From Acidobacteriaceae bacterium (GTDB lineage: Bacteria; Acidobacteriota; Terriglobia; Terriglobales; Acidobacteriaceae), in the NCBI GenBank assembly GCA_025360645.1, contig JANYBT010000001.1, positions 1-47,543 of the forward strand: DNA of 47,543 nucleotides. The letters run 5' to 3'. Below, piece by piece: positions 1 to 47,543 of the stretch (positions are counted from its first letter, which is position 1; every line of letters begins with the position of its first letter). A program made the translations under genes and the position numbers. The notes under the pieces were generated by a model. That model ran no database searches. It was given only the letters and a program-made list of their open reading frames with translations, and was not told the origin of the DNA.

Positions 1-2
1 TG

Positions 3-1271
3 TTGCTCAACCAGGGACGCGACGGCGCGCTTTACGGCACCACGGAATTTGGCGTTCCGGGCGCCACGACACAGGGACTCGGCACCATCTTTCGACAGCC
101 CATCAGCGGCGCGAACGTTTTGCTGCATCAGTTCACCGGGACCGACGGCCAGTATCCAACGGGTGGAGTCACTCTCGCCAGCGATGGCAACTTCTACGGG
201 ACTACCTCCAACGGCGGGCTCTATAATTTTGGTGTCTTGTTCAAGATCACTTCGATTGGCGCGTTTACTGTCCTCTACAACTTCAGTGGCGGTAGCGACG
301 GCGGAATCCCTTTGTCGTCTCCGATCCAGGCATCCGACGGAAACCTCTACGGCACCACCACCTTTACGAACTCGGTCGGCGTATCGACGATTTATCAGTA
401 CGTGCCGTCCACCCGAATCTTGAAGACGATCCACACCAGCGACTTCACCCACGGTTCCGGCTTCCTCACTCCGCCGTTGCAGGCCTCTGACGGGACACTG
501 TATCTCGCCGCCGAAGGCGGCGGCGCCAGCTTCTGCGGGTCGATCCTTGGGCTGACACTGGCCGGAGCTGTGCTCGAATCTCATAGCTTTCCCTGCCAAC
601 CCGGCGGCGCCACCCCCGGCCCCATCATTCAAGCCAACGATGGCAACATCTACGGCACCACGCAGCAGGGTGGAAATAATGGGGGCTTCAACTCAACCAT
701 CTTTGAGTTGTCTGCGGCTGGCCTCCAGGTGCTCTACAACTTTGGAACCGTGACCTCCGATGGCTCGTTCGTTCTCGCCGGCCTTACCCAGGGGACGGAC
801 GATAATTTCTACGGCGCGGCTGCGCTGGGAGGCGCGCACAACGCGGGCTCGCTGTTCGAACTCACCTCGGGCGGCACATACAGCAAGCTATACGATTTCC
901 TCCAGCGGCAGAATCCCACCTACCAGTATCCCCAGGCTGCTCCCACTCAACATACCAACAGTTTCTTTTATGGAGTGACCACGTACGGGGGACGGAACGC
1001 CCTGGGCCAGGTCTACCGCTTGTCGCAGGGACTGGGTTCTTTCGTCACTTTCGTCCGGGCGCAAGGCAAGGCGGGCAGTCAGGCGCAGATCCTCGGTCAG
1101 GGGTTGACTGGCACCGCGAGCGTGACCTTCAACGGCGTCCCGGCAGCATTCAGGATTGTGTCCGATACCTACCTGACGGCCACCGTACCTGCCGGGGCGG
1201 GAAGTGGCCGGGTCGTCGTGGTTACGCCCAGCGGTTCCCTCACCAGCAACAAAAACTTCAACGTTCAGTAA
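3..1271 (+). CDS. Choice-of-repeat extracellular protein (Gloeo/Verruco-type repeats) with C-terminal IPT/TIG-like domain, 5' partial
   Basis: The reading frame is open to the left edge, so the true start is probably outside the window; the first in-frame start-like codon is TTG at 3. The 422 visible residues contain about seven repeats of roughly 50 residues built on the pattern G-x-[LF]-Y-G-T-T followed by G-G and a short F-[KER]-[LI] strand, the signature of Gloeo_Verruco beta-propeller-like repeats in secreted proteins. The last 70 residues (from A-Q-G-K-A-G-S) look like an IPT/TIG Ig-like domain. A secreted or surface, carbohydrate- or adhesion-related role is an inference from the family; no catalytic motif is visible. 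The next gene is convergent (xseA on the minus strand, stop 38 bases away). Confidence 0.8.
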   Translation: MLNQGRDGALYGTTEFGVPGATTQGLGTIFRQPISGANVLLHQFTGTDGQYPTGGVTLASDGNFYGTTSNGGLYNFGVLFKITSIGAFTVLYNFSGGSDGGIPLSSPIQASDGNLYGTTTFTNSVGVSTIYQYVPSTRILKTIHTSDFTHGSGFLTPPLQASDGTLYLAAEGGGASFCGSILGLTLAGAVLESHSFPCQPGGATPGPIIQANDGNIYGTTQQGGNNGGFNSTIFELSAAGLQVLYNFGTVTSDGSFVLAGLTQGTDDNFYGAAALGGAHNAGSLFELTSGGTYSKLYDFLQRQNPTYQYPQAAPTQHTNSFFYGVTTYGGRNALGQVYRLSQGLGSFVTFVRAQGKAGSQAQILGQGLTGTASVTFNGVPAAFRIVSDTYLTATVPAGAGSGRVVVVTPSGSLTSNKNFNVQ

Positions 1272-1308
1272 GCTCAGTCGAGGAGCAACTGACAACTGAC
1301 AACTGCCG

Positions 1309-2667
1309 TTACTCCACCCGCGCCGCGATCTCCCCTTTGGCTAGCCGCGCCGACACCTTCTCGCCCGCTTTCACCTGGGACGCATCCTTCAGTAATCTTC
1401 CTTTGCTGTCGAACACCAGAGCATACCCGCGATTCAGAATCGCCACCGGCGACAGCGCTCCCAGTTGTCCGCTCGACCGCTCCAGCCGCGCCCGCACTCG
1501 CGCCAACGCTGCCCGCGCCGCCGCTGCCAGTGCCGACGTTTGCCCCGCCAGTTCGCGTCCAATGCCTTCCAGCCTGCGCCGCGCATCATAGTGCCGCGCC
1601 GCCGCCGATGCCGTCTCCCAGCGCCGCCGTTGTTTTTCCAGAATCTGCCGCTCCGCCCGTTCCAGCCGGTATCCTAGATCGTCCAGCTTCTGCTGTCGCC
1701 GATGGATGCCGTCCATCATGCGGCCGAAGGCGCCCTGTTGTGCGGCTTGGGTCAGACTCTGGCGCGCCATCAGCAGGTGATAGCGCACCGCGCGCTGCAA
1801 CCGTTCGCGCAAGCTCTCGACATTCTGCTCGACTTGCTGCCGCGACTCGATCACCAACTCCGCCGCTGCGGAAGGTGTTGGCGCCCGCAAGTCGGCGACG
1901 AAATCCAGAATCGTGAAATCGGTTTCGTGTCCCACCGCGGAAATCACCGGCACCCGCGCCGCGGCCACGGTCCGCGCCAGCGCCTCATCGTTGAACGCGG
2001 CCAGATCTTCGGTGGAGCCCCCACCGCGCGCCACAATCACCACGTCCACCAGCCCGCTCTGGTCGAAATACAGTACTCCGGCCCGCACCTCTCCGGCGGC
2101 CGCGGCCCCTTGCACCTGCGCCGGATAAATCAGAATGTTCGCGGTGTGATGCCTCCGCTCCAGAATGTTCAGGATGTCGCGCAGCGCGGCCGCCTGCGGC
2201 GAAGTCACAATGCCAATGCGCCGCGGCAGCGTGGGGATCGGCTGCTTTCGCTCCTCGTCGAACAGCCCTTCCGCCTGCAAGCGTGCTTTCAATTGTTCGA
2301 ACGCGATCTGCAGTGCGCCCGCTCCCTTGGGCTCCAGGTATTCGGCGGAAATCTGCAGCTCGCCGCGTTCTTCATACACCGTGACCCGGCCTCGCACCAC
2401 CACTTGCATCCCGTTCGCCGGACGGAACCGCAACAGCCGCGCCGCCGACCGGAACATCACGATCTTGATCTGCGCCGACTCTTCTTTTAGGCTGAAATAG
2501 ATGTGTCCGGCCGCTGACGCCTTGAAGTTTGAGATCTCCCCTTCCACCCAGGCGTCGGCAAATTCCTGTTCCACCCGGCCGCGCACCGCCGCCACCAGAG
2601 CCCGCACTGTCCACACGTGCCGCTCCGGTGCTCTAAAATTGAAACCGAGTTGGTCGTTACCCGCCAT
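1309..2667 (-). CDS. xseA: Exodeoxyribonuclease VII large subunit
   Basis: This is the catalytic subunit of ExoVII, which degrades single-stranded DNA to oligonucleotides together with the small subunit XseB (not seen here). The protein is 452 residues, matching the usual 400-460. The N-terminal OB-fold carries WVEGEISNFK (residues 40-49). The catalytic half shows RIGIVTSPQAAALRDI (150-165), VARGGGSTEDL (212-222), SAVGHETD (243-250) and RAPTPSAAAE (261-270), all family hallmarks, followed by a long coiled-coil region. The frame stays open for another 191 codons upstream, but that extension is antisense to the thiE-like gene. I chose the ATG at 2667 because the protein then starts just before the OB fold and leaves a 57-base divergent promoter gap. 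Confidence 0.96.
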   Translation of the reverse strand: MAGNDQLGFNFRAPERHVWTVRALVAAVRGRVEQEFADAWVEGEISNFKASAAGHIYFSLKEESAQIKIVMFRSAARLLRFRPANGMQVVVRGRVTVYEERGELQISAEYLEPKGAGALQIAFEQLKARLQAEGLFDEERKQPIPTLPRRIGIVTSPQAAALRDILNILERRHHTANILIYPAQVQGAAAAGEVRAGVLYFDQSGLVDVVIVARGGGSTEDLAAFNDEALARTVAAARVPVISAVGHETDFTILDFVADLRAPTPSAAAELVIESRQQVEQNVESLRERLQRAVRYHLLMARQSLTQAAQQGAFGRMMDGIHRRQQKLDDLGYRLERAERQILEKQRRRWETASAAARHYDARRRLEGIGRELAGQTSALAAAARAALARVRARLERSSGQLGALSPVAILNRGYALVFDSKGRLLKDASQVKAGEKVSARLAKGEIAARVE

Positions 2668-2724
2668 CGCTTGGAGTGTATCGCAAGTGGTTTTGCCAAA
2701 GCAGCGAATCAAAGGCCTGATGGG

Positions 2725-3414
2725 ATGATGAAACCGGCGCCATGGCTCTACTACACCACCGACCGCACCCAGTTTTCCGGGAACGAAGCCGTGCGCCGAA
2801 AGTCGCTGCTGGCCAAAATTGCCGAGGCGACCCGTGCCGGGGTGGACTACATCCAGTTGCGCGAGAGGGACCTCAGCGCGCGCGCACTGGAATCGCTGGC
2901 CCGCCAGGCTCTGCAGGTCATTCGCGAAAATAGCGGGCGCCTCGGCTCTCCTCGCCTGCTGCTCAACTCCCGCAGCGATGTCGCGCTTGCGGTCGGAGCG
3001 GACGGCGTCCACCTGCGCTCCCTTGACCTTGCCCCTGCCGAAGTACGCCGCATCTGCCGCGCGGTGGCGTCGCCCCCTGCTAGAGAATTCCTGATCGGAG
3101 TTTCCTGTCACACCCCGGCTGAGATCGCCGCCGCCGAAGCCGGTGCGGACTTCGTCGTGTTCGGCCCGGTGTTTGAAAAGCGGGCTGCACCCACCCAGGT
3201 TGCCCTTGAGCCTGCTCCCTGGCCCGCAGGACTGGCTCAACTGTCGCTGGCCTGTCGCGCCAGCATCCCGGTGCTTGCGCTGGGTGGCGTTACCCTCGAC
3301 AACGCGCGCGAATGTATCGCTCAGGGCGCGCGTGGCGTCGCTGGCATCCGCCTGTTTCAGCAGAACGATGTGCAGAAAGTAGTTGCCGCCCTGCGAACGA
3401 GCTCGCCCAGATGA
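2725..3414 (+). CDS. thiE: Thiamine-phosphate synthase / TenI family TIM-barrel protein
   Basis: A 229-residue TIM barrel of the ThiE/TenI superfamily. ThiE joins the pyrimidine and thiazole moieties to make thiamine phosphate; TenI is a thiazole tautomerase. Visible motifs are IQLRERDL (43-50), LLLNSR (78-83), DGVHL (93-97), GVSCHT (125-130), DFVVFGPVFEK (142-152) and LALGGV (184-189). The strict ThiE signatures (HLGQxD, and GP-x-[FW]-x-T-x-T-K) are replaced by HLRSLD and GPVFEKRAAPT, so a TenI-like or divergent ThiE role is possible. ATG 2725 is chosen because the barrel starts there; the longer frame overlaps xseA. The stop overlaps the next gene's start (ATGA at 3411), suggesting translational coupling. 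No TPP riboswitch is visible upstream. Confidence 0.8.
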   Translation: MMKPAPWLYYTTDRTQFSGNEAVRRKSLLAKIAEATRAGVDYIQLRERDLSARALESLARQALQVIRENSGRLGSPRLLLNSRSDVALAVGADGVHLRSLDLAPAEVRRICRAVASPPAREFLIGVSCHTPAEIAAAEAGADFVVFGPVFEKRAAPTQVALEPAPWPAGLAQLSLACRASIPVLALGGVTLDNARECIAQGARGVAGIRLFQQNDVQKVVAALRTSSPR

Positions 3415-4175
3415 CCGCCTCCGCCCCCACGCTCGCGCTTGTTCCTGCGATGGCGCTCATCCCCGCGAGCTGGTTCGAGATGGGCTGTGCCACTGGACAA
3501 GACAACGAGCGTCCAGTGCACGGCGTCTGGGTGGATGCGTTCCAGATCGCACTCCGCCAGGTGACCAACGCGGACTACGCGGGGTTCCTCGCCGAAACCA
3601 GTACGCCCGCCCCTCCGTTTTGGACGGACCCAAACTTCTGCGATCCTCAGCAGCCCGTGGTTGCGGTCTCGTGGTTTGATTCCGTGGCCTATTGCGAGTG
3701 GCTCGCGGCGAGGACCGGCCAGCCGTTTCGCTTGCCCACAGAAGCCGAATGGGAACGCGCGGCCCGCGGAGGCGTGGAACAGAAACTCTATCCCTGGGGA
3801 GACGTGGAACAGAAGCTCTATCCTTGGGGAGACACACTCCCGCAAGACCTGCCCGATTATGCCGCGCGCTGCCTGCGCTGGGCCACCGGCCCGGAGCGGG
3901 TGGGCCTCGCCGCGCCCAACCCATTTGGCATTTTCAATTTGTGCGACAACGTGCACGAGTGGTGCAGCGACTGGTTTGCCGCCGACTATTACGCGCAATC
4001 GCCGGAACGCAATCCCCCCGGCCCCGAACAAGGCGAGCGCCGGTCGTCGCGCGGAGGCTCCTGGCGCCACCACATCAAAATGTCACGCTGCGCCGCCCGC
4101 TCCAGCATTCCACCGCAATTCCAATATGCGGATTATGGGTTTCGCGTGGCAGCAGATGTGGTGAGAGTCTATTGA
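3411..4175 (+). CDS. Formylglycine-generating-enzyme (SUMF1/FGE-sulfatase) family protein
   Basis: 254 residues with the FGE fold. Typical signatures are MALIPASWFEMG (14-25), the start of domain pattern DNERPVHGVWVDAF, VSWFDSVAYCEWLA (87-99), FRLPTEAEWERAARGG (106-121), FGIFNLCDNVHEWCSDW (172-188), SSRGGSWRH (212-220) and YGFRVA (242-247). Members oxidise a cysteine in sulfatases, or act in ergothioneine-like or other modifications; many are uncharacterised, and no sulfatase gene is nearby. The gene starts inside the stop of the thiE-like gene (ATGA). It carries an exact ten-residue tandem duplication (VEQKLYPWGD, residues 122-131 and 132-141) in the YPWGD loop that is normally present once. 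Confidence 0.85.
   Translation: MTASAPTLALVPAMALIPASWFEMGCATGQDNERPVHGVWVDAFQIALRQVTNADYAGFLAETSTPAPPFWTDPNFCDPQQPVVAVSWFDSVAYCEWLAARTGQPFRLPTEAEWERAARGGVEQKLYPWGDVEQKLYPWGDTLPQDLPDYAARCLRWATGPERVGLAAPNPFGIFNLCDNVHEWCSDWFAADYYAQSPERNPPGPEQGERRSSRGGSWRHHIKMSRCAARSSIPPQFQYADYGFRVAADVVRVY
3774..3833 (+). repeat. 30-bp in-frame tandem duplication inside the FGE-family gene
   Basis: Two adjacent 30-base units (3774-3803 and 3804-3833) both encode VEQKLYPWGD. They differ at only two bases, and both are silent third-position changes (Lys AAA/AAG, Pro CCC/CCT). The silent differences argue against a simple assembly stutter. Confidence 0.95.
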
Positions 4176-4197
4176 TTTGTAATCCTGTCTTTTACGA

Positions 4198-4309
4198 TTT
4201 GTCATCCCTTTTACGTTTTGTCATCCCATCTTTTAAAATTTGTCATCCCCTCGCTTCGTTCGGGATGACAATCAAGAGGTCGTTCGGGATGACAATCAAG
4301 AGGTTGATG
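4198..4309. repeat. Cluster of TTTGTCATCCC / GGGATGACAA repeats
   Basis: Three direct copies of TTTGTCATCCC (4198, 4217, 4239) are followed by two inverted copies GGGATGACAA (4262-4271, 4286-4295). The inverted copies lie in two perfect 24-base tandem units (4257-4280, 4281-4304). RNA across the block could fold as TCATCCC pairing with GGGATGA. Related copies lie near 5030 and at 9211-9260, so this is a dispersed family. It sits just downstream of the FGE-family gene and before the toxin-antitoxin pair. Confidence 0.85.
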
Positions 4310-4378
4310 GGGGAAACAGGCCGCACCTTGGACCGCGCAATTCCAGCGCGCGCGAAACTGCAAGGTCCTTCACTTCGC

Positions 4379-4663
4379 TCACAACCCCGCCGGCCAACGG
4401 CGGGCGCCATGGAAAACGCGCAATATCTGGACTTCCTCTCCGCGCACTCGGTAGGGAACGATGCAGGGAGTGTCGGGCACCACCAGTTCCCGCGTGCCTG
4501 GAACCCGACCCGCGCGCCCCATCGCCGGATGGCGTGACAGGCGTTCGACGGAGGCTGCAATCGCGGCAACTACGCGTCCTGCGGCAGCTGGGTTGTCGCG
4601 CGCAATGTAGGCGGCCTCGGCGTTCAAGTTGACCAGGGCCAGTCTCAGCCATCTAACCCGCAC
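4379..4663 (-). CDS. RelE/ParE-family toxin
   Basis: 94 residues with the compact RelE/ParE fold: an N-terminal helical region with AAYIARDNPAAAGRVVAAIAASVERLSRHPAMGRAGR, then strands with TRELVVPDTPCIVPYRVRGEEVQILRVFHGARRWP. The ELVV...IVPYRV...ILRVFHGAR pattern is typical of ParE-type gyrase inhibitors or RelE-like RNases; the sequence does not decide between them. It overlaps the upstream antitoxin gene by 11 bases (4653-4663), as usual for a coupled toxin-antitoxin operon, and is transcribed with it from the promoter near 4931-4959. Confidence 0.88.
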   Translation of the reverse strand: MRVRWLRLALVNLNAEAAYIARDNPAAAGRVVAAIAASVERLSRHPAMGRAGRVPGTRELVVPDTPCIVPYRVRGEEVQILRVFHGARRWPAGL

Positions 4664-4901
4664 GGCGCGTCCACTTCTTCAGGGTTCGTTGCACCGTCCG
4701 GTCATCGGCGAAATCGCCCGCTTCGGCCTCCACCACCGCCTTGCGGGTCTCCGCGATCTGCCAGGCGTTCAGTGCTACGTACTCCCGCACCGCTTCGGTC
4801 ATCAGGAACGACCGGCTGCGCTGCGTGGCCTCGGCCAATTGGTCCAAGTCTTGCCGCAGCTTCGGATCGAGACGGAGTGTAAAAACTTTTGATGCCGTCA
4901 T
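4653..4901 (-). CDS. Ribbon-helix-helix antitoxin (ParD/CopG type)
   Basis: 82 residues. The N-terminus KVFTLRLDPKLRQDLDQLAEATQRSRSFLMTEAVREYV is a classic ribbon-helix-helix DNA-binding domain: a beta strand, then two helices with the RSRSFLMTEAV turn. The C-terminal half (ALNAWQIAETRKAVVEAEAGDFADD) is the acidic toxin-binding tail. It neutralises the downstream ParE/RelE toxin and probably represses its own operon by binding the palindrome that covers its ribosome-binding site. Confidence 0.88.
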   Translation of the reverse strand: MTASKVFTLRLDPKLRQDLDQLAEATQRSRSFLMTEAVREYVALNAWQIAETRKAVVEAEAGDFADDRTVQRTLKKWTRRAG

Positions 4902-4903
4902 GT

Positions 4904-4920
4904 GTAATACCTCGTATTAC
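4904..4920 (-). promoter_or_regulatory. Palindromic operator overlapping the antitoxin Shine-Dalgarno
   Basis: A perfect inverted repeat, GTAATAC-CTC-GTATTAC. On the minus strand its centre reads GAGG, which lies 8 bases before the antitoxin ATG (4901) and so doubles as the Shine-Dalgarno. The size suits a ribbon-helix-helix dimer or tetramer site. Autoregulation is inferred from the family. Confidence 0.7.
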
Positions 4921-4930
4921 GATTGAGTCG

Positions 4931-4959
4931 AGTATACTGCGACAGCATCAAAGTGTCAC
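4931..4959 (-). promoter_or_regulatory. Sigma-70-type promoter of the toxin-antitoxin operon
   Basis: On the minus strand, -35 GTGACA (4954-4959) and -10 TATACT (4931-4936) are separated by exactly 17 bases. The predicted start near 4924 puts the operator immediately downstream, so a bound repressor would block promoter clearance as well as translation. Confidence 0.65.
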
Positions 4960-5633
4960 TTTGCGACGAGGCTTCGTGCGGTTGTAGTAAATTCCGGAAC
5001 CGGTATATGCGCGGCGGTCCATAGTTTGTCATCCCGAGCGGCTCAAGGAATTGCTGGGCCGCCAGGCCGAACTGAATGCGGCGCTCGATCTCGACAAAGG
5101 TGAGCGGCAGGTTGCGGCGGCCGCCGAGGCAGAGGGAAGCGCTGAGGTTGACGGGAATGCCGGAGCAGATGAGAGAGCCGTTGGGGTGGCGGCGCGCGCC
5201 GGAACGCGTCACAGCAATCTGCGCCGGAACCGCACTGGCGGGAGCGATGAGAACAGTTTTGATGACGGTGCCAAGACCGTGTCAGCCCCGAGAAGGCCCT
5301 CGGCGCCGGGGACGAAGTTTTGATATGTGCGGCTTTTGCGTCGTTTATTGGCAACTTTACATCATCGCCTTGCGGCATGGGGGCGCAGTTCGTTGGCGAG
5401 GTTCAGCAGCCGACGCTCGACCAATTTGTGCCACTTCCACGAGTAGGGCGTTTTTCGTCCAGGTGAATTACTTTCGAGTTGCTCGTGATTCGGGAATTGG
5501 CTGTCTGCTAAGGATGCGTGCCTCTTTTCCGGACAAACTCATGCAAACAAAGCGGTCACAATCGAGGCCTGCACTGACTCAAAACCTCTGCGCTAAGAAA
5601 CACTCAGTCACAGTGCATGCCGCTTTCCATTCC
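4960..5633. other. Gene-poor stretch, possible decayed coding
   Basis: No convincing intact gene is seen in about 670 bases. One TTTGTCATCCC repeat copy lies at about 5028. Minus-strand reading gives two protein-like fragments without proper starts. One (about 4990-5300) includes NGSLICSGIPVNLSASL and LTFVEIERRIQFGLAAQQFL. The other, ending at the stop at 5362-5364, includes TPYSWKWHKLVERRLLNL. I do not recognise either; they may be remnants of inactivated genes. Confidence 0.4.
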
Positions 5634-6332
5634 TCACTTAGGCCACGCGATGGTAAGCAGGAATACGCTGTCGCACTTGGCTTCGACATCATGAGGAACG
5701 TCGTGATCGAGCGTAAGCAGCCTTCCGGTTTGCATCTCAATGACCTGTTCTTGGGCGTGAACCTGGATCTCACCAGAGAGTGACTGAATGGAAATACGCC
5801 CTGCCGTTTGATGTTCGTGAAGACGTCCTCCGGCTTTGAGCGCAATCAGGACAATCCGAAGGTCGGAGTACTTTACGATCGTGTTCGCGGTATGTTCCGC
5901 TTGCCATGGCTGCTCAGATTGGAGCCTACGGACTTCCTCAGCTATGTCAAAGCTGAGTAGCGTACCGGACGTAGGGACTGGCTGGCGAATGCCGCCTCGC
6001 GAATGCTCCTCGTGCTGATTCATCAATTGTTCTCCTGTAGTAACCGTGACGTCGTTCGCTGTCGGTTGGGATTCGGTGGCCGAAATAACGAGGTCACCGC
6101 CATCGGCATGAGCCCTGTTCGCAAGTCGTTCCCAAGCTGAACTCAGAGCCTCGATGGGTTCGCGATCGAATAACCTGACCTGAAACACAGGCGGACACTC
6201 CGTTTCCTGAGTGACCGGACACCCGCAGCGGACTACGGTGTGCGACAACAACACATCGCGTAACGGTACTTGGTAGGTCTGACCGCAAGCATTGCACGGC
6301 AGCCGGATCGAGACCGCGTCGAGAATGTTCAT
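5634..6332 (-). CDS. Zinc-ribbon-like domain fused to a cupin domain
   Basis: 232 residues in one frame. The N-terminal half carries cysteines at 13, 16, 36, 38 and 46 (CNACG, CGCP, ECP), like a zinc ribbon. The C-terminal half (from residue 104) is a small cupin: VKYSDLRIVLIALKAGGRLHEHQTAGRISIQSLSGEIQVH and LLTLDHDVPHDVEA give the conserved HxHx-type metal-binding strand and a second His near the C-terminus. An internal ATG at 6023 has a much better Shine-Dalgarno (AGGAG, 8 bases away) than the first ATG, so a separate 129-residue cupin may also be made. It is divergent from the cytochrome b-molybdenum gene. Function is unknown; metal- or stress-related sensing is speculation. Confidence 0.75.
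   Translation of the reverse strand: MNILDAVSIRLPCNACGQTYQVPLRDVLLSHTVVRCGCPVTQETECPPVFQVRLFDREPIEALSSAWERLANRAHADGGDLVISATESQPTANDVTVTTGEQLMNQHEEHSRGGIRQPVPTSGTLLSFDIAEEVRRLQSEQPWQAEHTANTIVKYSDLRIVLIALKAGGRLHEHQTAGRISIQSLSGEIQVHAQEQVIEMQTGRLLTLDHDVPHDVEAKCDSVFLLTIAWPK
6021..6039 (-). promoter_or_regulatory. Strong internal ribosome-binding site and start for a stand-alone cupin
   Basis: On the minus strand AGGAG sits 8 bases before ATG 6023, in frame with the longer zinc-ribbon/cupin reading frame. Translation from here gives a 129-residue cupin that resembles free-standing cupins of this type. This could be an internal start, or the zinc-ribbon part may be an upstream addition. Confidence 0.5.
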
Positions 6333-6571
6333 GGTTTAAGGCTCTCCGATAGCCGCCATCTTGAACTCTGTGGCGCACACTGCTGAAACTGATCGATGCC
6401 TTGTGCCAGATCCTCTGCGAACGTCTTAAGGGCCTGGTGGGCAGTCGTCCCAGGGCCCGCACCGCACGATTCAAATTGTCTACACTTATAAGAAGCAAAA
6501 CTGTGCCATTTTGACCTGTCATCAGCTGGCACATTGTCGACAATTCCGGAAGATGCTTCTTGATTATCCAT
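6329..6571 (-). CDS. Small hypothetical protein overlapping the zinc-ribbon/cupin start
   Basis: 80 codons from ATG 6571, or 67 from GTG 6532. The stop overlaps the ATG of the zinc-ribbon/cupin gene (ATGA), a hallmark of translational coupling, and the C-terminal half (HQALKTFAEDLAQGIDQF) looks like an amphipathic helix. Against it, the 5' part overlaps the opposite-strand cytochrome gene and there is no good Shine-Dalgarno. No family recognised. Confidence 0.3.
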   Translation of the reverse strand: MDNQEASSGIVDNVPADDRSKWHSFASYKCRQFESCGAGPGTTAHQALKTFAEDLAQGIDQFQQCAPQSSRWRLSESLKP

Positions 6572-8037
6572 TGTGGCTGCGGGCGGCGCATTTCTTCAAC
6601 TTTCTTCTTCTCTCGCTTCTGGTCCGGAGCGGTTTGGAGATATTGAGCGCACATCCGAGACTTTACTGGAACGATCACTGCGCGCCGGGAAGCGAATGGC
6701 TCAAGCTCACGAAGAAGAAGAGGCCTGACGACCGGCTCTGGACGGCGAGCGACGAGGAAACCTCGTTCCCGTCTGGGATTGCCCTGCCCGGCCACGAGAA
6801 CCTTGGTCTGGGGCGGCACTGGCACTTCCTCGCGGATTTTTCGTGGCTGGTGACAGGTTTGATATACGTCGCAATGCTCTTCATCACGCCAGAATGGCGA
6901 CGGCTAATTCCGACCTCCTGGCAGATTGTCCCGGATGCATGGCACGCAATGCTTAGCTATCTAAGCTTCCATGTTGTCGAAACGCCGGGAGGCTATAACG
7001 CTTTACAACAGTTAAGTTACGCAGCGATCATATTCCTGCTCGCGCCGTTCAGCATTGCGACGGGAATAGCGATGTCCCCAGCCATTGCCGCTCGTTTCCC
7101 GTGGTATATCAAGATCTTTCACGGACGGCAGGGCGCACGAAGCCTGCATTTTCTGGCGCTGTGCACGTTCATCATGTTCTTCATCGGCCACGTCACCATC
7201 GTTGCGGTTCACGGCTTTCGAAAGGGATTGGCGCTGATTGTTCTGGGGGAAACGCACGATCCGGAGCTGAGTCTGGCGCTGACGATCTGGCTCGCCGGTC
7301 TGGCCGGGGTAGTGGCCATCCACGTCGTAGTAACAATTTATTCGCGCCGACGTCCGCGCATTGTGCAGAGAGCAACTGAGGCGATCACCGATCCACTGCG
7401 CCGACTGCTGTTCGGCCATGGAATCTCCGCTCAGCACTACTCATCTAAGGACATCTCGCCTTACTTCTGGGTGAACGGTCGGCCGCCAACAGAGGAAAGT
7501 TATATGGCGATGGCCCACGAGCAGTTTGCAAGCTACAAGCTGACGGTCAGCGGATTGGTGGATAGGCCGTTATCTCTAACATTGGCTGACCTCCACGCAA
7601 TGCCGAAACAAACACAAATCACAAAGCATTGCTGCATCCAGGGCTGGTCGGGCATTGCGGAGTGGGGCGGCGTATCTCTGCATCACATCGTCGGACTTTG
7701 CCATCCGCTTTCAACCGCCCGCTACATCGTTTTCTACGCGTTCGACAACAAATCCACATCGGAGCCTCACGCCCAAGGACCGGGGTACTTCTATGGCACG
7801 ATTCGCTTGGAGCTGGCGGAAGATCCGCAGACGATACTTGCCTACGAAATGAATGGTCAGCCACTGCCGATTTTGCACGGAGCACCGCTCCGACTTCGAG
7901 TCGAAACACAGCTCGGCTTCACCATGGTGAAGTACATTCGCGCGATCGAGTTTATCGAGGACTACACAACCATTGGCCAGGGCCAAGGCGGCTGGCGAGA
8001 GGATTATCAGTATTTCAGCCAGGAGGCGGGGATCTGA
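6511..8037 (+). CDS. Cytochrome b561-type membrane domain fused to a sulfite-oxidase-like molybdopterin domain
   Basis: 508 residues from TTG 6511; ATG 6553 (residue 15, MLLDYPLWLR) is an equally likely start. Residues 15-280 form a di-haem cytochrome b561/formate dehydrogenase-type membrane unit with about four to five transmembrane helices and candidate haem ligands in AAHFFNF (25-31), GRHWHF (101-106), SLHFLAL (211-217) and GHVTIVAVHG (226-235). Residues 310-508 form a SUOX-fold molybdopterin domain with KHCCIQGWSG (372-381), where Cys375 is the expected Mo ligand. The layout is like MsrPQ (YedYZ), with the membrane haem protein and molybdoenzyme in one chain. The catalytic domain has no Tat signal of its own, so its side of the membrane is set by the last helix. 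Substrate unknown. Confidence 0.85.
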   Translation: MTCHQLAHCRQFRKMLLDYPLWLRAAHFFNFLLLSLLVRSGLEILSAHPRLYWNDHCAPGSEWLKLTKKKRPDDRLWTASDEETSFPSGIALPGHENLGLGRHWHFLADFSWLVTGLIYVAMLFITPEWRRLIPTSWQIVPDAWHAMLSYLSFHVVETPGGYNALQQLSYAAIIFLLAPFSIATGIAMSPAIAARFPWYIKIFHGRQGARSLHFLALCTFIMFFIGHVTIVAVHGFRKGLALIVLGETHDPELSLALTIWLAGLAGVVAIHVVVTIYSRRRPRIVQRATEAITDPLRRLLFGHGISAQHYSSKDISPYFWVNGRPPTEESYMAMAHEQFASYKLTVSGLVDRPLSLTLADLHAMPKQTQITKHCCIQGWSGIAEWGGVSLHHIVGLCHPLSTARYIVFYAFDNKSTSEPHAQGPGYFYGTIRLELAEDPQTILAYEMNGQPLPILHGAPLRLRVETQLGFTMVKYIRAIEFIEDYTTIGQGQGGWREDYQYFSQEAGI

Positions 8038-8045
8038 CGAAAAAC

Positions 8046-8564
8046 GTGCGGACCTTCACTGTCTTTACCGTTGGGCATTCCACGCGCCCGTGGAAAGTCT
8101 TTCTCGATCTTTTGCGAGCGCACCGAATAGAGCGTGTCATAGATGTGCGCAGTATCCCGCGGTCACGACACAATCCGCAGTTCGACCAGGAGATCCTGCG
8201 CACAAAGCTGCGCGGCGCAAGGATCGGATACGTGCACTTGCGAAAGCTCGGAGGCTTGCGCCACGCGCGACGCGACTCTTCGAACATGGGGTGGCATAAT
8301 AGCTCGTTTCGTGGATTTGCCGACTACATGCAGACCTCGGAATTCGACGCGGGGTTACAGAGGCTGATCAAGTTAGCTGGGCAAAAACGAAGCGCATTGA
8401 TGTGCGCAGAAGCGGTGCCTTGGCGTTGCCACCGTTCCCTCATCGCGGATGCGCTAACCGTACTCGGAATCCGCGTTGAGGACATCATGAGCAAAAACCG
8501 TTCCCAGGTGCATTCACTGACTTCTTTTGGGTGCGTGCGACACGGTCGCATCACATACCCTTGA
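8046..8564 (+). CDS. DUF488 family protein
   Basis: 172 residues with the full DUF488 pattern: TVGHSTRPW near the start, IDVRSIPRSRHNPQF, YVHLRKLGGLR, SSFRGFADYMQT, LMCAEAVPWRCHRSLIADAL and a terminal HSLTSF. The conserved GHSxR, DVRxxPRSR and CAE...CHR residues suggest a nucleotide- or nucleic-acid-processing enzyme, but the family has no settled biochemical role. GTG 8046 starts 8 bases after the stop of the cytochrome b-molybdenum gene. An AGGAGG lies 19 bases upstream, so a non-standard CTG start at 8034 cannot be ruled out. Close spacing suggests co-transcription with the oxidoreductase. Confidence 0.85.
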   Translation: MRTFTVFTVGHSTRPWKVFLDLLRAHRIERVIDVRSIPRSRHNPQFDQEILRTKLRGARIGYVHLRKLGGLRHARRDSSNMGWHNSSFRGFADYMQTSEFDAGLQRLIKLAGQKRSALMCAEAVPWRCHRSLIADALTVLGIRVEDIMSKNRSQVHSLTSFGCVRHGRITYP

Positions 8565-9291
8565 CCGGACCGAGTTTTTGTACCAAGCGTTGTGAGAGTC
8601 TCAAGGCCAGGTTTGTCGGCCACTCGTAAGTAATCCAGTTTGACGGGTTGTCGGCATCTCGTCGAATGGACCTGCGAAGGGATCGAAAGCGACCAACTCC
8701 TGAATGACGGCGCATCCCGAATCGAAGCCAACGGGCAACGGTGAGATGGCGGGAAGGTCTTGCGTCTGGCCTTTGCGTTACCCCCCTTTTCGATGATCAC
8801 TGGACAAGGGTTTTCTTGAGCGGACGGCCGGTAGCGGTCAAGGGCGCGTGCAGTTCGCGTTCCTCTCGACCCTTGACGGCGGGGACGGCTGCATAAGCTG
8901 GGCGATGGCGAAAAGGGGGGATTGGGATCTCCAAGTGAAATCAATCCTTCGTCAGATTCCGTTTGTCATAGTGGTTGCGATCTGGACATGGGGCGGAATT
9001 TCAACCAGTCTGGTGGAACCGGGCAATTTTATTACGTAGTTTTGATGACGGGCGTCACCCTCCCATTATTCGAGCTGCTGCCGAATCCGACCGCAGGCTC
9101 GAAATTTCGAAGTTGAAGATTGAGCGGTATCCTTCAGGCCGCGTGATCTATGAGCGCGGCGGCGATTGCATGGATCTGCTTTCTCGGACCGCGACGACAT
9201 TGCCGTCCCTCACTTCGTTCGGGATGACAAGCACGGGCTTCGGGATGACAACCAAGAAGTTGAAGTGAGCGAAAGGGCGACCGGCAGCGCC
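8565..9291. other. Gene-free stretch with dispersed repeat at its right end
   Basis: About 730 bases with no gene I can support. The only recognisable structure is the GGGATGACAA repeat pair at 9221-9230 and 9242-9251. Open frames on both strands show no family motif, codon bias or ribosome-binding site. Confidence 0.5.
9211..9260. repeat. GGGATGACAA repeat pair
   Basis: Two copies of CTTCG..GGGATGACAA (cores at 9221-9230 and 9242-9251). They match the cluster at 4257-4304, including the flanking CTTCGTTC and the following CAAGAAG/TCAAGAG, so this is the same dispersed element. It lies between the DUF488 region and the 3' end of lipA. Confidence 0.75.
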
Positions 9292-10212
9292 CTAAACTAC
9301 CGCCACCGGCTTCGCCGTGCTGGCCGCTTGCTCGTGGGCGTGGTAGCTGGAGCGCACCATGGGGCCGGACTCCACGTGGCGGAAGCCGAAGCGCAGGGCT
9401 TGTTCTTTCAGGTACACAAATTCTCCGGGCGCGTAGAAGCGCGCGATCGGCAGATGGTCCTTCGAGGGACGCAGGTACTGGCCGACGGTCAGAATGTCCA
9501 CCCCGCGCTCGCCCAGGTCGCGGAACACGTCCACCAGTTCTTCGGTGGTTTCGCCCAGGCCCACCATCACTCCGCTCTTGGTGACCATGCCGGGCGCGAA
9601 CTGCTTCACCTTGGCCAGGAGGTCCAGCGTGCGCTGGTAGCGCGCGCCGGAACGCACCACGCGATACAGTCGCGGCACGCTCTCCGTGTTGTGATTCAAG
9701 ACGTCGGGCTGAGCGTCAATCACTACCCGCAGCGGCTCTTCGAATCCCTGGAAATCCGGGATCAGCACTTCCACCCGGCACTCGGGCACCAGCGCGCGAA
9801 TCTCGCGGATGGTCTCGGCAAAAATTTTCGCCCCGCCCAGGTTGTCGTCATCGCGGTTCACGCTGGTGACCACGGCATGTTTCAGTCCGAGGGTCGCCAC
9901 CGCTTCGGCCACGCGCTTGGGCTCGTCCCAGTCGATGGGTTCGGGGCGTCCCTTGGGCACAGCGCAGAATCCGCAGCGCCGGGTGCAGATGTTGCCCAGC
10001 AGCATGAAGGTGGCGGTGTGGTGGTTCCAGCACTCGCCGATGTTGGGACACTGCGCCGATTCGCAAACCGTGTGCAGGTTCAGTCCGCGCGCCAGCTTTT
10101 TCAGATTGTGAAAGTTGTCGCCTGCGGGAGCCTGGGCGCGCAGCCACGATGGCTTGGGCTGCGGAAGCTTCAGACCCACTTCGATTTGCACAAGCTGGGA
10201 GGAGGATGCCAT
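9292..10212 (-). CDS. lipA: Lipoyl synthase
   Basis: Radical SAM enzyme that inserts two sulfurs into octanoyl groups on the lipoyl domains of pyruvate and 2-oxoglutarate dehydrogenases and GcvH. In the 306-residue protein from ATG 10212, the auxiliary cluster cysteines are 50, 55 and 61 (CESAQCPNIGEC) and the radical SAM cysteines are 76, 80 and 83 (CTRRCGFC). VTSVNRDD, NHNTESVPRLY, KSGVMVGLGE and the C-terminal RSSYHA serine motif are all present. A TTG seven codons upstream is an alternative start. No lipB is adjacent. The upstream side is the long repeat-filled spacer. Confidence 0.96.
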   Translation of the reverse strand: MASSSQLVQIEVGLKLPQPKPSWLRAQAPAGDNFHNLKKLARGLNLHTVCESAQCPNIGECWNHHTATFMLLGNICTRRCGFCAVPKGRPEPIDWDEPKRVAEAVATLGLKHAVVTSVNRDDDNLGGAKIFAETIREIRALVPECRVEVLIPDFQGFEEPLRVVIDAQPDVLNHNTESVPRLYRVVRSGARYQRTLDLLAKVKQFAPGMVTKSGVMVGLGETTEELVDVFRDLGERGVDILTVGQYLRPSKDHLPIARFYAPGEFVYLKEQALRFGFRHVESGPMVRSSYHAHEQAASTAKPVAVV

Positions 10213-10237
10213 GGGTTGATCTGATTCTAGCAAAAAG

Positions 10238-10510
10238 GCAGTTGCCAGTTGTCAGTTGCTAGGCGCTAGTTGCCAGTTTGGCTCAAGGGTGGTGCGGCGC
10301 TTTGGTATCCGCCATGGGCATCCAGTTGCGTAGGGACTTGAAACTCGAAACCCCAAACAGTTGTCAGTTGCCAGTTGCCAGTTGCCAGTAGTCAGTCACG
10401 GATCCTGTCGCGTAGGGACTTGAAACTCGAAACCCCAAACAGTTGTCAGTTGCCGGTTGAAAATCCTGCCGCGACGGGACTTGAAACTCGAAACCTGAAA
10501 CTCGAAACCA
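10238..10510. repeat. Complex tandem repeats with a perfect 45-bp duplication at 82-bp spacing
   Basis: A 45-base unit beginning GCGTAGGGACTTGAAACTCG occurs perfectly at 10328-10372 and 10410-10454. A diverged third copy starts at about 10471 (GCGACGGGACTTG). Runs of CAGTTGCCAGTTG/CAGTTGTCAGTTG fill the spaces, and GAAACTCGAAAC is itself a short internal tandem. Spacing and composition do not fit a CRISPR array. Confidence 0.85.
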
Positions 10511-10847
10511 CGAACTTTAAGATAATCTAATTGAAAATCGTTGCAGATATCGCGTAACTACATGAAAGATATGGACTTAGCGGGGATTTTGAAGTTATTG
10601 GAGCGAAAACACCCTTTCCGTTTTGCCAAATGACGCTGCGTCCATCACCCAGGATGGCCATTGCTTAGCTTGCAGGGTACCAAGGTCGACGATCGGGGTC
10701 CCGGGACAGGGGTAAGGTCACCCGGACCGTCCACGCGCCTTAGAACGCGTTTAAACGCAAAATCACCCGTTGGCTGCAAAATAGTGCATATGGTGTTTAG
10801 CTATTTGAACACCGGCCTCACGGCTGCCGACCAGTCGGCACATTTTC

Positions 10848-10955
10848 ATTTGTCAGTTGCCGGTTGCCAGCTGCTAGTGGTCAGTTGCTAGTCACGAGGA
10901 TTCTGCCGAGACGGGACTTGAAACTTGAAACTCGAAACTCGAAACCCTGAACAGT
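10848..10955. repeat. Second copy of the GTCAGTTGCC / GGGACTTGAAACT repeat module
   Basis: Module order is the same as in the first array: CAGTTGCCGGTTGCCAG, then AGTCACGAGGATTCTGCCGA, then GGGACTTGAAACTTGAAACT and more CGAAACT units, then AACAGTTGC. It ends about 10 bases before the dGTPase stop. A GACAACTGACAACTG remnant also follows the first gene at about 1288-1304. Confidence 0.75.
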
Positions 10956-10964
10956 TGCACGAAC

Positions 10965-12083
10965 TCAGGCTGCCCCGCAGTGCCGTTCATACTGCTCCAG
11001 AATGAAGTGGTCGGTCATGCCGGCGATGTAGTCGCAGACGACGCGAGGCAGAGAGTCCTCGGCCGACTTCTCCTGGTACTGGTGCGGGAGGGCTTGCGGT
11101 TTTTCCATCCAGAAGGCGAACAGCTCACGCACCACGCGTTCGGCGTCATCTTTTTCCGGGGCGAGCGCGAAACTGTCGTAGAGGTTGTCGTAGAGGAATT
11201 GTTTCCCGGTGCGGCGCTCGACTTCCACTTCCGCGCTGAAGGCGGCGAGGCGTTGCGGATAGCGGCGTACGTCTTCAAGCGTGCGCATGCCCGACGCGGC
11301 GATGCCGGCTTGCGTGGTGGTGATCAAGTCGGTGACCAGGCGATTGAGGTAGCTTTTCAGAGTTTCGTTGAACAGTAGTTTTTCCGGCGCGGCGGGATAG
11401 GTGCGCTGCACCTCGGCAAAGAATCGCGCGAAACCTGGAACGCCTTCCAGAATCTGCGGCAGGCTGAGCAAGTGGGATTCGTATCCGTCGTCGAGGTCGG
11501 CGGTGTTGTAGGCGATTTCGTCGGTCAAGTCAATGAGTTGGGCTTCGAGTGGAGGCCGCTGATCAAGCAGGTATTCGGCCAGTGCTGGATGTTCGGCGGC
11601 ACTGTAATCGTGCGAGTGCTTGATGATGCCTTCGCGGACTTCAAAGGTCAGATTCAGTCCGCGAAACGCGGCATAGCGGATCTCGAAGTCCTCGACGATG
11701 CGCAGCGCGTGCAGGTTGTGATCGAAAAACAGACCGTGCTGTCGCATGGCGGTGTCGAGCGCCTTTTCTCCGGCGTGGCCGAAGGGCGGGTGGCCAATGT
11801 CATGCACCAGCGCCAGGGTCTCGACCAGGTCCACGTTCAGGCCCAGCTGCGCGGCGATGGTGCGGGAAATCTGCGAGACCTCGATGGTGTGGGTGAGGCG
11901 ATTGCGAAAGTGGTCGGAATAGCGGCGAGTGAAGACCTGCGTCTTGGCTTCGAGGCGGCGAAAAGCGCGGGAGTGGATGACGCGGTCGCGGTCGCGCTGG
12001 AAGTCGTCGCGGTAGGGATGCGAAGGCTCGGGATGGCGGCGTCCGCGCGAGTGTTCGACCTGCACCGCGTACTCAGCCAGCAT
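10965..12083 (-). CDS. dgt: dGTP triphosphohydrolase-like HD-domain protein
   Basis: 372 residues. HD-superfamily phosphohydrolase of the dGTPase type 2 subfamily, which cleaves (d)NTPs to nucleoside and tripolyphosphate and helps set dNTP pools. Metal ligands are visible as H65 (RLTHTIEVSQ), H94-D95 (LVHDIGHPPFGHAGE) and the later LIDLTDEIAYNTADLDDG aspartate. SRAFRRLEAKTQVF (38-51) is the usual N-terminal signature. The length is shorter than E. coli Dgt (about 505) and fits the dGTPase-like subgroup. It ends just after a repeat module; the next gene upstream is the peroxiredoxin-like selenoprotein candidate. Confidence 0.93.
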   Translation of the reverse strand: MLAEYAVQVEHSRGRRHPEPSHPYRDDFQRDRDRVIHSRAFRRLEAKTQVFTRRYSDHFRNRLTHTIEVSQISRTIAAQLGLNVDLVETLALVHDIGHPPFGHAGEKALDTAMRQHGLFFDHNLHALRIVEDFEIRYAAFRGLNLTFEVREGIIKHSHDYSAAEHPALAEYLLDQRPPLEAQLIDLTDEIAYNTADLDDGYESHLLSLPQILEGVPGFARFFAEVQRTYPAAPEKLLFNETLKSYLNRLVTDLITTTQAGIAASGMRTLEDVRRYPQRLAAFSAEVEVERRTGKQFLYDNLYDSFALAPEKDDAERVVRELFAFWMEKPQALPHQYQEKSAEDSLPRVVCDYIAGMTDHFILEQYERHCGAA

Positions 12084-12219
12084 GGGAAGAGTGTAACAAG
12101 GGCGGGGCTGTCAGACCAAAGCCTCACCACCCCAGGCACCGCGAGGCACGGCTATGCGGCGAGGCGAATGGGAGAGTTGAGGGTAAGGTGCTGCGCGACG
12201 CGGGCCAGCCTCTCAGCCG

Positions 12220-12786
12220 CTATTTTGCGTCGGCCAGCCGGGCCAGGACTTCGCTCGCCTTGGGGATGTCGGGAACGGTGTCGCTGACGCGGCGCCATCG
12301 TTCTTTGCCGTCGGGGCCAATGTAGAGCGTGGTTCGAATCGCGATATCGCTATCGCCCGCACCTTTCGCGTGCAGCAGGCCGTATTTAGCGATGACCACC
12401 GCGCCGGGATCGCTCAGGATGGTGAACTTGCGGTTGGTTTGCTTGTCCCAGACTTTGTGGGCGTCTTCCTGAGGATCGACGCTGATGCCGACGACTCGAA
12501 CGTGGAGCTTTTCAAATTCTTCGCTATGCTGCGCGAACTCGCGCAATTGGCTCATGCAGAACGGTCACCAATAGCCGCGGTAGAAAATCAAGACCACACC
12601 ACTGCCCCGCATGTCGGCCAGGTGGAAGGGCTTGCCATCCTGGTCGTTGAGAGTGAAGTCAGGCGCGGGCTGGCCGGCGGCGGAGGCGATCTGCGGCTTA
12701 GGGAGGTTCATTTTCTGGGCGAATAGGCTTAGCGCGACCAAGGCAAAGACCGCGGCAACTACATACGGGACCGACTTGCGGGTCAT
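12220..12786 (-). CDS. Peroxiredoxin-like (AhpC/TSA, thioredoxin fold) protein with in-frame UGA: probable selenoprotein
   Basis: Read straight through one TGA (12565-12567), this is a 188-residue protein. It begins with an N-terminal hydrophobic signal/anchor (VPYVVAAVFALVALSLFA), then GQPAPDFTLNDQDGKPFHLADMRG, GVVLIFYRGYW-U-PFCMSQLREF, VVGISVDPQEDAHKVW, FTILSDPGAVVIAKYGL and RTTLYIGPDGKERW. In this family the motif is normally GYWCPFC, so the UGA falls exactly on the first redox cysteine and the resolving Cys (U+3) is kept. Both sides are in the same frame and fully conserved, which favours selenocysteine over decay. A hairpin suited to a bacterial SECIS follows the UGA. It probably acts in the periplasm against peroxides or as a thiol reductase. 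Without selenium machinery it would be a 73-residue fragment plus a 111-residue fragment (start 12555). Confidence 0.8.
12529..12567 (-). promoter_or_regulatory. Candidate bacterial SECIS element downstream of the UGA
   Basis: From the UGA (12567-12565), 25 bases lead to a hairpin apex. The stem TGCGCG (12545-12540) pairs with CGCGCA (12535-12530), with an outer T-G wobble (12546/12529), closing the four-base loop AGTT. SelB-type bacterial SECIS elements need a short stem with an apical loop about 16-37 bases after UGA and a G in the first two loop positions; this fits all three. Confidence 0.55.
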
Positions 12787-12900
12787 GCCGATAAGGATAT
12801 CCGGAGAGAGGGAAAGTTACAAAGGGAAAATTTGTGATTTGGTAATTGCGTAATTTTGTTATTTGCTCTCGTTGATCGAGTAGCGCTCTCAGCATGAGAA

Positions 12901-12925
12901 GGGACGAGTCCGGGCCGCTCGTCCC
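12901..12925 (-). terminator. Stem-loop downstream of the TPR gene
   Basis: GGGACGAG (12901-12908) pairs perfectly with CTCGTCCC (12918-12925) across a 9-base loop, 11 bases after the TPR stop on the minus strand. The following bases (TTCTCATG) give only a poor U-tract, so it may be a weak or factor-dependent terminator. Confidence 0.45.
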
Positions 12926-12936
12926 CGCGCGCGCTC

Positions 12937-14988
12937 TTACTGCTTTTCTTCTTTCGCTAGTTTCATCTTGGCGGATTCCAGTTGCTTCTGCACTCGCGCC
13001 ACGTCGCCGGGGTCCACATCCGCGGCGGTAGTGCGGTTCCACTCTCTGAGGGCGCGCTCCCAGTGCACGGCGGCCAGCTTCAGGCGTCCGGTCTTCTGGT
13101 ACAGATCTCCCAGGTGGTCCTGCACGGTGGGATCGGTCGCGATGCGCTGCGAGGCTTTGAGCAGGTTCTCTTCCGCCTGATCAAATTTGCCCAGCTTGAA
13201 GTAGGCCCAGCCAAGCGAGTCGAGATAGGCGCCGTTGGCGGGATCCAGATTGATGGCCTTCTTGATCAATGCCAAGGCCTCATCCAGCTTCACGCCACGG
13301 TCGGCCAGCATGTAGCCGAGGTAGTTGAGGGTCATGCCGTTTTCCGGATCGCTGACCAGCACTTTGCGAAATTGTTCCTCGGCAAGGTCGTATTTTTTCT
13401 GGCGCTCGTAGATCGATCCACGCAGGAACGGGATGTACTGCTTGTCCTCGGGAGTGGTGGAAAGTTTCTCGGCCTGGCTGAGGGCCTCGTCGGCCTCCGG
13501 GAAGCGGCGCAGGCGGGTGTTCATCTGGGCCAGTGTGACATAGACCTTGCGGTCTTCCGTAGTTCCGTTGAGCATGGTGCGAACGTCCTTCAGGGCCTGG
13601 TCGGCTTCGCCTTGATCGGCCAACTGGGCGGCGAGCGCCAAGCGCAATTCGCGGTTGTTGGGAAGCTTAAGCAGAGCTTCTTTGGCGGTGCTGGTCGCGT
13701 TCTGCCAGTCTTTGGCTTCGCGATAGGTGTCAATTAGTTGCTGGTAGCCGCGCACCGCGTTGTCATCGCCTAGCGCGATGAGGCGGCGGAAAGTTTCGAC
13801 CGCCAGTTTGGTGTTGCCAGCGTCGCGGTAAATGGTTCCGAGGCGCTCCAGGAACACGGCGCGATTGCCAATTTCCGCCGGAGTGTAGGTGGCTTTCTCG
13901 CCCTTCTTGAGCAAATCCTGCAGCGCCTGCTCCGCCTCGTTGTAGCGCCCCAGGGACTGGTACACCGATGCCAGGTTGTAGGGCACCTCGATGGATTCGG
14001 GAACCATCTCCTGCGCCTTCTTTAGATTTTCTAACGCCAGCTCAAACTGGCCCTGGCGACGATAGATTTCGGCCAGGCGCAGAAGAGTCTGGGCATCTTC
14101 GGGGTTGGCGTCGGCGACGATCTTATATTGCTCAAGGGCGGCGGCGGTTTGGCCGTCATTCAGCAAGTTCTGGGCCAGGCCGCGAACCGCGTCCAGGTTG
14201 TCACTGTCGAGGTCGGTCGAGTGTCTGTAGGCTTCGATGGCCTTCTTGTACTGCTTTTGCTGCTCGTACGTGTATCCCAGGACAGCGTAAAGCTTGGTGG
14301 TGCGGGAGCCTTCGGGGATCGCATTCAAAGTCTCAAGCGCGCGCGCGCCATCGCCCTCCTCGTTGTAGAGCAGAGCGAGCGTGGTGACTGCTTCCTCCAA
14401 GGCGGGCTGCAATTTGACCGCGGTCTTGAACTGGTCTTCGGCCTTCTGCAGATCGTTATTCAGGCGGTAGAGGCGGCCCAGGAGGAGATGGTCCTCTACG
14501 CTGTCGGGCTGGAGTTGAGTAATTTGCTCAAACTGTTCGATGGCGAGTTTCAGAACGCTTTCGGAGCCCTTGCCGGAAGGGGCGTCGCCCAGGGAGCGGA
14601 GGTAGATGCGGCCGAGCAGGCGGCGGGCTTCCAGGTTAGTGGGGTCGCGCTTGATGATGTCCTGAGCTTCGACCACGGCGTCGCGGATGCGTCCGGTCTT
14701 GACGTACAGTTCGGCCAGTCCGGCGGTCAGGTATTGCGAAGAGGGGTCGGCTTCGATGGCCAGGCGGTATTCCTTGATCGCTTTTTCCGCGGCACCTGCA
14801 TCGCCATAAACCGCAGCCTGCTCTTCGTACACGTGGGCCAAAGCGGAGTGATAGTAGGCGGAAGCGCGATCGGGAGCGGAGGTGGGCTCGGGCTTGGCAG
14901 ACGGAGTGGCGGGAGTTTGCGCAATCTGCGCGGCGGCCCAGGGTCCGACAAGAGAAGCGAGTAAAAGAAGGCGAAGGATTCTGGTCAT
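12937..14988 (-). CDS. Secreted tetratricopeptide-repeat (TPR) protein
   Basis: 683 residues. Signal peptide at 1-21 (RILRLLLLASLVGPWAAAQ), then a Pro/Ala/Ser-rich linker, then at least 14 TPR-like units of 34 residues from about residue 45 to the end. Clear examples are A-x-x-Y-x-x-S-L-D-x-D units such as AIEAYRHSTDLDSDNLDAV, LGYMLADRGVKLDEALALIKKAINLDP and LGWAYFKLGKFDQAEENLLKAS. TPRs scaffold protein-protein contacts; no catalytic domain is seen. The protein is probably periplasmic, in assembly or envelope work. It lies 150 bases upstream of the peroxiredoxin-like gene on the same strand, separated by a stem-loop. Confidence 0.92.
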   Translation of the reverse strand: MTRILRLLLLASLVGPWAAAQIAQTPATPSAKPEPTSAPDRASAYYHSALAHVYEEQAAVYGDAGAAEKAIKEYRLAIEADPSSQYLTAGLAELYVKTGRIRDAVVEAQDIIKRDPTNLEARRLLGRIYLRSLGDAPSGKGSESVLKLAIEQFEQITQLQPDSVEDHLLLGRLYRLNNDLQKAEDQFKTAVKLQPALEEAVTTLALLYNEEGDGARALETLNAIPEGSRTTKLYAVLGYTYEQQKQYKKAIEAYRHSTDLDSDNLDAVRGLAQNLLNDGQTAAALEQYKIVADANPEDAQTLLRLAEIYRRQGQFELALENLKKAQEMVPESIEVPYNLASVYQSLGRYNEAEQALQDLLKKGEKATYTPAEIGNRAVFLERLGTIYRDAGNTKLAVETFRRLIALGDDNAVRGYQQLIDTYREAKDWQNATSTAKEALLKLPNNRELRLALAAQLADQGEADQALKDVRTMLNGTTEDRKVYVTLAQMNTRLRRFPEADEALSQAEKLSTTPEDKQYIPFLRGSIYERQKKYDLAEEQFRKVLVSDPENGMTLNYLGYMLADRGVKLDEALALIKKAINLDPANGAYLDSLGWAYFKLGKFDQAEENLLKASQRIATDPTVQDHLGDLYQKTGRLKLAAVHWERALREWNRTTAADVDPGDVARVQKQLESAKMKLAKEEKQ

Positions 14989-15154
14989 GAAAAATCTACT
15001 GAGCTCCCAACTTCATAGCCATTGGATGCGAAAACCGCATGGATGACTACTGTAATTATTCTAACGCCAAAGCAGCGGGGATGACGGCTTTCGGAGCCGG
15101 GCGGAGGCTTGTGGGGCAAGAGCCTGCGTTTCAGAGCTCAGGGCTGGTTTCATC

Positions 15155-15247
15155 AATGGACTCGCGCAGGACTCGGACCACGAGGGCTAAAAAGCCCGAC
15201 ACTTTTCGCGGGCTTCGGGCGGCACGGCTGAAGCCGTGCCCTTCCAC
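15155..15247. repeat. Dispersed palindromic element, copy A
   Basis: It starts AATGGACTCGCG and ends CCCTTCCAC. It holds a weak stem GGGCT-AAAA-AGCCC and a perfect stem GGCACGGC/GCCGTGCC (15221-15240) with loop TGAA. A second copy at 18424-18517 has the same ends and layout but GGCATGGC/GCCATGCC stems, so the paired bases changed together. Confidence 0.8.
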
Positions 15248-15250
15248 CAG

Positions 15251-15310
15251 ACCATTTATCACGAGACCATTCATCACAAGACCCATTCATCACACAACCA
15301 TTCATGAAAC
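15251..15310. repeat. Short tandem repeat ACCATTCATCACAAG
   Basis: Four imperfect units of 15-16 bases (ACCATTTATCACGAG, ACCATTCATCACAAG, ACCCATTCATCACAC, AACCATTCATGAAAC) directly follow the dispersed palindromic element. Confidence 0.75.
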
Positions 15311-15369
15311 CACTTCCAGTGCCGTGTGACTAAAATTAGCTTCCTCCCATTTCCTTAGTGGCGGGAGTC

Positions 15370-16920
15370 TTAGTGGCGGAAATGGCGGATGCCGGTGAAA
15401 ATCATGGCCAGGCCCAAGCGGTCGGCGGCCTCGATGACCTCGGCATCGCGGACCGAGCCGCCCGGCTGAATAATTGCGGTGGCGCCCGCCTTGGCGATTT
15501 CCTCCACTCCGTCAGGGAAAGGGAAGAAGGCGTCCGACGCGGCTACCGTGCCCTTCAGCGGCAGCTGGGCCTTCATGGCGCCGATCTTGCAGGAATCGAC
15601 GCGGCTCATCTGTCCTGCGCCGACCCCGACGCTCTGCCCATCGCGGGCATAGAGAATGGCGTTCGACTTCACGTGCTTGCAGATTTTCCAGGCAAATAGC
15701 AGGGCGCGCTTTTCCTCGGGAGTCGGAGGGCGCTTGCTGACGACTTTCAAATCGGATTCACTGAGTTTGGCGAGGTCGGCATCTTGCACCAGGGTGCCGC
15801 CGGAAATATTCTTGAGCACCCACTTCTGCTCGCCGGCGGGGACTTCGACCAGGCGGAGATTTTTTTTCGCGGCAAACGCGGCCTTGGCGCCTTCGTCAAA
15901 GGCGGGGGCGGCGATGACTTCCAGAAACAGCTTGGCCATTTCTTCCGCCGCTGCGGCATCGATAGGGCGGTTGACGCCGATGACTCCGCCGAATGCGGAC
16001 ACGGGATCGCACTGCAAGGCTTTCTGGTACGCCTCCAGCAAGGTTTTGCCGGTAGCGGTGCCGCACGGGTTGGTGTGCTTGATGATGGCGACCACCGGCT
16101 CGTCGAATTCCTGAGCCAGGTCCCAGGCGGCTTGCAGGTCCACGATGTTGTTGTAGGAAAGCTCTTTACCCTGGAGCTGGCGCGCGTTGGCAACTCCCTG
16201 GCCGGAGCCGTCGGAGTACATGGCGGCTTTCTGGTGAGGGTTCTCGCCATAGCGGAGGTCCATCACTTTATTGAAATGCAGGCGCAGAGTGGAGGGAAAT
16301 CCGAGGGCGGGTTCGATCTGGAAGCTGGCGGGAATGGTTTCGAGAGTGGAAGCGATGGCGGAATCGTAGGCGGCAGTGGTGGCAAAGGCCTTTTGCGCCA
16401 GCTTCCACTTGGTTTCGAGGGAGAGCTCGCCGCCTGACTTGGACATTTCTTCAGCGAGGGCGGGGTAGTCGGCGGGGGAAGTGACGACCGCGACATCCTG
16501 AAAATTCTTGGCGGCAGAGCGGATCATGGAAGGGCCGCCGATATCGATGTTCTCGATAATTTCCTCGAAATGCACTCCGGGCTTGGCGGCGGTCTTTTGG
16601 AAAGCGTAAAGGTTCACCACGACCATATCGACGGGCAGAATGCCATGCTCGGCGACGGCGGCGCGATGGGAAGGGTTGTCGCGGCGGTGAAGAATTCCTC
16701 CATGCACCTTGGGGTGGAGAGTTTTGACCCGGCCGTCGAGCATTTCGGGGAAGCCGGTGAGGTCGGAAATGTCTTGCACGGAGATCCCGGATGCGCGCAG
16801 CAGCTTGGCGGTGCCGCCAGTGGAAATGAGTTCGACGTGAAGGGCAGCGAGTTGGCGGGCAAACTCGACCAGTCCGGTCTTGTCAGTGACGGTGAGGATG
16901 GCGCGTTGAATGTTCGACAT
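15370..16920 (-). CDS. purH: Bifunctional AICAR formyltransferase / IMP cyclohydrolase
   Basis: Catalyses the last two steps of IMP synthesis. 516 residues, the family norm. The N-terminal IMP cyclohydrolase (MGS-like) domain has [44 protein letters not shown] and [16 protein letters not shown]. The C-terminal AICAR transformylase has [53 protein letters not shown] and the terminal [12 protein letters not shown] 16920 is used; an ATG six codons upstream adds nothing conserved. It stands apart from purM and purN, which are 30 kb away. Confidence 0.97.
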
Positions 16921-17050
16921 GAAAGGCCTCGGTAGCAAGGATGAAGGCGAAATTCTAGCAGGAAGCGCATGGGGAAGGAGTGACGGACGTCACGCGAGCA
17001 AGGCAAGCGCTGACGGGAGAGTGCCCGCTGAGGCCGACGACGCAGCGCAG

Positions 17051-17398
17051 CTACTTGCTGCTGCCGGAGGCCATCTTCTTGATCATGGCGAGGATGAGCT
17101 TGCGGTCGCTGTCGTTGAGATTGGTGGAGTAACGGCGAATGCTGCTAAGGAAGCGGATCTCGTCTTCGGAAAGTTGAGGCAGCCCCTTGGCGCCATTGCT
17201 ATGGCCGTCGGCGAAGAACTGGGCCAGCGGCATATCCAGAGCGCCGGCAATCTTGGCCAGGGTGTCGAGCGAGGGAATGGTGTGGCCGTTCTCAACCCGC
17301 GACAGATAGCAGCGCAGCAAGCCGGTGCGCTTTTCGATGTCGCCTTGCGACATGCCTTTCTGCAGACGGAAGTTGCGGATGGTTTCGCCTATGTTCAT
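17051..17398 (-). CDS. XRE-family helix-turn-helix transcriptional regulator
   Basis: 115 residues. The N-terminal Cro/CI-type HTH (residues 1-62) is IGETIRNFRLQKGMSQGDIEKRTGLLRCYLSRVENGHTIPSLDTLAKIAGALDMPL, with a textbook recognition helix. A C-terminal helical tail (LSEDEIRFLSSIRRYSTNLNDSDRKLILAMIKKMA) probably dimerises; the shape is typical of small acidobacterial regulators. No effector domain. It is preceded by a recognisable promoter. Target genes are unknown; neighbours on both sides are housekeeping-type genes on the same strand. Confidence 0.88.
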   Translation of the reverse strand: MNIGETIRNFRLQKGMSQGDIEKRTGLLRCYLSRVENGHTIPSLDTLAKIAGALDMPLAQFFADGHSNGAKGLPQLSEDEIRFLSSIRRYSTNLNDSDRKLILAMIKKMASGSSK

Positions 17399-17437
17399 AA
17401 GTACGAAGTCGGCTCAGGGCCCAATGGAAGATGTGGC

Positions 17438-17466
17438 ATCGTAACCATAGCGGCTAAGTCTGGCAA
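17438..17466 (-). promoter_or_regulatory. Putative sigma-70 promoter of the XRE regulator
   Basis: On the minus strand, TTGCCA (-35, 17461-17466) and TACGAT (-10, 17438-17443) have a 17-base spacer, about 40 bases upstream of the regulator's ATG. Match to consensus is 5/6 and 4/6. Confidence 0.4.
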
Positions 17467-17573
17467 GCGAAAAATTTTCGGTGTACTTACGCTCGAGGCA
17501 GTTCTCTACTTGACAACGGGGCGAAGCGGTGAATCGGCAGCAGCCGGCTCGCACCGCGTCACGGAAGTTTCCG

Positions 17574-18314
17574 TTATTGTTTCAAGTTTTCGGCGAAGAA
17601 CGATTGGGTGCGTTTGGCGGCATCGTCGGCATCGGTAGCACGGTAACCCGCTTTATTGTTGGGGTTTTCGAAGGCATGTCCGGCGTCGGGATAGATTTTG
17701 ATTTCCACTTTGTTGCCCTGCTGCTTCAGGGCTTGCTCAAACTTCTTCACGTCTTCCACCGGGATGCCCTGATCCTGGCCGCCAAAAATGCCCAGCAGCG
17801 GGGCCTTGATCTTCTTCAGGGCAGCGGGATCGGTGGCGAGATGACCGTAGTTCATCACCACCGCGCGGAGGGAGGGATCGTTGAGCGCGAGGTCGAGGGA
17901 GTAGCCGCCGCCCATGCACCATCCAATGGAACCGATGCGGTCGGGGCGAACGGTGGGCTGCGACTTGAGGAAAGCGACGGCAGCCAGCAGGTCACGAGTG
18001 GCGCGGTCCTCGGGCAGTCCGCGCATCAGTTCGTGGGCGACGTCCGGCGTGGTGGCGACTTTGCCGCGATAGAGATCGATGGCGAGCGTCACGTAACCTT
18101 GCTCGGCAAGCTTGGAAGCCTGCTCCTTCACCCAATCGTTGAGTCCCCACCATTCGTGAATCACCACGATGGCGGGAAAGGGGCCGTTGCCGGCGGGCGA
18201 GTAGAGAATGCCGCTCACGGTATCGGGGCCGGATTTGTAGGAGACGGGTTTGGAGTCGGCAGCGAAAGCGGTGGTGGCGACAACCAGGACCAGCGAGAGG
18301 AGGAGGGATTTCAT
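17574..18314 (-). CDS. Secreted dienelactone hydrolase family protein
   Basis: 246 residues with a signal peptide (MKSLLLSLVLVVATTAFA, cut after FAA or FA) and an alpha/beta-hydrolase DLH domain. The catalytic triad is visible as Cys133 in GWCMGG, Asp181 in GGQDQGIP and His213 in DAGHAFENP; Glu54 in IHEWWGL is the accessory residue. The substrate is probably an ester or lactone, not deducible here. ATG 18314 is preferred over the ATG two codons upstream because GGAG is 7 bases before it. A periplasmic location is inferred from the signal peptide. Confidence 0.9.
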   Translation of the reverse strand: MKSLLLSLVLVVATTAFAADSKPVSYKSGPDTVSGILYSPAGNGPFPAIVVIHEWWGLNDWVKEQASKLAEQGYVTLAIDLYRGKVATTPDVAHELMRGLPEDRATRDLLAAVAFLKSQPTVRPDRIGSIGWCMGGGYSLDLALNDPSLRAVVMNYGHLATDPAALKKIKAPLLGIFGGQDQGIPVEDVKKFEQALKQQGNKVEIKIYPDAGHAFENPNNKAGYRATDADDAAKRTQSFFAENLKQ

Positions 18315-18423
18315 AAGCATGCTCCGGAGCAGTGTCTAGCTTAACCCAAAGTTTGAAGCGGCGGGCAGAAGAAAGATCTTTAATCACAGAGGAGAAGGGG
18401 GTGAGCGAGAGCTGGGTTGCGTA

Positions 18424-18517
18424 AATGGACTCGCGTCGGAGTGGATCGCTGCCACCGGGGCTGAAGCCCGCAGTTTTCGCAGCGTCGAGCGGCATGGCTG
18501 AAGCCATGCCCTTCCAC
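18424..18517. repeat. Dispersed palindromic element, copy B
   Basis: The ends match copy A at 15155-15247 (AATGGACTCGCG ... CCCTTCCAC). The main stem is GGCATGGC/GCCATGCC (18491-18510) with loop TGAA. A smaller stem GGGCT-GA-AGCCC lies to its left. Confidence 0.8.
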
Positions 18518-18519
18518 AA

Positions 18520-18640
18520 CACTTTAACCACAGAGGGCACAGGGTAAAGCCAAACACTTTAACCACGGAGGACACGGGGGACACTGGGTAAAGCTGGGCA
18601 CTTTTAACCACGGCGGGCACAAGGGACACGGGGGCAAACT
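18520..18640. repeat. Tandem CACTTTAACCACRGAGG units
   Basis: Three imperfect units start at 18520, 18555 and 18599. Each has CACTTTAACCAC then a G-rich run (GGAGGACACGGGG or GGCGGGCACAAGGG), and the first two end GGGTAAAGC. A related TTAATCACAGAGG lies at about 18379. Function unknown. Confidence 0.75.
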
Positions 18641-18677
18641 TTTGACGATCGGGGGACGCTGTGGAATCTTCGGTGAG

Positions 18678-19421
18678 TTATCCCATCAACATGCCGCCGT
18701 TTACGTTGAGCACGTGACCGGTGATGTAGGAGGCTTCTTCGGAGCAGAGGAAAGCCACGGCGTTGGCTACGTCCTCGGGCGTGCCGGTGCGGCCCAGCGG
18801 AACCATCTTGAGCGCGGCTTGGCGGAATTCATCGGTGAAGCCGGCGGTCATGGCGGTTTCGATGAAGCCTGGGGAAACCGCGTTGCAAGTGATGTTACGC
18901 GACGCCACTTCGCGGGCCATCGCCATGGTGAGGCCGATCAAGCCGGCCTTGGAAGCAGCGTAATTGGCTTGTCCGGCCTGCCCCGTCTGCCCAAAAACGC
19001 TGGTGATGTTGATGATGCGTCCCCATCGCTGCTTGAGCATGGAGCCAATGACCTGCTGAATGGCGAGATAGGCGGAGGTGAGGTTGGTGTTGAGGACGGC
19101 ATCCCAATCGGCGCGTTTCATGCGCATCACGAGTTGGTCGCGCGTGATGCCCGCGTTGTTGACCAGGATGTCGATTTTGCCGAACTGGGAGATCGCGGCC
19201 TTGAAAGCGGTCTTGATCTGGGCTTCGTCGGAGACGTCCACGGGAAAGGCCGCGGCGGTGCCGCCGGTGGTGGCAATCTGGGCCACGAGCTGGTCAAGTT
19301 TTTCCCGATTGCGAGCGGCCAGTGCAACGGCTGCGCCCGAGGCAGCGAGTTTCAGGGCGCAGGCATGTCCGATGCCTTGCGAGGCGCCGGTGATCAAGGC
19401 AACGCGTCCAGCTAGGTTCAT
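18678..19421 (-). CDS. fabG: 3-oxoacyl-[acyl-carrier-protein] reductase
   Basis: A 247-residue classical short-chain dehydrogenase. The NADP-binding TGASQGIG is at 11-18, NNAG at 88-91, catalytic Ser141, Tyr154 and Lys158 (SVFGQTGQAGQANYAASKAG) with Asn113, and the C-terminal YITGHVLNVNGGMLMG is typical of FabG. It reduces 3-ketoacyl-ACP in fatty-acid elongation; other SDR substrates cannot be excluded because no other fab genes are nearby. The frame is open far upstream but that part is antisense to thyX. ATG 19421 has GGAG 7 bases upstream. Divergent from thyX with a 114-base gap. Confidence 0.92.
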   Translation of the reverse strand: MNLAGRVALITGASQGIGHACALKLAASGAAVALAARNREKLDQLVAQIATTGGTAAAFPVDVSDEAQIKTAFKAAISQFGKIDILVNNAGITRDQLVMRMKRADWDAVLNTNLTSAYLAIQQVIGSMLKQRWGRIINITSVFGQTGQAGQANYAASKAGLIGLTMAMAREVASRNITCNAVSPGFIETAMTAGFTDEFRQAALKMVPLGRTGTPEDVANAVAFLCSEEASYITGHVLNVNGGMLMG

Positions 19422-19535
19422 GGGGCTTCTCCGTTGGCAGGGAGGATTATAAACTCCTGTGTTGAGGCTCAATGCTCGGAATAGGTTTCCACATTGCGGA
19501 GCGGGAGAGGGGCAAGTAAGATTCCGGAAGTCCCC

Positions 19536-21146
19536 ATGCCTGACGACAAGAAGGCCGCTCCCATCTCCCCAAGTGCCACAGAAGCAGTGCCCGGGCCGTC
19601 CGCCGAAGTGTTCGCGGTTTATGGCGTGGAACCCGAAGTACAAGCCTATGCGATGGCGAAGTACTCGCGGTCGGTGCTGTCGATGAAGGAATCGCTGAAG
19701 GAAATCAGCCAGCAGAACGCGGAGAAGTTTCTCAACACGTTTTATTTTCAGTACGGGCACCGGTCGATTGCCGATCTGGCGCACATCGTGCTGGCGGTGG
19801 AGCGATTGTCGCTGCTGGCGGCGATCGCGGTGGTGGATGAGGACCGATGGGATGGCCAGGAACGCTCGACGCGCTACCAGGATTTCAAGAAGAGCGGATA
19901 CTTTACGCCGGAGTTCGGCGACGATGGGCAGGGGCGGGCGCTCTTCCAGAAGACGCTCTTCGAGAAGACGATCACTGAGCTGTTTGCTCATTACGAACAC
20001 GTTTCCGAGGGCATGGCCCAATATCTGATTGAAATCACGCCTCGGCCCAGCGAGATGAAGCCGGAAGCCTACGAGCGAACGCTGCGGGCGCGCGCCTTCG
20101 ACATTTCGCGCTACATGCTGCCGCTGGCCACCAACACATCGCTGGGCGAGATCGTGAACGCGCGCACACTGGAGAATCAGGTGGCACATTTGCTGTCGCA
20201 CCCGCACCGGGAAGTGCGGGAGTTGGCCGCGAAGATGAAGGCGGCGGCAATTTCGCCGGCGTACAACGTGAGGGCGGAGGCGATGCAGGCGTTGGTGGAG
20301 GCGATTCGCGCGGCGTCGCTGGAACTGGGAGAGCGGGCGGAGCGGGAACTGTTGCGGGAAGTGCGGGTGGCGCCGACGCTGGTGAAGTATGCGGATCCGA
20401 ATGTGTATGAACTGGAAACGCGGCGGGAATTGCGGCAGGCGGCGGCGGAGTTGATGAAGGGGGCGTCGATAGAGGCGTCGCCGGGAGTGGATTTGCTCGA
20501 CCATTCGCTGGACCATGAGCCGCTCGCAGTGGAACTAGCGACGACCCTGCTTTATCAGCATTGCCACTATTCCTACCGGCAACTGCGCGGGGCGGTGGAG
20601 GCCGCGGGCGAGGCGGCGCGGCAGGAAATCATCGACCTCGGTTTGCGCCATCGCGGGCGACACGACGAAATGCTGCGCGGGTTCCGCGTGGGACAACAAT
20701 TCCGCTTCGACATCCTGATGGATATTGGGGGATTCCGCGATATGCACCGGCACCGGCGTTGCGTGCAGATCATGCAGGACTTCACTACGGCGCATGGTTA
20801 CGACACGCCGGAGGAACTGGCGAAGGGCGGCGCGGGAGCGGAATATGAGACCGCGATGGAGAGCGCGCAGGCCGCAGTGAAACAACTGGCGCGATATCCG
20901 GGGGAGGAAGCCGAAGAGAATTCGCAGTACCTGATTCCGCTGGCGTTCCGCAAACGCACTCTGTTCAAGATGGATTTCGCCGAAGCCGTCTACATCTGCG
21001 AGTTGCGCACCGGGCCGGCGGGACACATGTCTTACCGGCGGGTGGCCTATGCGATGTACCAGGAAGTGGCGAAGAAGTATCCAGCACTGGCGAAGTATTT
21101 TCGGGTGCATGATGTGAATGAGCCGGTGGATTTGTTGAAGCGGTAG
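19536..21146 (+). CDS. thyX: Double-length FAD-dependent thymidylate synthase-like protein
   Basis: 536 residues, about twice the usual ThyX (220-250), with two ThyX-like halves. ThyX makes dTMP from dUMP using FAD and methylene-THF. The signature is RHR-x2-S-x-N-E-x-S-x-R. In the first half it aligns to residues 101-113 (DEDRWDGQERSTR), keeping E..S.R but not RHR. In the second half it aligns to 405-417 (RHRRCVQIMQDFT), keeping RHR only. Other ThyX-like parts are RARAFDISRYMLPLATNTS (first half) and LIPLAFRKR with ELRTGPAGHMSYR (second half). ATG 19536 has GGAAG 5 bases before it. No thyA is in the window. Whether it is catalytically competent is open. Confidence 0.85.
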   Translation: MPDDKKAAPISPSATEAVPGPSAEVFAVYGVEPEVQAYAMAKYSRSVLSMKESLKEISQQNAEKFLNTFYFQYGHRSIADLAHIVLAVERLSLLAAIAVVDEDRWDGQERSTRYQDFKKSGYFTPEFGDDGQGRALFQKTLFEKTITELFAHYEHVSEGMAQYLIEITPRPSEMKPEAYERTLRARAFDISRYMLPLATNTSLGEIVNARTLENQVAHLLSHPHREVRELAAKMKAAAISPAYNVRAEAMQALVEAIRAASLELGERAERELLREVRVAPTLVKYADPNVYELETRRELRQAAAELMKGASIEASPGVDLLDHSLDHEPLAVELATTLLYQHCHYSYRQLRGAVEAAGEAARQEIIDLGLRHRGRHDEMLRGFRVGQQFRFDILMDIGGFRDMHRHRRCVQIMQDFTTAHGYDTPEELAKGGAGAEYETAMESAQAAVKQLARYPGEEAEENSQYLIPLAFRKRTLFKMDFAEAVYICELRTGPAGHMSYRRVAYAMYQEVAKKYPALAKYFRVHDVNEPVDLLKR

Positions 21147-21152
21147 AGGGGC

Positions 21153-21887
21153 TTAAACGGACGGCTGCGCCAGCTTGGTGCCCAGCGGCATTTCATTCCA
21201 AATTCGACCTTCCAAGGTTCTGCCGTTTTTGGCTTTGAAGAATCCGCCCCACTGCTTGAAAAAGAATGGCACGCGAGCCTTGATGCAAATATCGCGAATT
21301 TCGGCTGCCCAATTGCCAGACATGACCCTCGCGCCTGGCCCCGATTCGCCTCCCACAATCACCCACTGAATCCCGGTGACATCGAGGGTAGGGAGTGGTC
21401 CCAAGAGCGGTTCCAACGAAAGGAACTTAACGGAGGCAGGGGTGTTGCGAAGGTGTTCGATGCGGTGCAAATAGGCATCGTTCTCTACGCTGACACCCAT
21501 CCAGATGTTAGCGCGCCAATCGAGTTGCGAACTCAGGGCCTGCAACCGGCTGGAGCGCTTGGTGAGAATTTGAAATCTGTGCCAATGAGCACGGGCCATC
21601 ACGTCAAAGACGCGGTGGATGTAGTCGAGAGGGACATCCTCATGAAAGAGATCGCTCATCGAGTTGACGAAAATTGTACGTGGCTTTTTCCACGAGAGCG
21701 GCAAATTCAAAGCGCCGGGCTGCAAAGTGACCTCGAAGCCGTTCTCATAGATTTTGCTGCCCATGGCGCGGAGCCGTTTGGCCATGCGCTCGGCGTAGCA
21801 ATGCTTGCAGCCGGGGCTGACTTTGCTGCAGCCCGTGACCGGGTTCCAGGTGGAGTCGGTCCATTCGATTGGTGAGGAGAGGGCCAT
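21153..21887 (-). CDS. Three-Cys-motif protein (DUF5131, phage Gp37/Gp68-like)
   Basis: 244 residues. The N-terminus [14 protein letters not shown]-x6-C-x2-C (Cys20, 27, 30, with [13 protein letters not shown]) is the hallmark of this radical-SAM-like family. Further markers are [56 protein letters not shown] and [10 protein letters not shown]. Found in phages, plasmids and genomic islands; the biochemical role is not established. It starts 6 bases after the TcmP-type gene, its usual partner, so the two form one transcription unit. Confidence 0.9.
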
Positions 21888-21893
21888 GAGGTG

Positions 21894-22752
21894 CTACAAC
21901 ATTTTCCTGTATTTGTTGAAAATCTGGTCAAGAATCGTTTTAGCAACGGGTTTTTGAGAAGCGAAAAAAAGATAATACACGGTCGCACCCTTGGAGTTTC
22001 GCATCGCGACCGGCTCTGGAACCTCCTTGAACCCTGCGGTGCTCACCAGGCGTTTCCGAAAGGCCTCGGCCAATTTTTCGTTGCTCTCTTTTTCGGGAAT
22101 CTCAAATAGATTTCCCGCAGTGGAGTAAGCGGCGTCACGCCACGAGCGATCACCCCAGAACCGGTCCATGCGAGCTAGTTGAGCCTCCTCAACCCCCGCC
22201 TGATCTTTCCAGAGGACGTTAAGGTTCATGTCGTAAATGGGAAAATTCAAGAACAAGTCGATGCTCTTCATTTTGCCGGCAGTCTCAATGACCCTCCAAT
22301 CCAGGTGAAGTCCATAGGGGTCAAGCAAGCACAGGGCGCGCACGTATTGTTCGTAGCGGGTTCGGGGAAAGACTTGGTTCAACAGGACATCATTGCAATC
22401 TCCGTGGTAAATGTGAACATCGGTCTGCTCGCCGGCAATTTCTTCCGGGGGCTTGCACCTTGGCCTGATTAAGGTCAATGAAGAAGAACTCGCGAAACGG
22501 GGGACGGACATTCAACGCGTTCAGAGGGCTTCCAGGTACGTATTCGCCCTTGGTTTTCGAAATGTGGATTCCCGTGCCCGCGAATGCGTCAATATACGAG
22601 TGCGTGAGACGGGGTTGTTTGGACAGAATCGTCGAATAAGCGCTTGCATATTCGCGAACGATGTCCAGTTTGATCTCAGACCACGGACCGATAACGTCAA
22701 TCGAGGATTGGTCGCTCATCAAGCGATTATCGTCGGGTACCAAGTTTGTCAT
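21894..22752 (-). pseudogene. tcmP: Three-Cys-motif partner protein TcmP, frameshifted
   Basis: Two frames together make one TcmP. The first part (22752 to about 22452) has DVIGPWSEIKLDIVREYASAYSTIL, YIDAFAGTGIH and FREFFFIDLNQAKVQAP. The second part (about 22450 to 21894) has EEIAGEQTDVHIYHGDCNDVLL, YVRALCLLDPYGLHLDW and KMKSIDLFLNFPIYDMN. Removing one base from the C5 run at 22447-22451 joins them in frame (VQAPEEIAGE). The DAFAGTG motif resembles the SAM-binding site of methyltransferases. An ATG at 22719 (MSDQSS) is an alternative start. The cause may be a real mutation, slippage, or a sequencing error in the homopolymer. Confidence 0.85.
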
Positions 22753-22908
22753 CTGTGACCTACAAACATCCCGATTGTAACACTTCGCCTTTTATTCGCT
22801 CGTGTGATATGCTCACCCGAACTGCTGTGATGTACGGCACTTACGACTGGGGCAGGGTCCGGTGTAGGCTACAAGAGTCCTCATTCCACAGCAGCCAAGG
22901 AGCAGATC

Positions 22909-24018
22909 ATGATGGCCGATGAACGCGCGAAGGCGCTGGAACTCGCACTCTTACAGATTGAAAAGCAGTTTGGCAAAGGCTCGATCATGCGGTTGGGGTC
23001 GAAGGGAGCGATTGTCCCCATCGCAGTGATTTCGACAGGCGCGATCTCGTTTGACGCGGCGCTGGGCGTGGGCGGTTTCCCGCGCGGGCGCGTGATTGAG
23101 ATTTTTGGGCCGGAGTCTTCCGGCAAGACCACCATCGCCCTGCAGGTGATTGCCGAGGCGCAGAAGGCCGGCGGCCTGGCCGCGTTTGTGGATGCGGAGC
23201 ACGCTCTGGATCCGGCGTATGCCAAGAAGCTGGGTGTGGATGTGGACAACCTGCTGGTGTCGCAGCCCGACTATGGCGAACAGGCGCTGGAAATCGCCGA
23301 AGCGCTGGTGCGTTCCGGAGCGATTGACGTGCTGGTAGTGGACTCGGTGGCGGCGCTGGTGCCCAAGGCCGAACTGGACGGCGAAATGGGCGACAGCCAC
23401 ATGGGTCTGCAGGCGCGACTGATGTCGCAAGCGCTGCGTAAGCTGACCGGCATTGTGTCGAAGTCGCGGACGTCGCTGGTGTTCATCAACCAGATCCGCG
23501 AAAAGATCGGCGTCATGTTCGGCAATCCGGAAACCACCACGGGTGGCCGGGCGCTGAAGTTCTATTCGTCGGTGCGCATTGATATCCGCCGCATCGCCGC
23601 CATCAAAGACGGTGACGTGGTGACGGGGTCGCGGACGAGGGTGAAAGTGGTGAAAAACAAAGTAGCTTCGCCGTTCCGAGAGGCTGAGTTCGACATCATG
23701 TACGGCGAGGGCATCTCGCGCGAAGGCGACCTGATTGATATCGCGGTAGCCAACAACATCCTGGAGAAGTCGGGCTCGTGGTTCAGCTACAAGAGCGAGC
23801 GGATCGGGCAAGGACGCGAGAACGCCCGCACCTTCCTGAAGGAAAACAAAGACGTGATGGCGCGCCTGGAGGCCGAAGTGCGCAAAGCTCTGGGTTTGAC
23901 GACGAATGCAGCGGTCCCGGTGGCCGAGGTCGAACCGGTGCAGGCGGCGGCAGGCGGGCGGGTGACCACCATGCCGAGTGCCGCCGACGCGGCAAAAGCA
24001 GGCGCAGCCAAGCGTTAA
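22909..24018 (+). CDS. recA: Recombinase A
   Basis: 369 residues. RecA forms filaments on single-stranded DNA for homologous recombination and stimulates LexA autocleavage. Walker A GPESSGKT is at 67-74. Also present are [11 protein letters not shown], the Walker B region [74 protein letters not shown], and a C-terminal tail after [11 protein letters not shown] that is Ala/Val-rich rather than strongly acidic. ATG 22909 has AGGAG 6 bases upstream. I looked for a LexA box in the 157-base upstream gap and saw none I could defend. A perfect stem-loop follows the stop. Confidence 0.98.
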
Positions 24019-24027
24019 ATGGGTTGT

Positions 24028-24055
24028 CCCACCCTGCGAAAGCCCGCAGGGTGGG
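24028..24055 (+). terminator. Strong stem-loop directly after recA
   Basis: CCCACCCTGC (24028-24037) pairs perfectly with GCAGGGTGGG (24046-24055) across loop GAAAGCCC, 9 bases after the recA stop. There is no U-tract (GCAGATCCCC follows), so it may be an mRNA 3'-end stabiliser or repeat rather than an intrinsic terminator. Confidence 0.4.
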
Positions 24056-24157
24056 GCAGATCCCCCACGCTAAAAAGCGAACAACAATTGCCATCTGCGT
24101 TTCCCGCCGACTAGAATGGTGCGTTCCAGCCGCATCCCCCTCATCTGGAGAGGACCA

Positions 24158-24691
24158 TTGAAGCGCGTCATCGCCATTTATCCCGGATCGTTCGACCCCC
24201 CCACCAACGGGCACGTGGACCTGATTGACCGGGGCAGCAAGATTTTCAACGAGCTGATTGTGGCGGTGCTGCGCAATCCCGAAAAAGAGCCCATGTTCAG
24301 CGTCACCGAGCGCCGCAACATGCTGGAGGAATTGACCGCCCACTACAAGAACGTGCGGGTGGATACCTTCGATGGCTTGATGGTGCACTACGCGGTGCAA
24401 GTGAAATCCACTTGTGTGTTGCGGGGGATTCGCGCCATCAGCGACTATGAGTACGAACTCCAGATGGCCTTGATGAATCGCAAGCTATGTCCCGAGCTGG
24501 AGACCGTTTTCATGATGCCCGCCGACAAGTATTCCTACATCAGTTCGCGGCTGGTGCGGGAGGTGGCGAAGGCGGGAGGGCCGGTGAATGGACTGGTTCC
24601 AGAATTGGTGGACCAGCGACTGCACGGCAAATTCGACCCGGCGCACCGCTTCAACCAGCCCATCCCTAGCAAGCCAAGGAGATCCAAGTGA
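24158..24691 (+). CDS. coaD: Phosphopantetheine adenylyltransferase
   Basis: Transfers AMP to 4'-phosphopantetheine to give dephospho-CoA, the penultimate CoA step. 177 residues. Nucleotidyltransferase motif YPGSFDPPTNGHVDLI (TNGH at 16-19), VAVLRNPEKEPMFSVTER, DGLMVHYAVQ, VLRGIRAISDYEYELQMALMN and YSYISSRLVREVA (the ISSxxxR motif). The TTG at 24158 is preferred because GGAGAGG ends 4 bases before it and the conserved fold starts at once; an upstream frame adds only unconserved residues. The stop overlaps the start of the aminotransferase gene, implying coupling. Confidence 0.95.
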   Translation: MKRVIAIYPGSFDPPTNGHVDLIDRGSKIFNELIVAVLRNPEKEPMFSVTERRNMLEELTAHYKNVRVDTFDGLMVHYAVQVKSTCVLRGIRAISDYEYELQMALMNRKLCPELETVFMMPADKYSYISSRLVREVAKAGGPVNGLVPELVDQRLHGKFDPAHRFNQPIPSKPRRSK

Positions 24692-25887
24692 TGACCCCGA
24701 TTACCACCCAGGCAATTCAGCTGACCGAGCGCATCAACCGCATCGAGGCCTCCGCCACGATGGCGGTGGTGGCGGAAGCCGACAAATTGCGCAGTCAGGG
24801 AATCGATGTGGTGGATTTTGGAGCGGGGGAGCCGCACTTTGCGACGCCGCAGCACATCAAGGACGCTGCGATTGCAGCCATCCAGGGCAATTTCACCAAG
24901 TACACGGCGGTCGGGGGCACCCCTGAGTTGCGCGATGCGATCGTGCATCGCCACGCATTGGATTTCGATTCCGATTACCGCCGGGAAGAGTCGGTGGCGT
25001 CCACCGGCGGCAAGCACGCGCTGTTCAACGCGATTCAGGTGCTGGTGGAGCATGGCGACGAGGTGATTCTGCCGGTGCCGTACTGGGTGTCGTTCAAAGA
25101 TATTGTGCGCTATGCCGGAGGCAACTGCGTGCTGCTGGAGACGGACGAGGCGCAAGGATTCCGGCTGACCGCGGCGATGGTAGAGCGGGTGATTACGCCG
25201 CGGACCAAACTGATTATTTTGAATTCGCCGTCGAACCCGTCGGGGGCGGTGATGAGCGCGGAGGACCTGACGGAAGTGGTGCGCCTGGCCCACGAGCGCG
25301 GCATCTGGGTGCTCTCCGACGAGTGCTATGTGTATTTGAACTACAGGGGGAAGGCGTTTTCGGTGGGCGCGCTGAGGGAATACAAGGAGCGGATGGTGGT
25401 GCTGGGATCGCTCTCGAAAACCTATGCCATGACAGGCTGGCGGCTAGGCTACGCGCTGGCTCCGGCGCCGGTGGTTAGCGCCATGATCAAGTTGCAGAGC
25501 CAGTCGACCTCGAATCCGACCTCGATTGTGCAGAAGGCAGCGGTGGCCGCGCTCCAGGGACCGCAAGAGTGCGTGGAGGAGATGAGGCTGGACTACATCA
25601 AGCTGCGCGATCACGTGGTTCGCGGACTGCGCGCCCTACCGGGCGTGAAGTGCACTCTGCCGGAGGGCGCATTCTACGCATATCCCAACATGTCGGCTTA
25701 TTTCGGCCGCAGCGGAGTGAATTCGGCGTCGGACCTGGCGGGCAAGTTGCTGCGCGAAGCCCACGTAGCGACGGTGCCCGGCGAAGGCTTCGGGACCTCG
25801 CAGCACATTCGGGTGTCGTATGCCACGACGATTGCGGAACTGGACCGGGGGTTGGAGCGAATGAGGAAATTCCTGGCGGCGCTTTAG
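24691..25887 (+). CDS. Class I/II pyridoxal-phosphate aminotransferase (aspartate aminotransferase type)
   Basis: 398 residues, fold-type I aminotransferase of the Thermus/Bacillus AspB group (subclass I-gamma). Markers are VVDFGAGEPHFATPQHI, KYTAVGGTPELRDAI, TGGKHALFNA, ILPVPYWVSF, NSPSNPSGAVMS, SDECYVYLNY and the PLP lysine in LGSLSKTYAMTGWRLGY (Lys243). Substrate-binding RVSYATT near the end carries the carboxylate-binding Arg. It interconverts aspartate and 2-oxoglutarate with oxaloacetate and glutamate, perhaps with broader amino-acid use. GTG 24688 and ATG 24691 both lie behind AAGGAG; the ATG is chosen. It overlaps coaD. Confidence 0.93.
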   Translation: MTPITTQAIQLTERINRIEASATMAVVAEADKLRSQGIDVVDFGAGEPHFATPQHIKDAAIAAIQGNFTKYTAVGGTPELRDAIVHRHALDFDSDYRREESVASTGGKHALFNAIQVLVEHGDEVILPVPYWVSFKDIVRYAGGNCVLLETDEAQGFRLTAAMVERVITPRTKLIILNSPSNPSGAVMSAEDLTEVVRLAHERGIWVLSDECYVYLNYRGKAFSVGALREYKERMVVLGSLSKTYAMTGWRLGYALAPAPVVSAMIKLQSQSTSNPTSIVQKAAVAALQGPQECVEEMRLDYIKLRDHVVRGLRALPGVKCTLPEGAFYAYPNMSAYFGRSGVNSASDLAGKLLREAHVATVPGEGFGTSQHIRVSYATTIAELDRGLERMRKFLAAL

Positions 25888-25972
25888 CGGGGCCGCGCGG
25901 ACACCCTGACTTTTTGCAGACGACTTCTGTTCGGTCTTTCGGCATCAGAACAAGTCACATGAATCAGCCATC

Positions 25973-26974
25973 ATGAGCCAACTCTATCCACTGTTGATGA
26001 CGCCGCTGTTCGATCCCCGTCCCTGGGGAACGCTGGACTTGGCGCCGATTTATCCCAACCACAAGTTTCCGGAGAAGATTGGGGAAGCCTGGCTCACGGG
26101 CGATCAGTGCGTGGTCAAGAACGGGCCGCTGGCGGGGAGTAAACTGGCGGGACTCAGTCAGCGTTTTGGCCGCGAATTGGTGGGGGATACGGCGCCCGAG
26201 GAGTCACGATTTCCGCTGCTGCTGAAGTTTCTGTTTCCTGAGGAAAAACTCTCGGTGCAGGTGCATCCCGACGACGCGACCGCGCACCAACATGGTCTGC
26301 CCTGCGGAAAGACCGAGTGCTGGTATGTGGTGCAGGCCAAGCCGGGGGCGCAAGTGGGGCTGGGGTTGAAGCCGGGGGTCACGCGGGAGGATTTGGCGCA
26401 GGCCATCGCCGAAATGCGGGCGGAAGATTCGCTGAATTGGATCAACGTTTATGCCGGCGAAATGATTTATGTTGGGGGCGGGACGGTGCACACCATCGGG
26501 GCCGGCGTGGTGCTGGTGGAGACCCAGCAGCAGTCCGATACCACTTACCGCCTGTATGATTATGGGCGTCCGCGCGAACTGCACCTGAAAGACGGCTTGG
26601 CGGCGGTGAAGGTGGACTCGACTGCGGGAAAGGTGATGCGTCCCGCGCCGACGGCGGTGGACGGGGGCCCAAACCGCTTTTCCAGGCTGGTGAGTGCGCC
26701 GCATTTTGAAGTTGGCATGTACGAATTGAAAGAGCCGCATACGTTTTTGGCGGGCGATGGAACAGGCCAGAGCGCGGCGCAGATATTGACCGCGGTGGAA
26801 GGCTGCGGGGTAGTGGAAGTGGCGGGGAAAGAGCCGGTGACCTTTGCAAAAGGCGAAGCAGTGGTGGTTCCGGCGGGGTTGGGAAGTTTCCAGGTGCGTC
26901 CACAGTGGGCAGTGGAGTTCTTGATTTCCGCAATGCCGGAGGTTGGCAATCCGGAGCCGGCAGTGCGGCGGTAA
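25973..26974 (+). CDS. manA: Type I mannose-6-phosphate isomerase
   Basis: 333 residues, class I phosphomannose isomerase, zinc-dependent cupin fold. Zinc ligands are visible in LSVQVHPDDATAHQH, in GKTECWYVVQAKPGAQVGLGL (Glu) and in YVGGGTVHTIGAGVVLVETQQQSDTTYRLYDYGR. N-terminal PRPWGTLDLAPIYP and IGEAWLTGD are also family markers. It interconverts fructose-6-P and mannose-6-P. With the following manC and phosphohexomutase it completes a pathway to GDP-mannose for exopolysaccharide or glycan synthesis. Confidence 0.94.
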   Translation: MSQLYPLLMTPLFDPRPWGTLDLAPIYPNHKFPEKIGEAWLTGDQCVVKNGPLAGSKLAGLSQRFGRELVGDTAPEESRFPLLLKFLFPEEKLSVQVHPDDATAHQHGLPCGKTECWYVVQAKPGAQVGLGLKPGVTREDLAQAIAEMRAEDSLNWINVYAGEMIYVGGGTVHTIGAGVVLVETQQQSDTTYRLYDYGRPRELHLKDGLAAVKVDSTAGKVMRPAPTAVDGGPNRFSRLVSAPHFEVGMYELKEPHTFLAGDGTGQSAAQILTAVEGCGVVEVAGKEPVTFAKGEAVVVPAGLGSFQVRPQWAVEFLISAMPEVGNPEPAVRR

Positions 26975-27035
26975 GTTAGCGCATTGGCGGTAGCGGTTTT
27001 GATTCTTTGCGACTTTGCTTCACAATGACTTCAGG

Positions 27036-28154
27036 ATGACCGAAACCAAACCAAATTTCAGTTTTTATCCCGTGATTCTGGCGGGCGGCCGGGGCACGCG
27101 GTTTTGGCCGCTGAGCCGCAAACGCAACGCCAAGCAAATGCTGGCGCTCGATGGCAAAGACAGCATGATGCAGCAGGCGGTGGCCAGACTGTTGCCCATG
27201 GCGCCAGCTCGCCGCTTCTGGGTGATTACCAACGAAGATTTGCGGCTGGCCGTGGGCAAACAATTACCCAAGCTACCCAAGGGGCAGATAGTGGCGGAGC
27301 CGGTGGGGCGCAACACCGCACCTGCCATCGGGTTGGCTGCGTTCCTGCTGTTGCGCGAGAACCCCGACGCGGTCATCGGCATGTTTCCCTCGGATCATGT
27401 GATTGCCCAGCCGGAGCGCTATCGCGAGACCCTGGAGCGGGCGATCCGCATCGCCGAAGCGGGGGAAAATATCGTGGTGTTGGGGATCAAGCCGCATCGC
27501 GCCGAAACTGGATACGGCTACATCGAAGCGGGCAATGAACATGCTTCCGGCGCGAAACGGGTGCGGCGGTTTACCGAAAAGCCCGATGCGCAGAAGGCGG
27601 CCGAATTTGTGCGGGCCGGGAACTACTACTGGAATAGCGGCATGTTTGTGTGGAGCGCGCGCACGCTCACCAATGCGCTGCGCGAATATTTGCCCAAGAC
27701 CGCGGCATTGCTGGAGCAGATTGCGGAGGCGTACGGGACGCGGAAGTTCGCCGAAGTGTTTCGCAAGCTCTATCCCAAGTGCGAAAACATCAGCATTGAT
27801 TATGCCGTGCTGGAGCCGCGTTCGGCCAAAGGGGAATCCTCTTCCAATCTTTTCTGTTTGCCGGCGGACTTCGGGTGGAACGATTTGGGATCGTGGACGG
27901 CGCTGCACGAGCACCACAACATGAAGAACGAGTTGGAGCACCACAACATGATTGCGGCGGAGGGAAGCTATGCCCTCAACTCGACCAACAATTTTGTCCG
28001 CGCTCCGGGGAAATTTGTCTCGCTGGTGGGAGTGCACGACCTGGTGGTGGTAGAAACCGAAGACGCCCTGTTGATCACCACGCTCGAAAAGGCTCAGGAT
28101 GTGGGCAAAGTCGTGAAGCATCTGGACGAAAAGAAGTTGGCGAAGCTCACGTAG
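27036..28154 (+). CDS. manC: Mannose-1-phosphate guanylyltransferase (monofunctional)
   Basis: 372 residues. N-terminal nucleotidyltransferase signature VILAGGRGTRFWPLSRKRNAKQML, then EPVGRNTAPAIGLAA, MFPSDHVI, TGYGYIEAG, FTEKPDAQKA, YYWNSGMFVW and FGWNDLGSW, all typical of GDP-mannose pyrophosphorylases. It makes GDP-mannose from mannose-1-P and GTP. It lacks the C-terminal cupin isomerase domain of fused ManC/AlgA proteins, consistent with the separate manA just upstream. ATG 27036 is chosen; an upstream TTG at 27015 is the only alternative. Confidence 0.95.
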   Translation: MTETKPNFSFYPVILAGGRGTRFWPLSRKRNAKQMLALDGKDSMMQQAVARLLPMAPARRFWVITNEDLRLAVGKQLPKLPKGQIVAEPVGRNTAPAIGLAAFLLLRENPDAVIGMFPSDHVIAQPERYRETLERAIRIAEAGENIVVLGIKPHRAETGYGYIEAGNEHASGAKRVRRFTEKPDAQKAAEFVRAGNYYWNSGMFVWSARTLTNALREYLPKTAALLEQIAEAYGTRKFAEVFRKLYPKCENISIDYAVLEPRSAKGESSSNLFCLPADFGWNDLGSWTALHEHHNMKNELEHHNMIAAEGSYALNSTNNFVRAPGKFVSLVGVHDLVVVETEDALLITTLEKAQDVGKVVKHLDEKKLAKLT

Positions 28155-28184
28155 GTTTGAAGACCCGCGACCCGTAGCAAGATC

Positions 28185-29600
28185 ATGACAGAAATCAAAT
28201 TTGGCACCGACGGTTGGCGCGGCATCATCGCCGACGACTTTACGTTTGACAATGTGCGCCGGGTGGCAGGCGCGATGGCGTCTTACGTTTTGAAGTACGA
28301 AGACGCTAAGCACGGCGTGTTCGTAGGGTTTGACACGCGGTTCCTCTCGCAGCGGATGGCACAGATTGCGGCGCAAACCATTGCGGATGCCGGAATTGCA
28401 GTGAAGATCTCAGCGCAGGCCTGCCCGACTCCCGCTGTTTCCTATGCGGTCAAGACCCAGGTCGCGGCGGCGGGGGTCATGATCACTTCCAGCCACAACC
28501 CGTGGAACTGGAACGGCATGAAGATGAAAGGCAAGTTTGGCGGTTCGGCCACGCCCGCCATGATGCAACGCGTCGCCGAGGAGCTCGCGGCCGGCTCCAT
28601 GCCCAAAAATTCCGGTGGCAGCGTAGAAGAGGTGGACCTGCACGCGGCCTACGTCGCGGCGGTGTGCAGCTTTGCCGACCTGGATCTGATTGCGAAGGCC
28701 AAGTTCCACATCGCGATTGATTCCATGTACGGGTCGGGGCGAGGCATTCTGGCGAAGGTATTCGCAGACCGCGGGGTGCAGCATGTGGCCATCCGGCAAG
28801 AGATCAACCCGCTGTTTCCAGACATCAATCCGGAGCCGATTGTGCCGCACATTGCCATGTTGCAGGAAACCGTGGTGCGGGAGAAGTGCGACGCGGGATT
28901 CGCCACCGATGGGGATGCGGACCGCATTGGTGCGGTGGCCGAAGACGGAAGTTTTGTCGATTCGCACAAATGCTTTGCGATTTTGCTGCACTGGCTGCTG
29001 GTGAGGAAGAAGTGGCCGGGGGATGTGGTGCGGGCGTTTAATACCACGCTGATGCTGGACCGCATTGCCGCCAAGTATGGCCGCAAGCTGATTGAGTGTC
29101 CGATTGGTTTCAAGTACATTGCCGATTTGATGATGGAGCGGGAAATTCTGATCGGAGGCGAAGAGTCGGGAGGCATCGGGTACGGGCGTTTTCTGCCCGA
29201 ACGGGACGGGGTGCTCAACTCACTGATGCTGGCAAACGTGATGGCCGAGGAAGGCAAGCCGCTGGGGCAACTGGTAGCGGACCTGCAACGCGAATTTGGT
29301 GAGCACCATTATGGCCGGGTGGATATGCACGTGGCAGACGCCATCAAGAATTCGGCGATCCAGCGCGCGGGCGCGGCAGATACTCGAAAGCTGGGACGGT
29401 TTGGAATTGTGCGCAAAGAGACGCTGGATGGCGTGAAGTTTTTTCTGGACGCACCGAAAAATGGGAATGGCGCGGATGCGTGGGTGTTGTTCCGGGCGTC
29501 GGGGACGGAGCCCATGCTGCGGGTTTACTCGGAAGCGGCATCGCCCGAACTGGTGGCGGAGATTCTGGCGTTGGCTGAAGAATTTGTAAACGCGGCCTAG
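28185..29600 (+). CDS. Phosphoglucomutase/phosphomannomutase
   Basis: 471 residues of the alpha-D-phosphohexomutase superfamily. FGTDGWRGIIA at the N-terminus, phosphoserine loop TSSHNPWNWNGMK (Ser103), metal loop ATDGDADRIGAV, sugar-binding GEESGGIGYG and phosphate-binding RASGTEPMLRVYSEA. It interconverts hexose 6- and 1-phosphates. Its place 30 bases after manC suggests it supplies mannose-1-P, but glucose use is equally possible in this family. Confidence 0.95.
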   Translation: MTEIKFGTDGWRGIIADDFTFDNVRRVAGAMASYVLKYEDAKHGVFVGFDTRFLSQRMAQIAAQTIADAGIAVKISAQACPTPAVSYAVKTQVAAAGVMITSSHNPWNWNGMKMKGKFGGSATPAMMQRVAEELAAGSMPKNSGGSVEEVDLHAAYVAAVCSFADLDLIAKAKFHIAIDSMYGSGRGILAKVFADRGVQHVAIRQEINPLFPDINPEPIVPHIAMLQETVVREKCDAGFATDGDADRIGAVAEDGSFVDSHKCFAILLHWLLVRKKWPGDVVRAFNTTLMLDRIAAKYGRKLIECPIGFKYIADLMMEREILIGGEESGGIGYGRFLPERDGVLNSLMLANVMAEEGKPLGQLVADLQREFGEHHYGRVDMHVADAIKNSAIQRAGAADTRKLGRFGIVRKETLDGVKFFLDAPKNGNGADAWVLFRASGTEPMLRVYSEAASPELVAEILALAEEFVNAA

Positions 29601-29680
29601 CCGATCGCGGGATGGCGCGTCTAAACATGTAAGCAGCAGTCACTCAAGATACTTCTGCTGGAGATCGTTTCGTCATAGCT

Positions 29681-30811
29681 ATGGGAAGCGAACACAATCC
29701 GGCAGACTCGCCGGGCGCGCAGCGCTATAACCGAATCCACCGCTGGTTGGGGATTGCGGATGCCGGGTTGGGTTTCGCCTTGCTGGTGGTGTTGGTGGCA
29801 ACGCGAGGCAGCGCGGCACTGCGCGACATCGCCTATCGAGCGGCGTCGCAACACTATGCGGTGGCGGTTTTGTTCTACGTGGCGATGCTGCTGGTGATTG
29901 GCAAAGCGCTGGGTGCGGGGCTGGACTACTACGGCTTCCGGCTGGAACACCATTACCAACTCTCAAACCAGAAGCTGGGGTCGTGGCTGTGGGACCAGGC
30001 GAAGGAATTTCTGCTGGGGCTGGTAATCGCCGGAATTCTGGTGGAGCTGGTTTACTTTTTGATCCGGCAATTCCCCGAGCATTGGTGGATTGCGGCGTGG
30101 GCGCTGTTCCTAGGCTTGTTCGTGCTGCTGGCGCAAGTGGCCCCGATATTGTTGCTGCCGATCTTCTACAAGTTCGAGCCGCTGGAAAATGAGGAATTGA
30201 AGGAGCGACTGGTACGCATGAGCCAGCGCGCGGGTACTCGAGTGCGGGGCGTGTACAAGTGGCACCTCTCGGCCAAGAGCAAGAAGGCCAACGCTGCGCT
30301 GACCGGTCTGGGCGCCACCCGACGCATTATTCTGGCGGACACGCTGCTGGATAATTATTCCGACGACGAAATTGAAGCGGTGCTGGCGCATGAACTCGGG
30401 CACCACGTTCACCAGCACATTTTGAAAAGCATTGCGGTGCAGGCCGCGGTCACGCTGATCGGCTTTTGGGCGGCGAATGAAGTGTTGCATTATGCCGTGG
30501 ACCAGCGCATGTTCGAAACCATTTCCGACTTCGCCAACCTGCCGCTGCTGGTGCTGGTGTCGACCGTATTGTCGCTGGTGCTAATGCCGGCGCTCAACGC
30601 TTACTCGCGGTTCAACGAGCGCCAGGCGGACCGGTACTGCTTTCAATCGGTGCCCAGCGTGGAACCGTTCATCACTGCGATGAACAAATTGGCGGGACAG
30701 AATCTGGCGGAGCGAGCGCCTTCGAAGTGGGTGGAGTTGCTGTTCCACTCGCATCCAGCGATTGCGAAGCGAGTGGCTGCGGCGGAAGCGTGGCAGGGTG
30801 CTGGACGGTGA
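29681..30811 (+). CDS. M48 family membrane metalloprotease (Ste24/HtpX-like)
   Basis: 376 residues with about six hydrophobic helices and the zinc-protease motif AHELGHHVHQH, where HELGH is HExxH. Downstream RFNERQADRYCFQ supplies the third ligand Glu (ExxxD). The N-terminal membrane part (YYGFRLEHHYQLSNQKLGSWLWDQAKE) matches CAAX-prenyl-protease-type Ste24 homologues, so it is likely membrane-protein quality control. The residue set NAALTGLGATRRIILADTLL before the active site is typical. It follows the GDP-mannose genes on the same strand and converges on kdsB. Confidence 0.92.
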   Translation: MGSEHNPADSPGAQRYNRIHRWLGIADAGLGFALLVVLVATRGSAALRDIAYRAASQHYAVAVLFYVAMLLVIGKALGAGLDYYGFRLEHHYQLSNQKLGSWLWDQAKEFLLGLVIAGILVELVYFLIRQFPEHWWIAAWALFLGLFVLLAQVAPILLLPIFYKFEPLENEELKERLVRMSQRAGTRVRGVYKWHLSAKSKKANAALTGLGATRRIILADTLLDNYSDDEIEAVLAHELGHHVHQHILKSIAVQAAVTLIGFWAANEVLHYAVDQRMFETISDFANLPLLVLVSTVLSLVLMPALNAYSRFNERQADRYCFQSVPSVEPFITAMNKLAGQNLAERAPSKWVELLFHSHPAIAKRVAAAEAWQGAGR

Positions 30812-30888
30812 GATAAAGCGCGGCTATCGCGCCTGAGGTCGTGTCATTCCCACAGTCGCGGCTAACACACCTTCTAGTTTTGCAAGTT

Positions 30889-31605
30889 CTATCCCAGCAA
30901 GATTGCTTTCACCCGGCGTAGATCCTCTTCTGTGTCGACTCCGATGGTGTCAAACGGGGTCTCGCCCACAAAGATTGGGATTCCGTTTTCCAGAAAGCGC
31001 AATTGCTCCAGGCGCTCGCTGCGTTCCAGCCGCGACTCCGGTAGCGCGACGAAGCGGTCGAGAGCGGGCTTGCGGTATCCGTAGAAACCCAGGTGCTTGA
31101 AATACTGCGGGCGTATTCCGTCGCGGTCGTGGGGGATGGTGGCGCGCGAGAAATAGAGTGCACGGCCGGAAGAATCGACGACCACCTTGACCGCGTTGGG
31201 ATTGGCGATATCAATTTCCATCGCTGGGGTCATCAGGGTGCCGACTTGCACCTCGGGGTCCTGCATGACCGCGATCAGCGAGTCGATGTGTTGGGGACGA
31301 GTCAGCGGCTCGTCGCCTTGAATGTTGAGGTACACGTCAGCGGGAGAGTTGGTTGCAATCTCGTACACGCGTTCGGTGCCGCTGCGGCAGTTCGACGAGG
31401 TCATCTGCGCCGGGAAGCCATGCTTCTGGCAGAAGGCAAGAATCTCGTCGGAGTCGGTCGCGATCACCACCTGGTCCAGGCGAGCGCAGGCCTTCACTCC
31501 CGCATAGACCCGCGCCAAAAGAGCCTCTCCGGCAATTTCACGCAGCATTTTGCGGGGCAGGCGCGTCGAGGCCAGACGGGCGGGGATGACGGCGATCACT
31601 TTCAT
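30889..31605 (-). CDS. kdsB: 3-deoxy-manno-octulosonate cytidylyltransferase
   Basis: 238 residues, the family's usual size. It activates KDO as CMP-KDO for lipopolysaccharide inner core, indicating a Gram-negative envelope. Signatures are VIPARLASTRLPRKML, VVIATDSDEI, SSNCRSGTERVYEIA, YLNIQGDEPL, YFSRATIPHDRD, HLGFYGYRKPALDRF, LERLEQLRFLENG and DTIGVDTEEDL. ATG 31605 begins directly at the conserved MKVIAVIPAR; the frame extends upstream without conservation. Same strand as marC, 76 bases upstream. Confidence 0.95.
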   Translation of the reverse strand: MKVIAVIPARLASTRLPRKMLREIAGEALLARVYAGVKACARLDQVVIATDSDEILAFCQKHGFPAQMTSSNCRSGTERVYEIATNSPADVYLNIQGDEPLTRPQHIDSLIAVMQDPEVQVGTLMTPAMEIDIANPNAVKVVVDSSGRALYFSRATIPHDRDGIRPQYFKHLGFYGYRKPALDRFVALPESRLERSERLEQLRFLENGIPIFVGETPFDTIGVDTEEDLRRVKAILLG

Positions 31606-31681
31606 GTCCTTAGTGTCGGGCCGGGCCAGCGTGGTTGGCAAGTGAATAAGGGAGTGCGGGAAATCGGAGTCATCAAGAGTT

Positions 31682-32344
31682 CTAGGTTTTGGAGATGAGG
31701 TGAGCCAGGCCGGTGGAAGCGATCTGCAGGCCGACGCAGAAGACAAGAAAGGCGCTGAGGCGATTAATCACTTGCTCACCGCGCGGGCCCAGGCGGCGCA
31801 GGAGTGTGGAGGTGTAGGCGTAAGACACATACACCAAAGCGCACATGGCGGTGGATGCCAGAAAAATGGCAAGCAGGTGGAGCAGGTGCACCGTCAAGTC
31901 ACTGTCGTGGCTATGGGCGCTGAGCGTCAGAAGAACGGAAATGGTCCCTGCGCCGGTGGTCATGGGGAACGCCAAGGGGTAGAAGAGTAAATTCTCAGTA
32001 CGGTTGCCGGTGCCGGGGCTGGAGGACATGCCGGAATCTTTGGCGCCAGAATCCGAAGAGAGCAACTGCCAACCCATCCGGCAGATCAGAATTCCGCCCG
32101 CAACCTGGACGATGGGGAGAGAGATGCCGAAGAGCTGGAAGATCCAGCTTCCAGCAACGATGGTCGCGCCGCAGATCACGAAGCAGTAGAAAGCAATCTT
32201 GAACGCAGCCGCCTTGCGTTGGTCGCGATCCAGGCCGCTTAGAAAAGGATCGACGATGAACGCCGTTCCCAGGGGGTTGACCGGGGGGAATAGCGACACG
32301 AAACCGACGAGGACCAGATTGAGAAAAGTTGCGGCCGTCTGCAT
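31682..32344 (-). CDS. MarC-family integral membrane protein
   Basis: 220 residues with six predicted transmembrane helices. Markers are FVSLFPPVNPLGTAFIVDPF, an amphipathic DRDQRKAAAFKIAFYCF, VAGGILICRMGWQLL, YPLAFPMTTGAGTISVLLTL and a C-terminal VINRLSAFLVFCVGLQI. Family proteins (MarC/UPF0056) have been linked to multidrug resistance by name only; their transport role is unproven. ATG 32344 starts just before the first helix; there is no clear Shine-Dalgarno. It may be co-transcribed with kdsB and the M2 peptidase. Confidence 0.88.
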   Translation of the reverse strand: MQTAATFLNLVLVGFVSLFPPVNPLGTAFIVDPFLSGLDRDQRKAAAFKIAFYCFVICGATIVAGSWIFQLFGISLPIVQVAGGILICRMGWQLLSSDSGAKDSGMSSSPGTGNRTENLLFYPLAFPMTTGAGTISVLLTLSAHSHDSDLTVHLLHLLAIFLASTAMCALVYVSYAYTSTLLRRLGPRGEQVINRLSAFLVFCVGLQIASTGLAHLISKT

Positions 32345-32425
32345 GTCAAAGGATGATAGAACATAGCGGATATTTGCAGGGCGCAGCAGGCAATGGACCG
32401 GGTGTCGGGCCATTGCCCTTACTGC

Positions 32426-34219
32426 CTACCAGCCTTGCTTCGCGCCCTTATTCTGCTCGTCCAACCATTTTTTCAGCGGGGCGAAGTACTCCAGCAGGGC
32501 GCCGGCATCGGTCTGGCGTTCTCCGGTCAGCACTTCCAGAGCGTCAGGCCAGGGCTTGCTTTGTCCCATCTGCAGCATCTTGTTGAACTTCGCGCCTGCC
32601 GCTTTGGATCCGTAGAAAGTGCAGCGGTTGAGTGGACCCTGGTAACCGGACTCGCGGCACAGGGCACGATAGAACTGGAACTCAAGCACATGCGCCAGGA
32701 AGTAGCGGGTGTAAGGAACGTTGCCGGCGACGTGGTACTTGGCGCCGGGATCGAAGTCGGTTTCGCTGCGGGGCATGGGCGGCGCGACTCCCTGATATTT
32801 CTTGCGCAACTCCCACCAGGACTTGTTGTAGTCGGCGGGTTTGATCTCACCCGAGAAAACCTTCCACCGCCATTGATCGATGAGCAGGCCGAAGGGCAGG
32901 AACGCAACTCGGTCGAGGGCCTGCTTCAGCAAGAGCGGGATGTCGGCTTCGACTGGCGGAACGGTCTGGATCAGGCCGACCTGCTTCAGATACTCAGGGG
33001 TGATGGCGAGAGCGATGGCGTCGCCGATGGCTTCGTGAAAACCGTCATTGGCGCCGTTCTCGAACAGAAAAGGCTGGTGCTTGTAGGCGCGTTGATAGAA
33101 GTTGTGCCCGAGTTCGTGGTGGATGGTAACGAAATCGGTGTCGCGAATCTGGATGCACATCTTGACGCGGAGATCGTCTTGATTGTCGAGGTCCCAGGCG
33201 CTGGCGTGGCAGACGACGTCGCGATCGGCAGGCTTGGTGAATAGAGAGCGCTCCCAGAAAGTGGCGGGGAGGGGATCAAATCCCATCGAAGTGAAGAAGC
33301 CCTCGCCGTATTTCACCATGCCCTTGGCATCGAGTTTCTTGGACTTGAGGATTTCAGTAAGGTCGTAGTCGCCTTTGGTTTCGGGCAGGCCAAGCAGCGG
33401 GTAGATGTTGCCCCACTCTTGCGCCCAGGGATTGCCGAGAAGATGTGCGGGGATGGGACCGTCGGGCGGAACGATTTGGGGGCCGTATTTCTGCACCAGC
33501 CTGGCGCGAACGTAGGTGTGCAGCGAAAGGTAGAGGGGGCGGACCTGCTGCCACAGGCGCTCGAGGTCGGCGGAGAAGGCGTCAGGCGGCATGTCGTATC
33601 CGGACCGCCATAGAGCGCCGGTATCTTTGAAGCCGAGTTCTCGCGCCCCGTGATTCGAGAGTTCGACAAAGCGCGAGTAGCGCTGCCGCATCGGGGGAGC
33701 GATGGCGTGCCAGCCCCGCCAGACGTCGGCAAGCTCGTGGGGATCGCGACTGGTCGCCATGATGGTCTCAATGGCGGTGATGTCGAGACAGTCGTCCGGC
33801 TTGTTGCTGCGGCAGTACTTTCCTTTGCCGTAGTCGCCTTCGAGCGAGGTGCCGATCTCGGTCATCTCGCGGCGCAGCACCGGGTCTTTGGGAGCGGGAG
33901 CGGTGAGCGTAAGGCGAAGGAGGTCGAACTTGCGGCGCAAGTCGGGCGGGAGCTGGAGGCCGTCGAAACGCTTGCCTTGCTCCACCAACTCGGTGGTGGC
34001 GGCGGTGGCTTCGTCAATGGCGTCCGAGGCGAGGGCTTCGGTGTCGAAGGTAATGAAGTTCGACTGCAGCCAACTGGCGCGGTTGGTCTTGAGGCTGAAC
34101 TCATTGAGACGGATCTCGGCGCGGTTCATGAAATCCTGGGCTTCGGCGACGGTAGGGGCGGATTGAGCGGATAGGGACATAGCAAATAAGGGCAGCAACA
34201 GAAGTGCAAGCAGCTTCAT
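32426..34219 (-). CDS. Secreted M2 family peptidyl-dipeptidase (ACE-like)
   Basis: 597 residues with signal peptide (KLLALLLLPLFAMSLSAQ). The gluzincin motif is TIHHELGHNFYQRAY (HExxH) with the downstream Glu in FHEAIGDAIALA. Other ACE-like segments are RDPHELADVWRGWH, LELSN-type VELSNHGARELGF, GNPWAQEWGNIYPL, WDLDNQDDLRVKMC and a C-terminal FYRALC/GPLNRCTFYGSKAAG. It removes C-terminal dipeptides from peptides in the periplasm, presumably for nutrition. ATG 34219 has GAGAGG 4 bases before it. Part of a same-strand run dinB, M2, marC, kdsB. Confidence 0.95.
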   Translation of the reverse strand: MKLLALLLLPLFAMSLSAQSAPTVAEAQDFMNRAEIRLNEFSLKTNRASWLQSNFITFDTEALASDAIDEATAATTELVEQGKRFDGLQLPPDLRRKFDLLRLTLTAPAPKDPVLRREMTEIGTSLEGDYGKGKYCRSNKPDDCLDITAIETIMATSRDPHELADVWRGWHAIAPPMRQRYSRFVELSNHGARELGFKDTGALWRSGYDMPPDAFSADLERLWQQVRPLYLSLHTYVRARLVQKYGPQIVPPDGPIPAHLLGNPWAQEWGNIYPLLGLPETKGDYDLTEILKSKKLDAKGMVKYGEGFFTSMGFDPLPATFWERSLFTKPADRDVVCHASAWDLDNQDDLRVKMCIQIRDTDFVTIHHELGHNFYQRAYKHQPFLFENGANDGFHEAIGDAIALAITPEYLKQVGLIQTVPPVEADIPLLLKQALDRVAFLPFGLLIDQWRWKVFSGEIKPADYNKSWWELRKKYQGVAPPMPRSETDFDPGAKYHVAGNVPYTRYFLAHVLEFQFYRALCRESGYQGPLNRCTFYGSKAAGAKFNKMLQMGQSKPWPDALEVLTGERQTDAGALLEYFAPLKKWLDEQNKGAKQGW

Positions 34220-34286
34220 TGGGCCTCTCTTGGGCAGACTCAAGATTATGAACGAAGAGAGGGGCAGTTGTCAGGTGGGGCGTAGG

Positions 34287-35552
34287 TCACGGCGTGGGTT
34301 TGTTCTTTCCGGGGAGAGCGGCGGGATTCTCGTGGGTGCGTTCTCGGAAAGTGGCTTTCATGCCGCTGGCCAGAGAGACGCTGGATTCGCCGTACTTGTC
34401 GCGCAGGCGGTCGGCCGCCGACAGAGCCTGCTGCCAACGCTGCTGCTTGCCGCCATCGAGCAAGTCGAGTTGCGCGGAAGCGCCCGCCTGACCGTTCAAG
34501 GAGGAAGCCTGCACTCCCAACAAGCGTACTGCGGCCCCGCGCTTCCAATGCTTGCGAAACAACGTCCGTACCTGTTCGAAGATTTCGTTGTCGAGCTGGG
34601 ACGGTGAAGGGAGAGTGTGGGCTCGAGTGATGGTGGTGAAATCCTGGTAGCGCAGCTTGAGCTGGATGGTGCGGGCTTGCAGCGAGGCCTCGCGCAGGCG
34701 GCGAGCCACCATCTCAGACAATCGCATCAGAGTGGACTCGAGCTGGTCGGGACTGGCGGTGTCGTCGTTGTAGGTGTGCTCGTGGCTGATGGACTTGGGA
34801 ACGGTGTTTTCGCCGACTTCGGTGTCAAACCACCCGCCCGCGTCTTGACCCTGGGCTTTGCCGGCGAGAGCGAGTCCCCACTTTCCGAAGCGTTCTTCCA
34901 ATTCGGAATCGGGCAGGCGGGCTAAGTCTCCGATTTTCTTGATACCGAGAGCGAGAAGGTTCCTCTCCATGACTTTGCCGACACCGGGGATGACCGCGAC
35001 GTCAAGAGGGGCGAGAAAGCGGGCCTCCTGTCCGGGGAGAACCCAAAGAACTCCGTTAGGTTTGGCCTGGGCGGAGGAGACTTTGGCCATCAGGCGCGAG
35101 GCCCCGATGCCGATGGAGCAGTTGAGCTGGGTCGCGGACTTCATCTTGATATGGAGGGCGTGGGCGGCGCGAAGCGGCGGGCCGTGGAGTCGCTCGGTGC
35201 CCGACATGTCGAGATAGGCTTCGTCAATGGACGCCATCTCGACCTGCGGGCTGAAGCTGTTGAGCACGGCATGGATTCTGTAGGAGTAGTCGCGGTAGCG
35301 GTCGGGATGGCCATCCACGAAGACAGCCTGGGGGCAGAGCTTGGCCGCAGTGCGCAACGGCATGGCGGAGTGGACGCCGAATTTGCGGGCGGCGTAGGAA
35401 GCGGCGGATACCACTCCGCGTTCGTGGCGCTGTCCGCCGACCACGACGGGCCGTCCTTTCAGAGCGGGATCGAAAAGTTCTTCGACCGAGACGAAGAAGG
35501 CGTCCATATCCACGTGGAAGATAAGGCGAGGCGGCATAGCGGGAGAGTTCAT
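34287..35552 (-). CDS. dinB: DNA polymerase IV (Y-family, translesion)
   Basis: 421 residues. The Y-family catalytic carboxylates are Asp15 in FHVDMDAFFVSVEE and Asp110-Glu111 in MASIDEAYLDMSG; the little-finger and thumb HhH segment IPGVGKVMERNLLALGI follows. The C-terminal tail after residue 350 (LLGVQASSLNGQAGASAQLDLLDGG) includes a possible beta-clamp-binding QLDLL. It copies damaged templates at low fidelity. No Shine-Dalgarno is obvious before ATG 35552. recA and ligD are in the same window, but not adjacent. Confidence 0.96.
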   Translation of the reverse strand: MNSPAMPPRLIFHVDMDAFFVSVEELFDPALKGRPVVVGGQRHERGVVSAASYAARKFGVHSAMPLRTAAKLCPQAVFVDGHPDRYRDYSYRIHAVLNSFSPQVEMASIDEAYLDMSGTERLHGPPLRAAHALHIKMKSATQLNCSIGIGASRLMAKVSSAQAKPNGVLWVLPGQEARFLAPLDVAVIPGVGKVMERNLLALGIKKIGDLARLPDSELEERFGKWGLALAGKAQGQDAGGWFDTEVGENTVPKSISHEHTYNDDTASPDQLESTLMRLSEMVARRLREASLQARTIQLKLRYQDFTTITRAHTLPSPSQLDNEIFEQVRTLFRKHWKRGAAVRLLGVQASSLNGQAGASAQLDLLDGGKQQRWQQALSAADRLRDKYGESSVSLASGMKATFRERTHENPAALPGKNKPTP

Positions 35553-35594
35553 TTAACCACACCGCGGCAGGGCGATTCCTGGGATTGGAGCAAG

Positions 35595-35617
35595 AAAAAA
35601 CCCGGCCAATGGCCGGG
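35595..35617 (-). terminator. Rho-independent terminator after the MxKDx protein gene
   Basis: On the minus strand, CCCGGCC pairs with GGCCGGG across loop ATT (35601-35617), followed at once by six T (35595-35600). It lies 26 bases downstream of the small Lys-rich gene's stop: a textbook intrinsic terminator, and the best one in the window. Confidence 0.9.
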
Positions 35618-35642
35618 GTAGGCGAACGAAAGCAAGGACGAA

Positions 35643-35861
35643 CTACTTCTTCATGTCGTCGTGCTTCATTTCGTCTTTCTTCATTTCTTCTTTTTTGTGG
35701 TGCTTCTTGGCTTTTTCTTCCTTCTTCATTTCGTCTTTCTTCATCTTTGCTTCTTTTTTCTGTTCCTTGTCCATCTTCTTGTCGCCGGCCTGGGCGAACG
35801 ACGCGGAAGACATGGACAGAGCGACTGCGACAGCGAAAACCAATGTGAGCAGCTTCTTCAT
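35643..35861 (-). CDS. Small secreted Lys/Met/Glu-rich protein (pentapeptide MxKDx repeat type)
   Basis: 72 residues. Signal peptide KKLLTLVFAVAVALSMSSASFA (cleavage before or after AQA), then a highly charged tail of about 46 residues made of MKKDE/MKKEE/MKHDD-type pentapeptides, matching the pentapeptide MxKDx repeat pattern. The tail has no Cys and few hydrophobics, so it is probably disordered, with His and acidic residues able to bind metal. The Shine-Dalgarno AAGGAG is 8 bases before the ATG, and a strong terminator follows. The monocistronic, high-expression layout suggests an abundant periplasmic protein; role unknown. Confidence 0.8.
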   Translation of the reverse strand: MKKLLTLVFAVAVALSMSSASFAQAGDKKMDKEQKKEAKMKKDEMKKEEKAKKHHKKEEMKKDEMKHDDMKK

Positions 35862-36046
35862 TGAAAAATCTCCTTAGTTTGTCCTTTTGCGAACGCACTA
35901 CCCCGGGGGCACACTACGAGCGCAGTATTTTTCGGGACGGTGTCTATTCTAGAACATAAACCCAAAATAAACCAGAAAGTTGCGCCAGGAAAAACGGAGT
36001 TGGGCATCACAGACGGCACCCCGCCGTGCGGATACACTAATAAGCC

Positions 36047-38833
36047 ATGAGCAAAGGGAAAAGCAAGAAAACCAGCAAAGCGGGACCTTCGCATGACCGG
36101 GCTCACGACGTTCTGCGTTCTGAGACGCATCCTTTGGACGCAATCTTCTCGCCGCACAGCGTGGCGGTGATTGGGGCGACGGATCGCCAGGGCAGCGTGG
36201 GGCGCGCGGTGCTGTGGAGTCTGCTGAGCAGTCCGTTCGGCGGCACGGTGTATCCGGTGAGCGACAAGAAAACCAACGTGCTAGGGATCCGGGCCTACAG
36301 GACGGTCGAGGAAATTCCCGAACAGGTGGACCTGGCAGTGGTGGTTACGCCAGCGATTACGGTGCCCGATGTGATTGGCCAATGCGTGGCGGCTGGGGTT
36401 CGGGGAGCGATCGTCATCTCGGCGGGGTTCAAAGAGCATGGCGAGCCGGGCAAAGAGCTGGAGCGAAAGATTCTGGAACAAATGAAGGGCAGTTCGCTGC
36501 GCTTGCTGGGGCCAAACTGTCTGGGAGTGATGAACCCCATCAGCGGATTGAACGCGACTTTCGCCAGCAACATCGCGCGGCCCGGCAATGTCGCCTTCAT
36601 CAGCCAAAGCGGGGCGTTGTGTACCGCGATTCTGGACTGGGCCCACCAGGAGATGGTGGGATTCAGCGCGTTTGTATCCGTCGGATCCATGCTCGATTTG
36701 GGTTGGGGCGACCTGATCGATTATCTGGGGAATGATCCACGCACGCACAGCATTGTGATTTACATGGAGTCGGTGGGAAACGCACGGAGCTTTCTCTCGG
36801 CGGCGCGGGAAGTGACCCTGAACAAGCCAGTCATCGTGATCAAGGCAGGACGAACGGATGCGGCGGCCCACGCGGCGGCTTCGCATACCGGCACTATGAC
36901 GGGCAGCGACGAGGTGCTGGAGGCGGCATTCCGCCGCAGCGGAGTGCTGCGCGTGAACACCATCGCCGATTTGTTTTACATGGCGGAAGTATTGTCGAAG
37001 CAACCGCGACCGCTGGGACCGCGGCTGGCGATTGTGACCAATGCCGGCGGGCCCGGAGTGCTGGCGGCGGATTCGGTGATCATGAGCGGCGGGGAACTGG
37101 CGCAACTGTCAGCGGCAACCATGGAGTCATTGAACACGCTGCTGCCGCCCCATTGGAGTCATGACAACCCGCTCGACATTCTGGGGGATGCGCTTCCCGA
37201 CCGGTATGGCAAAGTGGTGGAGCTGGCGGTGGCGGATCCGAATGTGGATGGGCTGCTGGCAATTTTGTGTCCGCAGGGGATGTCGCATCCCACTCTGACC
37301 GCGGAGAAACTTGTTCCCATGGCGCGGAGCACGGGCAAGCCCATCCTGGCCAGTTGGATGGGCGGAGCGGAGATGATGGCAGGGATCGAAATCCTGAACC
37401 GGGCGGGAATTCCGACATTTTCTTATCCCGATACCGCGGCGCGAGTCTTCGATTACATGTGGCGCTATAGCTACAACCTGCGCGGGCTGTATGAGACGCC
37501 GGTACTGGCACATGACAATGAGACTACAGGCGGGGGGAAACGCGCGGCAGAAATCATCGAGAAAGCGCGGGCGTCAGGACGTCTGTTGCTCACGGAGGTG
37601 GAATCGAAACAATTGCTAGCGGCTTACGGGATTCCAACCGTAGGAACATTGACCGCGAGCAGTGAGGACGAGGCGGTCCGGCGGGCGCAAAAAATTGGAT
37701 ATCCGGTGGTGGCGAAGCTGCTGTCGGAAACCATCACCCACAAGACCGATGTGGGCGGGGTCAAGTTGAATCTGCGCGATGACGATGCGGTGCGCCGGGC
37801 CTATCGTGAGATTGAGGCGGCGGTGGCGGACCAACCGGGAGCTTTTCTGGGCGTAACGGTGCAGCGGATGGAGAAGCTGGACGGCTACGAACTTATTGTC
37901 GGGAGCAGCGTAGATCCGCAGTTCGGTCCGATTTTGTTGTTTGGGACGGGTGGTCAGTTAGTCGAAATCTTCAAGGACCGGGCACTGGGGCTGCCTCCTC
38001 TGAATACCACGCTGGCGCGCCGCATGATGGAGCAGACCAAGGTGTTCGCGGCGCTGCAGGGAGTGCGGGGACGGGCCAGTGTGGATCTGGCGGCGCTGGA
38101 ACGGTTGTTGGTGCGCTTCAGCCAGTTGGTGGTGGAGCAGCCGTGGATTAAAGAAGTGGACATCAACCCCTTGCTGGTGTCAGCCGAAAAACTGGTGGCG
38201 CTGGACGCCCGGGTGGTGCTGCACGGACCGGGAGTCACGAAGGAGCAACTGCCCCGCCCGGCCATCCGGCCCTACCCGGCGCAATACGTCAAGGGGTGGA
38301 CGATGAAGGATGGCGAACAGGTCACCATCCGGCCGATTCGTCCCGAGGATGAGCCCCTGCTAATCAAGTTGCATCAGGCATTGTCGGACCGGTCGGTGTA
38401 TCTGCGATACTTCCAGCCACTAAAGTTGAGTCAGCGGACAGCGCATGAGCGGCTGACCCGCATCTGTTTTATCGACTACGACCGCGAGATGGCATTGGTG
38501 GTCGAGCGCAAGGCTGAGGAGGGCGTGCAGGAGATCATCGGCATTGGCCGTTTGAGTAAGCTGCATGGCCGCGACGAGGGCGAGATGGCGGTGCTGGTGG
38601 ATGACCGCTTTCAACATCTGGGGATTGGGACGAAGTTGTATCGAGAATTGATTGCGGTGGCTCGCGACGAGCACGTGGGTAAAGTCGTTTCCACGATATT
38701 GCCGGAAAATCGCGAGATGCAGGCTATCTGCCGCAAGCTGGGGTTCGTGCTGGATCCGGATCTGGAAGATGGAACGGTCACTGCTGTGCTGGAAGTGGAG
38801 CGAGTGGGGGAACCACAGACCATCGGCTCTTGA
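36047..38833 (+). CDS. ADP-forming acyl-CoA synthetase (ACD)-like protein with C-terminal GNAT domain (PatZ/Pat type)
   Basis: 928 residues. CoA-binding domain (about 30-165, [17 protein letters not shown]), succinyl-CoA-ligase-like domains with [17 protein letters not shown] and [11 protein letters not shown], where His280 is the phospho-His position. ATP-grasp domain (about 525-745, [52 protein letters not shown]). GNAT domain (about 765-920, [41 protein letters not shown]). The architecture is that of Pat/YfiQ lysine acetyltransferases that switch off acetyl-CoA synthetase. Unlike Pat enzymes whose ligase part is degenerate, the catalytic His looks intact, so ligase activity may persist. 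Start ATG 36047, weak Shine-Dalgarno. Confidence 0.9.
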
Positions 38834-38944
38834 TGGAACACAAATGGGCAGTGGGCTTCGGGCCTTGCACCTGTAGTTGTGGGCTGCACGTGTGCACAGG
38901 CGAGCCCGCCCGCATGCTGACGGTGGTCCACGGAAAGGCAGATC

Positions 38945-40924
38945 ATGGCGCTGGAAGAATACAAACGCAAGCGGCGATTTGAGAGCACGCCGGAGCCTGC
39001 GCCCAAGGTGGCGGCCAAGCGGGGAAATCGCTTCGTGGTGCAGAAGCACCGGGCATCGCGCCTGCACTATGACTTCCGCCTGGAGATGGACGGAGTGCTG
39101 AAATCATGGGCGGTGCCGCGAGGGCCTTCGCTAGATCCGGCGGACAAGCGGCTGGCCATGATGGTGGAAGATCATCCGGTGTCGTACTTCGATTTTGAGG
39201 GCACCATCCCCGAGGGCAATTACGGCGCGGGCACGGTGATGGTGTGGGACGTTGGAACCTGGCAAGCGCTGTCGCCGCAGTTGGTCGAGGGAAAGTATGT
39301 CAAGGCGAGCGATGCCGAAGCAGCGGCGATGCTGGCCAAGGGAGACCTGAAATTCCGGCTGAGCGGAACCAGAGTGAAGGGGGACTTCGCGCTGGTGCAC
39401 ATTAAGTCCCGGCGTGATGGAAGCAAAGGAAACGAGTGGTTGCTGATCAAAAAAAAGGACGATGAAGTGGTGGAGGGATTTGATGCCGAGCAGTATGAAA
39501 CCTCAGTGCTGACCAAGCGCACCATGAGCGAGATTGGCGGGGATGAGGGTTCGGCGGAGTGGACCAGCAGCCGTCCCGCAACGCGCGGGAAGTTGAAAGC
39601 CCCGTGGTTGGCAGCGGCGCTGGCGCGGGTCGAGAAAAAGAAGGCAGATTCGGAAGGCAAGGGCAAGACGCCAGGGGGACGCGCCACGGCCACCGTAAAG
39701 AAGATTCCTCGCGGGCGGAAGCCAGTCGCGAAGGAGACGAGCAAGACCGCTCCCCTTCCCAGGAAGCAGACGGCGAGCACGAAAAAGAAGCGGCCAGCCG
39801 GTGATTCGAATGATGCACCGGCTGGGGAGGAAGGGCCCCGCTCGTCGCCTAGCGCAGGTTTCCGGCGTCCCGACCAGCTTCCCAACCAGCGTCGCAATGA
39901 GTTTCCCGGGACGAAGCGGGCCTTGATGCCGAAGGTGGTCCATCCCATGCTTGCCATCACGGTGGAGAGTGCGTTTGACGATCCCAAGTGGTTGTTTGAG
40001 ATCAAGTGGGATGGTTACCGAGCGGTTCTGTTCGTGGAAAATGGCGCCGTGCGGCTGGTTTCGCGGAACCAGATTGATTTGACGGCGAAGTTTCCGGAAC
40101 TGAAAGACTTAGCGCTTCAGATCGACGCCAGGCAAGCGGTGTTGGACGGCGAAATTGTGGCATTGGATGAGCAGGGGCTGCCATCGTTCAGCCTGCTCCA
40201 GCAGCGCACCGGGTTTCGTCCCGGCAAGCCGCGGGTGGTTTCGCGTTCCGAGGTGGGAGTGGTTTACTACGCGTTCGACTTGATCCACCTGGATGGACAC
40301 GACTTGCATCGGGTCACGTTGGAGCAGCGCAAGCAGGCTCTGCGGGGAATTCTAAAAGAAGGAAATCTGCTGCGATTTTCCGACCATTATCCCGAGCACG
40401 GCGTGCGACTGCTGGAAGGGGCGCGGGGACAAGGGCTGGAGGGGATTGTCGCCAAAAAGCTGGGGAGCATTTACGAAGAGGCGCGCAGCACAGAGTGGCG
40501 CAAGATCAAGATCACGCACACCGTCGATTGCGTGGTGGGCGGTTATACCGAGCCGCAAGGCAGCCGCCAATATTTTGGATCGCTGGTGCTGGGGCAGTAC
40601 GACAAGTCTGGGAAACTCATTCATGTGGGACAGGCGGGCACGGGCTTTGACCAAAAGCTGCTCAAACAGATTTACGGAGAACTGGCGAAAATCCCAGCCG
40701 CACGAAGTCCCTTTGAGGGGCTGGTGGATGCGCTGGGCACGGTGCATTTTGTGAAGCCGCGGCTGGTGGCGGAAATCAAGTTTGCAGAGTGGACCCACGA
40801 GACCGCAGAGGGCCGCGCGAAGCTGCGGGCGCCAGTGTTTCTGCGGATGCGACCGGACAAAGATCCGGCAGAGTGTGCTCTCGTGGAAAAAAGAGCGAAA
40901 GACCATCGGCCGGGGAGCGCCTAG
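38945..40924 (+). CDS. ligD: Non-homologous end-joining DNA ligase LigD (phosphoesterase + ligase domains)
   Basis: 659 residues. 3'-phosphoesterase domain at about 25-180 (RLHYDFRLEMDG with His41/Asp43, EDHPVSYFDFEGTIPEGNYG with His77). Basic Lys/Pro-rich linker at about 205-325. ATP-dependent ligase domain at 330-655 with nucleophile Lys354 in FEIKWDGYRA, then LDGEIVALDEQGLPSFSLLQ, YYAFDLIHLDG, EGIVAKKLGS, WRKIKI and the OB-fold VGGYTEPQGSR. The polymerase/primase domain of full-length LigD is absent. No Ku gene is in the window. ATG 38945 has GGAAAGG 6 bases upstream. It follows the ACD-GNAT gene on the same strand. Confidence 0.94.
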   Translation: MALEEYKRKRRFESTPEPAPKVAAKRGNRFVVQKHRASRLHYDFRLEMDGVLKSWAVPRGPSLDPADKRLAMMVEDHPVSYFDFEGTIPEGNYGAGTVMVWDVGTWQALSPQLVEGKYVKASDAEAAAMLAKGDLKFRLSGTRVKGDFALVHIKSRRDGSKGNEWLLIKKKDDEVVEGFDAEQYETSVLTKRTMSEIGGDEGSAEWTSSRPATRGKLKAPWLAAALARVEKKKADSEGKGKTPGGRATATVKKIPRGRKPVAKETSKTAPLPRKQTASTKKKRPAGDSNDAPAGEEGPRSSPSAGFRRPDQLPNQRRNEFPGTKRALMPKVVHPMLAITVESAFDDPKWLFEIKWDGYRAVLFVENGAVRLVSRNQIDLTAKFPELKDLALQIDARQAVLDGEIVALDEQGLPSFSLLQQRTGFRPGKPRVVSRSEVGVVYYAFDLIHLDGHDLHRVTLEQRKQALRGILKEGNLLRFSDHYPEHGVRLLEGARGQGLEGIVAKKLGSIYEEARSTEWRKIKITHTVDCVVGGYTEPQGSRQYFGSLVLGQYDKSGKLIHVGQAGTGFDQKLLKQIYGELAKIPAARSPFEGLVDALGTVHFVKPRLVAEIKFAEWTHETAEGRAKLRAPVFLRMRPDKDPAECALVEKRAKDHRPGSA

Positions 40925-41027
40925 TTGTCATTCGTTGTGCGATCCGGGCGGCCTCTCTCCCTCTTCGACCGAAAACACTCAAATGGTGTTTCCAGCGTCT
41001 AATAGTTGGTAGCATCAGCAGAACCCA

Positions 41028-41900
41028 TTGCGACAACCCACCCAAATCGCGAACCCTGTAGAGTCGCTGACGGCAGAGCTTTATGCCCGGAGCGATGCGG
41101 CGCAGTTGGGGCTTGAGCTGGAGCGGTTTGCGGGCATCCTGACCACGATTCAGCAAAAGTATCTGGGTGCTGGCGCGAGCCAGGCGGCAGTGTGCGAACT
41201 GTTCTTGAGCCTGCGCATCGACGAACTGGTCATGGCCCGGGCTTGCGCTGAGGGCAGTGAAGCCGCCTGGAACGAATTCGTGCGGCGCTACCGCCTGAAG
41301 TTGTATGACATGGCGCGGAACGTCACCCGCGAAGAGAGTTCGGCCCGCGAACTGGCGGATGCGCTCTATGCTGATTTGTATGGCACGCATTTGCGCGACG
41401 GCGAGCGAGTGTCGAAGCTGGCTTCTTACACCGGGCGCGGGTCCCTGGAAGGCTGGCTGCGAACCGTGCTGGCCCAGGAGTTCGTCAACCGCTATCGCAA
41501 ACAAAAGCGGTTGGTAAGCTTGGAGGAAGAAACCGAAGGCGGCGCACAGTTCGCGGCTGCGCAACCTGACCCGATTCCGCTGGACGACGACCGGCTGAAG
41601 ATAGCGATCGACAAAGCCCTGGCTGCCCTCGACGGCGAAGACCGGTTGATTCTGGCGTCGTACTACCTGGATGAACGGACCCTGGCGGATGTCGGCTGGA
41701 TGCTGGGACAACACGAATCCACGGTGAGCCGGCGGCTGGTGCGCATTGCCAAGGCGGTGCGCAAGCAGATTGTGGCGCAACTTCTGGGTATGGGCTTGTC
41801 CCGGGCCGCCGCCGAGGAATTGCTGGAAACCGACGTACGGGACGTGACCGTGGATATCCGGAAACGGCTGGCGCAAGAGTCGGGGCGAAAAACGTTCTGA
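41028..41900 (+). CDS. Sigma-70 family (ECF-like) RNA polymerase sigma factor
   Basis: 290 residues. A region-2-like segment (ACAEGSEAAWNEFVRRYRLKLYDMARNVT...SYTGRGSLEGWLRTVLAQEFVNRYRKQKR) and a region-4 HTH (LAALDGEDRLILASYYLDERTLADVGWMLGQHESTVSRRLVRIAKAVRKQI) are clear. An N-terminal extension of about 75 residues precedes region 2. The only in-frame start near the front is TTG 41028, directly after an in-frame stop. It is followed 19 bases later by an anti-sigma-like gene, so the pair is probably one regulatory unit responding to an envelope signal. Confidence 0.88.
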   Translation: MRQPTQIANPVESLTAELYARSDAAQLGLELERFAGILTTIQQKYLGAGASQAAVCELFLSLRIDELVMARACAEGSEAAWNEFVRRYRLKLYDMARNVTREESSARELADALYADLYGTHLRDGERVSKLASYTGRGSLEGWLRTVLAQEFVNRYRKQKRLVSLEEETEGGAQFAAAQPDPIPLDDDRLKIAIDKALAALDGEDRLILASYYLDERTLADVGWMLGQHESTVSRRLVRIAKAVRKQIVAQLLGMGLSRAAAEELLETDVRDVTVDIRKRLAQESGRKTF

Positions 41901-41919
41901 AAGAGTAGGGTCGATAAGC

Positions 41920-43020
41920 ATGACGGGCATTCCACAATCCGTGAGGGCGAGGCTGGCGGCTGAGGCGATGGCCGGACCTCATCCCGATGCCAACATCCTC
42001 ACCGCTTTCGCTGAGCAGGCGCTGAGTGAGCGAGAGCGCAGGGAGGTGTTTGGCCATTTGGGGGAGTGCGGAGAGTGCCGCGAAGTGCTGGCCCTGGCGG
42101 GAGTGGGAGAAGCGGTTGGGGTTCCGGCTGCTGAAGCAGTGGTCCGGTCCAGGAGTGGACCTTGGTTCGCCTGGCCGACGCTGCGCTGGGCCGGGCTGGC
42201 GGCCACGATCGTGATTGCCGTGGGGCTGTTCTGGCCCCGCTTCACTGGGAACGGAGAATTGATGAGCCGCTTGGCAGCTCCCGCTCCGAAGATGGCGGTC
42301 AGCCAAGTCGTGCAGGAGGGATTCCCGGCTCGGCAGCGGGCTTTAGAAATGTCGCGGGCGCCGGTTCCAATCCCAGCGCCGCCTGCCGAATCCGTCCCAT
42401 CGGGATACAGTAAGCCGGTCTTGCGGCCAACTGGAGAGATGCGGGCGGAGTCGAAGCCAGCGGAAATCGCTTCGTCGCTGTCGGCAGGGCCTGCAACTGG
42501 TTGGTTCAATAGTGGGTTGTCGGCGGCAAAGTCTCCAGTGCCTCTCGACTCAGCTTCGATTGGCGCCCAGGCAGCGCCGCCCAGCGTGGCGGTTAGTGGA
42601 AAACGAGCGATTTCGGCCATGGCAGCTCAGACATCCAGAGAAATGCGGAGTCCGGCAGTGAGTCTAGCGGCCGCCAACCCGGACGTGCGCTGGGCGCTGG
42701 CCTCAGAGGGCGTGTTGCTGCGCTCCAAGGATAGCGGAAAGTTCTGGGAAGCGCTGCCTTTGAAGGCCGGGACCGGCCGGATCTTCGCCATCGCGCCGCA
42801 GGGACTGTCTATTTGGGCGGGTGGGGAAGGCGGACAGCTCTTACACTCTGAGGACGGCGGCGAACAGTGGTCTTCCGTCCAACCCGCGCAGGATGAAGTG
42901 GCGCTGACCGGCGCCATTGTCCGGATTGAGTTCCGCGACGCCTTGAACGGCACGCTGGTATCTGACACCGGCGAGATCTGGACGACTGGCAACGGCGGCT
43001 TGGACTGGCAAAAGCGCTGA
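41920..43020 (+). CDS. Anti-sigma-factor-like membrane protein with extracytoplasmic BNR/YCF48-type domain
   Basis: 366 residues. N-terminal zinc-binding anti-sigma motif HLGECGEC (His46, Cys50, Cys53), one transmembrane helix at about 87-105 (GLAATIVIAVGLFW), a long Pro/Ser/Ala-rich linker (110-240), then BNR/YCF48-like repeats (WALASEGVLLRSKDSGKFWEALP, IWAGGEGGQLLHSEDGGEQW, TLVSDTGEIWTTGNGGLDW). Layout and position 19 bases after a sigma-factor gene suggest it holds the sigma factor at the membrane and senses something outside with the propeller-like domain. No protease site can be identified by eye. Confidence 0.82.
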   Translation: MTGIPQSVRARLAAEAMAGPHPDANILTAFAEQALSERERREVFGHLGECGECREVLALAGVGEAVGVPAAEAVVRSRSGPWFAWPTLRWAGLAATIVIAVGLFWPRFTGNGELMSRLAAPAPKMAVSQVVQEGFPARQRALEMSRAPVPIPAPPAESVPSGYSKPVLRPTGEMRAESKPAEIASSLSAGPATGWFNSGLSAAKSPVPLDSASIGAQAAPPSVAVSGKRAISAMAAQTSREMRSPAVSLAAANPDVRWALASEGVLLRSKDSGKFWEALPLKAGTGRIFAIAPQGLSIWAGGEGGQLLHSEDGGEQWSSVQPAQDEVALTGAIVRIEFRDALNGTLVSDTGEIWTTGNGGLDWQKR

Positions 43021-43117
43021 GTGCCGGCTGGAATTTTGGCTGTGCTCTCAGAGACATTGCGACTGCCCCGGGTGGAAGCCCGCTCTCTGTCCCCGGTGCT
43101 ACACTTATTTCACAAGC

Positions 43118-44035
43118 ATGAGTGACGAAAAGAAGTCCCGAGCATGGCTATGGATCCTAATCGCGGGAGGAGGGTTTTTCCTCTTCGTGGCGATGGTCTT
43201 CACCTTGGTGTACTTCGCCATGAACAACGATGAGGAAACCAGTTCTTCCTTCGCCGGGTTCGGGGACAAAATCGCCGTGGTGGACCTGGAAGGCGTGATT
43301 CTCTCGCCCAAGCAGGTGGTGCCACAGCTCAAGAAATATGCCGACGACGACTCGATCAAGGCGATCATCCTGCACATCAACTCGCCGGGCGGAGGAGTGG
43401 CGGCGTCGGAAGAAATTTACCGCGAAGTCAAGCGCATTCGGGATGCCAAGAAGAAGCCAATCGTAGCGTCGATTGAGACGGTGGGGGCTAGCGGGGCCTA
43501 TTACGTGGCCGCCGCGACCAACAAGATTTACGCGGACCACGGCAGTATCGTGGGCTCCATTGGCGTGATCGCGCAGTGGGTGAATTACGGTGAATTGTTG
43601 CGCTGGGCCAAGCTGAAAGACATCACCATGAAGGCCGGCGAGTTCAAGGATACGGGCAACCCGGCGCGTGACATGACGCCAGCCGAAAAAGAATACATGC
43701 AGGCGCTGATTGACGATATGCACACCCAGTTCATCACGGCTGTGGCGGAGGGGCGCAAGGCCAAGCCCGAGGACATTCGGGCAATCGCCGACGGCAAGGT
43801 TTGGACCGGCGAGCAGGCTTTGCCCATGAAACTGGTGGATGAACTCAGCGATTTCGAAGGCGCGGTGAAGGCCACCGCGCGGTCCGTCGGCATCACGGGA
43901 GAGCCGACGTTGGTGCGTTCCGCGAAAGAGAAGAAGACCGGGCTTGGTCTGCTGTTTGGCGATGTGTCGGAGTACTTGCCCAGCCGCGAGAAGCTATTGG
44001 AACAGCAGATGGGGTTTTACTATCTGTGGAAGTAG
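43118..44035 (+). CDS. sppA: Signal peptide peptidase SppA (S49 family)
   Basis: 305 residues, the short single-unit SppA of about 300 residues. One N-terminal transmembrane helix (11-35). Catalytic Ser125 in VGASGAYYVAAA and general-base Lys177 in GEFKDTG. LHINSPGGGVAASEEIY and GSIGVIAQWVNY are family signatures. It degrades cleaved signal peptides in the inner membrane with the active site outside. Transcription runs on toward the HU gene. Confidence 0.94.
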   Translation: MSDEKKSRAWLWILIAGGGFFLFVAMVFTLVYFAMNNDEETSSSFAGFGDKIAVVDLEGVILSPKQVVPQLKKYADDDSIKAIILHINSPGGGVAASEEIYREVKRIRDAKKKPIVASIETVGASGAYYVAAATNKIYADHGSIVGSIGVIAQWVNYGELLRWAKLKDITMKAGEFKDTGNPARDMTPAEKEYMQALIDDMHTQFITAVAEGRKAKPEDIRAIADGKVWTGEQALPMKLVDELSDFEGAVKATARSVGITGEPTLVRSAKEKKTGLGLLFGDVSEYLPSREKLLEQQMGFYYLWK

Positions 44036-44121
44036 GAACCTGGGCCGAGTTGCGCCCCGGGCGGGAGATTTGAGAAGGTGTTAGGGAAAGTTGCCGGAGT
44101 TCGGCGAGCGGAGCCAAAGCG

Positions 44122-44466
44122 ATGACCAAAGCGGACTTGATTGACGAAGTCGCGAGAATTGCGGAGCTTACCCGCAAAGACGGGGAAGTCATCGTCGAGA
44201 CGATTTTCGACAGCGTGGTGCGCTCGTTGCGGGTAGGCGACAAGATTGAGATCCGCGGGTTTGGCAGCTTCCGCACCCGGCAGCGCAAACCGCGCGTGGG
44301 GCGTAACCCCAAGACCGGCCAGCGGGTGGAAGTTCCCGCCAAGACCATCCCCTTCTTCAAGCCCAGCAAGGAATTGAAAGACAGTGTAAACAACGCGCCG
44401 GACTTCCCGCCCGCAGACGTAGCCGGATCCGCACCACCGCCGGGCACCGCACCGCCTGTGCTCTAG
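44122..44466 (+). CDS. HU/IHF-family DNA-binding protein with Pro/Ala-rich tail
   Basis: 114 residues. The core (1-90) is a standard HU/IHF fold: MTKADLIDEVARIAELTRKDGEVIVETIFDSVV, GFGSFRTRQRKPRVGRNPKTG (DNA-wedging Pro at 63) and VPAKTIPFFKPSKELKD. IHF-alpha and IHF-beta cannot be distinguished here. A 24-residue tail rich in Pro/Ala/Gly is an extra beyond the usual 90-100 residues. It follows sppA by 86 bases. GGAG is 9 bases before the ATG. Confidence 0.93.
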   Translation: MTKADLIDEVARIAELTRKDGEVIVETIFDSVVRSLRVGDKIEIRGFGSFRTRQRKPRVGRNPKTGQRVEVPAKTIPFFKPSKELKDSVNNAPDFPPADVAGSAPPPGTAPPVL

Positions 44467-44496
44467 CCTCCATTCCCAACTACACCCAAGGCAGAG

Positions 44497-45375
44497 TTAT
44501 GGGGCCGGTGCTTTGATCCCTGCCACCGCCATCATTCTTCCGGTGCGGCCGTGTTCGGCGCGGTGCGAAAACAACTGGTCGGTGTGGCAGGCGGTGCACA
44601 GCGGCAGGATCGTGATGTTTTTCTTCAGCACTCCGGCATCCAGCAACTGGCGGCGGTTGGCTTCAACCAAGTCGAGGAAGATGCGGGTGGGCAACTGGCT
44701 GTGTCCGGGCGCGCGCGCGGTCAGGAACAGCAGCGGATATTTTTCACGAACGGGATCAGAGTCTTTGGTTTCGCGGAACAGCTCGGCGGCATAGCCAAAC
44801 TGCGTCTCAAACTGGTTGCGTACCTCTTCGCCCACCTGATAACAGCAGCCGTAAATGCCCGGCCCAATGGCAGCCATGAGGTTGCGCGGGTTGGTCCCGA
44901 AGACGCGCTGCATCTCGCCTATGCCCTTCTCGACGATGCGCTTGATGGTACCGCGCCAGCCCGCGTGGAACACCCCCACCGCGCGGGTGTTCTTGTCGGC
45001 GAGAATAATGGGGAGGCAGTCGGCGGTCTGGACGGCGACCAGCAACCGCGGGGTGGCAGTGATGAGCCCATCGCCCACGAGCAGGGCGGCCGGGACCGCA
45101 TCCACCAAGTGGATCAGGTCAGAGTGGATCTGTCGCAGAGTGACCAGCGGCCAAGGCTTGCGCGCGCTGCCAGCCCGCAGATTCGCCTCGAAGGCGACAC
45201 GGTTCTTTTGAACCGCCACGCGTGAGTCGTGCTCAGTAAATCCCAGGTTGAGCGCATTCTTGCCGTACACGCGGGAGAAGCCACCCTGCCGCGTCGAGAA
45301 GCCGTGGATCAGCCAGGGAAGCGGGACCAGGCTCTCCGCACGGAGGGTTTGCAGGGATGTTTTGTGGGGAGACAC
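44497..45375 (-). CDS. pgeF: Peptidoglycan editing factor PgeF (laccase-domain, YfiH family)
   Basis: 292 residues. Metal-binding signatures are FSTRQGGFSRVYGKNALNLG, LRQIHSDLIH, VQTADCLPIILADKNTRAVGVFHAGWRGT and IGPGIYGCCYQVGEEV, then CTACHTDQLFSHRAE. Homologues hydrolyse wrongly inserted Ser-MurNAc units or act as polyphenol/nucleoside oxidases. Minus strand, 45 bases downstream of purN and probably in one operon with purM and purN. Start ATG 45375. Confidence 0.93.
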   Translation of the reverse strand: MSPHKTSLQTLRAESLVPLPWLIHGFSTRQGGFSRVYGKNALNLGFTEHDSRVAVQKNRVAFEANLRAGSARKPWPLVTLRQIHSDLIHLVDAVPAALLVGDGLITATPRLLVAVQTADCLPIILADKNTRAVGVFHAGWRGTIKRIVEKGIGEMQRVFGTNPRNLMAAIGPGIYGCCYQVGEEVRNQFETQFGYAAELFRETKDSDPVREKYPLLFLTARAPGHSQLPTRIFLDLVEANRRQLLDAGVLKKNITILPLCTACHTDQLFSHRAEHGRTGRMMAVAGIKAPAP

Positions 45376-45420
45376 TCTGTCTATCTTACAAGCAGTCGTG
45401 AAAGGAACCGCCGCGCTAAC

Positions 45421-46038
45421 CTAAGCAACAGCCGGAGACTTCTTTCCGAATCGGCGGCCGACAACTTCGTAATCGGACTGCAACACCATCGCGATCGCCT
45501 CAGAGTAGGCCACATGTTCCTGCTCCAGGATGCGGGCGGCGAGCGTGTGTTCATCGTCGCTATCGAGAACCGGGACGGTCTTTTGCACGATGATGGCGCC
45601 GTGGTCGAGTTCTTCGTCCACAAAGTGAACCGTACATCCCGAGACTTTGACACCATAGGCGAAGGCCTGTTCCTGAGCCTCCAGGCCTGGGAAGGCGGGC
45701 AGCAGCGAGGGGTGGATGTTCAGAATGCGGCGGGGAAACTGCTGCACAAACCAGGGCGAAAGCAGACGCATGTATCCGGCCAGGCAGACGAAATCCACCT
45801 GATGCTGTTTCAGGGCCGCGACCATCGCGCGGTCATGGTCCGCGCGCTCCGTGCCTTTGAAGGGAATGATCAGAGTGTTTAGACCCAGGCGCTGCGCGGT
45901 TGCGATGCCGCCGGCATCGGGCTTGTTGGAGATGACGACGGCAATTCGTGCGTCAGGAATGCGGCCGGTCGCAATGTTGTGGGCAATGGCTTCGAAGTTG
46001 GAACCGCGTCCGGAAAGAAGGATGCCGAGGTGCTTCAT
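45421..46038 (-). CDS. purN: Phosphoribosylglycinamide formyltransferase
   Basis: Folate-dependent GAR transformylase of purine synthesis. 205 residues. GILLSGRGSNFEAI, VVISNKPDAGG, VCLAGYMRLLSPWFV, ILNIHPSLLPAFPG and VHFVDEELDHGAIIVQKTVPV carry the catalytic Asn/His/Asp set. It lies 132 bases downstream of purM on the minus strand and 45 bases before pgeF. Confidence 0.95.
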   Translation of the reverse strand: MKHLGILLSGRGSNFEAIAHNIATGRIPDARIAVVISNKPDAGGIATAQRLGLNTLIIPFKGTERADHDRAMVAALKQHQVDFVCLAGYMRLLSPWFVQQFPRRILNIHPSLLPAFPGLEAQEQAFAYGVKVSGCTVHFVDEELDHGAIIVQKTVPVLDSDDEHTLAARILEQEHVAYSEAIAMVLQSDYEVVGRRFGKKSPAVA

Positions 46039-46170
46039 GACAGGCTCCCGATTTAGATTTTCGAGTTTCCAGCGTCAATGATAATTCACGGGAGGAGTCG
46101 CTAGTGGGAGGAAGGCGCGGGCCGGCTCCGAACAGAGCACCTTCTAGAACGGACAGCCCCGGTAGGCGAA

Positions 46171-47223
46171 CTAGGCGTACATGACTTTGCGGTCGCCTTT
46201 GACGATGCGGCCCACACTGTGGAATTTTTCTCCGGCGCGATCGAGCAAAATTTGGACCCGCTTGAATTTTGCGGACGGAACCACGACCAGCATGCCAATA
46301 CCCATGTTGAAAGTGCGGAGCATTTCGTCTTCCGGAACATTGCCGAGTTGTTGCAAGTGCTCGAATATCGGCGGAATGGGCCAGGTGCCTCGCTCGATGA
46401 TGGCAGAAGTTCCCTTGGGCAGAACGCGGGGGAGATTTTCCGTGATGCCGCCTCCGGTGATGTGGGCGAGCGCGCCAACGCAGTCCGCAGCGATCAGCTT
46501 TTTGATGATGGTCCAGTAGCTTTTGTGGGTGCGGAGGAGTTCGTTGCCTAGCTTGTTCTTGATAGCGCTCACGAAAGTATCAGGCTTGTATCCAGCGATC
46601 TCAAACAGCAGCTTGCGGGCCAGCGAATAGCCGTTGGTGTGCAGGCCGTTGGAGGGCAGGCCGAGGATGACGTCGCCGGGCTGAACCGTCCTGCCGGTGA
46701 TGATGCGGTCGCGCTCCACCACTCCCACGATGAAGCCGGCCAAATCGTATTCGCCATCGGGATAAAAACCGGGCATCTCGGCGGTTTCCCCGCCAATCAG
46801 AGCGCAGGCGTTCAGTTTGCAACCCAGGGCGAGGCCTTCGACCACTTTTTCGGCAATCTCACCATCCAGCTTGCCGGTGGCGAAGTAGTCCATGAAAAAG
46901 AGTGGGGTAGCGCCTTGCACCGCGATGTCGTTGACGCAGTGGTTCACCAGATCGATTCCGATGGTGTTGTGCAGTTTCATGGCGAAGGCGACTTTCAGCT
47001 TGGTGCCGACGCCGTCCACGCTGGAGACCAGAACCGGGTCCTTGTACTTTTTGTCGATGGCGAATAGGCCGCCGAAGCCGCCAATCTCTCCTAGCACGCC
47101 CCGGGTGAAGGTCTTCTGCGCCAGGTACTTGATGCGCTGTTTGGTGCGGTTGGCATGGTCGATATTCACGCCAGCATCGGCGTAAGTGACGGGGGCGGAT
47201 TTCGAGATGGACTTTTTAGTCAC
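46171..47223 (-). CDS. purM: Phosphoribosylformylglycinamidine cyclo-ligase
   Basis: AIR synthetase of purine synthesis. 350 residues. YADAGVNIDHANRTKQRIK, GGFGGLFAIDKKYKDPVLVSSVDGVGTKLKVA, GIDLVNHCVNDIAVQGATPLFFMDY, LIGGETAEMPGFYPDGEYDLAGFIVG, LGLPSNGLHTNGYSLARKLL and ALAHITGGGITENLPRVLP are standard. First gene of a purM-purN-pgeF run, with a 47-residue membrane protein gene upstream. Confidence 0.96.
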   Translation of the reverse strand: MTKKSISKSAPVTYADAGVNIDHANRTKQRIKYLAQKTFTRGVLGEIGGFGGLFAIDKKYKDPVLVSSVDGVGTKLKVAFAMKLHNTIGIDLVNHCVNDIAVQGATPLFFMDYFATGKLDGEIAEKVVEGLALGCKLNACALIGGETAEMPGFYPDGEYDLAGFIVGVVERDRIITGRTVQPGDVILGLPSNGLHTNGYSLARKLLFEIAGYKPDTFVSAIKNKLGNELLRTHKSYWTIIKKLIAADCVGALAHITGGGITENLPRVLPKGTSAIIERGTWPIPPIFEHLQQLGNVPEDEMLRTFNMGIGMLVVVPSAKFKRVQILLDRAGEKFHSVGRIVKGDRKVMYA

Positions 47224-47297
47224 AGGTTTTGAAGGTGAGGATCTGAGAATACGATTCTAGCACGCGGAGAAGCTGCGACGGCGTAGGCGCACTCCGA

Positions 47298-47335
47298 CTG
47301 ACGCCCCCGAGTGCTCGGGGCGAAGCGTCGGTCAG
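47298..47335 (-). terminator. Stem-loop between a small membrane-protein gene and purM
   Basis: The core CCCCGA/TCGGGG (47305-47310 and 47315-47320, loop GTGC) is flanked by GACGC/GCGTC (47300-47304, 47325-47329) with a CGAA bulge. It begins 7 bases after the stop of the small gene. There is no U-tract, so termination is only a possibility. Confidence 0.35.
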
Positions 47336-47341
47336 GGTTGG

Positions 47342-47485
47342 CTAGTTGGCGAGATACTGGCTGACAAAATAAGCCATCACGCTGAACAAGGCCAGCGCGC
47401 TAATGCCATAAGCAGTGACGACCCAAACCGCGCGTCCTTCTTTGTGAGGGACTGCAGCTTGCGAAATGGTGCCCCGTTGTTCCAT
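47342..47485 (-). CDS. Small single-span membrane protein (47 residues)
   Basis: From ATG 47485 to TAG (47342-47344). A polar N-terminus (MEQRGTISQAAVPHKEGRA) is followed by one hydrophobic segment (WVVTAYGISALALFSVMAYF, residues 21-40) and a short SQYLAN tail. AAGGAG sits 9 bases before the ATG, a strong ribosome-binding site that supports it as a real gene despite its size. Upstream of purM on the same strand. No family recognised. Confidence 0.6.
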   Translation of the reverse strand: MEQRGTISQAAVPHKEGRAVWVVTAYGISALALFSVMAYFVSQYLAN

Positions 47486-47543
47486 GGGATGAGACTCCTT
47501 GTTTGAGCAACCCAAACGACATGAGTGAAAAGCGACATGAGTG

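Follow-up and report, generated by a model that had tools for sequence, protein, structure and literature searches.

The window analysed here is a stretch of 47,543 nucleotides from a soil bacterium of the Acidobacteriaceae, and positions 19536–21146 on its + strand, on which all features described below also lie unless noted, hold an open reading frame with an ATG start that encodes a protein of 536 aa plus stop. The protein has two matches to the Thy1 family (PF02511), scoring 112 bits in all, and each half alone lies above the Pfam cut-off of 24.8 (65.5 and 55 bits), which bears out the original prediction of a double ThyX at this locus. Nothing but Thy1 scored above its own cut-off in the Pfam scan, in which no match to ThyA (PF00303) was found. 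The first ThyX half spans aa 24–240 (19605–20255; Thy1 match at aa 33–236) and the second aa 314–530 (20475–21125, likewise covered by a Thy1 match), and a helical connector, aa 248–313 (20277–20474), joins the two folds in the secondary structure of the predicted model. The chain thus has two domains in 536 aa, compared with ~210–270 aa for the single-domain ThyX. A frameshift or an assembly fusion of two genes is ruled out by the same open double frame in many independent genomes. The score against TIGR02170, the NCBIfam ThyX equivalog, is 35.5 bits, below the cut-off of 87.9, and automatic naming may therefore miss the double ThyX. On the − strand of the window (21153–22752), a DUF5131 gene lies beside a gene split over two frames (21894–22511 and 22390–22752); the latter, which we take to be a three-Cys-motif partner gene, is perhaps frameshifted or affected by a sequencing error.

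An AlphaFold2 model, calculated on an alignment of 58 double ThyX proteins (alignment A1, all from Acidobacteriota), has a mean pLDDT of 90.7 and a pTM of 0.90 over both halves, and the high pTM suggests that the halves are packed in a fixed arrangement. Residues 19–288 of the model match M. tuberculosis (Mtb) ThyX (3hzg; Z 10.6, rmsd 2.5 over 166 aa), and residues 315–529 match T. maritima (Tm) ThyX (Z 9.8, rmsd 2.7–2.9 over about 151 aa). When the PDB was searched, the profile of the 58 doubles matched Mtb ThyX (E 1e-30), and the single double-ThyX sequence found no ThyX. No double-length chain was among the ThyX chains matched in the profile and structure searches, and the site geometry of the double ThyX is presumed here from its likeness to single ThyX.

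The contiguous signature RHR-x7-S-x-R does not occur within one domain of this protein; S-x-R lies in the first half and RHR in the second. Residues 101–113 of the first half, DEDRWDGQERSTR, keep E109, S111, and R113 on a gapless alignment with the motif and have lost RHR, at whose position D101-E102-D103 is found (19836–19844). The conserved lid tyrosine directly after the motif, Y114, is also kept. Residues 405–417 of the second half, RHRRCVQIMQDFT, keep of the motif R405-H406-R407 alone (20748–20756), the segment that contacts FAD and dUMP. The motif alignment put forward earlier from the sequence, with E, S, and R in half one and RHR in half two, agrees with these assignments letter for letter. 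The kept active-site loop of the first half, E109-R-S111-T-R113-Y114 (19860–19877), comprises the equivalents of Mtb Gln103, Ser105, Arg107, and Tyr108, and the corresponding loop of the second half is degenerate (M413-Q-D415-F-T417-T418, 20772–20789).

Other site residues are divided as well. The first half holds H75-R76-S77, the GHxS segment with the equivalents of Mtb His69 and Ser71 (19758–19766), R192 in the column of Mtb Arg172 and Tm Arg147 on sequence alignment (20109–20111), and R210, which on the alignment of the 58 doubles is the equivalent of Mtb Arg190, a contact of the FAD phosphate (20163–20165). The Ser71 column of the second half is R381 on the profile alignment, and its Arg172 column is Q464. 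R491 of the second half (21006–21008) is the equivalent of Mtb Arg199 and Tm Arg174, which contact dUMP, and the first half has L219 in this column. The equivalent of Arg87, another dUMP contact, is Leu in this protein and Arg in 30 of the 58 first halves; single ThyX of the T. maritima type likewise lacks it. The equivalents of RHR, Ser105, Arg107, Tyr108, Arg199, and Ser71 are all present somewhere in the chain (R405, H406, R407, S111, R113, Y114, R491, and S77).

The same division was observed throughout alignment A1. The full RHR is carried by all 58 second halves and by none of the 58 first halves. For S-x-R it is the reverse: every first half has it, and no second half has it at the homologous offset. 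The Tyr108 column is Tyr in 57 first halves, the Ser71 column is S or T in all 58 first halves and Arg in 55 of the 58 second halves, and the Arg172 column is Arg in every first half. The Arg199 column is Arg in all 58 second halves versus two first halves, with an Arg adjoining this column in the first half too in some classes of doubles. The Arg190 column shows no clean partition across the family (R in 38/58 first halves and 21/58 second halves), and its equivalent lies, depending on the class, in the first half (as here), in both halves, in the second half only, or in neither. A role-free test, based on the columns that hardly vary among 17 single ThyX proteins from Acidobacteriota, returned the His69, Ser105, Arg107, Tyr108, and Arg172 columns as first-half-only and Arg95 as second-half-only, with His96 and Arg97 at 100% in the second halves versus 22% and 36%, respectively, in the first. 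This conservation across the doubles rules out chance matches to the motif.

The polarity of the split is universal in the 68 doubles examined, with RHNR in place of RHR in three of them; the complementary loss, for which a survey of other double-length proteins had been suggested, recurs in 58/58 Acidobacteriota doubles and in ten others. The distribution outside Acidobacteriota was drawn from plasmids and phages alone. The plasmid doubles occur in Miltoncostaea and Euzebya (Actinomycetota) and in Bacillus and Paenibacillus (Bacillota; L175–L177), the latter with RHNR, one residue being inserted into the RHR of the second half. The phage doubles are those of Tunturi_5 (Acidobacteria), Ma-LMM01 (Microcystis), My-WqHQDG (Microcoleus), and, on Vibrio, vB_VmeM-Yong XC31 and BONAISHI. 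In a Foldseek comparison with viral models, the protein of Ma-LMM01 aligned over the full length (E 1.9e-20, 22% identity), and scans of viral contigs with the queries P0001 and A3 gave no match. In the jumbo phage Tunturi_5 (L178, gp49–gp50), a dCMP deaminase gene lies directly before the double ThyX gene; the product of dCMP deaminase is dUMP, the substrate of ThyX.

The assembly that holds the gene (3.8 Mb, 99.89% complete, 0.08% contaminated) contains no other Thy1 protein, no ThyA, no DHFR, and no thymidine kinase, in searches that were positive in control genomes. With neither a second Thy1 protein nor ThyA in the assembly, the double ThyX is the sole candidate thymidylate synthase; a thyA or a normal thyX elsewhere in the genome, which the original prediction had listed, together with a loss of the FAD and dUMP contacts in both halves, as counting against such activity, was looked for and not found. 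The named relatives, at most 74% identical, come from Terriglobia/Acidobacteriaceae records of Acidobacteriota, and the 80 loci listed by a profile search of genome contigs with the own-clade alignment are from Acidobacteriota (Terriglobia). Of 61 related genomes, 51 contain a relative; almost all of these are from this bacterium's own family and order, with a single frame of ~500–550 aa.

In the crystal structures of Mtb ThyX, each active site consists of residues from three subunits: subunit A gives RHR (95–97) and Arg199, subunit B gives Ser71 and Arg190, and subunit C gives Arg87, Gln103 (through its backbone), Ser105, Arg107, and Tyr108 (PMC6514825). The premise of the original prediction, that different subunits contribute the parts of the motif to a given site, is therefore right for Mtb ThyX, and the split of the doubles matches the subunit roles, since RHR and the S-x-R-Y loop are provided by different Mtb subunits. 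The retained residues sort by role: the second half has RHR together with the equivalent of Arg199, and the first has S-x-R-Y together with that of Ser71. The role sorting, the universal split, and the absence of thyA and of a second thyX strongly support the idea of split duties, in which one site is formed from two halves. These results indicate that the double ThyX very probably is the cell's thymidylate synthase, dependent on flavin and folate, and originated by duplication and fusion with a partition of the active site; we infer the activity from its residues, its predicted fold, and the genome context.

Such an enzyme would have arisen by duplication of a ThyX gene, followed by fusion in frame, after which each half would have lost the residues for one kind of inter-subunit site while its residues for the other kind were retained. 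The FAD- and dUMP-binding RHR and the Arg199 equivalent, corresponding to role A in Mtb ThyX, would have remained in the second half, and the first half would provide the FAD-phosphate contacts Ser71 and, in this protein, Arg190 (role B) as well as the mobile loop of the active site, E-x-S-x-R-Y (role C). If the D2 geometry of the tetramer is kept, two chains would form a pseudo-tetramer in which a complete site is made up of one second half and both first halves, with one complete site per chain. Under D2 logic, with a second half in position A and first halves in positions B and C, a further complete site, related by the two-fold axis, would be made from D (a second half), C, and B, and the remaining two sites would lack both RHR and the loop and be dead. 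This assignment leads, by analogy with single ThyX, to a two-chain pseudo-tetramer in which two sites probably work and the other two are dead. The chemistry, which involves reduced FAD, CH2-tetrahydrofolate, and dUMP, is assumed from ThyX, and the double ThyX would presumably bind FAD.

The same chemistry could be carried out in another assembly, with the site formed within one chain or in another two-fold relation, and with a number of working sites other than one per chain. The residues force just one pairing, that of the second-half RHR with the first-half S-x-R-Y, and the role of the third subunit is not fixed by Arg190 across the family. However, three subunits meet at every site of single ThyX (PMC6514825), and in this protein the first half holds the equivalents of both Ser71 and Arg190, in line with sites that combine two first halves with one second half; we therefore regard another assembly as possible but doubtful.

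Thymidylate synthesis was surveyed in a sample of 149 Acidobacteriota genomes. Thy1 was found in 114 of them (75 double, 36 single, and 3 fragments), full-length ThyA in 29 others, and neither Thy1 nor full-length ThyA in 6. Full-length ThyA and double ThyX were never found together (0/75; Fisher p 5e-11, a descriptive value since the genomes are related). DHFR was present in 29/29 ThyA genomes, in 12 of the 36 single-ThyX genomes, and clearly in 1 of the 75 double-ThyX genomes, with borderline matches (23–27 bits) in three more. ThyX gives tetrahydrofolate back directly, which explains the absence of DHFR alongside it. That DHFR can be missing where ThyX is present has been described before (PMC1971073, PMC1274311).

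The protein could instead be a ThyX relative that acts on a different substrate, such as a methylase of UMP or of a modified base like PolB, with dTMP made by an unknown enzyme; this would be consistent with the long divergence and with the score under the NCBIfam ThyX cut-off, and PolB is among the structural matches. This reading is nevertheless very unlikely, because the double ThyX is the sole candidate for thymidylate synthase in a genome that is 99.9% complete and lacks thymidine kinase, no double-ThyX genome of the survey holds full-length ThyA, DHFR is absent alongside as expected for a ThyX-type reaction, and the dUMP contacts are retained, divided between the halves. The new function that had been raised earlier as an alternative has little in its favour, given the mutual exclusion of ThyA and double ThyX and the phage copy beside a dCMP deaminase. 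A division into one half that is catalytic on its own and another that is an inactive structural copy is hardly credible, common as pseudoenzyme fusions are in general, because neither half is complete, RHR being missing from all 58 first halves and S-x-R from all 58 second halves, and because each retained residue set is fully conserved where it occurs.

Some genomes of the phylum showed further variation. Two double-ThyX genomes (G168 and G186; L182, L183) also encode a ThyA-superfamily protein of ~340 aa that scores 77–88 bits, below full-scoring ThyA. Four genomes of one genus (G094, G141, G178, and also G169; L179–L181), 93–99% complete, have neither ThyX nor full-length ThyA, and the sole thymidylate synthase candidate there is a divergent ThyA-like protein of ~290 aa with a PPC motif (28–46 bits to PF00303). 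A single-domain ThyX (L092, G153:C1:4377200-4379700) carries an apparent HNH-type intein inside the signature motif, which reads KHRIA / C...HN / SEFNEISGRY in one open frame of 692 aa. An intein in L121, suggested by a long match, was dropped, as the ORF is an ordinary double of 571 aa.

For the history of the duplication, a tree of the halves was built with the motif columns removed. Grouping follows position in the chain, not the source organism: a branch with a support of 79 has all second halves on one side, 20 of the 24 first halves make up a starred clade, and the class structure is largely mirrored between first and second halves. Placing all first halves in one clade was not rejected (p-AU 0.6) and gave a likelihood higher than that of the free tree, and placing the L065-type halves in one clade gave an AU p of 0.48. 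The data are most simply read as a single ancient duplication-fusion with the split coming after it; a separate origin of the L065-type doubles is not needed but may have occurred. A wider reading combines this single event with the change of a symmetric four-site enzyme into an obligately asymmetric one that has half as many sites and that would have spread over phyla and phages as the sole thymidylate synthase, and with vestigial sites, marked by the newly conserved R381, that would serve another role such as nucleotide sensing; as a whole, we consider this combination unlikely.

ThyX is a drug target, and its active site at the subunit interface has been well studied, to our knowledge always as that of a symmetric homotetramer. 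For the double ThyX, evolution appears to have run a mixed-subunit experiment, in which the residues were separated by role with one set per half, and this offers a natural way of testing which residues work together in a site. The double ThyX would illustrate the subfunctionalisation of an inter-subunit active site within one chain, and would account for dTMP synthesis in many Acidobacteriota without ThyA and mostly without DHFR. It also suggests that motif-based annotation (RHR-x7-S-x-R, TIGR02170) can overlook a widespread thymidylate synthase.

The double ThyX is a real, widespread variant of a known enzyme, and the duplication has been known since 2009, when Valas and Bourne described a ThyX domain duplication in Chloroflexi and termed it uncharacterised (PMC3224940). 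The Chloroflexi protein, as described there, shares the two ThyX domains per chain, and that description does not appear to extend to the motif or to how the residues are divided. The open-access papers searched contained no account of the complementary split, and no assay of any double ThyX was found. Single ThyX/FDTS (T. maritima TM0449 and M. tuberculosis ThyX; PF02511, TIGR02170) has the fold seen in both halves and shares RHR, S-x-R-Y, the Arg172 and Arg199 columns, and sites between subunits, whereas the double ThyX is twice as long, has a split motif and no complete half, and scores below the TIGR02170 cut-off. The PolB UMP/dUMP methylase (4p5a, 4p5b) has a ThyX-like fold in common with the double ThyX but is single-domain and belongs to an antibiotic pathway. 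The phage "thymidylate synthase" family PHROG phrog_36506 (491 positions) and Ma-LMM01 gp020 (491 aa) are double-length and show the same split, differing in that they are phage-borne, diverged, and annotated just as thymidylate synthase or ThyX.
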